Part shown: positions 1 through 64,000 of the stretch, in pieces
Numbering within the stretch: the first letter of the stretch is position 1
How the letters are laid out: each line of letters begins with the position of its first letter
Source of the DNA: Petrosia ficiformis
Taxonomy: Eukaryota > Porifera > Demospongiae > Haplosclerida > Petrosiidae
Reading direction: 5' to 3'
DNA: 64,000 nucleotides
Assembly: GCA_947044365.1 (NCBI GenBank)
Contig: OX345638.1
Location: 3,305,201-3,369,200 of the forward strand
Notes under the pieces: generated by a model
Databases searched by the model: none
What the model saw: only the letters and a program-made list of their open reading frames with translations
Told to the model about the DNA's origin: nothing
Made by a program: the position numbers and the translations under genes

Positions 1-945
1 GAGATTCATGATTCCCCATGAGTCTATGATTGTCATGAGTATCATGAGTCCACAGTTGTTTTCTGAGTCTCATGATCCCCATCTGTCTCCATGAGTCTCA
101 TTAGTCCCCAGTAGTGTACCTGAGCCTCATGAGTCTCCATTAGTCTCGCTGAGTCTCATGAGTCCCAATGAGTCTATGATTCTCATGAGTCCACAGTAGT
201 CTGAGTCTCATGAGTCCCTAGAAACTTTTATGAGTCTCATGTTTCTCCTGAGTCCCCAGTAGTCTCCCTGAGACTCATGAGTCTCCATTATTCTCCCTGA
301 GTCTCGTGAGTCCCTACTCATGATTCCACAGTAGTCTTTCTGAGTCTCATGAGTCTCAGCAGTTACTCTGAGTCTCATGAGTCTTCCTTAGTCTCCCTGA
401 GTCTCTGGATTCTCCATCAGTCTCTATGATTCTCATGAGACTGATGGGGATTAATGAAACTCATAAAGACTACTGGAGACTCATGAGACTCATAGAGACT
501 ACCGAGGAGTCATGAGACTCCGTGAGAAAAATGGAGACTCATGAGACTCAAGGAGACTACTGGGGACTCATGAGAATCAGGGAGACTATTTAGAACTCAT
601 GAGACTCTGGATAGTAATAAAGACTAAAGGGGATTCATAAGTCAGAAAGACTACAGTGGACTCATGAGACTCATTAGCCTCAGAAACTCATTGGGACTCA
701 TGAGTCTCATGGATACGGCTGGAGACCCATAATCCACAAAAACTACTGTGGACTCATTAGACTCATGAGAATAGACTCATGAGGACTCATGAGACTCAGG
801 GAGACTAATGGAGACTCTTGAGACTCAGGGAGACTACTGGGGACTGATGAGACTCAGCGAGACTGACAGAGACTCACGAGTCTCAGAAAGAATACTTGGG
901 ACTCACGAGACTCATGAGAATCATAGAGACTACTCGGGACTCATG

Positions 946-1115
946 AGACTGAGAAAGACTACTGTGGACTCTTGAGACTCATAGAGACTGCAGGGGAGTC
1001 ATTAGACTCAGAGACTACTGGGGACTCATGAGACTGAGAAAGACTACTGTGGACTCTTGAGACTCATAGAGACTGCAGGGGAGTCATTAGACTCAGAGAC
1101 TACTGGGGACTCATG
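946..1115. repeat. 85-bp local tandem duplication inside satellite 1
   Basis: A block of about 85 bp, roughly three satellite units, occurs twice in a row with almost no differences. For example, the word actgtggact followed by cttgagactc is at 961 and again at 1046. It shows recent local duplication within otherwise diverged units. Confidence 0.7.
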
Positions 1116-2120
1116 AGACTCATGAAGACTGCTGGGGACTCATGAGACTCAGGTAGCCTAATGGAGACTCACGAGACATTGGGAGACTACTGGGGAGACA
1201 TGAGACTCCGGGTTACTAATGGAGACTGATGAGACTCCGGGAGACTATTTAGGACTCATGAGACTCTGGATAGTAATAAAGACTGAAGGGGATTCATGAG
1301 ACTCAGAAAGACTACTGTGGACTCATGAGACTCATGAAGACTGCTGGGGACTCATGAGGCTCAAAGAGACTACTGTGGACTCATGAGACTCAGGTAGACT
1401 AATGGAAACTCATGAGCCTCAGGGAGACTACTGGGGACTCATGAGACTCAGGGAGACTAATGGAGACTCTTGAGACTCAGTGACTACTGGGGACTCATGA
1501 GAATCATAAAGAATCACGAAGACTCGTGAGATCTGGGAGACTATCGTACAGTATTCTCTTTGAGTCTCATGAGTCCCCAGTAGTCACTGAGTGTCAAGAG
1601 TCCCCAGCAGACTCTAAGAGTCTCATGAGTCTCCAGTAGTCTCCCTGAGTCTCATAAGTCTCCAATAGTCTCCCTGAGATTCATGATTCCCCATGAGTCT
1701 ATGATTCTCATGAGTATCATGAGTCCACAGTAGTTTTCTGAGTCTCATGAGTCCCCAGCTGTCTCTATGACTCTCATTAGTCCCCAGTAGTGTACCTGAG
1801 TCTCATGAGTCTCCATTAGTCTCGCTGAGTTTCATGAGTCACAAATAGTCTCCCGGGAACTCATGAGTTTCTATTCGTCTTTCTGGGTATCATGAGTCAC
1901 TAATGAGACTCATGACTCCTCAGGAGTCTCCCAGAGTGTCATGAGTCTCCATTAATCCACCTGAGTCTCATGAAACTAGTAGAGACTACTGTGGACTCTT
2001 GAGAATCATGAGACTAATAGAGACTCTTAGTGACTCATGAGACTCATGAAGACTGCTGGGGACTCATGAGGCTCAAAGAGACTACTGTGGACTCACGAGA
2101 GTCAGGTAGACTAATGGAAA

Positions 2121-2425
2121 CTCATGAGACTCTGGGAGACTACTGGGGTCTCACTGGACTCAGCGAGACTAATGGAGACTCATGAGACTCGGAGAGACTA
2201 CAGGGGACTCATGAGACTCAAGAGACTGCTAGGAACTCATGAGACTCTGAAAGACTACTGTGGACTCAAGCGACTCATGAGAATCGTAGAGACTCATGGG
2301 GACTCATGAGACTCATAGAGACTACGGAGACTCTTGAGACTCAGGGAAAATACTGGGAATAAATAAGACTAAAAGAGACAGCTGGGGACTCATGAGACTC
2401 AGGGAAACTATTTAGTACTCATGAG
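2121..2425 (+). repeat. Inverted-repeat arm A (about 305 bp) in satellite 1
   Basis: This stretch is matched in reverse complement by 4006-4310, and the two share an identical 61-codon chance frame (2124-2309 and 4122-4307). The match ends near 2121/4310 and 2425/4006. The arms are about 1.6 kb apart. They look like a higher-order unit copied and inverted, not independent satellite units. Confidence 0.75.
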
Positions 2426-4005
2426 ACTCCGGATAGTAATAAAGACTAAAGGGGATTCATGAGTCAGAAAGACTACAGTGGACTCATGAGACTCATTAGC
2501 CTCAGAAACTCATTGGGACTCATGAGACTCATGGATACTGCTGGAGACCCATAATCCACAAAATCTACTGTGGACTCATTAGACTCATGAGAATAGACTC
2601 ATGAGGACTCATGAGACTCAGGGAGACTAATGGAGACTTGAGACTCAGGGAGACTACTGGGGACTGATGAGACTCAGCGAGACTGACGGAGACTCATGAG
2701 TCTCAGAAAGAATACTGGGGACTCACGAGACCCATGAGAATCATAGAGACTGCTGGGGACTCATGAGACTCAGAAAGACTTCTGCGGACTCTTGAGACTC
2801 ATAGAGACTGCTGTGGAGTCATGAGACTCATAGAATCTACTGGGGATTCACAATACGCATAGAGACTTCTCTAGACTCATGAGACTCAGGTAGAGTAACC
2901 TGAGACTCCAGAAACTCAGGGAAACTACTGGGGAATCATCAGACTCATGACAATAATAAAGACTAAAGGGGACTCAATGGACTCAGACTACTGTGGACTC
3001 TTGAGACTCATGAGAATCAGACTGATGGGGACTCATGAGACTCATGGAGTCTACTGGGTACTCATGAGAATCATGAGACCCCTTCAGACTTCTGGGGTCT
3101 GATGAGACTCAGACTACTGTGGACTCATGAGACTCAGAGACTGCTGGGGACTTATGAGACTCAGTTAGACTACTGGAGAGTCATGAGACTCAGGGAGACT
3201 ATCTGGGTCTCATGAGACTCTGCGAGACTAATGGAGACTCATGAGACTCAGGGATATTACTGGGGACTAATAAGACTCATAGAGACAGGTGGGGACTCAT
3301 GAGACTCAGAAAGACAACTGTGTACTGATTATACTCATGAGAATCAGAGACCCATGGGAAATCATCAGACTCAGGGAGTCTAATGGAGATGAGTCTCCAG
3401 TAGTCTCCCTGAGTCTCATGAGTCCCAATGAGTCTATGATTCTCATGAGTCCACAGTAGTCTGAGTCTCATGAGTACCTAAAATTTTTTATGAGTCTTTT
3501 GTGTCTACTGAGACCCCAGTAGTCTCCCTGAGAATCATGAGTCTCCATTATTCTCGCTGAGTCTCTTGAGTCCCTACTCATGATTCCACAGTAGTCTTTC
3601 TGATTCACATGAGTCTCAGTAGTTACTATGAGTATCATGAGTCTTCCTTAGTCTCCCTGAGTCTCTGGAGTCCCCATCAGTCTCTATAATTCTCATGAGT
3701 ATCACGAGTTCACAGTAGTTTTTCTGAGTTTCATTAGTCTCCAGCTGTCTCTATGAGTCTCATTAGTCTCCAATAGTGTCCCTGAGTCTCATGAGTCCAC
3801 AGTAGTCTTTCTGACTCTCATGAATCCCCTTTAGTCTTTATTACTATCCAGAGTCTCATGAGTACTAAATAGTCTCCCTGAGTCTCATGAGTCCCCAGCT
3901 GTCTCGGAGTAATATTTATTCCCAGTAATATTCCTGAGTCTCATGAGTCTCCGTAGTCTCTATGAGTCTCATGAGTCCCCAGTAATCCACCTGAGTCTCT
4001 TGAAT

Positions 4006-4310
4006 CTCATGAGTACTAAATAGTTTCCCTGAGTCTCATGAGTCCCCAGCTGTCTCTTTTAGTCTTATTTATTCCCAGTATTTTCCCTGAGTCTCAAGAG
4101 TCTCCGTAGTCTCTATGAGTCTCATGAGTCCCCATGAGTCTCTACGATTCTCATGAGTCGCTTGAGTCCACAGTAGTCTTTCAGAGTCTCATGAGTCCCT
4201 AGCAGTCTCTTGAGTCTCATGAGTCCCCTGTAGTCTCTCCGAGTCTCATGAGTCTCCATTAGTCTCGCTGAGTCCAGTGAGACCCCAGTAGTCTCCCAGA
4301 GTCTCATGAG
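4006..4310 (-). repeat. Inverted-repeat arm B (about 305 bp) in satellite 1
   Basis: Reverse-complement partner of 2121-2425. A further, more diverged minus-strand copy lies near 28221-28406, on the other side of the transposon. Confidence 0.75.
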
Positions 4311-5100
4311 TCGCTTGAGTCCACAGTAGTCTTTCAGAGTCTCTTGAGTCCCTAGCAGTCTCGAGTCTCATGAGTCTTCAGTAGTCTCTATGAGTCTAAT
4401 GACTCCCCTGCAGTCTCTATGAGTCTCAAGAGTCCACAGTAGTCTTTCTGAGTCTCATGAGTCCCGAGTAGTCACTATGATTCTCATGAGTCTCGTGAGT
4501 CCCAAGAATTCATTCTGAGACTCATGAGTCTCTATTAGTCTCGCTGATTCCAATGAGTCCCCAGTAGTCTCCCTGAGTCTCATGAGTCTCCATTAGTCTA
4601 CCGGAGTCTCATGAGTCCACAGTAGTCTCTTTGAGCCTCATGAGTCCCCAGTAGTCTCCCAGTCTCATGAGTCTCCATTAGTCTTTCTGAGTCTCATGAG
4701 TCTCCAGTAGTCTCACTGAGGCTCATGAGTCTCCAGTAGTCTACCTGAGTCTCATGAGTCCACAGTAGTCTCTTTGAGCCTCATGAGTCTCCAGCAGTCT
4801 TCATGAGTCCACAGTAGTCTTTATTACTATCCAGAGTCTCATGAGTCCTAAATAGTCACCCGGAGTCTCATCGGTCTCCATTAGTCTACCTGAGTCTCAT
4901 GAGTCCACAGTAGTCTCTTTGAGTCTCATGAGTCTCCAGCAGTCTTCATGAGTCTCATGAGTCCCCAGTAGTCTCTGAGTCTAATGATTCCCCGGCAGTC
5001 TCTGAGTCTCAAAAGTCCACAGTAGTCTTTCTGAGTCTCATGAGTACCGAGTAGTCTCTATGATTCTCCTGAGTCTCGTGAGTCCCAAGTATTCATTCTG

Positions 5101-5530
5101 AGACTCATCAAGCTCAGAGAGACTGCTGGGGATTCGTGAGACTCAGAGAGACTCCTGGAGACTCACGAGTTTCATGGAGACTGCTGGAGACTCATGAGAC
5201 TCATCGAGCCTAATGGAGACTCATGAGACTCAGGGACACTAATGGGGACTAATGAGACCTCATAGAGACAGCTGGAGACTCATGAAACTCAGAAAGACTA
5301 CTGTGGACTCATGATACTCATGAGAAGCATAGAGACTGATGGAGACTCCAGAGACGCAATGAGACTAAGGAAGACTCATGAGACTCAGAGTAACTACTGG
5401 GGACTCACGAGACTCCTGAGACTCATAGAGACTTCTGGGGACTTATGAGACTCAGACTACTGTGGACACTGAGACCTATGAGAATCAACAGTCCACAGTA
5501 GTCTCTGAGTCTCATGAGTCTCCATTAGTC
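5101..5530. repeat. Satellite segment paralogous to the transposon insertion site (empty site)
   Basis: From about 5101 the sequence follows the left flank of the transposon (about 6336-6376) and continues without interruption into sequence matching its right flank (27681-28110). Shared landmarks are the words catcaagctcagag, cacgagtttcatgg and actcatcgagcctaatgg, and the following +/- orientation switch near 5487 (28047 on the right). It therefore represents the locus without the element. Confidence 0.75.
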
Positions 5531-6368
5531 TCCCTGAGTCTGATGATTCCCCATGGGTCACTATGATTCTCATGAGTATAATCACTACACAGTTGTCTTT
5601 CTGAGTCTCATGAGTCCCCTGCTGTCTCTATGAGTCTTATTACTCCTAAGTAATATCCCTGATTCTCATGAGTCTCCATTAGTCTCCCTGAGTCTCATGA
5701 GTCCTCATGAGTCTATCATTCTCATGAGCCTAATGAGTCCACAATAGATTTTTTGTCTCATGAGTCTCCAGCAGTATCCCTGAGTCTCATGAGTCCCTAG
5801 CAGTCTCTATGAGTCTATGAGTCCCCTGTAGTCTCCCTGAGTCTCATTAGTCTCCATTAGTCTCCCGGAGTCTCATAAGTCCCCATTTGTTTACCTGAGT
5901 CTCATGAGTCCCTAAGAATCTTTGAGTCTCATGAGTCTCAAGAGTCCACAGTAGTCTCTATTAGTTTCATGAGACTCAGGTAGAATAATGGACACTCAAG
6001 AGACTCAGGGAAACTTCTAGGGAATCATGAGACTCAGCGAGACTAATGGAGACACATGAGACTCAGGGAAACTACTTGGGCTAATGAGACTCATGATAAT
6101 AAGAAAACTAAAGGAAACTTCTGAGACTCAGAGACTCATGACACTCTGAAAGACTACTGTGGAATCATGAGAATCATAGACTCATTGGGACTCCTGAGAC
6201 AAACGGAGACTCATGAGACTCAGAGACTACTGGGTACTCATGAGACTCATTAAGACAACTGTGTAGTGATTATACTCATCAGAATCAGAGTGACCCATGG
6301 GGAATCATCAGACTCAGGGAGACTAATGGAGAGTCATCAAGCTCAGAGAGACTGCTGAGAATTCATGA

Positions 6369-6376
6369 GACTCAGG
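6369..6376. repeat. Target-site duplication, left copy (gactcagg)
   Basis: The 8-bp word gactcagg abuts the left end of the element and recurs at 27673-27680. Removing the element and one copy restores a satellite sequence colinear with the empty paralogue at 5101-5200. The word is common in satellite 1, so identity alone would be weak evidence; the restored register is the stronger argument. An 8-bp duplication agrees with what has been reported for Zisupton elements. Confidence 0.75.
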
Positions 6377-6870
6377 AGGTATTACGATTGCCAAAACTTG
6401 GACAAGGACCGGAATCAATGACCCCCGTTCTAAATACTCGATCGATACTATTACGGCATTACCTTCGAATTATTAAAAGTAGTACAATTGTGTGGAGTTT
6501 GTAATCTGGTTGATGATTGTGGTTGGTAGCTGCATCCTTCACCAGTCTTAAGAGAAGAATGTAGGTCACATGATTACACTGTTGTATTCTAATATATAAT
6601 TATATGGATAACAACAGCAATTCAAAATATATTTCGTGATTGCAATTATAACAACCTTCTGTTAATTCCCTATGTTGCTGACAAATGTAATAATGTACAG
6701 TTGTGTTATATAATCAGATTCTTCTATAGTGACCCTGTTCTATTGTGTTCTTAATTAATCCATTGAAATCAATATAGTTAACAAGTGTATTACAAAGTTG
6801 GGTCGAACAGTCAGATTCTGGAATAACGACCCTATTCTGTTCTGTTCTAAGTTATTGATTCCCGCCCTTC
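6377..6870 (+). repeat. Left terminal inverted repeat, non-array part
   Basis: About 490 bp matches the reverse complement of 27180-27671. Visible differences are few: gatactatt against gataccatt, a short insertion in the right copy near 27560-27580, and two single-base changes (gtttgtaatc/gttcgtaatc and tatagtgaccc/tataatgaccc). Such low divergence suggests a recent insertion or gene conversion between ends. The inner part already carries the first palindrome-type motif, near 6802-6834. Confidence 0.9.
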
Positions 6871-9800
6871 ATCATTTCAAATAATTCTAGTGATGTTTCA
6901 TTCACACTCGCAAACATATTTGAATTTAATTTCCTATATTTGTAATAGAATTTGTGTCGGGTCGTATAATTAGAATCTGGTGTAATGACCCTGTTCTGTT
7001 CTGTTCTTACTACAAGTTATTGATTGTAACCTATTAAAATTAATATCATTGTAGTAATGCTTTATTCACTATCACAAAGAAATTTGAAATTAATTTTCAA
7101 TATTGTTAACAGCTATAGTACAAAGTTGGGTCGAACAATGAGGTTTTGGTATAATGACCCTATTCTTTTGTGTTCATTAATTCAAAGTTACAGATTCCCA
7201 CCCTTCATCATTTCACATCATTCTAGTGATGTTTTATTCACAGTCGCAAAGAAATTTGAATTTAATTTCCTATTTTTGTAATAGAAAGTTTTGTCGGGTC
7301 GTATAATTAGAATCTGGTGTAATGACCCTGTTCTATTCTGTTCTTACTACAAGTTATTGATTGTAACCTATTGAAATTAATATCATTCTAGTAATGCTTT
7401 ATTCACAATCATAAAGCAATTTGAATTTAATTTCCTGTATTGTTAACAAATGTAATAGAATTTGCGTTGGGTCGTATAATTAGAATCTGGTATAACGACC
7501 CTATTCTTTTGTGTTCATTAATTCAAAGTTATTGATTCCCACCAAAGATTTGCTGGGTCGTATAATTAGAATCTGGTGTAATGACCCTGTTCTGTTCTGT
7601 TCTTACTACAAGTTATTGATTGTAACCTATTGAAATTAATATCATTCTAGTAATGCTTTATTCACAATCATAAAGCAATTTGAATTTAATTTCCTGTATT
7701 GTTAACAAATGTAATAGAATTTGCGTTGGGTCGTATAATTAGAATCTGGTATAACGACCCTATTCTTTTGTGTTGATTAATTCAAAGTTATTGATTCCCA
7801 CCAAAGTTTTGCTGTGTCGTATAATTAGAATCTGGTGTAATGACCCTGTTCTGTTCTGTTCTTACTACAAGTTATTGATTGTAACCTATTGAAATTAATA
7901 TCATTCTAGTAATGCTTTATTCACAATCATAAAGCAATTTGAATTTAATTTCCTGTATTGTTAACAAATGTAATAGAATTTGCGTTGGGTCGTATAATTA
8001 GAATCTGGTATAACGACCCTATTCTTTTGTATTCATTAATTCAAAGTTATTGATTCCCACCCTTCATCATTTCACATAATTCTAGTGATGTTTCATTCAC
8101 ACTCACAAAGAAATTTGAATTTAATTTCCTATATTTGTAATAGAATTTGTGTCGGGTCGTATAATTAGAATCTGGTGTAATGACCCTGTTCTATTCTGTT
8201 CTTACTACAAGTTATTGATTGTAACCTATTGAAATTAATATCATTCTAGTAATGCTTTATTCACAATCATAAAGCAATTTGAATTTAATTTCCTGTATTG
8301 TTAACAAATGTAATAGAATTTGCGTTGGGTCGTATAATTAGAATCTGGTATAACGACCCTATTCTTTTGTATTCATTAATTCAAAGTTATTGATTCCCAC
8401 CCTTCATCATTTCACATAATTCTAGTGATGTTTCATTCACACTCACAAAGAAATTTGAATTTAATTTCCTATATTTGTAATAGAATTTGTGTCGGGTCGT
8501 ATAATTAGAATCTGGTGTAATGACCCTGTTCTATTCTGTTCTTACTACAAGTTATTGATTGTAACCTATTGAAATTAATATCATTCTAGTAATGCTTTAT
8601 TCACAATCATAAAGCAATTTGAATTTAATTTCCTGTATTGTTAACAAATGTAATAGAATTTGCGTTGGGTCGTATAATTAGAATCTGGTATAACGACCCT
8701 ATTTTTTTGTATTCATTAATTCAAAGTTATTGATTCCCACCCTTCATCATTTCACATATTTCTAGTGATGTTTCATTCACACTCACAAAGAAATTTGAAT
8801 TTAATTTCCTATATTTGTAATAGAATTTGTGTCGGGTCGTATAATTAGAATCTGGTGTAATGACCCTGTTCTATTCTGTTCTTACTACAAGTTATTGATT
8901 GTAACCTATTGAAATTAATATCATTCTAGTAATGCTTTATTCACAATCATAAAGCAATTTGAATTTAATTTCCTGTATTGTTAACAAATGTAATAGAATT
9001 TGCGTTGGGTCGTATAATTAGAATCTGGTATAACGACCCTATTCTTTTGTATTCATTAATTCAAAGTTATTGATTCCCACCCTTCATCATTTCACATAAT
9101 TCTAGTGATGTTTCATTCACACTCACAAAGAAATTTGAATTTAATTTCCTATATTTGTAATAGAATTTGTGTCGGGTCGTATAATTAGAATCTGGTGTAA
9201 TGACCCTGTTCTATTCTGTTCTTACTACAAGTTATTGATTGTAACCTATTGAAATTAATATCATTCTAGTAATGCTTTATTCACAATCATAAAGCAATTT
9301 GAATTTAATTTCCTGTATTGTTAACAAATGTAATAGAATTTGCGTTGGGTCGTATAATTAGAATCTGGTATAACGACCCTATTCTTTTGTATTCATTAAT
9401 TCAAAGTTATTGATTCCCACCCTTCATCATTTCACATAATTCTAGTGATGTTTCATTCACACTCACAAAGAAATTTGAATTTAATTTCCTATATTTGTAA
9501 TAGAATTTGTGTCGGGTCGTATAATTAGAATCTGGTGTAATGACCCTGTTCTATTCTGTTCTTACTACAAGTTATTGATTGTAACCTATTGAAATTAATA
9601 TCATTCTAGTAATGCTTTATTCACAATCATAAAGCAATTTGAATTTAATTTCCTGTATTGTTAACAAATGTAATAGAATTTGCGTTGGGTCGTATAATTA
9701 GAATCTGGTATAACGACCCTATTCTTTTGTATTCATTAATTCAAAGTTATTGATTCCCACCCTTCATCATTTCACATAATTCTAGTGATGTTTCATTCAC

Positions 9801-12800
9801 ACTCACAAAGAAATTTGAATTTAATTTCCTATATTTGTAATAGAATTTGTGTCGGGTCGTATAATTAGAATCTGGTGTAATGACCCTGTTCTATTCTGTT
9901 CTTACTACTAGTTATTGATTGTAACCTATTGAAATTAATATCATTCTAGTAATGCTTTATTCACAATCATAAAGCAATTTGAATTTAATTTCCTGTATTG
10001 TTAACAAATGTAATAGAATTTGCGTTGGGTCGTATAATTAGAATCTGGTATAACGACCCTATTTTTTTGTATTCATTAATTCAAAGTTATTGATTCCCAC
10101 CCTTCATCATTTCACATATTTCTAGTGATGTTTCATTCACACTCACAAAGAAATTTGAATTTAATTTCCTATATTTGTAATAGAATTTGTGTCGGGTCGT
10201 ATAATTAGAATCTGGTGTAATGACCCTGTTCTATTCTGTTCTTACTACAAGTTATTGATTGTAACCTATTGAAATTAATATCATTCTAGTAATGCTTTAT
10301 TCACAATCATAAAGCAATTTGAATTTAATTTCCTGTATTGTTAACAAATGTAATAGAATTTGCGTTGGGTCGTATAATTAGAATCTGGTATAACGACCCT
10401 ATTCTTTTGTATTCATTAATTCAAAGTTATTGATTCCCACCCTTCATCATTTCACATAATTCTAGTGATGTTTCATTCACACTCACAAAGAAATTTGAAT
10501 TTAATTTCCTATATTTGTAATAGAATTTGTGTCGGGTCGTATAATTAGAATCTGGTGTAATGACCCTGTTCTATTCTGTTCTTACTACAAGTTATTGATT
10601 GTAACCTATTGAAATTAATATCATTCTAGTAATGCTTTATTCACAATCATAAAGCAATTTGAATTTAATTTCCTGTATTGTTAACAAATGTAATAGAATT
10701 TGCGTTGGGTCGTATAAATAGAATCTGGTATAACGACCCTATTCTTTTGTATTCATTAATTCAAAGTTATTGATTCCCACCCTTCATCATTTCACATAAT
10801 TCTAGTGATGTTTCATTCACACTCACAAAGAAATTTGAATTTAATTTCCTATATTTGTAATAGAATTTGTGTCGGGTCGTATAATTAGAATCTGGTATAA
10901 CGACCCTATTCTTTTGTGTTGATTAATTCAAAGTTATTGATTCCCACCAAAGTTTTGCTGGGTCGTATAATTAGAATCTGGTGTAATGACCCTGTTCTGT
11001 TCTGTTCTTACTACAAGTTATTGATTGTAACCTATTGAAATTAATATCATTCTAGTAATGCTTTATTCACAATCATAAAGCAATTTGAATTTAATTTCCT
11101 GTATTGTTAACAAATGTAATAGAATTTGTGTTGGGTCGTATAATTAGAATCTGGTATAACGACCCTATTCTTTTGTGTTCATTAATTCAAAGTTATTGAT
11201 TCCCACCAAAGTTTTGCTGGGTCGTATAATTAGAATCTGGTGTAATGACCCTGTTCTGTTCTGTTCTTACTACAAGTTATTGATTGTAACCTATTGAAAT
11301 TAATATCATTCTAGTAATGCTTTATTCACAATCATAAAGCAATTTGAATTTAATTTCCTGTATTGTTAACAAATGTAATAGAATTTGCGTTGGGTCGTAT
11401 AATTAGAATCTGGTATAACGACCCTATTCTTTTGTATTCATTACTTCAAAGTTATTGATTCCCACCCTTCATCATTTCACATAATTCTAGTGATGTTTCA
11501 TTCACACTCACAAAGAAATTTGAATTTAATTTCCTATATTTGTAATAGAATTTGTGTCGGGTCGTATAATTAGAATCTGGTGTAATGACCCTGTTCTATT
11601 CTGTTCTTACTACAAGTTATTGATTGTAACCTATTGAAATTAATATCATTCTAGTAATGCTTTATTCACAATCATAAAGCAATTTGAATTTAATTTCCTG
11701 TATTGTTAACAAATGTAATAGAATTTGCGTTGGGTCGTATAATTAGAATCTGGTATAACGACCCTATTCTTTTGTGTTGATTAATTCAAAGTTATTGATT
11801 CCCACCAAAGTTTTGCTGTGTCGTATAATTAGAATCTGGTGTAATGACCCTGTTCTGTTCTGTTCTTACTACAAGTTATTGATTGTAACCTATTGAAATT
11901 AATATCATTCTAGTAATGCTTTATTCACAATCATAAAGCAATTTGAATTTAATTTCCTGTATTGTTAACAAATGTAATAGAATTTGCGTTGGGTCGTATA
12001 ATTAGAATCTGGTATAACGACCCTATTCTTTTGTGTTGATTAATTCAAAGTTATTGATTCCCACCAAAGTTTTGCTGGGTCGTATAATTAGAATCTGGTG
12101 TAATGACCCTGTTCTGTTCTGTTCTTACTATAAGTTATTGATTGTAACCTATTGAAATTAATATCATTCTAGTAATGCTTTATTCACAATCATAAAGCAA
12201 TTTGAATTTAATTTCCTGTATTGTTAACAAATGTAATAGAATTTGCGTTGGGTCGTATAATTAGAATCTGGTATAACGACCCTATTCTTTTGTGTTCATT
12301 AATTCAAAGTTATTGATTCCCACCAAAGTTTTGCTGGGTCGTATAATTAGAATCTGGTGTAATGACCCTGTTCTGTTCTGTTCTTACTACAAGTTATTGA
12401 TTGTAACCTATTAAAATTAATATCATTGTAGTAATGCTTTATTCACTATCACAAAGAAATTTGAAATTAATTTTCAATATTGTTAACAGCTATAGTACAA
12501 AGTTGGGTCGAACAATGAGGTTTTGGTATAATGACCCTATTCTTTTGTGTTCATTAATTCAAAGTTACAGATTCCCACCCTTCATCATTTCACATCATTC
12601 TAGTGATGTTTTATTCACAGTCGCAAAGAAATTTGAATTTAATTTCATATATTTGTAATAGAAAGTTTTGTCGGGTCGTATAATTAGAATGTGGTGTAAT
12701 GACCCTGTTCTATTCTGTTCTTACTACAAGTTATTGATTGTAACCTATTGAAATTAATATCATTCTAGTAATGCTTTATTCACAATCATAAAGCAATTTT

Positions 12801-12906
12801 AATTTATTCGCCTGTATTGTTAACAAATATAATAGAATTTGTGTTGGGTCGTATAATTAGATTCTGGTATAACGACCCTATTCTTTTGTATTCATTAATT
12901 CAAAGT
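6871..12906 (+). repeat. Left subterminal repeat array (340-bp dimers and 259-bp variants)
   Basis: The array is built from two related monomers of roughly 165-175 bp. Each begins with a 33-bp motif with arms GGGTCGT...ACGACCC; one monomer reads tggtataacgaccc, the other tggtgtaatgaccc. The pair forms a dimer of exactly 340 bp: the motif starts repeat at 8161, 8501, 8841, 9181, 9521, 9861, 10201 and 10541. A shortened dimer of about 259 bp, with junction word ccaccaaagttttgctg, occurs at both ends of the array, for example near 7562-7821. A third variant (gttgggtcgaacaatgagg) sits near 7120 and 12500, close to both edges. Copies are nearly identical, so amplification or homogenisation is recent. 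The 74-codon frames at 7057 and 12434 are part of the repeat. Confidence 0.93.
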
Positions 12907-13074
12907 TATGCTGATGACATCGTGTTATATAAGCCATCGACTTCATCCTTTAGTCTCTCTAATCTGCAGCTAGACATATTTGCTACATTTGTATTTCTAA
13001 GTGGATCAAGATGAATGGCCTTATCATCATTTAAAAGAAGACCGAATCCCTTGTCATTTCGAATGGCATAAAAT
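12907..13074 (+). pseudogene. Degenerate LINE reverse-transcriptase fragment
   Basis: The subterminal array stops abruptly at 12906 and is followed by sequence encoding YADDIVLYKPS, the catalytic YADD box of a non-LTR retrotransposon reverse transcriptase. After a frameshift comes WIKMNGLIII, a stop, then KKTESLVISNG, which matches the usual region downstream of YADD (W.......GL..N..KTE). The coding frame is broken by at least one frameshift and one stop, so this is a relic. It was probably captured by the element rather than forming part of its machinery. No target duplication or poly(A) tail is seen. Confidence 0.75.
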
Positions 13075-13676
13075 ATTGTTAAAGAAACAAATGGCCATTA
13101 TTATATGAAAAATGGCATTTTTTTGCTTTCAATAATTTATATCTTGCAATATTTTCATTAGCTAGGTTGTATATATATGTTTAGGGTTGTAATCAATTGT
13201 ATCAAGAACATGTATACAGAACACACAATAGGGTCGTTAATCTCGTTATGCCAGAATCTGATAACATGACCCAACTTTGTATTGTTACATTTGTCAACAA
13301 TGTAGGAAATTATATTCAAACTCTTTGTGATAGTGAACTAGAATGATATTAAATGATAAAGGGGGGAGTAATGAATATATTAAGAATAGAAGAGAATAGG
13401 GTTGCTATTCTAGAATCTGATTACACAACCCAGTGTGATAACATTGGTTATTTAAAAATTAATTTGTATTATGAACTGAACAGAAAAGGATCATTATACC
13501 AGAATCTGATTATATGACTCACTTGTGTGTATCATTATATTTTTTCAACAATATAGGAAATTAAATTCAGACTGATATTTTTTGCTGTGAGCTGATTAGT
13601 GCAACAAGGCTCTATATAATTAAATTCATGATTAATATTTCTTTATTACCTGGTAGTTTGCCAGTCTGCAATTGAT
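13075..13676. other. AT-rich leader with diverged, opposite-orientation subterminal motifs
   Basis: No gene is seen. Three decayed copies of the subterminal motif occur in the orientation of the right-hand array, opposite to the adjacent left array: near 13232-13268 (agggtcgttaatc...atgaccc), 13397-13432 (agggttgctattc...caaccca) and 13487-13522 (aggatcattatacc...atgactc). The stretch just upstream of the transposase start should hold its promoter, but no specific element can be identified. Confidence 0.6.
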
Positions 13677-16600
13677 ATGGCTGAAGGTGACGGAAGAAAA
13701 CCAACTTCTAAAAAGGTTTTTTTTTACATTATTATCATAGATGTTAGTTATCTTTCCCCTCTTTGTAATATGTTAGAGGTGCCCTGCAGAACAAGAAATG
13801 TACCAATCTGTGTGGAAGAGTGTTCGTGATGCAGATGAAAGTAAATACAGCTTTTCATCAATGCAGTTGAAGCGCAAACGCCCTCTACGAGAACAGAAGG
13901 GTAAAATTAAACAAGAGATGAAAAAGTCTGGAATGCCAACCACAGAGCATAAGAGTGTCTCATTATTTGACATCTCACCAGGAGTCATTGAACCTGAAAT
14001 GTTGGAATCAGCTTCTTATTCGTATTCACAACAGGACTCAGGATCCTCAATTTGCATTGTAATGTCTTTTGTAGTGTTTTAAAAATAACATCATTATTAT
14101 TTTATTTTTATACAAGGGGTCAAGCATTGCCTGTGGCAACTCGGCATTGAGCAACTTAGAAATTTACATTCGAGAACTAAGGAATTGTCAAGCAGTGTCA
14201 CCTTGTGACAGCACATTGAAAACATTTGTTATACAAGACTGGAATGAGAGTACTCTTTCTCTAAAGGTAATTTGTCCAGACATTTATAACCAGTAGTTAG
14301 TGCACATTTATTTTTCCAAAATAAGCCTAGGAAATTTATTTTTGTAAAACGAACAGCCAAGGTGTTTACAGATGGCATTGAATGGGTTTACAGTTGCTCT
14401 TGCAACATTCACAATGCAAACCTTCTTGATGGTATGGGACACAACCCTGGGATTGAATACAGTGTCTTGCAGTCCATAGTTCCTGACTGCATACATATTG
14501 ATACTATGAGGAATATAGTAGTAGAAGTGGATGCAATTCATGATATACATCCTCAACTTGAGTTTTCAGGTAATTAAATCTCCATAATTGTTAACTTTCA
14601 TACCTTATATATATATATATAAATTTTTTTTTGTGTGTATAATTATACAGATCATACATATGCTGGTGTTGAAGTTGACCCAAAATGGGAGGTTAGTTAC
14701 AGATGGGATGCTTATTGCAGTAATTATTACCACATTCAAAAATTTGTCAAATTCTGTAGGTGCTTGACAAGGTTGCTGTTCTTCAAAATGGAGAATACAT
14801 ATGTGTATCTCTTGACAATAGTACTGGTGTTTTATATTGTGAAAAAGGAGTGATAAGATGTGCTACCTGTTATGATAAAACAGCCTGTTCTCATGTCACT
14901 TATATGAATGAGGTAATTGATGATCTTGACTCCTCTTCACCTGCTGAAGTCCTTTTGAGGACCTTTGTGGAGTCTTTGAATAGAACAATATCTGCTTCAC
15001 CATCTTGTAAATCACTTCTTTGTCAATCAACGAATAAAATTCCTTTTTCACTATCTGAAACTCAGAAAGCTATCTTCAATGAATCTGATACTGAGAGGTA
15101 TAACATCTCTGATGAAGACCACGATGCACATCTTATACCAGAATTGGATATGATCAGGCACTGCTCTCTCTGCAATGGTTGTAGTTGGAGTCCCCAGTAT
15201 ACACTAGAAAGAAAAAGCAATATTATTACATATAACAAGATTATTTCTGCAAGAGGTTTGGAGTGTATTTTAGTTTTTTTCAATAATAAAGTTATTTGTC
15301 TTACAATTACAGTGTACTGTTACACATGTTCGGAAGAACTATGCAAAGGGAAAATTGTGTTTGATGGCAACTCGAAATGTCTCCTTAATATGGGGCAATT
15401 TTTTATTGCGCATGAAGTGTTAAGATTATTTATGCACCATTTTCTTAATGGAAAGTAAATATTTTTATATATTGGTGTTTTATTTGTCAAATATGTCTGT
15501 ATATATTTTTTCCAGAACTACAATGTTTACTGAGTACACTGTTTTAAAGAAAATTCAAGAGGACAGTGGAAGCCATTTCTTTAGTTCTTTATTCACTTAT
15601 AATCACTTTCGTTTCAGCTGGTACAACTATTTATCTCTCTTGGACATTGACTATGGTGATGGTTTCAAATGCACTATATGTGGTGATCAACCAGAGACAG
15701 TGATAATGGATGCAACATCACTTGCATTCCGTCGGGAAGCAGATTCTTGGCATGAAGCACTGTTTCAACAGCAACAAGTTTCTGAAAAGAAAAGTGGAAG
15801 CAGGTGTATAATAATCAACATTTCAGTAATAGGTACATATTCATAACATTTAAATGTTTTTTTTTGTTTATTCTTCAGGTTTCGAGACCGGATTCTCATT
15901 CCTGACAAACAAACTCGCGAATGTCTAAAGAGCTTTGTGAAAAATGACACCAATAATATTGTTTCTCTGAAGCTTTTGATCTTAAAGAATGCTCCTTGTA
16001 TGATGAAGCTTCTTGAGTTTGTTGCAGTTCATGGTAGACTTACATCTGAATGGAGGGAGTTTGTTCTTGCTTTATCTACATCTTCACCAGTCTGTGCCCT
16101 TTTTCATCCTTCAGATAAGCTATTCTCTCTTTTACACAAAATTGCAGAGTTCGGTCCTCCAACTGATCTTAAGGACATGCAGTTTTTACAGTCCGAATGT
16201 CCAGTATTATTTAATGTATTTCGGCATAATAAAAACTTACCAAAGACCATTCTTAGTGATCTACTATTTGAAATAATTGCAAAGGCCAAAGCTCCATTCG
16301 TAGCTTCAACTGAAGAGTATCACTTGCCAACTTCAGTTCATGCTCCAAATGATGATATCGCTTTTTTCCCTTCACTACCAGTGGTTCGTCTAAGAGGGTC
16401 ATATCATTCCGATAATACAAAAAGGGATAAAATCTGCACTAAGCACACTATTGGCCACCCGTCTCTATTACCTGGAGTCTTTATTTTGTTTTGTAAACAT
16501 GGTTAGAGAATATAATGCTTAATTGCAGTAGGTTTATGATAGCATTTCTAGGTATATGCTATGGTTTTGAAGTCATGAGAGTGTGTGAATCCCCAAATAC

Positions 16601-17064
16601 TGCATTCACAACCCTTTTCACAAGATTCAGAAAAGGTTATTTTTAAAATTAATGTTTATTCAATTCAAGTACTTTTCTTACTTGTTTTAATTATAGGTCC
16701 TAATAACATCATATATGATAATGCATGCAATCTCCACAACTATTCCTTGAACAGAGAGCCAGACTTTTTTAAAACAACTTGGTTTCTTGTAGACAGATTC
16801 CATTGGAAAAATCATGCAGGTTACATTGTTGATGCATCCTTCAGCCATTAGTTGTCAGCTATATGTTTTATTTATACAGGTTGCAGTGTTGGATATAATA
16901 TGTCCTTATATCCTCAGTTCACTGAAATCAATAGTCAAATTGTTGAGCAGTGTAACTCAGTCTTGAAGAGGACAAAGTCTTCACTATCTTATATGACCAA
17001 AAAAAATTTTTTAGATCACTGTAAATTCATGCTCTGGTACAGGAACACAATGCAAAAGCCATAA
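13677..17064 (+). CDS. KDZ (Zisupton/HMGXB3-like) transposase, 12 exons, 889 aa
   Basis: Inferred exons: 13677-13715, 13777-14058, 14117-14266, 14362-14569, 14651-14691, 14760-15264, 15313-15454, 15516-15803, 15879-16501, 16552-16635, 16697-16819, 16880-17064. All introns are GT..AG (48-95 bp), all phases agree, and the joined frame has no stop. The N-terminus is basic (about 50-75). A Cys/His cluster resembling a SWIM finger lies at about 267-285 (C..C.....CSH), and CTICG near 508-512 precedes MDATSL (D521). The core has GHPSLLPGVF, IIYDNACNL (D795), VDRFHWKNH, CSVGYN and INSQIVEQCN (E851). D521/D795/E851 is my proposed catalytic triad; known KDZ transposases use a D-D-E arrangement. The first ATG is a best guess. 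The 48-bp intron at 15265-15312 keeps frame, so retention cannot be excluded. It converges with the fusion gene. Confidence 0.9.
14760..14907 (+). other. SWIM-like zinc cluster of the transposase
   Basis: Start of exon 6. It encodes VLYCEKGVIRCATCYDK followed by ACSHV: Cys267, Cys274, Cys277, Cys283 and His285 of the predicted protein. A C-x-C..C-x-H cluster ahead of the catalytic core is typical of KDZ transposases and of the HMGXB3 family. DNA or protein binding is the presumed role. The precise fold is inferred from cysteine spacing only. Confidence 0.6.
16697..17064 (+). other. C-terminal catalytic core of the KDZ transposase
   Basis: Exons 11 and 12 encode residues 788-889 with the most diagnostic family motifs: YDNACNLH (Asp795), LNREPDFF, DRFHWKNH, CSVGYN, and NSQIVEQCN (Glu851) followed by SLSYM. 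The HxxxH...C pattern after the second Asp is typical of KDZ proteins. All key residues appear intact. Confidence 0.85.
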
Positions 17065-18489
17065 CATACAGTTGAAAATATTGTCGACAAACTTGATCTC
17101 TCATATAGTTAAGTAAGTGTTATTTTGTAAAACTTTGCACTTTCTTTGTGTACATATATTATGTATAATTGGAATAGACTAATTGAAGCACAATTATAAT
17201 CACAATTATTGGTATATAATTACTATCTATACATCATTATTAATAAGTGAGTTTAGCTAATATATTCCTCAAGAATTTGAAATAATTATAAAGACAATTT
17301 CTATTTAGTACAATTTAGTGATTTTCCCTGTTCAAAAATATATGTACAATTATAAAATTATATAATTATATATATTCATAATATATGAGACTTTCTAAGT
17401 GACAGTGTGGGGATATAGGAGATGGTAGATGAGGAATTAAATATATTTATAGTCTTTGAACAATTGTTGTTAGCTAGGTGGAGCCACCAAGAAAGGTGGT
17501 CAGATTAGCATCTGAGCTGGTATCAGAGGGAATATATATTAAATTTGGAAAATAGATAGCAACTCTTGCTGACATCTATATATTTGCAAAAAGATTTTTA
17601 ACCATAAAACAAGATGCATAGGAACCAAGTGTGGCACATTGAGGAGGGAAAAGTGTGGAATGGAGTCAACAGTCTTCTGAATATCAAAAATACAACGCAG
17701 ATACCTTGTTGAGATTAAAGCAGATTCGGTATAGAGAGCCCAGAGTAGAAAACGAATTGACATTTAGGAGAAGCTATTAATAGTATTGCAACAGTTACAT
17801 TGCTATGAAGGGTTTGGAGTATAGATGATTCTGAGTTTCCTACAGATCGACTTCAGAGAAGAGTTAGAAAGGCCATTAAGTTAAGCAGATTTCTGGTGGG
17901 ATAGATAAAATATATTGTTTCAGTCTATATATATACATAATCCACAGTGTAAGTAAAAAGATTGATGAACTGGGATTTTGGGGGATTGATATACTCAAAT
18001 GGATAGTTAGATTCACTAGCTAATTTCTTCAAAGATATAGTCCAGGAATAAAAAAAATATCATTAGGGGAGAAGAGGGAATATTAAATCTCATGGAACGT
18101 ATGGTAGAAAATCACAAAGTGCACAGCCAGATTTAAATTTTTATTTAATCTAGCAGCACAACTAAGTATGGAAGAAAATTACAGGGATTCTAAAGAAATT
18201 AGCTATATTCTTATTACATAGATTGCTGATCATGGGGTACATAACAAGGAAATCACCTGTGTTTACTGTATATACAATAATAATGTTATGGACTGTATAT
18301 GTCAAGTTATTTTACCTTATGTGCTCATCTTTAATTTATCAGCTTCTGTAAATCAGTTGTTATTGCAACAAAATATGATTTAACATTAAAGAAATCTCAA
18401 TTTGTGATGTTTGAGGAAACATCACTACAAAAAAAAACTGATAAATACTAAGCACATTATTTTGTAGCTATTATAATTATATAGTGAAT
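17065..18489. other. Spacer between the convergent genes
   Basis: About 1.4 kb of AT-rich DNA with no convincing gene on either strand. It contains the LINE relic listed separately (17460-17800). The 3' untranslated regions of both genes must lie here. No clear AATAAA is seen within 100 bp after the transposase stop. Confidence 0.6.
17460..17800 (-). pseudogene. Second LINE reverse-transcriptase relic
   Basis: On the minus strand the frame 17763-17539 reads LRCIFDIQKTVDSIPHFSLL then LVLWLKIFLQIYRCQQ. This matches the reverse-transcriptase block FFDLKKAFDSVPH..LL and the later L.W...YL..R.QQ motif of non-LTR elements. Flanking frames continue the similarity only with frameshifts and stops. 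It lacks any intact domain, so it is a relic within the transposon, possibly of the same lineage as the fragment at 12907. Confidence 0.55.
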
Positions 18490-18495
18490 TTTATT
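18490..18495 (-). promoter_or_regulatory. Candidate poly(A) signal of the fusion gene
   Basis: AATAAA on the minus strand, about 53 nt past the stop codon at 18549-18551, is at a suitable distance for 3' end formation. Chance occurrence is easy in AT-rich DNA. Confidence 0.45.
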
Positions 18496-18548
18496 AACAA
18501 AATATGCAAATGTGAAGGCCTTATAGAAAACAATAAGTCATGGTCAAG

Positions 18549-18995
18549 TTAAGATAGGAGCCAAAGGTTCTCTTGTAGTACTTTTCTTCTTCTTTCACCA
18601 TAAGAGTATAATAACTCATCCCCAATTTCAATCTTCTTTTTTGCAAAAAAACAAAGATGTGGCTGTCCGTGTACTTCAATAATCCTTGTAGTTAGGTTAT
18701 CTTTAGCTAAAGAATGATTAATTAACCTACCAATCCTGTTGGACTCTTTAGTAGCATCAATACTGTCAAAACATGACATGAATATTGAAAATAATGATGT
18801 TTATTCTTACCACCATCCTTTTGCATTATGATGGAAAAAATACAAAAAGCTTCCTATTGATTCGTCATATTCCATTTCCCTTCTTTTTCCATCATTGAAA
18901 GTAATCAGTTCACCAACATACTCACATACAAATTCACTGGGAGCATAAGCACGCCTAGTTATAATGCCCCTCCCTTTTTCTGGGACTACTGTTAC
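18549..18995 (-). other. KMT5A/SET8-like SET domain
   Basis: Exons 26-27, residues 837-968. It starts with PEKGRGIITRRAYAPSEFV and CEYVGELI. IDATKESNRIGRLINHS (N913, H914) is the cofactor-binding core, followed by HLCFFAKKKIEIGDELLYSYG with the catalytic-site tyrosines at 950/952. The exact order, DATxExNRxGRLINHS then G.PHL and ELLYxYGxR, is closest to KMT5A, which monomethylates H4K20. There is no post-SET cysteine cluster, also like KMT5A. Target specificity is inferred. Confidence 0.88.
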
Positions 18996-21900
18996 CTTTG
19001 TTTGAATAAACATGTGATACAGGTAAGATATTAATAACAAACGTAATTATAATTGTGGCATTACATACCTCAAGAAATGATTCATCACCGACAAGTATTT
19101 TATCAATAGTGTCTTGGTATTCCTCATTCTACAATATGCAAACACTAAGTAATTATACTACTTTCATATACATTGCTCACACCTTTTTATCCTTGGTTGT
19201 TTTTCTTCTTGACTTTGATGTTACAATGTCTTTATTAAGCCTGTTAATTAATAATCATGCTGTTCATGCTTTAGTATTGTTTTATTAAGCATACTTTGAC
19301 TGGAAATACATTTCTGAATGATCATGGCAATGCTTCAGAAGTAATGCTCTTGTCTCAATTGGACTTTGCCAATGTTCAGAGATGGATGTTTCAAGGTATT
19401 TTGCAAGTATGGGTTTGTCAGGTGAGTGTTGTAGCTTAGGTAAAAACAGAGTAGAACAAAAACATCATGCATTTATGAAGTTTCTTACTGAAAACAGAAT
19501 ATTCATGTTCTGTATTATATGAATTCCACAGTCAGAACCAGATTGGTGAGGAACCTGTAAGTCCAACAAACAATTAAAAAATAATTTCTTAATAAAAAAC
19601 TACTTACTCTAATCTGTTCAGCTCTTAATGTAACCTTTTTGTTCAAAATAGCAGAAAAGAATTTTTCTACAGTGTTAATTGTATCCTTGTGAAAAGATGT
19701 TGAACAATTTAAAGAATCCAGTATAAGAATCCTTGAATATAATAATTATTAAGATGATTATTATGTGTGTATCACAGCGAACCTGTTTTCATTTAGAATG
19801 ACAATGACTAATATCCAGTGCCACGAAGACCTGTATATATGAGATGAAATAGACACAAGCAGGAAAGTTAACATTTTTATACTCACTCTACTTTACATGG
19901 AAGGACTACTGTTTTCCCATCTAAAGAACAGGAATTGTTCAATGACCTGTGAAATCGACTCATCTCTTGACATGCTTGTAACCAGTTAAGTTTTCGTGCA
20001 TAGCAAATAGAAGAGAAGGTTTGAGCACTAAGTGGAATTATCCATTTGCTTGATGGTAATAATGTACTGACCATGCAGACACAGGGAGAGTTTATTAGAA
20101 ACACCAACTGATTATATATCTATATCTCACCAGATATAAAAGTCAATGATAGCATCAGAAATCCCATTACCTGGTAAGAGTGAGTACACATCCATTGGCA
20201 TGATTCCAACTGATCTCACAGTTTCATACTTTGTGCAATTCCTAATCAAACAACTAGAATAAAAGCTTTGTATGCAAGACCTCTTGTGGAAATATTAAAT
20301 CAACGTACATGGGCTCCGCTGCATTTTTGTCTTTGTCACAGCACAAGAAATTGTTTCCTTTTTCAAAGTAATGAGAGCAAACACCAACACAAGAACAGTG
20401 ATACCAACCATAACACTGTTGACACTGTACCCAAGTCGTTAACATTTCTTTGCTTAATTTACAATTTGTAAATTTCCCCATTAAACAGATTTCACTGAAA
20501 TCATCAAAATTGATTAACTTGCATTTCAGGGGAGGCTTAGTACGATCTATGTGGAAAAGAAAACATTATCTTGTGTGATTACATGTATTGTATCCATACC
20601 TGAAGCTGGAATCAATGGAACTACAGTTTCCTCTTTTATCCACATGATGGTCAGAGGCTGCTGCTGAACACCACTCATTGAGGAATGGCATGGATGGATT
20701 ATTGTGTTATGGATAGGACTTTGGCTATCCTCATTCCACTGGCAAAGAGGTCTGTTAATAGCACCAGCTAAAAACAAAAGTTGGAAGTATCCTGCAATAT
20801 AATGAGACAATTAAGAAATTGCAGCAATTTAGCTGCTAATAACCTGTATGAGATTCCACTCTGCATAATTGCTGAAGCTGGCTCTTAACAGCAAAGGATA
20901 GAGTGTCCTTGACAGAAGGTAGGAATTTAGGTCTTTGCTCAAAATCTGCAACATGTATGGTGTTACATAAAAACTGCACTGCTAAACCAGGATCATCAAT
21001 TTTTGATATCAGCTATTTCGTTAAAAAGAATAACGTGTCTGTGATATCATATATAATTCAACAGCAAATGCTAACTTCATCTAAGATATCTTGAAAGTGA
21101 GTAATACCATATATCACAGAAGAAAACTTCAATAAATCAACTAGTGTTTGATCACCATTGCCTAGCATTTTGGTCATACTTGTAAACAGGGAATTACCAT
21201 CTGATGGAATACAAAAGACCTTATACCCAGTTGGAATTATAGGGTTGAGTATCTTCTGACGACTAAAGAATTAATTATAGTGTATTTAAGGTAAAAACTT
21301 CCAAATGCTTACACAATATCCTGTTCAATAGCAGGCAACTGTCTTGCCGAGACAGGAGTCAAGCCCTTGAGTATTTGAAGATCATTTTCTATAGCTTTTG
21401 CATGATCAAGAGCCCTTGCACAGAAGCTTTCCCAATCTAGAGTAGTGGCACACCTTTCTAGATCACTTAGTACCAATGTAGCTGACATCTTTAATAAAGA
21501 TTGTAGCAATCATCATAATAAGATATTGTTGTACAGACCTTTTGCTTTTCAATGGTAGTGTTCACATTGCTCATTTCTTCTGACAATATTAATATGCTGG
21601 GTACTAGAATGCATCTTAACTAAAGCTCTCTATTAAAGCTATGCTTACCAGTTAGGCTTTCTTCTTCACTATGGATGCTATCACCTAAATCTGCTACTAA
21701 AATGATGATCATCAAATCATAATATATTTAAAAATTACCTTCATCCATTTGTAGTAGCTCTTCATCAATATGATTGTGACTTCCTATATCCTATTATACA
21801 GCTTTATAAGCCAATACATTTATGGGACCTATAATTACCTCTTCATTTACAATATCATTAACTGCTGATTGTACACCATTTCTATAAAATTGAAAAACAA

Positions 21901-22845
21901 TCAAGCACACTGACATTCATACAATAATGGCATAACTATACATGTACATTGTGAAGCAGTCAGGACAGTGTTCCATGAAACTTGAGAGTACTTCTCTCAT
22001 TTCTCCTGAGGTCATTTTACTGATTTTGATGTCTATATAAATGTATCAAACTAGGATTCAATATCTATTACAACATATAAACAGCAGTGCCTTTAATTCT
22101 AGGATTATTCGGGCTTTTAAAAGACACTGATTTAGGCCACCAGTTTGGCCTGTTAATGTCATTTCCCCAAAATCCTCTTTTCCCTGTTTAAAATTTAAAG
22201 CGTAATGGCACCAACATATTATTGTAGTTCTGACCTTCTGGGTTACATATTTTTGGCAAAACCTTGCAGAGTGTATCCTTGCGCCAATCACTTGGATTGG
22301 CAGAAAAAAGATCAATTTTTTTCTTCTCTTCTGCTGCTTCAAGTACCAAAACTGTAAATATTTTCTGATATAAATGCTCATATTTATCTTACATTCACTA
22401 GTTTCTTGTTGAACCAAGACTTTGGAGACTTCTAAGTTATGATGAATGGAAAATCATGAATTCACAATCAGCAAACCAGAGTTTTTACCTGGGACAGATC
22501 GACCATATGCTGCCTCATAAAATTTATTTTGTACTTCTTTATCCTTTACAAATTGTTCCATGTGTTTTGGCACTGAAGTCATAAAAGCACAGGAGTATAT
22601 AAGAAGGAGGTTTACAGACATACTGATATGTATTTACCAACATATACAATAGCATCCCTTTGACCACGCTTACGATCCAAATACAATATTGCAAAACTAG
22701 GCTCATTAGGTTTAGTCTTGTCTACCCACTTTTGAGCCTACAATTCATACACACAATTAATCGACCTCAAACAATTATAAGAAAACTCTCATACCCTGAG
22801 TTTTAAGGATCTCCAGTTTCTGATGTTAGCTCTACTACTGATCAT
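18549..22845 (-). CDS. OTU-like / PHD-like / Ulp1 protease / SET fusion protein, 27 exons, 968 aa
   Basis: Inferred exons (descending): 22845-22795, 22737-22638, 22572-22489, 22431-22393, 22351-22235, 22183-22091, 22032-21948, 21881-21839, 21790-21739, 21696-21649, 21603-21539, 21488-21313, 21262-21118, 21080-21035, 20978-20844, 20791-20600, 20546-20309, 20253-20131, 20066-19887, 19830-19783, 19731-19608, 19554-19489, 19434-19295, 19240-19183, 19128-19069, 18995-18811, 18762-18549. Phases agree at every junction and there is no internal stop. Introns are 37-73 bp, all GT..AG except 22090-22033 (GC..AG). Order: unassigned N-terminus with NRPNWWPKSVSF (about 1-317), OTU-like (about 328-488), PHD-like finger (529-562), Ulp1/C48 protease (about 590-750), basic linker, SET (837-968). 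It may edit SUMO or ubiquitin-like marks and methylate histones; this is inference. A split into two genes, with the SET part separate, is possible but no stop or gap demands it. Confidence 0.83.
19489..20253 (-). other. Ulp1/SENP-like (C48) cysteine protease domain
   Basis: Exons 18-22. LLPGNGISDAIIDFYI matches the Ulp1 start (WL.D..I..Y), then KWIIPLS. The catalytic His is in SSWHWILVIV (His675), Asp in ILILDSL (Asp692), the oxyanion Gln in HQSGSDCG (Gln732) and the nucleophile Cys737 in the same motif. All four key residues are present, so activity on SUMO or a related modifier is plausible. Ulp1-type proteases are found in several DNA-transposon groups. Confidence 0.85.
20309..20546 (-). 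other. PHD-like zinc finger
   Basis: Exon 17 encodes residues 491-570 with WVQCQQCYGWYHCSCVG followed by C.H..F and FLCC. This C..C....WYH..CVG pattern is that of a PHD finger second half (W at 529, Cys532, Cys535, His540, Cys543, Cys559/560). Earlier cysteines (C499, C511, C519) could complete the cluster. PHD fingers usually bind histone tails. A degenerate or short PHD is possible because the first metal pair is not in the standard spacing. Confidence 0.65.
20600..21262 (-). other. OTU-like domain, apparently catalytically dead
   Basis: Residues 328-488. PTGYKVFCIPSDGNSLF has the OTU signature IP.DGNCLF with Ser342 in the position of the catalytic Cys. Downstream, MKLAFAVELY fits the OTU helix with E-L. 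The end reads PLTIMWIKEETVVPLIP, where active OTU proteases have a His directly before FVPL; here TVVPL has none. OTU proteases remove ubiquitin. Loss of both residues suggests a binding or scaffold role. The 37-bp intron at 21117-21081 is the shortest in the model and affects this domain. Confidence 0.65.
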
Positions 22846-23739
22846 TTTGAAGAAACCAAACCTTTTTAATTATATATAAACTTAATGAGTAATAAAATTA
22901 ATAAGAAATGCATATTGAAAAAGATGTAATCACAGATACATAATTATAGTGGCTACATAAATCTGAAACAATGTTCATAAAAATCTGTCAGTCCATTTTC
23001 TACTGCAGTGTTGTTTTGAAATACCAAACCTAAAATTGAAGTAAGGATAAAAGGTCTTTGTACACTAAAATTAAACCAATACTGTTTCGTAGTTCTACAA
23101 AACCACATGTCAACTAGAACACTATGCACTCATAAAGTTAACATTTATATGCATAAAAATCAACTAAGAGTGTTATAGTAGGAACAATTTAGGTAATAAC
23201 ACATTGAAGAAATTACTAAAGTGTCATTAATTTTAATGCTTCAAACAATAAAATTGTTATTGGCAATACTGTTAGTCCTCTTGAGCTTGTAGAATACTAC
23301 AATTAAAAACATAAAATCATAATTATTATACCCTATACTAAAACTAAAAGAAATCTGAGACAGCTAGTAAAATGATAACTAAAACTAAAACAGATTTTGA
23401 TACTAATACAATTATCACGCAGCTCAGCTTCCAACTGTAGAAAGTTTCTTCCAAAATTCTACGAAACACTAAATACCTGGATTGCATATACAAAATATAT
23501 ATAATATAATATAAATAATATACTATTATAATTATCATACAATGTATACTATTCCATGTGGTACTTAGTCCATTGATTTAATTGCAGTAGAATCAACTAT
23601 AATATTTCTTCTGCAGGATTGGTTTGCAATAAATAAGAACAAAAGAGAATAGAGTTGTAATACTGAGACGCCATGTGCTTACATTGAATACTAACATGAA
23701 ATAAAATTCAATTTCATTTGTCATAATTGAAGAAATAAC
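22846..23739. other. 5' flank of the fusion gene, no gene seen
   Basis: AT-rich DNA between the start codon of the fusion gene and the right array. Only short chance frames occur, such as a Leu/Ile/Val/Tyr-rich one at 23344-23538. Faint decayed subterminal motifs appear from about 23630 (aaaagagaatagagttgt). The promoter must be here, but nothing specific is recognisable. Confidence 0.55.
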
Positions 23740-26700
23740 TAGACTGATATTAATTTTCAATTGGTTACAATTAATAACTTCAATTAAGAACAGAACAGAA
23801 CAGGGTCTTTACACCAGATTCTAATTATACGACCTGACAAAACTTTCTATTACAAATATAGGAAATTAAATTCAAATATCTTTGCGACTGTGAATGAAAC
23901 ATCACTAGAATGATGTGAAATGATGAAGGGTGGGAAACAATAACTTTGATTAAGGACACAAAAGAATAGGGTCGTTATACCAGATTCTAATTATACGACC
24001 TGACAAAACTTTTTTTACAAATATAGGAAATTAAATTCAAATTTCTTTGCGACTGTGAATGAAACATCACTAGAATTATGTGAAATGATGAAGGGTGGGA
24101 ATCAATAACTTTGAATTAATGAATACAAAAGAATAGGGTCGTTATACCAGATTCTATTTATACGACCCAACGCAAATTCTATTACATTTGTTAACAATAC
24201 AGGAAATTAAATTCAAATTGCTTTATGATTGTGAATAAAGCATTACTAGAATGATATTAATTTCAATAGGTTACAATCAATAACTTGTAGTAAGAACAGA
24301 ATAGAACAGGGTCATTACACCAGATTCTAATTATACGACCCGACACAAATTCTATTACAAATATAGGAAATTAAATTCAAATTTCTTTGTGAGTGTGAAT
24401 GAAACATCACTAGAATTATGTGAAATGATGAAGGGTGGGAATCAATAACTTTGAAGTAATGAATACAAAAGAATAGGGTCGTTATACCAGATTCTAATTA
24501 TACGACCCAACGCAAATTCTATTACATTTGTTAACAATACAGGAAATTAAATTCAAATTGCTTTATGATTGTGAATAAAGCATTACTAGAATGATATTAA
24601 TTTCAATAGGTTACAATCAATAACTTGTAGTAAGAACAGAACAGAACAGGGTCATTACACCAGATTCTAATTATACGACCCAGCAAAACTTTGGTGGGAA
24701 TCAATAACTTTGAATTAATGAACACAAAAGAATAGGGTCGTTATACCAAAAGCTCATTGTTCGACCCAACTTTGTATTATACCTAGCTGTTAACAACATT
24801 GAAAATTAATTTCAAATTTGTTTGTGATACTGAATAATACATCACTAGATTAATATTAATTTTCAATTGGTTACAATCAATAACTTGTAGTAAGAACAGA
24901 ACAGAACAGGGTCATTACACCAGATTCTAATTATACGACCCGACAAAACTTTCTATTACAAAAATAGGAAAATAAATTCAAATTTCTTTGCGACTGTGAA
25001 TAAAACATCACTAGAATGATGTGAAATGATGAAGGGTGGGAATCCATAACTTTGAATTAATGAACACAAAAGAATAGGGTTGTTATACCAAAACCTCATT
25101 GTTCGACCCAACTTTGTAGTATAGCTGTTAACAATATTGAAAATTAATTTCAAATTTCTTTGTGATAGTGAATAAAGCATTACTACAATGATATTAATTT
25201 CAATAGGTTACAATCAATAACTTGTAGTAAGAACAGAACAGAACAGGGTCATTACACCAGATTCTAATTATACGACCCGACACAAATTCTATTACAAATA
25301 TAGGAAATTAAATTCAAATATGTTTGCGAGTGTGAATGAAACATCACTAGAATGATGTGAAATGATGAAGGGTGGGAATCAATAACTTTGAATTAATGAA
25401 TACAAAAGAATAGGGTCGTTATACCAGATTCTAATTATACGACCCAACGCAAATTCTATTACATTTGTTAACAATACAGGAAATTAAATTCAAATTGCTT
25501 TATGATTGTGAATAAAGCATTACTAGAATGATATTAATTTCAATAGGTTACAATCAATAACTTGTAGTAAGAACAGAACAGAACAGGGTCATTACACCAG
25601 ATTCTAATTATACGACCCAGCAAAACTTTGGTGGGAATCAATAACTTTGAATTAATCAACACAAAAGAATAGGGTCGTTATACCAGATTCTAATTATACG
25701 ACCCAACGCAAATTCTATTACATTTGTTAACAATACAGGAAATTAAATTCAAATTGCTTTATGATTGTGAATAAAGCATTACTAGAATGATATTAATTTC
25801 AATAGGTTACAATCAATAACTTGTAGTAAGAACAGAACAGAACAGAACAGGGTCATTACACCAGATTCTAATTATACGACCCAGCAAAACTTTGGTGGGA
25901 ATCAATAACTTTGAATTAATCAACACAAAAGAATAGGGTCGTTATACCAGATTCTAATTATACGACCCAACGCAAATTCTATTACATTTGTTAACAATAC
26001 AGGAAATTAAATTCAAATTGCTTTATGATTGTGAATAAAGCATTACTAGAATGATATTAATTTCAATAGGTTACAATCAATAACTTGTAGTAAGAACAGA
26101 ATAGAACAGGGTCATTACACCAGATTCTAATTATACGACCCGACACAAATTCTATTACAAATATAGGAAATTAAATTCAAATTTCTTTGTGAGTGTGAAT
26201 GAAACATCACTAGAATTATGTGAAATGATGAAGGGTGGGAATCAATAACTTTGAATTAATGAATACAAAAGAATAGGGTCGTTATACCAGATTCTAATTA
26301 TACGACCCAACACAAATTCTATTACATTTGTTAACAATACAGGAAATTAAATTCAAATTGCTTTATGATTGTGAATAAAGCATTACTAGAATGATATTAA
26401 TTTCAATAGGTTACAATCAATAACTTGTAGTAAGAACAGAACAGAACAGGGTCATTACACCAGATTCTAATTATACGACCCAGCAAAACTTTGGTGGGAA
26501 TCAATAACTTTGAATTAATGAACACAAAAGAATAGGGTCGTTATACCAAAAGCTCATTGTTCGACCCAACTTTGTATTATACCTAGCTGTTAACAACATT
26601 GAAAATTAATTTCAAATTTGTTTGTGATACTGAATAATACATCACTAGATTAATATTAATTTTCAATTGGTTACAATCAATAACTTGTAGTAAGAACAGA

Positions 26701-27179
26701 ACAGAACAGGGTCATTACACCAGATTCTAATTATACGACCCGACAAAACTTTCTATTACAAAAATAGGAAATTAAATTCAAATTTTTTTGCGACTGTGAA
26801 TAAAACATCACTAGAATGATGTGAAATGATGAAGGGTGGGAATCCATAACTTTGAATTAATGAACACAAAAGAATAGGGTCGTTATACCAAAACCTCATT
26901 GTTCGACCCAACTTTGTAGTATAGCTGTTAACAATATTGAAAATTAATTTCAAATTTCTTTGTGATAGTGAATAAAGCATTACTACAATGATATTAATTT
27001 CAATAGGTTACAATCAATAACTTGTAGTAAGAACAGAACAGAACAGGGTCATTACACCAGATTCTAATTATACGACCCGACACAAATTCTATTACAAATA
27101 TAGGAAATTAAATTCAAATATGTTTGCGAGTGTGAATGAAACATCACTAGAATTATGTGAAATGATGAAGGGTGGGAAT
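23740..27179 (-). repeat. Right subterminal repeat array
   Basis: Inverted counterpart of the left array. It carries the same monomers and the same third variant (gttcgacccaac with caaaacctcattg), at about 24956-25180 and 26756-26980. Diverged versions of that variant lie near 24740 and 26540. Both the 340-bp dimer and the 259-bp short dimer are present. It is about 3.4 kb against 6 kb on the left, so copy number differs between ends. An interior stretch of about 1.8 kb is repeated (24650-25220 resembles 26450-27020). Confidence 0.92.
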
Positions 27180-27672
27180 CAATAACTTAGAACAGAACAG
27201 AATAGGGTCGTTATTCCAGAATCTGACTGTTCGACCCAACTTTGTAATACACTTGTTAACTATATTGATTTCAATGGATTAATTAAGAACACAATAGAAC
27301 AGGGTCATTATAGAAGAATCTGATTATATAACACAACTGTACATTATTACATTTGTCAGCAACATAGGGAATTAACAGAAGGTTGTTATAATTGCAATCA
27401 CGAAATATATTTTGAATTGCTGTTGTTATCCATATAATTATATATTAGAATACAACAGTGTAATCATGTGACCTACATTCTTCTCTTAAGACTGGTGAAG
27501 GATGCAGCTACCAACCACAATCATCAACCAGATTACGAACTCCACACAATTGTACTACTTTTAATATTTCGAACTAAATTCGAAGGTAATGCCGTAATGG
27601 TATCGATCGAGTATTTAGAACGGGGGTCATTGATTCCGGTCCTTGTCCAAGTTTTGGCAATCGTAATACCTG
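27180..27672 (-). repeat. Right terminal inverted repeat, non-array part
   Basis: Reverse complement of 6377-6870 with few differences. The final base 27672 (g) is not matched at the left end. The frame starting at 27468 merely runs from this repeat into the satellite. Confidence 0.9.
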
Positions 27673-27680
27673 GACTCAGG
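27673..27680. repeat. Target-site duplication, right copy (gactcagg)
   Basis: Identical to 6369-6376, and continuous with satellite 1 on its right. Confidence 0.75.
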
Positions 27681-28529
27681 GAGACTCGTGGAGACTCACG
27701 AGTTTCATGGAGACTACTGGTGACCCATGAGACTCATAGAAACTGCTGGAGACTCATGAGACTCATCGAGCCTAATGGAGACTCATGAGACTCAGGGACA
27801 CTATTGGGGTCTAATGAGACTCAGAGACAGCTGGGGACTCATGAAACTCAGAAAAACTACCGTGGACTCATGATACTCATGAGAATCATAGAGACTGATG
27901 GGGACTCCAGAGACTCAGGGAGACCAAGGGAGACTCATAAGACTCAGAGAAACTACTGGGGACTCGCGAGACTCATGAGGCTCAAAGAGACTTCTGGGGA
28001 CTTATGACACTCAGACTACTGTGGAACCTGAGACCTACGAGAATCATCAGTCCACAGTAGTCTCTGAGTCTCATGAGTCTCCATTAGAATCCCTGAGTCT
28101 GATGATTCCCCATGGGTCTCTGATTCTCATGAGTATAATCAGTACACAGTTGTCTTTCTGAGTCTCATGAGTCCCCAGCTGTCTATGAGTCTTATTAGTC
28201 CCCAGTAATATCCCTGAGTCTCATGAGTCCCCATGAGTCTCTACGATTCTCATGAGTTGCTTGAGTCCACAGTAGTCTTTCAGAGTCTCATGAGTCCCTA
28301 GTAGTCTCTTGAATCTCATGAGTCCCCTGTAGTCTCTCTGAGTCTCATGAGTCTCCATTAGTCTCACTGAGTCCAATGAGTCCCCAGTAGTCTCCCAGAG
28401 TCTCATGAGTCTCCATTAGTCTACCTGACTCTCATGAGTCCACAGTAGTCTCTTTGAGCCTCATGAGTCCCCAGCAGTCTTCATGAGTCTCATGAGTCCC
28501 CACTCATGAGACTTACAGTGACTACTGTG

Positions 28530-31302
28530 GACTCATGAGACTCAGGTAGACTAACGAAGACTCATGAGACTCTGGGAGACTACTGGGGAGACATGAGATT
28601 CCGGCTTACTAATGGAGACAGATGAGACTCCGGGAAACTACTTAGGACTCATGAAACTCTGGATAGTAATAAAGACTGAAAGGGATTCGTGAGACTCAGA
28701 AAGACTACTGTGGATTCATGAGACTCAGGAAGACTGCCGGGGACTCAATAGGCTAAAAGAGACTACTGTGGACTCATGAGACTCTGGTAGACTAATGGAG
28801 ACTCATGAGCCTCAGGGAGACTACTGGAGACTCATGAGACTCAGGTAGACAAATGGAGACTCTTGAGACTCAGTGACTACTGGGGACTCATGAGAATCAT
28901 AGAGAATCACGAAGACTCGTGAGACTCTGGGAGACTATCGTACAGTATTCTCTTTGAGTCTCATGAGTCTCCAGTAGTCTCCCTGAGTCTCATAAGTCTC
29001 CAATAGTCTCCATGAGATTCATGATTCCCCATGAGTCTATGATTCTCATGAGTATCATGAGTCCACAGTAGTTTTCTGAGTCTCATGAGTCCCCAGCTGT
29101 CTCTATGACTCTCATTAGTCCCCAGTAGTGTACCTGAGTCTCATGAGTTTCCATTAGTCTCGCTGAGTCTCATGAGTCTCTAATAGTCTCCCTGAGACTC
29201 ATGAGTTTCCATTAGTCTATCTGGGTATCATGAGTCACTAGTAATGCCAATGAGACTCATGACTCCCCTGGAGTCTCCCAGAGTGTCATGAGTCTCCATT
29301 ATTCCACGTGAGTCTCATGAAACTAGTAGAGACTACTGTGGACTTTTGAGACTCATGAGACTAATAGAGACTCTTAGTGACTCATGAGACTCAGGTAAAC
29401 AAATGGGGACTTATGAGACTCAGGGAGACTCATAGAGACTGCTAGGGACTCAGACTACTCAGAGACTCAGAAAAACTACTGTGGACACAACAGACTCATG
29501 AGAATCATAGAGACTCATGAGGACTCATGAGACTCAGGTAGACTATTGGAGACTCATGAGACTCAGAGACTACTGGGGAGTCATGAGACTCCGGGTGACA
29601 AATGGAGACTCATGAGACTCAAGGAGACTACTGGGAACTCATGAGAATCAGGGACACCTCTGGGGATTAATCAAACTTCTAGAGACAGCTGGGGACTCAT
29701 GAGACTCAGAAAGACTACTTTGGACTCATGATACTCATGACAATCATAGAGACTCAAGGGGAATCATGAGACTCGGGGAGACTATTGGAGACTCATGAGA
29801 CTCAGAGACTACTGGGGAGTCATGAGACTCCGGGTGACAAATGGAGACTCATGAGACTCAAGGAGACTACTGGGGACTCATGAGAATCAGGGAGACTATT
29901 TAGTACTCATGAGACTCGGGATAGTAATAAAGACTAAAGGGGATTCATTAGTCAGAAAGACTACAGTGGACTCATGAGACTCATTAGCCTCAGAAACTCA
30001 TTGGGACTCATGAGACTCATGGATACTGCTGGAGACACATAATCCACAAAATATACTGTGGACTCATTAGACTCATGAGAATAGACTCGAGGACTCATGA
30101 GACTCAGGGAGACTAATGGAGACTAATGGAGACTCTTGAGGCTCAGAGAGATTGTTGGGATTCATGAGACTCAGAAAGACTACTGTGGACTCTGGAGACT
30201 CATAGAGACTGCTGGGGAGTCATGAATCTCAGAGAGACTACTGGAAACTCATGAGACTCATGAAGACTGCTGGGGACTCCTGAGGCTCAAAGAGACTACT
30301 GTGGACTCATGAGACTTCGTTAGATTAATGGAGACTCATGAGACTCAGGGAGACTACTGGGGGCTCATGAGTCTTCCTTAGTCTCCCTGAGTCTCTGGAT
30401 TCCCCATCAGTCTCTATGATTCTCATGAGTATCATGAGTCCACAGTAATCTTTCTGAGTTTCTGAGACTCATGAAGACTGCTGGGGACTCATGAGGCTCA
30501 AAGAGTCTACTGTGGACTCATGAGACTCCGGGAGACTACTGGGGATTAATGAAACTCAAAGACTACTGGAGACTCATGAGCCTCATAGAGACTACTGGGG
30601 AGTCATGAGACTCCGGGTGACAAATGGAGACTCATGATACTCAAGGAGACTACTGGGGACTCATGAGAATCAGGGAGACTATTTAGTACTCATGAGTCTC
30701 TGGATAGTAATAAAGACTAAAGGGGATTCATGAGTCAGAAAGACTATAGTGGACTCGAGACTCAATAGCCTCAGAAACTCATTGGGACTCATGAGACTCA
30801 TGCATACGGCTGGAGACCCATAATCCACAAAATCTACTGTGGACTCATTAGACTCATGAGAATAGACTCATGAGGACTCATGAGACTCAGGGAGACTAAG
30901 GGAGACTCTTGAGACTCAGTGAGACTACTGGGGACTGATGAGACTCAGCGAGACTGACGGAGACTCATGAGTCTCAGAAAGAATACTTGGGACTCACGAG
31001 ACTCATGAGAATCATAGAGACTGCTGGGGACTCATGAGACTCAGAAAGAGTACTGCGGACTCTTGAGACTCATAGAGACTGCTGGGGAGTCATGAGACTC
31101 ATAGAATCTACTGGGGATTCACAAGACGCATAGAGACTTCTCTAGACTCATGAGACTCAGGTAGCGTAACCTCAGACTCCAGAGACTCAGGGAAACTACT
31201 GGGGAATCATCAGACTCATGACACTAATAAAGACTAAAGGGGACTCATGGGACTCAGACTACTGTGGACTCTTGAGACTCATGAGAATCAGAGACTCATG
31301 GG
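28530..31302 (+). repeat. 2,773-bp higher-order satellite duplication, copy 1
   Basis: Nearly identical to 31303-34075 at a constant offset of 2,773 bp. For example, ctaacgaaga is at 28551 and 31324, and gggctcatgagtcttcc at 30361 and 33134. Each copy contains four orientation switches, so the whole mosaic was duplicated as a block. Confidence 0.88.
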
Positions 31303-34075
31303 GACTCATGAGACTCAGGTAGACTAACGAAGACTCATGAGACTCTGGGAGACTACTGGGGAGACATGAGATTCCGGCTTACTAATGGAGACAGATGAGA
31401 CTCCGGGAAACTACTTAGGACTCATGAAACTCTGGATAGTAATAAAGACTGAAAGGGATTCGTGAGACTCAGAAAGACTACTGTGGATTCATGAGACTCA
31501 GGAAGACTGCCGGGGACTCAATAGGCTAAAAGAGACTACTGTGGACTCATGAGACTCTGGTAGACTAATGGAGACTCATGAGCCTCAGGGAGACTACTGG
31601 AGACTCATGAGACTCAGGTAGACAAATGGAGACTCTTGAGACTCAGTGACTACTGGGGACTCATGAGAATCATAGAGAATCACGAAGACTCGTGAGACTC
31701 TGGGAGACTATCGTACAGTATTCTCTTTGAGTCTCATGAGTCTCCAGTAGTCTCCCTGAGTCTCATAAGTCTCCAATAGTCTCCATGAGATTCATGATTC
31801 CCCATGAGTCTATGATTCTCATGAGTATCATGAGTCCACAGTAGTTTTCTGAGTCTCATGAGTCCCCAGCTGTCTCTATGACTCTCATTAGTCCCCAGTA
31901 GTGTACCTGAGTCTCATGAGTTTCCATTAGTCTCGCTGAGTCTCATGAGTCTCTAATAGTCTCCCTGAGACTCATGAGTTTCCATTAGTCTATCTGGGTA
32001 TCATGAGTCACTAGTAATGCCAATGAGACTCATGACTCCCCTGGAGTCTCCCTGAGTGTCATGAGTCTCCATTATTCCACGTGAGTCTCATGAAACTAGT
32101 AGAGACTACTGTGGACTTTTGAGACTCATGAGACTAATAGAGACTCTTAGTGACTCATGAGACTCAGGTAAACAAATGGGGACTTATGAGACTCAGGGAG
32201 ACTCATAGAGACTGCTAGGGACTCAGACTACTCAGAGACTCAGAAAAACTACTGTGGACACAACAGACTCATGAGAATCATAGAGACTCATGAGGACTCA
32301 TGAGACTCAGGTAGACTATTGGAGACTCATGAGACTCAGAGACTACTGGGGAGTCATGAGACTCCGGGTGACAAATGGAGACTCATGAGACTCAAGGAGA
32401 CTACTGGGAACTCATGAGAATCAGGGACACCTCTGGGGATTAATCAAACTTCTAGAGACAGCTGGGGACTCATGAGACTCAGAAAGACTACTTTGGACTC
32501 ATGATACTCATGACAATCATAGAGACTCAAGGGGAATCATGAGACTCGGGGAGACTATTGGAGACTCATGAGACTCAGAGACTACTGGGGAGTCATGAGA
32601 CTCCGGGTGACAAATGGAGACTCATGAGACTCAAGGAGACTACTGGGAACTCATGAGAATCAGGGAGACTATTTAGTACTCATGAGACTCGGGATAGTAA
32701 TAAAGACTAAAGGGGATTCATTAGTCAGAAAGACTACAGTGGACTCATGAGACTCATTAGCCTCAGAAACTCATTGGGACTCATGAGACTCATGGATACT
32801 GCTGGAGACACATAATCCACAAAATATACTGTGGACTCATTAGACTCATGAGAATAGACTCGAGGACTCATGAGACTCAGGGAGACTAATGGAGACTAAT
32901 GGAGACTCTTGAGGCTCAGAGAGATTGTTGGGATTCATGAGACTCAGAAAGACTACTGTGGACTCTGGAGACTCATAGAGACTGCTGGGGAGTCATGAAT
33001 CTCAGAGAGACTACTGGAAACTCATGAGACTCATGAAGACTGCTGGGGACTCCTGAGGCTCAAAGAGACTACTGTGGACTCATGAGACTTCGTTAGACTA
33101 ATGGAGACTCATGAGACTCAGGGAGACTACTGGGGGCTCATGAGTCTTCCTTAGTCTCCCTGAGTCTCTGGATTCCCCATCAGTCTCTATGATTCTCATG
33201 AGTATCATGAGTCCACAGTAGTCTTTCTGAGTTTCTGAGACTCATGAAGACTGCTGGGGACTCATGAGGCTCAAAGAGTCTACTGTGGACTCATGAGACT
33301 CCGGGAGACTACTGGGGATTAATGAAACTCAAAGACTACTGGAGACTCATGAGACTCATAGAGACTACTGGGGAGTCATGAGACTCCGGGTGACAAATGG
33401 AGACTCATGATACTCAAGGAGACTACTGGGGACTCATGAGAATCAGGGAGACTATTTAGTACTCATGAGTCTCTGGATAGTAATAAAGACTAAAGGGGAT
33501 TCATGAGTCAGAAAGACTATAGTGGACTCGAGACTCAATAGCCTCAGAAACTCATTGGGACTCATGAGACTCATGCATACGGCTGGAGACCCATAATCCA
33601 CAAAATCTACTGTGGACTCATTAGACTCATGAGAATAGACTCATGAGGACTCATGAGACTCAGGGAGACTAAGGGAGACTCTTGAGACTCAGTGAGACTA
33701 CTGGGGACTGATGAGACTCAGCGAGACTGACGGAGACTCATGAGTCTCAGAAAGAATACTTGGGACTCACGAGACTCATGAGAATCATAGAGACTGCTGG
33801 GGACTCATGAGACTCAGAAAGAGTACTGCGGACTCTTGAGACTCATAGAGACTGCTGGGGAGTCATGAGACTCATAGAATCTACTGGGGATTCACAAGAC
33901 GCATAGAGACTTCTCTAGACTCATGAGACTCAGGTAGCGTAACCTCAGACTCCAGAGACTCAGGGAAACTACTGGGGAATCATCAGACTCATGACACTAA
34001 TAAAGACTAAAGGGGACTCATGGGACTCGAACTACTGTGGACTCTTGAGACTCATGAGAATCAGAGACTCATGGG
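31303..34075 (+). repeat. 2,773-bp higher-order satellite duplication, copy 2
   Basis: Tandem partner of 28530-31302. Differences are rare: ctcccagagtgtc in copy 1 against ctccctgagtgtc here, and gttagattaatgg against gttagactaatgg. This indicates a recent event. It ends where copy 1 would continue with agactaacgaag but here reads gagtctactggg. Confidence 0.88.
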
Positions 34076-37000
34076 GACTCATGAGACTCAGGGAGTCTAC
34101 TGGGTACTCATGAGAATCATGAGACCCCTAGAGACTTCTGGGGTCTGATGAGACTCAGACTACTGTGGACTCATGAGACTCAGAGACTGCTGGGGACTTA
34201 TGAGACTCAGTACTGGAGTGTCATGAGACTCAGGGAGACTATCTGGGACTCATGAGACTCTGCGAGACTAATGGAGACTTATGAGACTCAGAGATTACTG
34301 TGGACTGATGATTCTCATAGGTCTCAGTGTCCACAGTAGTCTGAGTGTCATAAGTCCCCAGAAGTCTCTTTGAGCCTCATGAGTCTCGCGAGTCCCCAGT
34401 AGTTTCTCTGAGTCTCATGAGTTTCCCTTAGTCTTCCTGAGTCTGATGATTCGCAATGGGTCTCTGATTCTCATGAGTATAATCAGTACACAGTTGTCTT
34501 TCTGAGTTGCATGAGTCCCCAACTATCTCTGAGTCTCATTAGACCCCAATAGTGTCCCTGAGTCTCATGAGTCTCCATTAGGCTCGATGAGTCTCTTGAG
34601 TTTCCAGCAGTCTTTATGAGTCTCATGGGTCACCAGTAGTCTCCATGAAACTCGTAGAGAATCATGAGACTCAGGGAGACTAATGGAGACTCATGAGACT
34701 CAGGGAGACTACTGGGGAGACATGAGACTCTGGGTAACAAATGGAGACTCATGAGACTCAGGGAGACTATTTAGGATTCATGGGACTCTGGATAATAATA
34801 AAGACTAAAGGGGATTCATGAGACTCAGAAAGACTACTGTGGACTCTTGAGACTCATAGAGACTGCTGGGGAGTCATGAGACTCATGAAAACTGCTGGGG
34901 ACTCATGAGGCTCAGGTAGACTAATGGAGACTCTTGAGACTCATGAGAATCATAGAGAATCACGAAGACTCGTGAGACTCTGGGAGACTATTGTACAGTA
35001 TACTCTTTGAGTATCATGAGTCCCCAGTAGTCACTGAGTCTCAAGAGTCCCCAGCAGTCTCTAAGAGTATCATGAGTCTCCAGTAGTCTCCCTGGTTATC
35101 ATAAGTCTCCAATAGTCTCCCTGAGATTCATGATACCCCACGAGGCTATGATTCTCATGAGTATCATGAATCCACAGTAGTTTTCTGAGTCTCATGAGTC
35201 CCCAGCAATCTCCATGAGTCTCATTAGTCCCCAGTAGTGTACCTGAGTCTCATGAGTCTCCATTAGTCTCGCTGAGTTTCATGAGTCCCAAATAGTCTCC
35301 CTGAGGCTCATGAGTTTCCATTAGTCATTCTGGGTATCATGAGTCACTAGTAAAGTCAATGAGACTCATTTCTCCTCAGGAGTCTCCCTGAGTGTCATGA
35401 TTATCCATTAGTCTCCCTGAGTCTCGAGTTCCAATGAGTCTGTGATATTCATGAGTCTCATGAGTCCACACTAGTCTTTCTGAGTCTCATGAGTACCCAG
35501 TAGTTTCTGAGACTCATGAGTCTCCATTTGTCTCCCTGAGTCTCATGAGTCCCAATGAGTTTATGATTCTAATGAGTCCACAGTAGTCTGAGTCTCATGA
35601 GTGCCTAGAATTTTTTATGAGTCTCATGTGTCTCCTGAGTCTCCAGTAGTCTCCCTGAGACTCATGAGTTTCCATTATTCTCCCTAAGTCTCATGAGCCC
35701 ATACTCATGATTCCACAGTAGTCTTTCTGAGTCTCATGAGTCGCTGAGTCTCATATGTCTCCTTTAGTCTATTATTATCATGAGTCTCATTAGCCAGTGT
35801 AGTTTCCCCGAGTCTCACGTGTCTCCATTAGTCTCGCTGAGTCTCATGATTCCCTAGAAGTTTCCCTGAGTCTCATGAGTGACCATTATTCTACCTGAGT
35901 CTCATGAAACTAATACAGACTACTGTTGACTTTTGAGACTCATGACACTCATAGAGACTCTTAGGGACTCATGAGACTCAGGTAAACAAATGGGGACTTA
36001 TGAGACTCAGGGAGACTCATAGAGACTTCTAGGGACTCATGAGACTCAGAAAGACTACTGTGGACACAAGAGACTCATGACAATCATAGAGACTCAAGGG
36101 GAATCATGAGACTCAGGGAGACTATTGGAGACTTTTGAGACTCATGAGAATCATAGAGACTCGTGAGGACTCATGAGACTCAGGTAGACTACTGGGATTC
36201 CTGAAAGTCATAGAGACTACTGGGGATTCAGGTAGACTAATGGAGAATCAAGAGACTCAGGCAGAATATTGGGGAATCATGAGACTCAACGAGACTATTG
36301 GAGACTCATGAGACTCAGGGACACTACTGGGTATTAATGAAACTCATAGAGACATCTGGGGACTCATGAGACTCAGAAAGACTACTTCGGACTCATGATA
36401 CTCATGACAATCATAGAGACTCAAGGGGAATCATGAGACTCAGGGAGACTATTGGAGACTTTTGAGACTCAGGAAGACTACTGGAGACTCGTGAGGCTCA
36501 TAGAGACTGCTGGGGACTCATGAGACTCATAGACTACTGGGGACACAGGAGACTCATAGAGACTGCTGGGGACTCATGAGAGTCAAAGAGACTACTGTGG
36601 ACTCACGAGACTCAGGTAGACTAATGGAGACTCATGAGACTCAGGGAGACTACTTAGAACTCATGAGACTCTTGATACTAATAAAGAGTAAAGGGGACTC
36701 TGGGGACTCATTAGACTCAAAAGACTACTGTGACTCATTAGACTCATACAGACTGCTGGGGACTCATGAGAGTCAAGGAGACTACTGTGGACTCATGGGA
36801 CTCCGATAGACTAATGGAGACTCATTAAACTCAGGGAGACTCAGGGAGACTCAGGGAGACCCATAGAGACTGCTAGGGACTCATGAGACTCAGAAAGACA
36901 GCTGGGGACTCATGAGATTCAGAAAGACAACTGTGTACTGATTATACTCATGAGCATCATAGTGACCCATGGGGAATCATCAGACTCAGGGAGACTAATG

Positions 37001-40000
37001 GAGACTCATGAGAGTCAGAGACTACTGTGGACTGTTGATTCTCATAGGTCTCAGTGTCCACAGTAGTCTGAGTCTCATAAGTCCCCAGAAGTCTCTATGA
37101 GTCTCATGAGTCTCGTGAGTCTTCCTTAGTCTCCCTGAGTCTCATGAATTCCCAGCAGTCTCTCTGAGCTTGATGAGTCTCCATTAGTCTCCCTGAGACT
37201 CTTGGGGAATCATGAAACTCAGGGAGACTTATGGAGACTCATGAGGCTCAGAGAGATTGCTGGGGAATCATGAGACTCAGAAAGACTACTGTGGACTGTT
37301 GAGACTCATAGAGACTGCTGGGGAGTCATGAAACTCAGAGACTACTGGGGACTCATGAAACTCATGAAGACTGCTGGGGACTCATGAGGCTCAAAGAGAC
37401 TACTGTGGACTCATAAGACTCAGGTAGACCAATGGTGACTCATGAGACTCAAGGAGACTACTGGGGACTGATGAGACTCAGCGAGACTAATGGAGACTCC
37501 TGAGACTCAAGAGACTGCTAGGGACTCATGAGACTCTGAAAGACTACTGTGGACTCAAGTGACTCATGAGAATCGGAAAGACTCATGGGGACTCATGACA
37601 CTCAGGTGGATTCCTGGGGACTCATGAGACTCATAGAGACTACGGAGACTCATGAGACTCAGGGATATTACTGGGAATAAATAAGACTCAGAGACAGCTG
37701 GAGACTCCTGAGACTCAGGGAGACTATTTAGTACTCATGAGACTCTGGATAGTAATAAAGACTAAAAGGGAGTCATGAGACTCATAGAGACTACTGTGGA
37801 CTCATGAGACTCATTAGACTCAAACTCATAGGGACTCATGAGACTCAGATACTTCTGGGGACTGATGAGACACAAAATCTACTGTGGACTCATTAGACTC
37901 ATGAGAATCATAGACTCATGAGGACCTCATGAGACTCAGGGAGACTAATGGAGACTCATGAGTCTCAGGGAGACTACGGGGGACTGATGAGACTCAGCGA
38001 GACTAACGGAGACTCATGAGTATCAGAATGAATACTTGGGACTCACGAGACTCATGAGAGTCATAGAGACTACAGAGACTCATGAGACTCAGGGATATTA
38101 CTGGGAATAAATAAGACTCAAAGAGACAGCTGGGGACTCATGAGACTCAGGGAGACTATTTAGTACTTATGAGACTCTGGATAGTAATAAAGACTAAAAG
38201 GGAGTCATGAGACTCATAGAGACTACTGGGGCTCATGAGACTTATGGAGACTGCTGGGGACTCATGAGGCTCAAAGAGACTACTATGGACTCATGAGACT
38301 CAGGTAGACTAATGGAGACTCATGAGACTCAGGGAGACTACTGGGGAGACAGGAGACTCCAGGTGACTAATGGAGACTGATGAGACTCAGGGAGACTATT
38401 TAGGACTCATGAGACTCTGGATAGTAATGAAGACTACAGGGGATTCATGAGACTCAGAAAGACTACTGTGGACTCATGAGACTCACCGAGACTAATGGAG
38501 ATTCATGAGACTCAGAGAGACTACTTGGGACTCATGAGACTCATGACAATCAAAGAGACTCATGGGGACTCGTGAGACTCTGGGGGACTACTGTTCAGTA
38601 GTCTTTTTGAATCTCATGAGTCCCCCACTTTCTCTGAGTCTCACGATTCCCGAGTAGTCTCCCTGAGTCTCATGAATTTCCATTAGTTTCCCTGAGTCTC
38701 ACGAGTTCACATGAGTCTCTATGATTGTCATGAGTCTCATGAGTCCCAAGTAGTCTCCCCGAGAATCATGAATCTCCATTAGTCTACGTGTGTCTCATGA
38801 GTCTCCAGTAGTCTCTGATTCTCATGAATCCCCAGCAGTCTCTATGAGTCTCATGATAACCCAGTAGTCTCTCTGAGTCTGATGAGTGTCCACTCGTCTC
38901 TTAGAGTCTCATGAGACCCCATGAGTCTCTATGATTCTCATGAGTCTCATGTGTCCGCAGTAGTCTGAGTCTCATGAGTACCAAATAGTCTCTCTGAGTC
39001 TCATGAGTCTCCATTAGTCTCCCTGAGTCTCATGAGACCAATTGAGTCTATGATTCTCATAAGTCCCCAGTAGTCTGAGTCTCATGAGTTTCCCGATTCC
39101 TCAGTAATCTCCCTGAGTCTCATGAGTCTCCATTAGTCCCCCTGAGTTTCCTGAGTCCCTACTGTTGATTCCACAGCAGTTTTTCTGAGTCTCATGAGTC
39201 TAGGAGTCTCATGAGTCCCCTTTAGTCTTTATTTGTATCGTGAGTCTCATGAGCCCAAATAATCTCCCTGAGTCTCATGAGTCTCCATTATTCTCGCTGA
39301 GTCATGATTCCCCAGTAGTTCCCCTGAGTCTCTTGAGTCTCCATTAGTCTACCCGAGTCTCATGAAGCTAATAAAGACTACTGTGGACTCATGAGACTCA
39401 TGAGACTCATAGAGACTGCTGGGGACTCATGAGACTCCGAAAGACTACTGTGGACTCTGAGACTCTGGTAGACTAATGGAGACTCATGAAACTCAGGGAG
39501 ACTGCTGGAGACTTACGAGACTCTGGGAGACTGCTGGGGTCAGATGAGACTCAGAAAGACTACTGTGGACTCATGATACTCATGCGAATCATAGAGACTC
39601 ATGGGGAATCATGAGACTCAGGGAGACTATTGGAGACTCATGAGACTCATAGAGACTAATGGGGACTAATGAGACTCAGACTACGGTGGACTCATGAGGC
39701 CTATGAGAATCATAAACTCATGGGGACTCATAATTCCACAGTAGTCTTTCTGAGTCTCATGAGTCTCTCTGAGTAGCATGAGTCCCCTTTAGTCTTCTTT
39801 AGTATCATGAATCTCATGAGTCCCAAGTAGACTTTATTAGTATCATGAGTTTCATGAGCCCCGAGAAGTCTCCCTGAGTCTCAGGAGTCTCCAGTACTGT
39901 CTTTGAGTCTCATGAGTCCCCAGCTGTTTCTATGAGTCTCATGAGTCTCCATTAGTCTCGCGGAGTCTCAAGAGTCCCCATGAGTCTCTATAATTCACAT

Positions 40001-42640
40001 GAGTCTCATGAGTCTCCACTAGTCTCCTGGAGTCTTATGAGTCCCCATGAGACTCTATGATTCTCATGAGTCTCCTCAGTCCACAGTAGTCTGAGTCTCA
40101 TGAGTCCCCAGAAGTCTCTATGAGTCTCATGAGTCTCAGGATTCCCCAGTAGTCTCCTTGAGTCTCATGAGTCTCTATTTGTCTCCCTGAGTCTCATGAG
40201 TCCCTACTCATGATTTCACCGTAGTCTTTCTGAGTATCATGAGTCTCTGAGTCTCATGAGTCCCCTTTAGTCTTTATTAGTATCATGAGTCTCATGAGCC
40301 CAAGTAGTCTCTCTGAGTCTAATGAGACTCCATTAGTCTCGCTGAGACTCATGTTTCCCCAGTAGCTTCCCTGAGTCTCTTGAGTGTGCATTATTCTACC
40401 TGAGTTTCAGCAAACTAATGAAGACTAATGTGGACTCATGAGACTTATCAGACTCAGAGACTGCAGGATACTCATGAGACTCAGAAAGACTGCTGTGGAC
40501 TCATGAAAGTCATGAGTATCACAGAGACTCATGGGGACTCATGAGACACAGGGACTGTAATGGAGACTCATGAGACTCAGGGTTACTACAGGGGACTGAT
40601 GAGACTCAGAGACTGCTAGGGACACATGAGACTCAGAGAGACTAATGGAGACTCATGAGACTCAGGGAGACTATATGGGACTCATAAGATTCAGCGAGCC
40701 TAATGGAGACTCATGAAACTCATTGACACTACTGGGGACTAATGAGACTCATAGAGACAGTTTGGGACTCATTAGACTCAGAAAGACTCTTGTTGACTCA
40801 TGATACTCATGAGAATAATAGGACTCATGTGGAATCATGAGACTCTAGGAGACTAATGGAGACTCATGAGGCTCAGAGAGACTGCTGGGGATTCATGAGA
40901 CTCAGAAAGACTACTGTGGACTCTGAGACTCTGGTAGACTAATGGAGACTCATGACACTCAGGGAGACTGCTGGGGACTCATGAGACTCAGCATGCATAT
41001 TGGAGACTCTTCAGACTCAAGACACTATTGGGGACTAATGAGGCTCAGAGACACCTGGGGACTCATGAGACTCAGAAAGACTACTGTGGACTCATGATAA
41101 TCATGAGAATCATAGAGACTCATGGGAAATCATGAGACTCAGGGAGACTAATGGAGTCTCATGAGACTCAGAAAGACTATTGGGGACTCATGATTCAACA
41201 GTAGTCTTTCTGGGTCATGAATTTCTCTGAGTCTCATGAGTCTCCTTTAGTCTTTATTAGTATCTTTAGTCTCATGAGTCCCAAGTAGACTACCTGAGTC
41301 TCATGAGTCTCCATTAGTTTCCCTAAGTCTCCTGAGTCCTCATGAGTCTATGATTCTCATGAGTCTCATGAGTGCACAGTATTTATTCTAAGTGTCATCA
41401 GTCTCCCGCAGTCCCCTGAGTCTCATGAGTCTATATGAGTCTCTGAGTCTGATGAGTTTCATGAGTCCACAGTAGTTTTTCTGAGTCTCATGAGTCTCCA
41501 TTCGTCTACCTGAGTCTCATAAGTCCACAGTAGTCTCTTTGAGTCACCTGAGTCCCCAGCAGTCTCTCTGAACCACAAGAGTCCCCAGAAGTCTCCCTGA
41601 GTCTGATGAGTCTATATAAGTCTCTGAGTCTGATGAGTCCACAGTAGTCTCCCTGAGTCTCAAGGGTCTCCAGTAGTCTCCCTGAATTTCATGATTCCCC
41701 ATAAGTCTCCATGATTTCCATGAGTATCATGAGTCCACAGTAGCCTTTCAGAGTCTCATGAGTCCTCAACAGTCTTTATTAGTCTCATGGGTAACCTGGA
41801 GTCTCCCTGAGTGTCATGAGTCTCCATTAGTCTCCCAGAGTGTCATGAGTCCCCATGAGTTCCTGTGATACTCATGAGTCTCATGAGTCCACAGTAGCCT
41901 TTCTAAGTCTCATGAGTACCCAGAAGTCTCCCTGAGTGTGATGAGTCTCCATTAGTCTACAAAAATCTTAGTCCCCATCAGTCTCTATGAGTCTCATGAT
42001 TACCCTGTAGTCTCCCTGAGTCTCATGAGTCTCCATTAGTCTCCCTGAGTCTCATGAGTCCCAATGAATCTATGATCCTCATGAGTCCACAGTAGTCTGA
42101 GTCTCACGAGTCCCCAGAAGTCTCTAAGAGTCTCATGAGTCTCATGAGTCTCCCGGAGTCTCATGAGTCTCCCTGAGTCTCCCTGAGTCTAATGAGTCCC
42201 TACTCATGATTCCACAGTAGTCTTTCTGAGTCTCATGAGTCTCTTAGTCTCATGAGTCCCCTTTAGTCTTCATTAGTATCATGAGCCTCATGAGCCCACG
42301 TAGTCTCCCTGAGTCTCATGAGTCTCCATTCGTCTCGCTGAGTCACGTGATTCCCCAGTAGTTTCCGTCAGTCTCTTGAGTCTCCATTAGTCTATCTGAG
42401 TCTTAGGAAACTAATGAAGACTACTGTGGACTCATGAGACTCATGAGACTCATAGAGACTGCAGGAGACTCATGAGAATAAGGGAGACTGCTGTGGATGC
42501 ATGAGACTCATGAGTATCACAGAGAATCATGGGGACTCAGGGAGACTAATGGAAACTCATGAGACTCAGAGAGATTACTGGGGACTCATGAGACTCAGCG
42601 AGACTAATGGATACTCATGTGACTCAGGGAGACTACTTGG

Positions 42641-43398
42641 GACTCATGAGACTTATGAGAATCATAGAGACTCATGGGGACTCCTGAAATTCCGGTAGAC
42701 TACACGGGACTCATGAGACTCATAGAGACTGCTGGGGACTCATGAGGCTCAGGTAGACTAATGGAGAATCATGAGACTCAGGGAGACTATTGGGGACTCA
42801 TGAGACTCATAGAAACTGTTGGGGACTCTTGAGACTCATGAGTATCACAAAGAATCATGGGGACTCAGGGAGACTAATGGAACTCATGAGACTCAGGGAG
42901 ACTTTTGGGGACATTTGAGACTCAGAGAGACTACTGGGGACTCATGAGATTCATAGAGACTGCTGGGGACTCATGAGACTTTAAGAGACTACTTTGGACA
43001 CATAATACTCATGAGAATCATAGAGACTCAGGGGGAATCATGAGACTCAGGGAGACTTTTGGAGACTCTTGAGACACATGGAGACTACTGGGGACTCATG
43101 AGACTCATAAAGACTGTTGGGGACTCATGAGACTAAGGTAGACTAATGGAGACTCATCAGACTCAGGGAGTCTACTGGGGAATCATGAGATTCAGGGAGA
43201 CTAATGGAAACTCATGAGACTCAGGGAGACTACTTAGGACTCATGAGAATCTTCATACTAATAAACACTAAATGGGACACATTAGACTCAGAAAGACGAC
43301 TGTGGACTCATGACACTAATGGGGATCAGAGACTCATGAGGACTCATTAAACTCAGGGAGACAAATGGAGACTCATGAGACTCAGGGAGACTACTGGG
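42641..43398 (+). repeat. 758-bp satellite duplication, copy 1
   Basis: Nearly identical to the adjacent 43399-44156. Both start gactcatgagacttatgaga and share the rare word cctgaaattccggtagac. It lies within one orientation block. Confidence 0.85.
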
Positions 43399-44156
43399 GA
43401 CTCATGAGACTTATGAGAATCATAGAGACTCATGGGGACTCCTGAAATTCCGGTAGACTACACGGGACTCATGAGACTCATAGAGACTGCTGGGGACTCA
43501 TGAGGCTCAGGTAGACTAATGGAGAATCACGAGACTCAGGGAGACTATTGGGGACTCATGAGACTCATAGAAACTGTTGGGGACTCTTGAGACTCATGAG
43601 TATCACAAAGAATCATGGGGACTCAGGGAGACTAATGGAACTCATGAGACTCAGGGAGACTTTTGGGGACTCTTGAGACTCAGAGAGACTACTGGGGACT
43701 CATGAGATTCATAGAGACTGCTGGGGACTCATGAGACTTTAAGAGACTACTTTGGACACATAATACTCATGAGAATCATAGAGACTCAGGGGGAATCATG
43801 AGACTCAGGGAGACTTTTGGAGACTCTTGAGACACATGGAGACTACTGGGGACTCATGAGACTCATAAAGACTGTTGGGGACTCATGAGACTAAGGTAGA
43901 CTAATGGAGACTCATCAGACTCAGGGAGTCTACTGGGGAATCATGAGATTCAGGGAGACTAATGGAAACTCATGAGACTCAGGGAGACTACTTAGGACTC
44001 ATGAGAATCTTCATACTAATAAACACTAAATGGGACTCATTAGACTCAGAAAGACGACTGTGGACTCATGACACTAATGGGGATCAGAGACTCATGAGGA
44101 CTCATTAAACTCAGGGAGACAAATGGAGACTCATGAGACTCAGGGAGACTATTGGG
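43399..44156 (+). repeat. 758-bp satellite duplication, copy 2
   Basis: Partner of 42641-43398 with only a few substitutions, for example gagaatcatgagactc in copy 1 against gagaatcacgagactc here. Confidence 0.85.
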
Positions 44157-44243
44157 GACTCATGGGACTCAGAAAGACTTCTTGGAACTCATGAGACTCA
44201 TGAGAATCATAGACAATCACGGGGACACTTGAGACTCTGGGAA

Positions 44244-44259
44244 ACTACTGTACAGTAGT
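44244..44259. repeat. Palindromic orientation switch
   Basis: ACTACTGTACAGTAGT is a perfect palindrome and lies exactly where satellite 1 turns from plus to minus orientation. Confidence 0.7.
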
Positions 44260-47200
44260 CTCTTTGAGTCTCATGAGTCCCCAGCAGTCTCTATGAGTCT
44301 CATGAGTCCCCAGCTGTCTCTATGGGTCTGATTAGTCCCCAGTAGTGTACCTGAGTTTCATGAGTCCCCAATAGTCTCCCTGAGACTCATGAGTTTCCAT
44401 TAGTCTTTCTGGGTCTCATGAGTCACTAGTAGTGTCAATGAGTCTCATGAGTCCCTTGTAGTCTCCCTTGGACTCATGAGTCTCCAATAGTCTCCCTGAG
44501 TCTCATGAGTTCCCATGATTCTTTGTGATACTCATGAGTCTCATGAGTCCACTGTAGTCTTTCTAAATCTCAGGTGTCACCAGCAGTCTCCCGGAGTCTC
44601 ATGAGTCTACAGCAGTTTCTATGAGTCTCATGAGTCACCAGTAGTCTCCCTGAGTCTCATGAGTCTCCATTAGTCTCGCTGAGTCTCATGAGTGCCCAGT
44701 AGTGTCTTTGAATTTCATGAATACCCTGCAGTCTCTATGAGTCTCATGAGTACCCAGTAGTCTCTGAGTGTCATGAGTCTCCATTTGTCTCCCTGAGTCT
44801 CATGAGTCCCAATGAGTCTATGATTCTCATGAGTGCACAGTAGTCTGAGTCTCATGATTCTCTAGAATTCCTTATGAGTCTCATGAGTCTCCTGAGTCCC
44901 CAGTAGTCTCCCTGAGACTCATGAGTCTCCATTATTCTCCCTGAGTCTCATGAGTCCCTAATCATGATTCCACAGTAGTCTTTCTGAGTCTCATGAGTCT
45001 CTGAGTCTCATGAGTCCCCTTTAGTCTTTATTTGTATCATGAGTCTCATGAGCGCAAGTAGTCTCCCTGAGTCTCATGAGTCTCCCTTAGTCTCGCTGAG
45101 TCTCAAGATTCCCCAGTAGTTTCCCTGAGTCTCTTGAGACTCCATTAGTCTACACGAGTCTCATGAAACTAAGAAAGACTACTGTGGACTCATGAGACTT
45201 ATGAGACTCATAGAGACTCATAGGGACTCATGAGAATCAGGGAGACTAATGGAGGCTCCTGAGACTCAGAGAAACTACTGGGGACTCATGAGACTCATGA
45301 GACTCATAGATACTGCTGGGGATTCATGAGACTCAGAAAGTCTACTGTGGACTCTAAGACACAGGTAGACTAATGGAGACTCATGACAATCAGGGAGACT
45401 GCTGGGGACTCACGAGTTTCAGGGAGACTACTGGTGACTCATGAGACTCACAGAGTCTGCGGGAGACTCATGAGACTGCTGGGGAGTCATGAGACTCAGC
45501 GAGACTAATGGAGACTCATGAGATTCAGGGAGACTACTTGGGAGTCATGAGACTCAAAAAAACTTCTGGAGACTCCCGAGACTCATAAGACTCAGAGACT
45601 TCTGGGGACTCCTGTGTGTCAGACTACTGTGGACTCATGAGACCTATGAGAATCATAGAGACTCATGGGGACTCATTCTTCAACAGTAGTCTTTTTGAGT
45701 CTCAAGAGTCTCTTGAGTCTCATGAGTCCCCTTTAGTCCTTATTAGTATCATGAGTCTCATGAGCCCAAGTAGTCTCCCTGAGTCTCATGCGTCTCCATT
45801 AGTCTCGCTGAGTCCCAGTAGTTTCCCTGAGTATCTTGTATCTCCATTAGTCTACCTGAGTCTCATGAAACGAATGAAGACTACTGTGGACTCATGAGAC
45901 TCATGAGAATCATAGAGACTCATGGGGACTCGTGAGACTCAGGGAGACTACTGGGGACTCATGGGACTCAGCAAGACTAATGGAAACTCATGAGACTCAG
46001 GGAGACTACTGGGGAATCATGAGAGTCATGAGACTCTTAGAGACTTCTGGGGACTCATGAGACTCAGAAAGACTACTGTGGACTTGGAAGACTCAGGTAG
46101 ACTACTGGGGACTCACGAAACGCAGAGACTCCTGGGTACTTATGAGAGTCATGATACTAATAAAGACTAAAGGGCACTCATGAGACTCAGAGAGATTCAT
46201 GTGTCTCAGAAAGACTTCTGAGGAATCCTGAGACTCATAGAGACTCCTGGGGAGCAGGATACTGAGAGAGACTCATAGGAACTCATAAGACTCAGGGAGA
46301 CTTATGGGGACTCTTGAGACTCCGAAAGACTGCAGTGTACTCATGAGACTCGTGAGTATCACAGAGACTCATGGGGACTCATGATACTCAGGGAAAGTAA
46401 TGGACAGATTCAGGGAGACCACAGGGGACTCATAGAGACTGCTAGTGACTCATGAGACTATGGTAGACTAATTGAGAATAATGAGATTCAGGGAGACTAT
46501 TGGGGTTTCATGAGACTGAAGGACATTACTGGAGACTCATGAGACTCATGACATTCTTAGAGACTTCTGGGGACTAATGAGACTAAGAATACTGTGGACT
46601 CATGAGACTCATGAGAATTGTGGAAACTCATGGCGACTCATGAGACTCATAGAGACTCATAGAGACTCATAAGTACTAATGAGAATCAGTGATACTCATA
46701 AAGACTAAAGGGGACTCATGAGACTCAGACAGATTCATGTGTCTCAGAAAGACTAATGAGGAATCATGAGACTCATTGAGACACCTGGGGAGCTGGATAT
46801 TGAGAGAGACTCAGAGGAACTCATGAGACTCAGGGAGACTAATGGGGACTCATGAGACTCCAAAAGACTGCAGTGTACTCATGAGACTCATGAGTATCAC
46901 AGAGACTCATGGGGACTCATGATACTCAGGGAAACTAATGGAGAGACTCAGGGAGACCACAGGGGACTCATAGAAACTGCTAGGGACTCATTAGACTCGG
47001 AAGGACTACTGTGGACTCAAGAGACTCATGAGAATCATAGAGACTGCTGGGTACTCATGAGACTCAGAGAGACTGCTGGCGACTCATGAGACTCAGAAAG
47101 GCTACAGGGGACTCATGAGACTCATAGAGACTGCTAGGGACTCATTAGACTCTGAAGGACTACTGTGGACTCAAGAGACTCATGAGAATCATAGAGACTC

Positions 47201-50200
47201 ATGGGGACTCTTGAGACTCATGTAGACTAATGGAGAATCATGAGACTCAGGGACACTACTATGAAACTCATAGAGACAGTTGGGGACTCAAGAGAGTCAG
47301 AAAGACTACATTGGACTCATGATACTCATGAGGATCATAAAATCTCATGGGGAATCATAGGACTCAGGAAGACTATTGGAGACTCTTGAGACTCAGGGAG
47401 ACTACTTGGGACTCATGAGACTCACAGAGACTGCTGGGGACTCATGAGAGTCAAAAAGACTACTGTGGACTCATGAGACTCAGGTAGACTAATGGAGCCT
47501 CATGAAACTCAGGGAGACTACTGGGGACTCATGAGACTCAGCGAGACCAATGGAGACTCATGAGACTCAGGGAGACTACTTAGGAATCATGAGAATCTTG
47601 ATAATAATAAAGACTAAAGGGGACTCATTAGACTCAGAAAGACTACTGGGGACTCATGAGACTCATGAGAATCAAAGACTCATAGGGACTCATGTGACTC
47701 AGGGAGACAGCTGGGGACTCATGGGACTCAGAATGTCTACTGTGGACTTATGAGACCTATGAGAATCATAGAGACTCCTGGGGACTCATGATTCCCCAGT
47801 AGTCTTCCTGAGTCTCATGAGTCTCTCTCAGTCTCATGAGTCCCCTATAGTGTTTATTAGTATCATGAGTCTCATGAGTCCCAAGTAGACTTTATTAGTA
47901 TTATGAGTTACATGAGCCCTAAGTAGTCTCCCTGAGTCTCATGAGTCTCCATTAGTCTCGCTGAGTCTCATGAGTCCACAGTAGTCTCCCTGTGTCTCAT
48001 AAGTCTCCAGTAGTCTACCTGAGTCTCATGGGTCTCCAGTAGTCTCTTTGAGTCTCATGAGTCCCAAGCAGTCTCTATGAGTCTCATGATTCCCCAGTAG
48101 ACTCTCTTAGTCTCATGAGTCTCCACTAGTCTCCCTGAGTCTCATGAGTCCCCATGAGTCTCTATGATTCTCATGAGTTTCATGAGTCCCCAGAAGTCTC
48201 TATGAGTCTCATGATTCTCATGAGTTCCCAGCAGTCTCAATGATTCACATGAGTACCCAGTAGTCTCTCTGAGTCTCATGAGTATCCATTAGTCTCCCTG
48301 AGCCTCATGAGTCCCAATGAGTCTATGATTCTCATGAGTCCACAGTAATCGAAGTCTCATGAGTCCCTAGAATTCTCTATGAGTCCCATGAGTCTCCTGA
48401 GTCCCAAGTAGTCTTCCTGAGTCTCATGAGTCTCCATTATTCTCCCTGAGTCTCATGGGTCCCTACTCATGATTCCACAGTAGTCTTTCTGAGTCTCATG
48501 AGCCTCCATTAGTCTCTTTGATTCTCATGAGTACTTATGAGTCTCTATGATTCTCATGAGTCCCCATGAGTCTCTATGATTCTCATAAGTTTCATGAGTC
48601 CACAGTAGTCTGAGTCTCATGAGTCCCCAAAAGTCTCTATGAATCTCATGAGTCTCATGAGTCCCCAGTGGACTCCATGAGTCTCATGAGTCTGCATTAG
48701 TCTCCCTGAGTCTCATGAGTCCCTATTCATGATTCCACAGTAGTCTTTCTGAGTCTCATGAGTGTCTGAGTCTCATGAGTTCCCTTTTGTCTGTATTAGT
48801 ATCATGAGTCTCATGAGCCCAATTAGTCTCCCTGAGTCTCACTAGTCTCCATTAGTCTCGCTGAGTCGCATGATTCCCCAGTAGTTTTCCTGAGTCTCTT
48901 GAGTATCCATTAGTCTACCTGAGTCTCAAGAAACTAATAAAAACTACTGTGGACTCATGAGACACATGAGACTCATAGAGACTGCAGGAGACTCATGTGA
49001 CTCAAGGAGACTACTGGGGACTAATGAGACTCAGAAAGACTACTGAGCACTCATGAGACTCTTGAGTATCACAGAGATTCATGGGGACTCATGAGACTCA
49101 GGGACTCTAATGGAGACTCATGAGACTCAGGGAGACTACAGGGGACTCATGAGACTCAGTGACTGCTAGGGTCACATAAGACTCAGAGAGACTACTGTAG
49201 ACTCAGGATACTCATGAGAATCCTAGAGACTCATGGGGAATCATGAGACTCAGGGAGACTAATGGAGACTCATGAGGCTCAGAGAGACTCCTGGGAATTG
49301 CTTAGATTCAGAAAGACTACTGTGGACTCTGAGACTCTGGTTGACTAATGGAGACTCATGACACTCAGGGAGACTGCTGAGGACTCACGAGTGTCTAAGG
49401 GACTACTGGTGTCTCATGAGACTCATAGAGACGGTTGGAAACTCATGAGACTCAGTGAGCCTAATGGAGACTCATGACACTCAGGGACACTATTGGGGAA
49501 TAATGAGACTCAGAGACAGCTGGGGATACTTGAGACTCAGAAAGACTACTGTGGACTCATGATACTCATGGGACTCAGAGAGACTACTGGGGACTCATGA
49601 GACTCAGCGAGACTAATGGAGACTCATGAGAGTCATAGAGACTCATGGGGACTCATGATACCCATGTAGTCTTCCTGAGTCTCATGAGTCCCCATGAGTC
49701 TCTATGATTCTCATAAGTCTCATGAGTCCACATTAGTCTGAGTCTCATGAGTCCCCTGTAGTTTCTATGAGTCTCATGATTCTTGTGAGTCTCCAGTAGT
49801 CTCTCTGAGTCTCATAGGACTCCATTAGTCTCCCTGAGTCTCATGATTCGCCATGAGTCTCTATGATTCTCATGAGTATCATGTGTCCACAGTAGTCTTT
49901 CTGAGTCTAAAGAGTCCCCAGCTGTCTCTGAGTCTCATTAGTCCCCAATAGTGTCCCTGAGTGTCATGAGTCTCCATTAGGCTCGCTGAGTCTCATGAGT
50001 CTCCAACCGTATCTATGAGTCTCATGAGACACCAGTAGTCCCCTTGACACTCGTGAGTCCCCAGCAGTCTCCCTGAGTGTCATGAGTCTCCATTAGTCAA
50101 CCAGAGTCTCATGAGTCCTCATGAGTCTATGACTCTCATGAGTCTCATCAATCTCCTGAGTCTCCAGCTGTCTCTATGAGTCTCATATTTCTCCAGTAGT

Positions 50201-53200
50201 CTCCCTGAGTCTAATGAGTCTCTATGAGTCTCATGAGTCCCCATGACTCTCTATGATTCTCATGAGTCTCATGAGTCCGCAGTAGTTTGAGTCTCATGAA
50301 TTTCCAGAAGTCTCTATAAATCTCATGAGTCTCATGATTCCCCAGTAGACTCCCTGAGTCTCAAGAGTCTCCATTAGTCTCCCTGAATCTCATGAGTCCG
50401 TAGTCATGATTCCACAGTAGTCTTTCTGAGTCTCATGAGTCTCTGAGTCTCATGAGTCCCCTTTAGTCTTTATTTGTATCACGAGTCTCATGAGCCCAAG
50501 CAGTCTCCCTGAGTCTCATGAGTCTTCATTAGTCTCGCTGAGTCTCACGATTCCCCTGTAGTTCCCCTGAGTCTCTTGAGTCTCCATTAGTCTACCTTAG
50601 TCTCATGAAAATAATAAAGACTACTGTGGACTCACGAGACTCATGAGTATCACAGAGACTCATGGGGACTCATGAGACTCAGGGACTCTAATGGAAACTC
50701 ATGAGACTAAGGGAGACTACTGGGAACTCATGAGACTCAGCGAACCTAATGGAGACTCATGAGACTCAGGGACACTACTGGGGACCAATGAGACTCATAG
50801 AAACCGCTGGGGACTCTTGAGACTCAAAAAGACTACTGTGGACTCATGATACTATTGAGAATCATAGAGACGCATGGGGAATCATGAGACTCAGGGAGAC
50901 TAATGGAGACTCATGAGGCTCAGTGAGACTGCTGGGGATTCCTGAGACTCAGAAAGACTACATGGGACTCTTAGACTTTGGTAGACTAATGGAGACTCAT
51001 GACATGCAGGGAGACTGCTGGAGACTCACGAGTCTCAGGGAGACTACTGGTGACTCATGAGACTCAGAGTCTGCTGGGGACTTTTGAGACTCAGCGTGCC
51101 TAATTGGGACTCATGAGACTCAGGGAGACTAATGGAGAATCATGACACTGAGAATGTCTGCTGTGGACTCTTGATACTCATGAGAATCATAAAGACTCAC
51201 GAGACTCATGAGACACATAGAGGCTTCTGGGGACTCATGAGACTCAGACTACTCTGGACTCATGTGACCTATGAAAATCATAGAGACTCTGGGGACTCAT
51301 GAAATTCATGGAGACTAATGGAGACTCATGAGACTCAGAGAGACTACTGGGTACTCATGAGTCCCCTTTATTCTTTATTAGTTTCCTGAGTCTCATGTGT
51401 CCCCAGTAGACTAACGGAGTCTCATGATTCTCCATTAGTCTCCCTGAGTGTCATGAGTCCTCATTAGTCTATGATTCTCATGAGACTCATGAGTCCACAG
51501 TATTCTTCCTGAGTGTCAGCATTGTCCAGCAGTTTCCATGAGTCTCACGAGTCTATATGAAACTCTGAGTCTCATGAGTCTCATGTGTCCATAATAGTCT
51601 CTCTGAGTCTCATGAGTCTCCATTCGTGTACCTGAGTCTCATGATTCCACAGTCGTCTCTGAGTCTCACGAGTCCCCCGTAGTCTCCCAGAGTCTCACGA
51701 GTCTCCAGTAGTCTACCTGAGTCTGATGAGTCCACAGTAGTCTCTTTGAGTCTCATGAGTTCCCAGCAGTCTCTATGAGACTCATGCGACCCCAGTAGTT
51801 TCTCTGAGCTTCAAGAGTCCCCAGCAGTCTCCCTGAGTCTCAAGAGTTTCCATTAGTCTCCCTGAGTTTCATGATTCCCCATGAGTCTCTATGCTTCTCA
51901 TGAGTATCATTAGTCCACAGTAGTCTTTCTGAGTCTCATGAGTCCCCAGCAGTCTCTATGAGTCTCATGAGTCCCCAGTAGTCTCACTGAGTTTCATGAG
52001 TCTCCATTAGTCTTGCTGAGTTTCATGAGTCTCCAGTAATCTCTTTGAGTTTCATGAGTTCCCCGCAGTCTCTATGAGTCTCATGATTCTCCAGTAGTCT
52101 CCTTGAGTCTCATGAGTCTCCATTAGTCTCCCTGATTCTCACGAGTCCCCACAAGTCTCTATGATTCTCATGAGTCTCATGAGTCCCAAGTAGTCTCCCT
52201 GAGTCTCATGAGTCTCCATTAGCCTCGCTGAGTCTCATGAGTTCCCAGTAGTCTTTTTGATTCTCATGAATTCCCAGCTGTCTTTATGAGTCTCATGAGT
52301 ACCCAGTAGTCTCTCTGAGTCTCATGAATCTCCATTAGTCTCCCTGTGTTTCATGATTCCCAATGAGTCTCTATGCTTCTCATGAGTATCATTAATCCAC
52401 AGTAGTCTTTCTGAGTCTCATGAGTCCCCAGCAGTCTCTATGAGTCTCATGAGTCTCCATTAGTCTTGCTGAGTCTCATGAGTCCCCAGTAGTCTCCCTG
52501 AGTCTCATGAATCTCAATTAGTCTACCTGTGTCTCATAAGTCTCAAGTAGTCTTTTTGACACTCATGAATACCCAGCAGTCTTAATGAGACTCATGAGTC
52601 CACAGTAGTTTGAGTCTCATGAGTCCCCAGAAGTCTCTATAAGTCTGATGAGTCTCATGAGTGCCCAGTAGTCTCCCTGAGTCTCATGAGTCTCCATTAG
52701 TCTCCCTGAGTCTCATGAGTCCCTATTCATGATTCCACATTAGTCTTTCTGAGTCTCATGAGTGTCTGAGTCTCATGATTTCCCTTTAGTTTGTATTAGT
52801 ATCATGAGTCTCATGAGCCCAAGAGGTTTCACTGAGTCTCATGAGTCTCCATTAGTCTACCTGAGTCTCATGAAACTAATAAAGATTACTGTGGACTCAT
52901 GAGACTCATGAGACTCTTAGAGACTCATAGGGACTCATGAGAATCAGGGAGACTAATGGAGGCTCATGATACTCAGGGAAACTACTGGGTACTCATGAGA
53001 CTCATAGACCATGCTTGGGACTCATGAGATCAAAGAGACTACTGGAGACTCATGAGACTCAGGTGGACAAATGGAGACTCAAGAGACTCAGGGAGACTAC
53101 TGGGGACTCATGAGACTCAGCGAGATTAATGGATACTCATGTGACTCAGGCAGACTACTTGGGACTCATGAGACTCATGAGAATCATAGAGACTCATGGT

Positions 53201-55366
53201 GACTCATGATTCAACAGTAGTTATTCTGAGTCTCCTGAGACTCTCTAGTCCCCTTTCGTCTTTATTAGTGTCATGAGTCTCATGAGTCCCAAGCAGACTT
53301 TATTAGTATCATGAGTTTCATGAGCCCCAAGTAGTCTCCCTGTGTCTCATGAGTCTTCATTAGTCTCGCTGAGTCTCATGAGTCCCCAGAACTCTCCCTG
53401 TGTCTCATAAATCTCCATTAATCTACCTGAGTCTCATTAGTCTCCAGTAGTCTCTTTGAGTTTCATGAGTTCCAAGAAGTCTCTATGAGTCTCATGATAC
53501 TCCAGTAGTCTGCTTGAGTCTTATGAGTCTCCATTAGTCTCCCTGAGTCTCACGAGTCCCTGTGAGTTTTTATAATTCTCATGAGTCTCCTGAGTCCCAA
53601 GTAGTCTCCCTGAGTCTCATGAGTCTCCATTAGTCTCGCTGAGTCTCATGAGTTCCCAGTAGTCTGTTTGATTCTCATGAATTCCCAGCTGTCTTTATGA
53701 GTCTCATGAGTACCCAGTAGTCTCTCTGAGTCTCATGAGTCTCCAGTAGTTTTCCTGAGTCTCAGGAGTCCCCATGAGTCTCTATGATTCTCATGAGTCT
53801 CATGAGTCCACAGAAGTCTTAGTCTCATGAGTCCCCAGAAGACTCTATGAGTCTGATGAGTCCCCAGTAGTCTCCCTGAGTCTCATGAGTCTCCATTAGT
53901 CTCCCTGAGTCTCATGATTCCCTACTCATGATTCCACAGTAGTCTTTCTGAGTCTCATGAGTCTCTGAGTCTTATGAGTCCTCTTTATTGTTTATTAGTA
54001 TCATGTGTTTCATGAGTCCCAAGTAGTCTCGCTGAGTCTCATGAGTCTCCATTAGTCCAGCTGAGTCTGATGGTTCTCCAGTACTTTCCCTAAGTCTCTT
54101 CATTCTCCATTAGTCTAACTGAGTCTCATGAGTCAACTGTAGTCTCTTTGATTCTCATGAATCCCCAGCAGTCTCTATGAGTCTCATGAGTAACCAGTAG
54201 TCTCCCTGTGTCTCATGGGTCTCATGAGTCCACAGTAGTCTCCCTGAGTCTCATGAGCCTCCATTAGTCTCTCGGATTCTCATGAGTCCTTATGAGTCTC
54301 TATGAGTCTGATGAGTCCACATGAATCTTTATTATTCTCATGAGACTCATGAGTCTACAGTAGTCTGAGTCTCATTAGTCCCCAGAAGTCTCTGTTAGTC
54401 TCATGAGTTTTCTGAGTCCACTGTAGACTCCATGATTCTCATGAGTCTCGATTAATCTCCCTGAGTCTCATGAGTTCCTACTCATGATTCTTTCTGAGTC
54501 TCATGAGACTCTGAGTCTCATGATTCCCCTTTAGTCTTTATTAGTATCATGAGTCTCATGGCCCAAGTAGTCTCCCTGAGTCTCATGAGTCTCCATTAGT
54601 CTCTCTGAGTCTCAAGATTCCCCAGCAGTTTCCCTGAGTCTCTTGAGTCTACATTAGTCTCCCTCAGTCTCATGAAACTAATGAAGAGTACTGCGGACTC
54701 ATGAGACTCATGAGAATCGTAAAGACTCGTGGAGACTCGTGAGACTCAGGGAGACTCCTGGGGACTCATGGGACTCAGCGAGACTAATGGTGACTCATGA
54801 AACTCAGGTAGACTACTGGGGACTCATGAAACTCATAGAGACTGCTGGGTGCTCATGAGACTCAGGGAAACTACTGGGGACTCATGAGACTCAAGAGACT
54901 CATAGAGACTTTGGGTGATTCATGAGACTCATTAGAATCATAGAGACTCATGGGGACTCATGACACTCTGAAAGATGACTGTCGACTCATGACAATCAGG
55001 GAGACTAATGGGGACTCATGAGTTTCTGAGACCCTTCTGAGGAATCTTGAGACTCATGGAGACTCCTGGGAAGCAGGATACTGAGAGAGACTCAAAGGGA
55101 CTCATGAGATTCAGGGAGACTAATGGGGACTCATGAGACTCAGAAAGACTGCTGTGGACTCATGAGACTCATGAGTATCACAGAGAATCATGGGGACTCA
55201 TGAGACTCAGGGAGACTAATGGAGACTCATTAGTCTCAGGGAGAATAATGGGGACTCATGAGACTCAACGAGACTAATGGAGACTCATGAGACTCAGAAA
55301 GACTACTTGGGACTCAAGGGACTCATAAGAATACTAGAGACTCAATGGGAGGCGTGAGATTCAGAG

Positions 55367-55386
55367 AGACTACTGTACAGTAGTCT
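55367..55386. repeat. Palindromic orientation switch, 20 bp
   Basis: AGACTACTGTACAGTAGTCT is a perfect 20-bp palindrome at a plus-to-minus switch. Decayed versions sit at other switches (about 1540, 28940, 31705, 34990, 38592). Confidence 0.7.
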
Positions 55387-56742
55387 GTTTGAGACTCATG
55401 AGACCCCAGCGGTCTCCATGAGTCTCAGGAGTCTCCCTGAATTTCACGAGTCTGCATTAGTCTCCCTGAGTCTCATGAGTCCCAATGAGTTTATGAATCT
55501 CATGAGTCCACAGTAGTCTGAGTCTCCTGAGTTCCCAAAATTTCTTATGAGTCTCATGAGTCTCCCGAATCCCCAGGAGTTTCCCTGAGTCTCAAGAGTC
55601 TCCATTATTCTTACTGAGTCGCATGAGTCCCTACTCATGATTCCACAGTAGCCTTTCTGAGTCTCATGAGTCTCTGAGTCTCATGACTCCCCTTTAGTTT
55701 TTATTTGTATCATGAGTCTCATGAGCCATAGTAGTCTCTCTGAGTCTCATGAGTCTCCATTAGTCTACATAAGTCTCATGAGTCTACAGCAGTCTCTTTG
55801 ATTCTCATGAATCCCCAGCAGTCTCTATGAGTCTCATGAGTAACTAGTAGTCTCTCTGAGTCTCATGCATCTCATGAGTCCCAAATAGTCTCCCTGAGTC
55901 TCATGAGCCTCCTTTAGTCTCTCTGATTCTTATGAGTCTCTATGAGTCTCATGAGTCCCCACGAGTCTCTATGATTCTCATGAGTCTCATGAGTCTACAG
56001 TAGTCTGAGTCTCATGAGTCTCCAGAAGTCTCTCTGAGTCTCATGAGTCTCATGATTCCCCAGTAGACTCCCTGAGTCTCATGAGTCTTCATTATTCTCC
56101 CTGAGTCTCATGAGCCCCTACTCATGATTCCACAGTAGTCTTTCTGAGTCTCATGAGTCTCTGAGTCTCATGAGTCCCATTTAGTCTTTATTAGTATCAT
56201 GAGTCTCATGAGCCCAAGTAGTCTCCCTGAGTCTCATGAGTCTCCATTAGTCTCGCTGAGTCTCCCTTAGTCTGAGGAAACTAATAAAAACTACTGTGGA
56301 CTCATGAGTCTCATGAGACTCATAAAAACTCATAGGGACTCATGAGAATCAGGGAGACTAATGGAGGCTCATGAGACTCAGAAAGACTGCTGTGGACTCA
56401 TGAGATTCATGAGTATCACAGAGAATCATGGGGACTCATGAGACTCAGGGAGACTAAAGGAGTCTCATTAGACTCAGGGAGAATAATGGGGACTCATGAC
56501 ACTCAACGAGACTAATGGAGACTCATGAGACTCAGGGACACAACTGGGGATTAATGAAATTCATAGAGACAGATGGGGACTCATGAGACTCAGAAAGACT
56601 ACTTTGGACACATGATACTCCTGAGATCATAGAGACTCATGGGGAATCATGAGACTCAGGGAGGCTATTGGAGACTGTTGAGACTCAGGGAGACTACTGG
56701 GGACTCATGAGACTCATAGAAACAGCTGGGGACTCGTGAGGC

Positions 56743-59700
56743 AGACACCTTATGGGTCATTTTGGAGTACTAATGGGTCGTAGTGGACTCCACATGTGTA
56801 CCATTGGATTCGTAATTCGTCCTTGTGGACTCCTTATAGGTCCTAGTGGACTCCTAATCGGTCCTAGTGGACTCCTTATTGATCCTAGTGGAGTCCTATT
56901 GGGCCCTAATGGACTCCTATTGGGTCCTAGTGGACTCCTTATGGGTCTTATTGGACATCTAATGGCTCCTAGCGCACTTCTAATGGGTCCTAGAGGACTC
57001 CTATTGGGTCCTGGTGGACTCCTATTGGGTCCTCGTGGACACCATAAGGGTCCTAGTGGATTCTTAATGGGTCTGAGTGGAATCCTTTTGGGTCATAATG
57101 GACTCCTTTTGGGATCAAGTGGAATCATAATCGGTCCTAGTGGACTCCTAATGGGTCCTAGTGGACTCATAATGGGTCCTATTGGACTCCTAACGAGTCC
57201 TAGTGGACTCCTTATTGATACTATAGGACACCTAATGGGTCCGAGTGGACTCCAAATGTGTCCTATTGGATTCCTATTTCGTCCTAGTGGAGGACCTAGT
57301 GTACTCCTAATCGGTCCTAGTGGACTCCTTATTGGTCCAAGTGGAGCTCCTATTGGGTCCTAGGGGACTCCTTATGGGTCCTATTGGACACCGAATGGGT
57401 CCTAGCGCACTCCTAATGGGTCCTAGCAAACTCCTTTTGCGTCCTGGTGGACTCCTATTGGGTCCTCTTGGACACCATATGGGTCCAAGTGGATTCATAC
57501 TGGGTCCTAGTGGACTCCTAATGGGTCCTAGTGGACTCCTTATTTGTCCTAGTGGACTCCATATTGGTACTAGTGGACTCCTAATGGGTCCTAGTGGACT
57601 CCTTAGGGGTCCTATTGGACACCTAACGGGTCCTATTGGACTCCTAATGGGTCCTAGTGGACTCCTTATTTGTCCTAGTGGACACCTTATGGGTCATAGT
57701 GAACTACTAATGGGTACTAGTGGACTCCTAGTCGGTCGTAGTGGACTCCTCATCGGTTCTAGTGGACTCCTAATTGGTCCTAGTGTACTCTTATAGGGTC
57801 CTATTGGACTCCTTGTCGGTCCTAGTGGACTCTTACTTGGTCCTAGTGGACTCTTTATTGGTCTTATTATACTCCTATTGGGTCAAATGGACTCCTAATG
57901 GGTTCTATTAAACTCTTAATGGGTCCTAGCGCACTCCTAATGGGTCCTAGTGGACTCCTATTTGGTCCTAGTGGACTTCTTATGGGTCTTAGTGGACTCC
58001 TAATCGGTCGTAATGGAATCCTCATCGGTTCTATTGAACTCCTTGTGGGTCCTAGTGAACTCCTAATCGGTCCTAGTGGATTCCTTGTTTGTCCTAGTGG
58101 ACTCCTTATGGGTCCTAGTGGACTTTTAATGGGTCCTAGTGGACTCCTATCTGCTTATGGGTCTTAGTGGACTCCTAATCGGTCGTAGTGGACTCCTAAT
58201 TGGTTCTAGTGGACTCCTAATGGGTCCTAGAGGAATCTTAATTGGTCCTTGTGGACTCCTCATTGGTCCTAGTAGACTCTTTTTGGGTCATATTGGACTC
58301 CTAATGGGTGCAAGTGGAGTTCTATTGTGTCATAATGGACTACTTTTGGGATCTAGTGGAATCATAATGTGTTATAGTGGATTCCCATTGGGTACTAGTG
58401 GACTCCTTATGGGTCCTAGTGGACTCCTATTGGGTCCTATTGGACTCCTATTGGGTCCTAGCGGACTCCTAATTGGTCCTAGTGGACACATAATGTGTCT
58501 TAGTGGACTACTATTTTGTCCTAATGCACTTCTAATGGGTCCTAGTGGACTCCTAATGGGTGCAAGTGGAGTCCTATTGTGGCATAATCGACTCCTTTTG
58601 GGATCTAGTGGAATCATAATGTGTAATAGTGGATTCCCATTGGGTACTAGTGGACTCCTTATGGGTCCTAGTGGACTCATATTGGGTCGTAGTGGACTCC
58701 TAATGGGTCATGGTGGACTCCTTATTCGTCCTAGTGGACACCTAATGGGTCCTAGGGGACTCCTAATTGGTCCTAGTGGAATCATAATGGGTCTTAGCGG
58801 ACTCCTATTTTGTCCTAGTGGAATCGTAAAGGGTCCTAGAGGACGCATAATGAGTGTTATTGGAATCCTGTTGGGTTCCAATGGACACCTTTTGGGATCT
58901 ACGGGAATCAAAATGGGTCCTAGTGGACTCCTAATGGGTCCTAGAGGACTCCTATTGGGTCCTAGTGGACTCCTAATTTGTCCTAGAGGACTCATAGTGG
59001 ACTCCATTTGGGTCCTAATGGACTCCTTTGGGGATCTAAATGAGTACAATTGGAATCTTATTGTGTCGTAGTGAACTCATATGGGTCCATATGGATCCTT
59101 TTGGGTTCTAGTGGACTACTATTGTGTCCTAGTGGAGTCCTATTGAGTCCTAGCGGACGCCTTATGGGTACTAGTGGACCCCTATTGGGTCCTAGTGGAT
59201 TCCTTATGGGTACTAGTGGACTCCTAATTGGTCATACTGGATTCATAATGGGTATACTATAGGGGTCATATTGGGTCCTAAGGGACACTTTTTAGGTCCT
59301 AGTGGACTCCTATTGGTACTCCATATGGGTGCTAGTGGACTTTTTATGGGTCCTATTGGACATCTAATTGGTCCTAGCGCACTTCTAATGGTCCTAGTGG
59401 ACTCCTTTTGGGTCCTGGTGGACTCCTATTGGGTCCTCGTGGACAACATAAGGGTCCTAGTGGATTCATACTGTGTCCTAGTAGACTCCTAATGGGTCCT
59501 AGTGGACTCCTAATTGGTCCTAGTGGACTCCTAATGGGTAATTGTGGAGTCCTATGGTGTCATATTGGACTCCTAATTGGTCTTAGTGGACTCCAAATGG
59601 GTCCTAGTGAACTGCTTATGGGTTTTATGGACTTCTATTGGGTCCTAGTGGACTCCTAATGGGTCCTAGTAGAGGTCCTAGTGGACTCCTAATTGTTCCG

Positions 59701-62700
59701 AGTGGACAAAATAGGAGTCCACTAAGACCCATTATGAAATGGGTCTTAGTGGACTCCTATTTTGTCCTTGTGCACTCATAAAGGGTCATAGTGGACTCCT
59801 TATTCGCCCTAGTGGACACCTAATGGGTCCTAGTGGACTCCTATTGGGTCCTAGTGGACTCCTAATTGGTCCTAGGGGACTCATAATGGGTCTTAGCGGA
59901 CTCCTATTTTGTCCTAGTGGACTCGTAAAGGGTCCTAGAGGACGCATAATGCGTGTTATTGGACTCCTGTTGGATTCTAATGCACTCCTTTTGGGATCTA
60001 GGGGAATCAAAATGGGTCCTAATGGACTCCTAATGGGTCCTAGAGGACTCCTATTTTGTCCTAGTGGACTCCTAATTTGTCCTAGAGGACTAATGGACTC
60101 CTTTGTGGATCTATTGGAGTCATAATGGGCACCATTGTAATCTTATTGGGTCGTAGTGAACTCCTATGGGTCCATATGGATCCTTTTGTTGTCTAGTGGA
60201 CTACTATTGTTTCCTAGTGCAGTCCTATTGAGTCCTAGCGGACGATTTATGGGTACTTGTGGACCCTTTTCGGGTCCTAGTGGATTCCTTATGGGTACTA
60301 GTGGACTCCTAAATGGTCATACTGGATTCATAATGGGTCTTATTGTTATACTATAGGGTCATAATGGACTCATATTGGGTCCTAATTGACACCTATTGGG
60401 TCCTAGTGGACTCCTATTGGTACTCCATATGGGTCATAGTGGAGTCCTATTGGGTCTTATTGGACACCTAATGGGTCTTAGTGGACTCCTTATTGGTCCT
60501 AGTGGACTCCATATGGGTCCTAGTGGAGTCCTATTGGATCCTATTTGACTCCTAATGGGTCCTAGTGGACACCTAGTTGGTCGGAGTGGACTCGTTATGG
60601 GTCTTAAAGGATTCCTAATGGGTCGTAGTGGACTCTTTTTGGGTCCTAGTGGATTCCTAATGGGTGTGAATGGACTTCTTTTGGGTCCTAATGGACTCCT
60701 TTTGGGATCTAGTGGAATCATAATCGATCCTCATGGACACTTTATGGGTCCTAGTGGACTCCTAATATGTCCTAGTGGACTCCTTAAGGGTCATAGAGGA
60801 CTACTAATGGGTCATAGTGGACTCCTAATGGGTCCTAGTTGACTCCTTATTTGTACTCGTTATGGATCCTAGTTGCGTCCTAGATGACTCATATTGGGTC
60901 CTAGTGGATAACTTATGGGTCCAAGTGGACTCCAAAAGTGTCCTATTTGATTCCTATTTGGTCCTAGTGGACTCCTAATGGGTCCTAGTGGACTCCCATT
61001 GTGTCCTAGTGGACTCATTATGGGTATTAGTGGACTCCTATTGGGTCTTAGTGGATTCCTAACGGGTGTGAGTGGATTCCTTTTGGGTCCTAATGGACTC
61101 ATTTTGGGATCTAGTGGAGTCCTATTGGGTCCTCCTGGACACCTTATGGGTCGAAATGGAATCCTAATGTGTCCTAGTGGACTCCTTATTGGTCCTAGTG
61201 GACTCCTATTGGGTTCTGGTGAACTCCTATTGGGTCCTCGTGGACACCATACGGGTCCTGGTGGATTCTTAATGGATCTGGGTGGAATCCTTTTGGGTAC
61301 TAATGGACTCCTTTTGGGATCAAGTGGAATCATAATCTGTCCTAGTGGACTCCCACAGGGTCCTAGTGGACTTATAATGGGTCCTATTGGACTCCTAACG
61401 GGTCCTAGTGGAGTCCTAATGGGTCCTATTTGACTCGTAATGACTCCTAGTGGACTCCTTAAGGGTCCTCGTGGAGTCTTATTGGGTCGTAGTAGACTCC
61501 TTATGGGTCATTTTGGAGTACTAATGGGTCGTAGTGGACTCCAAATGTGTCCTATTGGATTCGTAATTCGTCCTAGTGGACTCCTTATAGGTCCTAGTGG
61601 ACTCCTAATCAGTCCTAGTGGACTCCTTATTGATCCTAGTGGAGTCCTATTGGGCCCTACTGGACTCCTATTGGGTCCTAGTGGACTCCTTATGGGTCCC
61701 AATGGACATCTAATGGGTCCTAGTGCACTCCTAATGGGTCCTAGAGGACTCCTACTGGGTCCTGGGGGACTCCTATTGGGTCCTAGTGGACTCATAATGG
61801 GTCCTATTGGACTCCTAACGGGTCCTATTGGACTCCTAATGGGTCCTAGTGGACTTCTTATTTGTCCTAGTGGACTCCTTATTGGCACTAGTGGACTCCT
61901 ATTGGGTCCTAGTGGAGGTCCTATTGGACACCTAATGGGTCGTAGCGCACTCCTAATGGGTCCTAGGGGATTCCTTATTTGTCTTAGTGGACTCCTTATG
62001 GGTCATAGTGGACTACTAATGGATCCTAGTGGACTCCTAATTCGCCCTTGTGGACTCCTTATGGGTCCTAGTGGACTCCTGATCGGTCGTAGTGGACTCC
62101 TCATCGGTTCTAGCGGACTCCTAATTGGTCCAAGTGGACTCTTATAGGGTCCTAGTGGACTCCTAATAGGTCCTAGTGGTCTCCTTATTGGTCCTAGTTG
62201 ACACCGATGGGGTCCTAGTGGACTCCTTCGGGGTGCTAGGGGACAGCTAATCGGTCCTAGTGGACTCCTTATTTGTCCTAGTGGACACCGATGGGGTCCT
62301 AGTGGACTCCTTATGGGTCCAGTGGACTCCTAATACGTCCTAGTGGACACCTTATGGGTACAAGTGGACCCAAAAAGGTCCTAGTGGAATCCTAATTGGT
62401 CTTAGTGGACTCCAATTGGGTCCTAGTGAACTCCTTATGGGTCCTATGGACTCCTATTGGGTCCTATTGGACTCCTATTGGGTCCTAGCGGACTCCTAAT
62501 TGGTCCTAGTGGACACATAATGGGTCTTAGTGGACTCCTATTTTGTCCTAATGCACTTCTAATGGGTCCTAGTGGACTCCTAATGGGTGCAAGTGGAGTC
62601 CTATTGTGGCATAATCGACTCCTTCTGGGATCTAGTGGAATCATAATGTGTTATAGTGGATTCCCATTGGGTACTAGTGGACTCCTTATGGGTCGTAGTG

Positions 62701-64000
62701 GACTCCTATTGGGTAGTAGTGGACTCCTAATGGGTCATAGTGGAGTCCTTATTCGTCCTAGTGGACACCTAATGGGTGCTATGGGACTCCTAATTGGTCC
62801 TAGTGGAATCATAATGGGTCTTAGCGGACTCCTATTTTGTCCTAGTGGACTCGTAAAGGGTCCTAGAGGACTCATAGTGGACTCCATTTGGGTCCTAATG
62901 GACTCCTTTGGGACACCTTATTGATACTATAGGACACCTAATGGGTCCGAGTGGACTCCGAATGTGTCCTATTGGATTCCTATTTCGTCCTAGTGGACTC
63001 CTTATAGGACCTAGTGGACTCCTAATCGGTCCTAGTGGACTCCTTATTGGTCCTAGTGGAGTCCTATTGGGCCCTAAAGGACTCCTATTGAGTTCTAGAG
63101 GACTCCTTATGGGTCCTATTGGACACCTAATAGGTCCTAGTGGACTCCTTTTGGGTCCTGGTGGACTCCTATTGGGTCCTCGTGGACACCATATGGGTCC
63201 TAGTGAATTCATACTGGGTCTTAGTGGACTCCTAATGGGTCCTAGTGGACTCCTTTTTTGTCCTAGGGGACTCCTTATTGGTACTAGTGGACTCCTAATG
63301 GGTCCTAGTGGACTCCTTAGGGGTCCTATTGGACACCTAATGGGTTCTAGCGCACTCCTAATGGGTCCTAGTGGATTCCTTATTTGTCCAAGTGGACTCC
63401 TTATGGGTCATAGTGGACTCCTAATGGATCCTAGTGGACTCCTTATTTGTCCTAGTGGACTCCTTATGGGTACTAGTGGACACCTCTTTGGTCGTATTGG
63501 ACTGCTTGTGGGTCCTAGTGGACTCCTAATCGGTTGTAGTGGACACCTCATTGGTTCTAGCGGACTCCTAATGGGTACTATTGGACTCTTATAGGGTCCA
63601 ATTGGACTCCTTGTGGGTCCTAGTGGACTCCTAATCGGTCCTATTGGACTCCTTATTGGTCCTATTGGACTCCTATTGGGTCCTAGTGGACTCCTATAGG
63701 GTCCTATTGGATTCCTTATTTGTCCTAGTGGACACCTAATGGGTCCTATTGAACTCCTAATGGGTCCTAGCGCACTCCTATTGGGTCCTAGTGGATTCCT
63801 TATTTGTCCTAGTGGAGTCCTTATGGGTCATATTGGACTCCTAATGGGTCCTAGTGGACTCCTTTTCGGTCCTAGTGGACTGCTTATGGGTCCTAGTGGA
63901 CTCCTATTCGGTCGTAGTGGACTCCCTATTGGTCCTAGTGGAGTTCTATTGGGCCCTAATGGACTCCTATTGGGTCCTAGTGGACTCCTTTTGGGTCCTA
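56743..64000. repeat. 21-bp satellite (satellite 2), continues past the window
   Basis: Tandem repeat of 21 bp with core GTCCTAGTGGACTCCTAAT, usually followed by GG. The junction with satellite 1 is abrupt near 56743 (ggactcgtgagg, cagacacc, ttatgggtc). Because the unit is a multiple of three, long frames with a heptad such as MGPSGLL run along the plus strand and GPIRSPL along the minus strand, up to 310 codons (58139-59071). Frames stop wherever an indel breaks phase. Higher-order duplications exist, e.g. 58735-58990 with 59803-60070, and 56750-57290 with 61500-61900. No gene-like composition, intron or domain is seen. The array is cut by the window end. Confidence 0.93.
59704..59767. repeat. 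Perfect 30-bp hairpin in satellite 2
   Basis: Arms 59704-59733 and 59738-59767 are exact reverse complements with a 4-nt loop (atga). It is the only clear place where satellite 2 reverses orientation, for about 30 bp. Confidence 0.85.

Follow-up and report, generated by a model that had tools for sequence, protein, structure and literature searches.

A two-gene KDZ-type DNA transposon of the sponge Petrosia ficiformis with a predicted accessory protein joining OTU-like, PHD-like, Ulp1-like and KMT5A-like SET domains

The stretch of P. ficiformis DNA analysed here (64,000 nucleotides of contig OX345638.1, hereafter the window) contains a two-gene KDZ-type DNA transposon, in which a transposase gene (gene 1) and a second gene (gene 2) are convergent. 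Gene 2 is predicted to encode a single polypeptide in which an N-terminal domain is followed by OTU-like, PHD-like, Ulp1-like and KMT5A/SET8-like SET domains. We regard it as probable, at about 80%, that this anatomy is as read and that the protein acts as an accessory factor in spreading the element itself. The features of the element, in window coordinates, are as follows.

6377..27671, no strand assigned: whole element, 21,295 bp, inserted in a satellite of 29-bp period, with termini AGGTATTACG...CGTAATACCT
6369..6375, plus strand: left target site duplication, GACTCAG; an extra G at 6376 precedes the terminal A
27673..27679, plus strand: right target site duplication, GACTCAG; extra G at 27672
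6377..13640, plus strand: left terminal inverted arm, inner limit approximate
23730..27671, minus strand: right terminal inverted arm, the left-arm array inverted, inner limit approximate
13677..17064, plus strand: KDZ-type transposase gene, 11-exon model, 917 residues
18549..22845, minus strand: gene 2, N-terminal domain with OTU-like, PHD-like, Ulp1-like and KMT5A-like SET domains in one frame
21942..22845, minus strand: N-terminal domain of unknown fold, exons 1-7, with NPxG and WxP motifs conserved in relatives
20600..21262, minus strand: OTU-like domain, exons 13-15, Ser346 in place of the catalytic Cys and Thr496 in place of the His
20309..20546, minus strand: PHD-like zinc finger, exon 16
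19489..20253, minus strand: Ulp1/Peptidase_C48 domain, exons 17-21, H689/D706/Q746/C751
19069..19434, minus strand: Ulp1-SET linker, exons 22-24
18549..18995, minus strand: KMT5A/SET8-like SET domain and stop codon, exons 25-26

The left arm is mostly a tandem array of units of about 170/340 bp bearing the motif GGGTCG...GACCC. The 23-base core GGGTCGTATAATTAGAATCTGGT occurs in 32 exact copies in the left arm, all on the plus strand, and in 15 exact copies in the right arm, all on the minus strand. Exact 7-bp target duplications lie at the same offset in three of the four two-ended copies. The element is evidently mobile: these three occupy separate sites, and each is flanked by an exact 7-bp duplication of its own.

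The transposase has, as assigned by eye, a SWIM-like zinc motif and a D...DNACN...H...H...E core. The window copy itself gives no match to the Pfam KDZ model (PF18758, cut-off 26.6 bits); it is assigned to KDZ because its relatives match, including L039 (57% identical to the window transposase, 29.7 bits) and L043 (30.3 bits), both above the cut-off. Altogether, three of the five aligned transposase members match the model, and that of L048 does not. A genome search with PF18758 returned other loci, with the window's element absent among them. When the transposase alignment was scanned once against prokaryote contigs and once against viral contigs, no relative came up. Judged from the relatives' Pfam matches, this is the transposase family of the KDZ transposons (Kyakuja, Dileera and Zisupton), which likewise make short target duplications; those reported in the available portion of PMC12730594 are 8 bp for Zisupton and a Dileera family and 7 bp for two Kyakuja families. 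The two Kyakuja families described there lack inverted repeats, whereas the present element combines a 7-bp duplication with long inverted arms.

Gene 2 is modelled with 26 exons and 982 residues, with consistent phases and no stop; all 25 introns are GT-AG and span 41-73 nt. An earlier sequence-only reading had the limits of the gene right, on what proves to be the minus strand, as it did the consistent phases and absence of internal stops, but its 27 exons and 968 residues are replaced by the present figures, and the Ulp1 residues that it had named are all present at its numbers plus 14. A plain splice optimiser gave a 24-exon, 992-residue gene that ran through introns evident from relatives and was rejected; the model adopted is an exon-by-exon reading checked against relatives.

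The SET domain scores 65.8 bits (Pfam cut-off 22.4). Its nearest type is KMT5A (best PDB match 1.2e-34), and both motifs of the sequence-only reading are there, NRIGRLINHS at 920 and ELLYSYG at 961. The NHS motif and the two active-site tyrosines, Y964 and Y966, are kept, and residues N927, H928, S929, Y964 and Y966 are invariant in the representatives of all five gene 2 subfamilies (see below). Gene 2 thus has the SET sequence and C-terminal tail of KMT5A/SET8/PR-Set7, but ahead of SET it has transposon-type protease and finger parts instead. The Ulp1 domain scores 34.2 bits against Peptidase_C48 (cut-off 20.7), a family listed in 5/5 representatives, and its catalytic His is Tyr in L039. The PHD region falls below the Pfam cut-off of 24 bits both in the window (8.3) and in L039 (20.8). 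It is listed for all five representatives with E-values of up to 5 (best 4e-4), none seen above the cut-off, but the likely zinc ligands Cys546, Cys549, His554, Cys557, Cys573 and Cys574 are invariant among them, and for this reason we call it PHD-like. Pfam OTU finds no match in the window's gene 2, one in the five full representatives (0.024) and three among five sequences of the OTU region, the best of which, at 0.0023, comes from a relative; a profile search matches OTUD1 (0.0013) and OTUD5 (0.027). The PHD and OTU assignments draw their support from relatives only. The catalytic OTU Cys and His are retained in subfamilies B, C and E; in the window both are replaced, so that its OTU domain looks catalytically dead and 'protease' is for it an ancestral label. 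The four-domain join that had been proposed is borne out as a single reading frame, with SET and Ulp1 above their Pfam cut-offs, PHD weak and OTU lacking a match in the window.

Homologous fusions beside other KDZ-type transposases, the search for which had been suggested, do occur in the same genome. Fourteen relative loci were examined, each fetched at 8-10 kb, and 11 have the order N-domain, OTU, PHD, Ulp1 and SET with a convergent KDZ-type transposase. In 9 of these 11 relatives, gene 2 is damaged by stops or frameshifts in spliced alignments. At least seven further loci have SET and transposase matches close by on opposite strands. The gene 2 sequences form five subfamilies, with identities to the window of 29-47%. 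A second open copy, L040, is identical to the window at 975 of 982 residues and has the same 25 introns; L041 is a copy at another site with 3 frameshifts. L051 has lost PHD, Ulp1 and SET, and in the case of L052, a transposase copy, no gene 2 match was found within 6.9 kb downstream. Since the join recurs in distant relatives within this genome, it has the look of an enduring tool of the element and not of a mishap in a single copy.

Intron positions were also compared. L039, which is 48% identical to the window, has 19 of the window's 25 introns at the same position and phase; in 5000 random draws the number shared averaged 0.6 and never exceeded 5. Window introns are also found in L043 (13), L044 (10) and L048 (11); for the four loci, the random means were 0.43-0.60 and the maxima 4-5. 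The open L040 copy and the intron sharing with L039 are more than chance would give.

Could an OTU-PHD-Ulp1 gene and an independent KMT5A-like gene downstream of it have been misread as one? SET is the last part and might have a promoter of its own, the SETs of the subfamilies vary in their closeness to the host-like SET, and in subfamilies C to E the linker introns match those of the window only in part. Against this, the exons linking Ulp1 to SET are in frame and splice-consistent, the window and L039 share linker introns 764/0, 811/2, 830/0 and 850/0, and the linker aligns between them at 38% identity (73 codons; identity at the three codon positions 0.56/0.64/0.33). With the order of parts identical in 11/14 loci, we consider this explanation very improbable. 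Gene pieces get captured by DNA transposons, and SET could on that ground be a chance host fragment without function for the element. Such a passenger is slightly easier to entertain but still improbable: SET occurs in five diverged subfamilies with its catalytic residues invariant, and it is the best-conserved part between the window and L039 (61% identity and dN 0.258, against 34-50% identity elsewhere). Over 942 codons of that pair, the codon positions are identical at 0.61/0.73/0.40; amino acids have therefore been kept while silent sites are saturated. Five pairs within subfamilies C, D and E have dN/dS of 0.45-0.71. The window's own subfamily, in favour of a passenger, has no excess of silent changes: the window and L040 differ by 8 amino-acid changing versus 1 silent difference, and the window/L041 and L040/L041 pairs by 13 versus 1 each. 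Since these few differences mostly change amino acids, no recent constraint is seen there.

That gene 2 is a host gene derived from a transposon has a precedent in SETMAR (Metnase), described in the accessible parts of PMC9062482 and PMC12062965 as a host gene with a SET domain and a transposase. SETMAR likewise joins a SET methyltransferase to transposon matter, but as a host fusion with a mariner transposase, whereas here SET is fused to the accessory protein of a mobile element. Gene 2 is, as had been claimed, an element gene, set beside a KDZ-type transposase: inverted termini and target duplications enclose it, several copies occupy different places, and the transposase is a gene of its own, open and convergent. 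All of this makes a host gene extremely improbable. In another reading, the parts may serve repair or cell-cycle coupling and not silencing relief, with H4K20 methylation attracting end-joining factors of the 53BP1 type to the gap left by excision. According to the portions of the sources available, SETD8, the H4K20 writer, controls 53BP1 recruitment to damage and is itself set in level by ubiquitin-dependent degradation (PMC9406528), and it is the sole known H4K20 monomethylase of mammalian cells (PMC8897848). Repair coupling is a possibility to be taken seriously, short of a probable one.

The element's SET appears likely to have been captured from a KMT5A gene, introns included. The SET-only locus L045 shares introns 850/0 and 912/2 (perhaps also 830/0) with the element SETs, which is the basis for this view. 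L045 is probably the host KMT5A, judged by its long introns and the absence of element parts; its score does not single it out, as the top single-frame genome match to human KMT5A is an element copy (L042 region). Identity to the L045 SET is 68% for subfamily C, 52% for human KMT5A and 46% for the window. If SET was so captured, its source in the sponge lineage is clear for subfamily C and less sure for the window's subfamily. The SET tree does not set the element SETs apart from the host as one group. A single capture, with the element SETs held together, was mildly rejected by it (p-AU 0.032), plausibly because of long branches; the node joining element and host SETs, at 68/85, is not firmly supported.

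Each domain type is already precedented in transposons. HarbingerS and MuDR transposons of Phytophthora bear SET, in the part of PMC12730594 at hand, and the SET of a Phytophthora Helentron is described in the available text of PMC4067079 as Clr4-like and encoded by its own ORF of some 153 aa. These are likewise DNA transposons with a SET histone methyltransferase gene but belong to other transposase classes; given the KDZ and KMT5A matches, descent from any of them is unlikely. Ginger1, also an animal DNA transposon, uses OTU, Ulp1 and PHD modules, but in the C-terminus of its transposase and not in a separate gene; the families listed in Table 1 of PMC2836005 have OTU or Ulp1, never both, and the words 'SET domain' are absent from that paper. 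Fungal KDZ elements with TET/JBP similarly have an epigenetic-enzyme gene travelling with the transposase, but there the accessory is a DNA dioxygenase, here a histone-methyltransferase/protease fusion in an animal host. In a literature search, the matches listed, in the text available for them, included no four-part fusion, KMT5A type or KDZ setting. Searches for the fusion in 5.8 billion protein sequences gave 7, 0 and 5 matches, with SET in each and no Ulp1 or PHD listed; these searches are weak, in that the one with 0 matches missed KMT5A proteins retrieved by the one with 7. The earlier view that no such fusion was known survives, among the matches listed, for this combination but not for SET-bearing or OTU/Ulp1/PHD-bearing transposons, which had already been described.

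In the mechanism that we favor, the N-terminal domain and the finger would recruit the protein to chromatin. Ulp1 would strip off SUMO or some related modifier, and SET would monomethylate H4K20 in nucleosomes either at the element or at its target. The outcome would most likely be to help the element's expression and movement. This might proceed by lifting SUMO-dependent silencing, or by an H4K20 mark favouring repair of transposition breaks. That the chromatin step is silencing relief is a tentative choice, at somewhat less than even odds. A more elaborate version, in which the element encodes a self-protected H4K20 writer, is unlikely. There, OTU and Ulp1 would strip ubiquitin or SUMO off the element's own protein or off silencing factors on the element. 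Host KMT5A would be low in part of the cell cycle through ubiquitin-dependent degradation; the element could then still methylate H4K20 at its DNA while the host enzyme is unable to, which would tie excision and repair to replication and block silencing.

If the favored reading is true, an animal DNA transposon took up a KMT5A-type methyltransferase and fused it to protease and reader modules. As one polypeptide has both, it would offer a direct way to test why SUMO/ubiquitin proteases and chromatin enzymes are found in transposons, with natural losses of parts to draw on: the seemingly dead OTU domain of the window, the altered Ulp1 His of L039, and L051, which is without PHD, Ulp1 and SET.

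A mobile element in the window carries gene 2, in which protease-like domains are joined to a KMT5A-like SET domain, together with a convergent transposase gene:

6377-27671: whole element, delimited by ends that match in inverted order
13677-17064, plus strand: transposase gene, KDZ-type
22845-18549, minus strand: gene 2, with 26 exons, 25 GT-AG introns and no stop, encoding 982 residues (N-domain, OTU-like, PHD-like, Ulp1-like and SET)

In the window copy of gene 2, SET and Peptidase_C48 both exceed their Pfam cut-offs, PHD scores far under its cut-off, and OTU gives no Pfam match. KMT5A/SETD8 chains are the best PDB matches of the protein (1.2e-34), and a profile built from five gene 2 subfamilies finds such chains at 1.7e-59.

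Relatives were sought in the assembly of the same genome (G000; 191,215,263 bases, 29 contigs) using fragments of gene 2 along with human KMT5A and transposase queries. Fourteen loci of 8.3 to 10 kb, a subset of all the genome matches, were examined. Eleven of these (L039-L044, L046-L050) have the N-domain, OTU/PHD/Ulp1 and SET in the same direction with a transposase downstream in the opposite direction, some gene 2 parts of diverged relatives being detected by spliced alignment instead of tblastn. SET and transposase matches also lie near each other on opposite strands in at least seven further places, among them C12:3128 kb and C1:390 kb, 1,805 kb, 62,504 kb and 50,239 kb. A tree of gene 2 without SET yields subfamilies A (window, L040, L041), B (L039), C (L042, L043, L047), D (L044, L046, L049) and E (L048, L050). 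By spliced alignment, gene 2 has stops or frameshifts in 9 of the 11 relatives; it is open end to end in L040 and across the modelled part in L044, and the Ulp1 part of L047 is eroded. The B-type locus L051 (G000:C1:33198001-33207000) keeps N-domain, OTU and transposase parts, has lost PHD, Ulp1 and SET, and its gene 2 model contains three frameshifts and two stops. L052 has a transposase and no gene 2 match within 6.9 kb downstream. L045, which we take as the host KMT5A gene, has SET only. Its introns measure 302 and 612 nt, and neither the other gene 2 parts (within 4.4 kb upstream) nor a transposase could be matched there.

Shared introns provide strong, if indirect, evidence for a fused gene that predates the subfamilies and is spliced as a single unit. 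When a match is defined as agreement within one residue and in phase, L039, L043, L044 and L048 match 19, 13, 10 and 11, respectively, of the 25 window introns. Random draws (5000 per relative) averaged 0.43-0.60 matches and reached at most 4-5. The window and L039 have all four introns of the Ulp1-SET interval in common, and fewer of the four coincide in the other subfamilies.

Catalytic residues were read in one representative of each subfamily, and for D in a second model as well. The SET NHS motif and both tyrosines occur in all five. KMT5A owes its monomethylase activity to the first of these tyrosines, which acts as the product-specificity switch. Ulp1 Asp and Cys are likewise universal, with His present in A, C, D and E (Tyr in B) and Gln in A, B, C, E and one of the two D models. 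The OTU Cys and His are found in B, C and E, with Ser and Thr instead in A and an ambiguous reading in D. From this pattern, an ancestor probably had an intact-looking OTU, lost in the window lineage, where Ulp1 was retained; subfamily B kept OTU and has the changed Ulp1 His.

Across 942 codons, window and L039 are 0.61/0.73/0.40 identical by codon position, with silent sites saturated, and SET has the lowest dN of the domains (0.258). Values of dN/dS are 0.45-0.71 in five intra-subfamily pairs from C, D and E, and 0.22 for L043/L048 (dS 2.7). The three pairs within A differ by tiny counts that lean to amino-acid changes (silent versus amino-acid: window/L040 1 vs 8, window/L041 1 vs 13, L040/L041 1 vs 13) and give no hint of constraint after the most recent moves.

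Element SETs share with L045 introns 850/0 (residue/phase in the window protein; A, B and D), 912/2 (11 of 11 relatives) and perhaps 830/0. Identity to L045 is 68% for C, 60% for E, 52% for human KMT5A and 46-49% for A, B and D. Together these point to likely capture of KMT5A genomic DNA, introns included, with good support for a sponge origin of SET in subfamilies C and E alone. In the SET tree, L045 falls beside C and E (support 87/95, not starred), and grouping all element SETs without L045 is rejected (p 0.032), so that SET may possibly have been captured repeatedly, or replaced. Separately, 25 of the 71 SET matches in the assembly share one E-value and a 162-residue open frame (as in locus L007). 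These lie on 11 contigs, at most about 90 kb from an end and often 8,218 bases apart (for example L007 and L008, at C5:14175, 22393, 30750 and 38968), end distances on C10 and C15 resting on a published chromosome table (PMC12648040), and are a subtelomeric repeated unit bearing a SET-domain frame.

The window transposase has no Pfam match and that of L048 no KDZ match. Those of L039 (29.7 bits) and L043 (30.3 bits) pass the KDZ cut-off of 26.6, and the window transposase is 57% identical to that of L039, so its KDZ-type label, drawn by homology through relatives, is sound. A Pfam KDZ search of the genome listed four matches about 29 kb apart (G000:C1:14518805, 14548280, 14578055 and 14606918), which are another KDZ family, perhaps in tandem array.

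The terminal 150 bases of the element have 11 genome matches, two of them partial. Three of four two-ended copies are flanked by exact 7-bp duplications, placed at a constant offset and differing in sequence from copy to copy (GACTCAG, CTTGAGT, CGAGGGG); none was found at the flanks of the fourth, and three further ends are unpaired among the matches listed. A single base, identical on both sides (G, C and G in L053/L058, L054/L057 and L059/L060), separates each duplication from the terminus; it may belong to the cleavage chemistry or be coincidental. The fourth copy (L061/L063, G000:C7:1717125-1718630; 1.5 kb) is a non-autonomous derivative, since it keeps both termini and is too short for the element genes. 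The inverted arms consist mostly of tandem repeats carrying a GGGTCG...GACCC motif; a 23-base core has 32 exact copies on the left, 15 inverted on the right, and none between the arms or beyond the element within the window. A satellite of 29-bp period (GACTCATGAG-type core; about 46% GC versus 29-35% in the element) surrounds the element, before 6377 and from 27672 to at least 40000.

SET domains are known in the Phytophthora transposons HarbingerS and MuDR (PMC12730594) and, as a Clr4-like ORF, in a Phytophthora Helentron (PMC4067079); OTU, Ulp1 and PHD are known from Ginger1 (PMC2836005). Adjoining genes are described as TET/JBP, an epigenetic enzyme, in fungal KDZ elements (PMC12730594) and F-box in fish Zisupton (PMC12062965). 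Among the matches listed, literature searches found neither a KMT5A-type SET in any transposon nor OTU, PHD, Ulp1 and SET in one polypeptide.

Judged from its parts, the gene 2 product would be an element-made helper that acts on chromatin, either that of the element or that of its target, through removal of SUMO (or a like modifier) and H4K20 methylation. Transposon silencing in animals relies heavily on SUMO. Recruitment of 53BP1 to damage is under the control of SETD8, which is in turn degraded via ubiquitin (PMC9406528). Either relief of silencing or break repair would repay the element for carrying gene 2.
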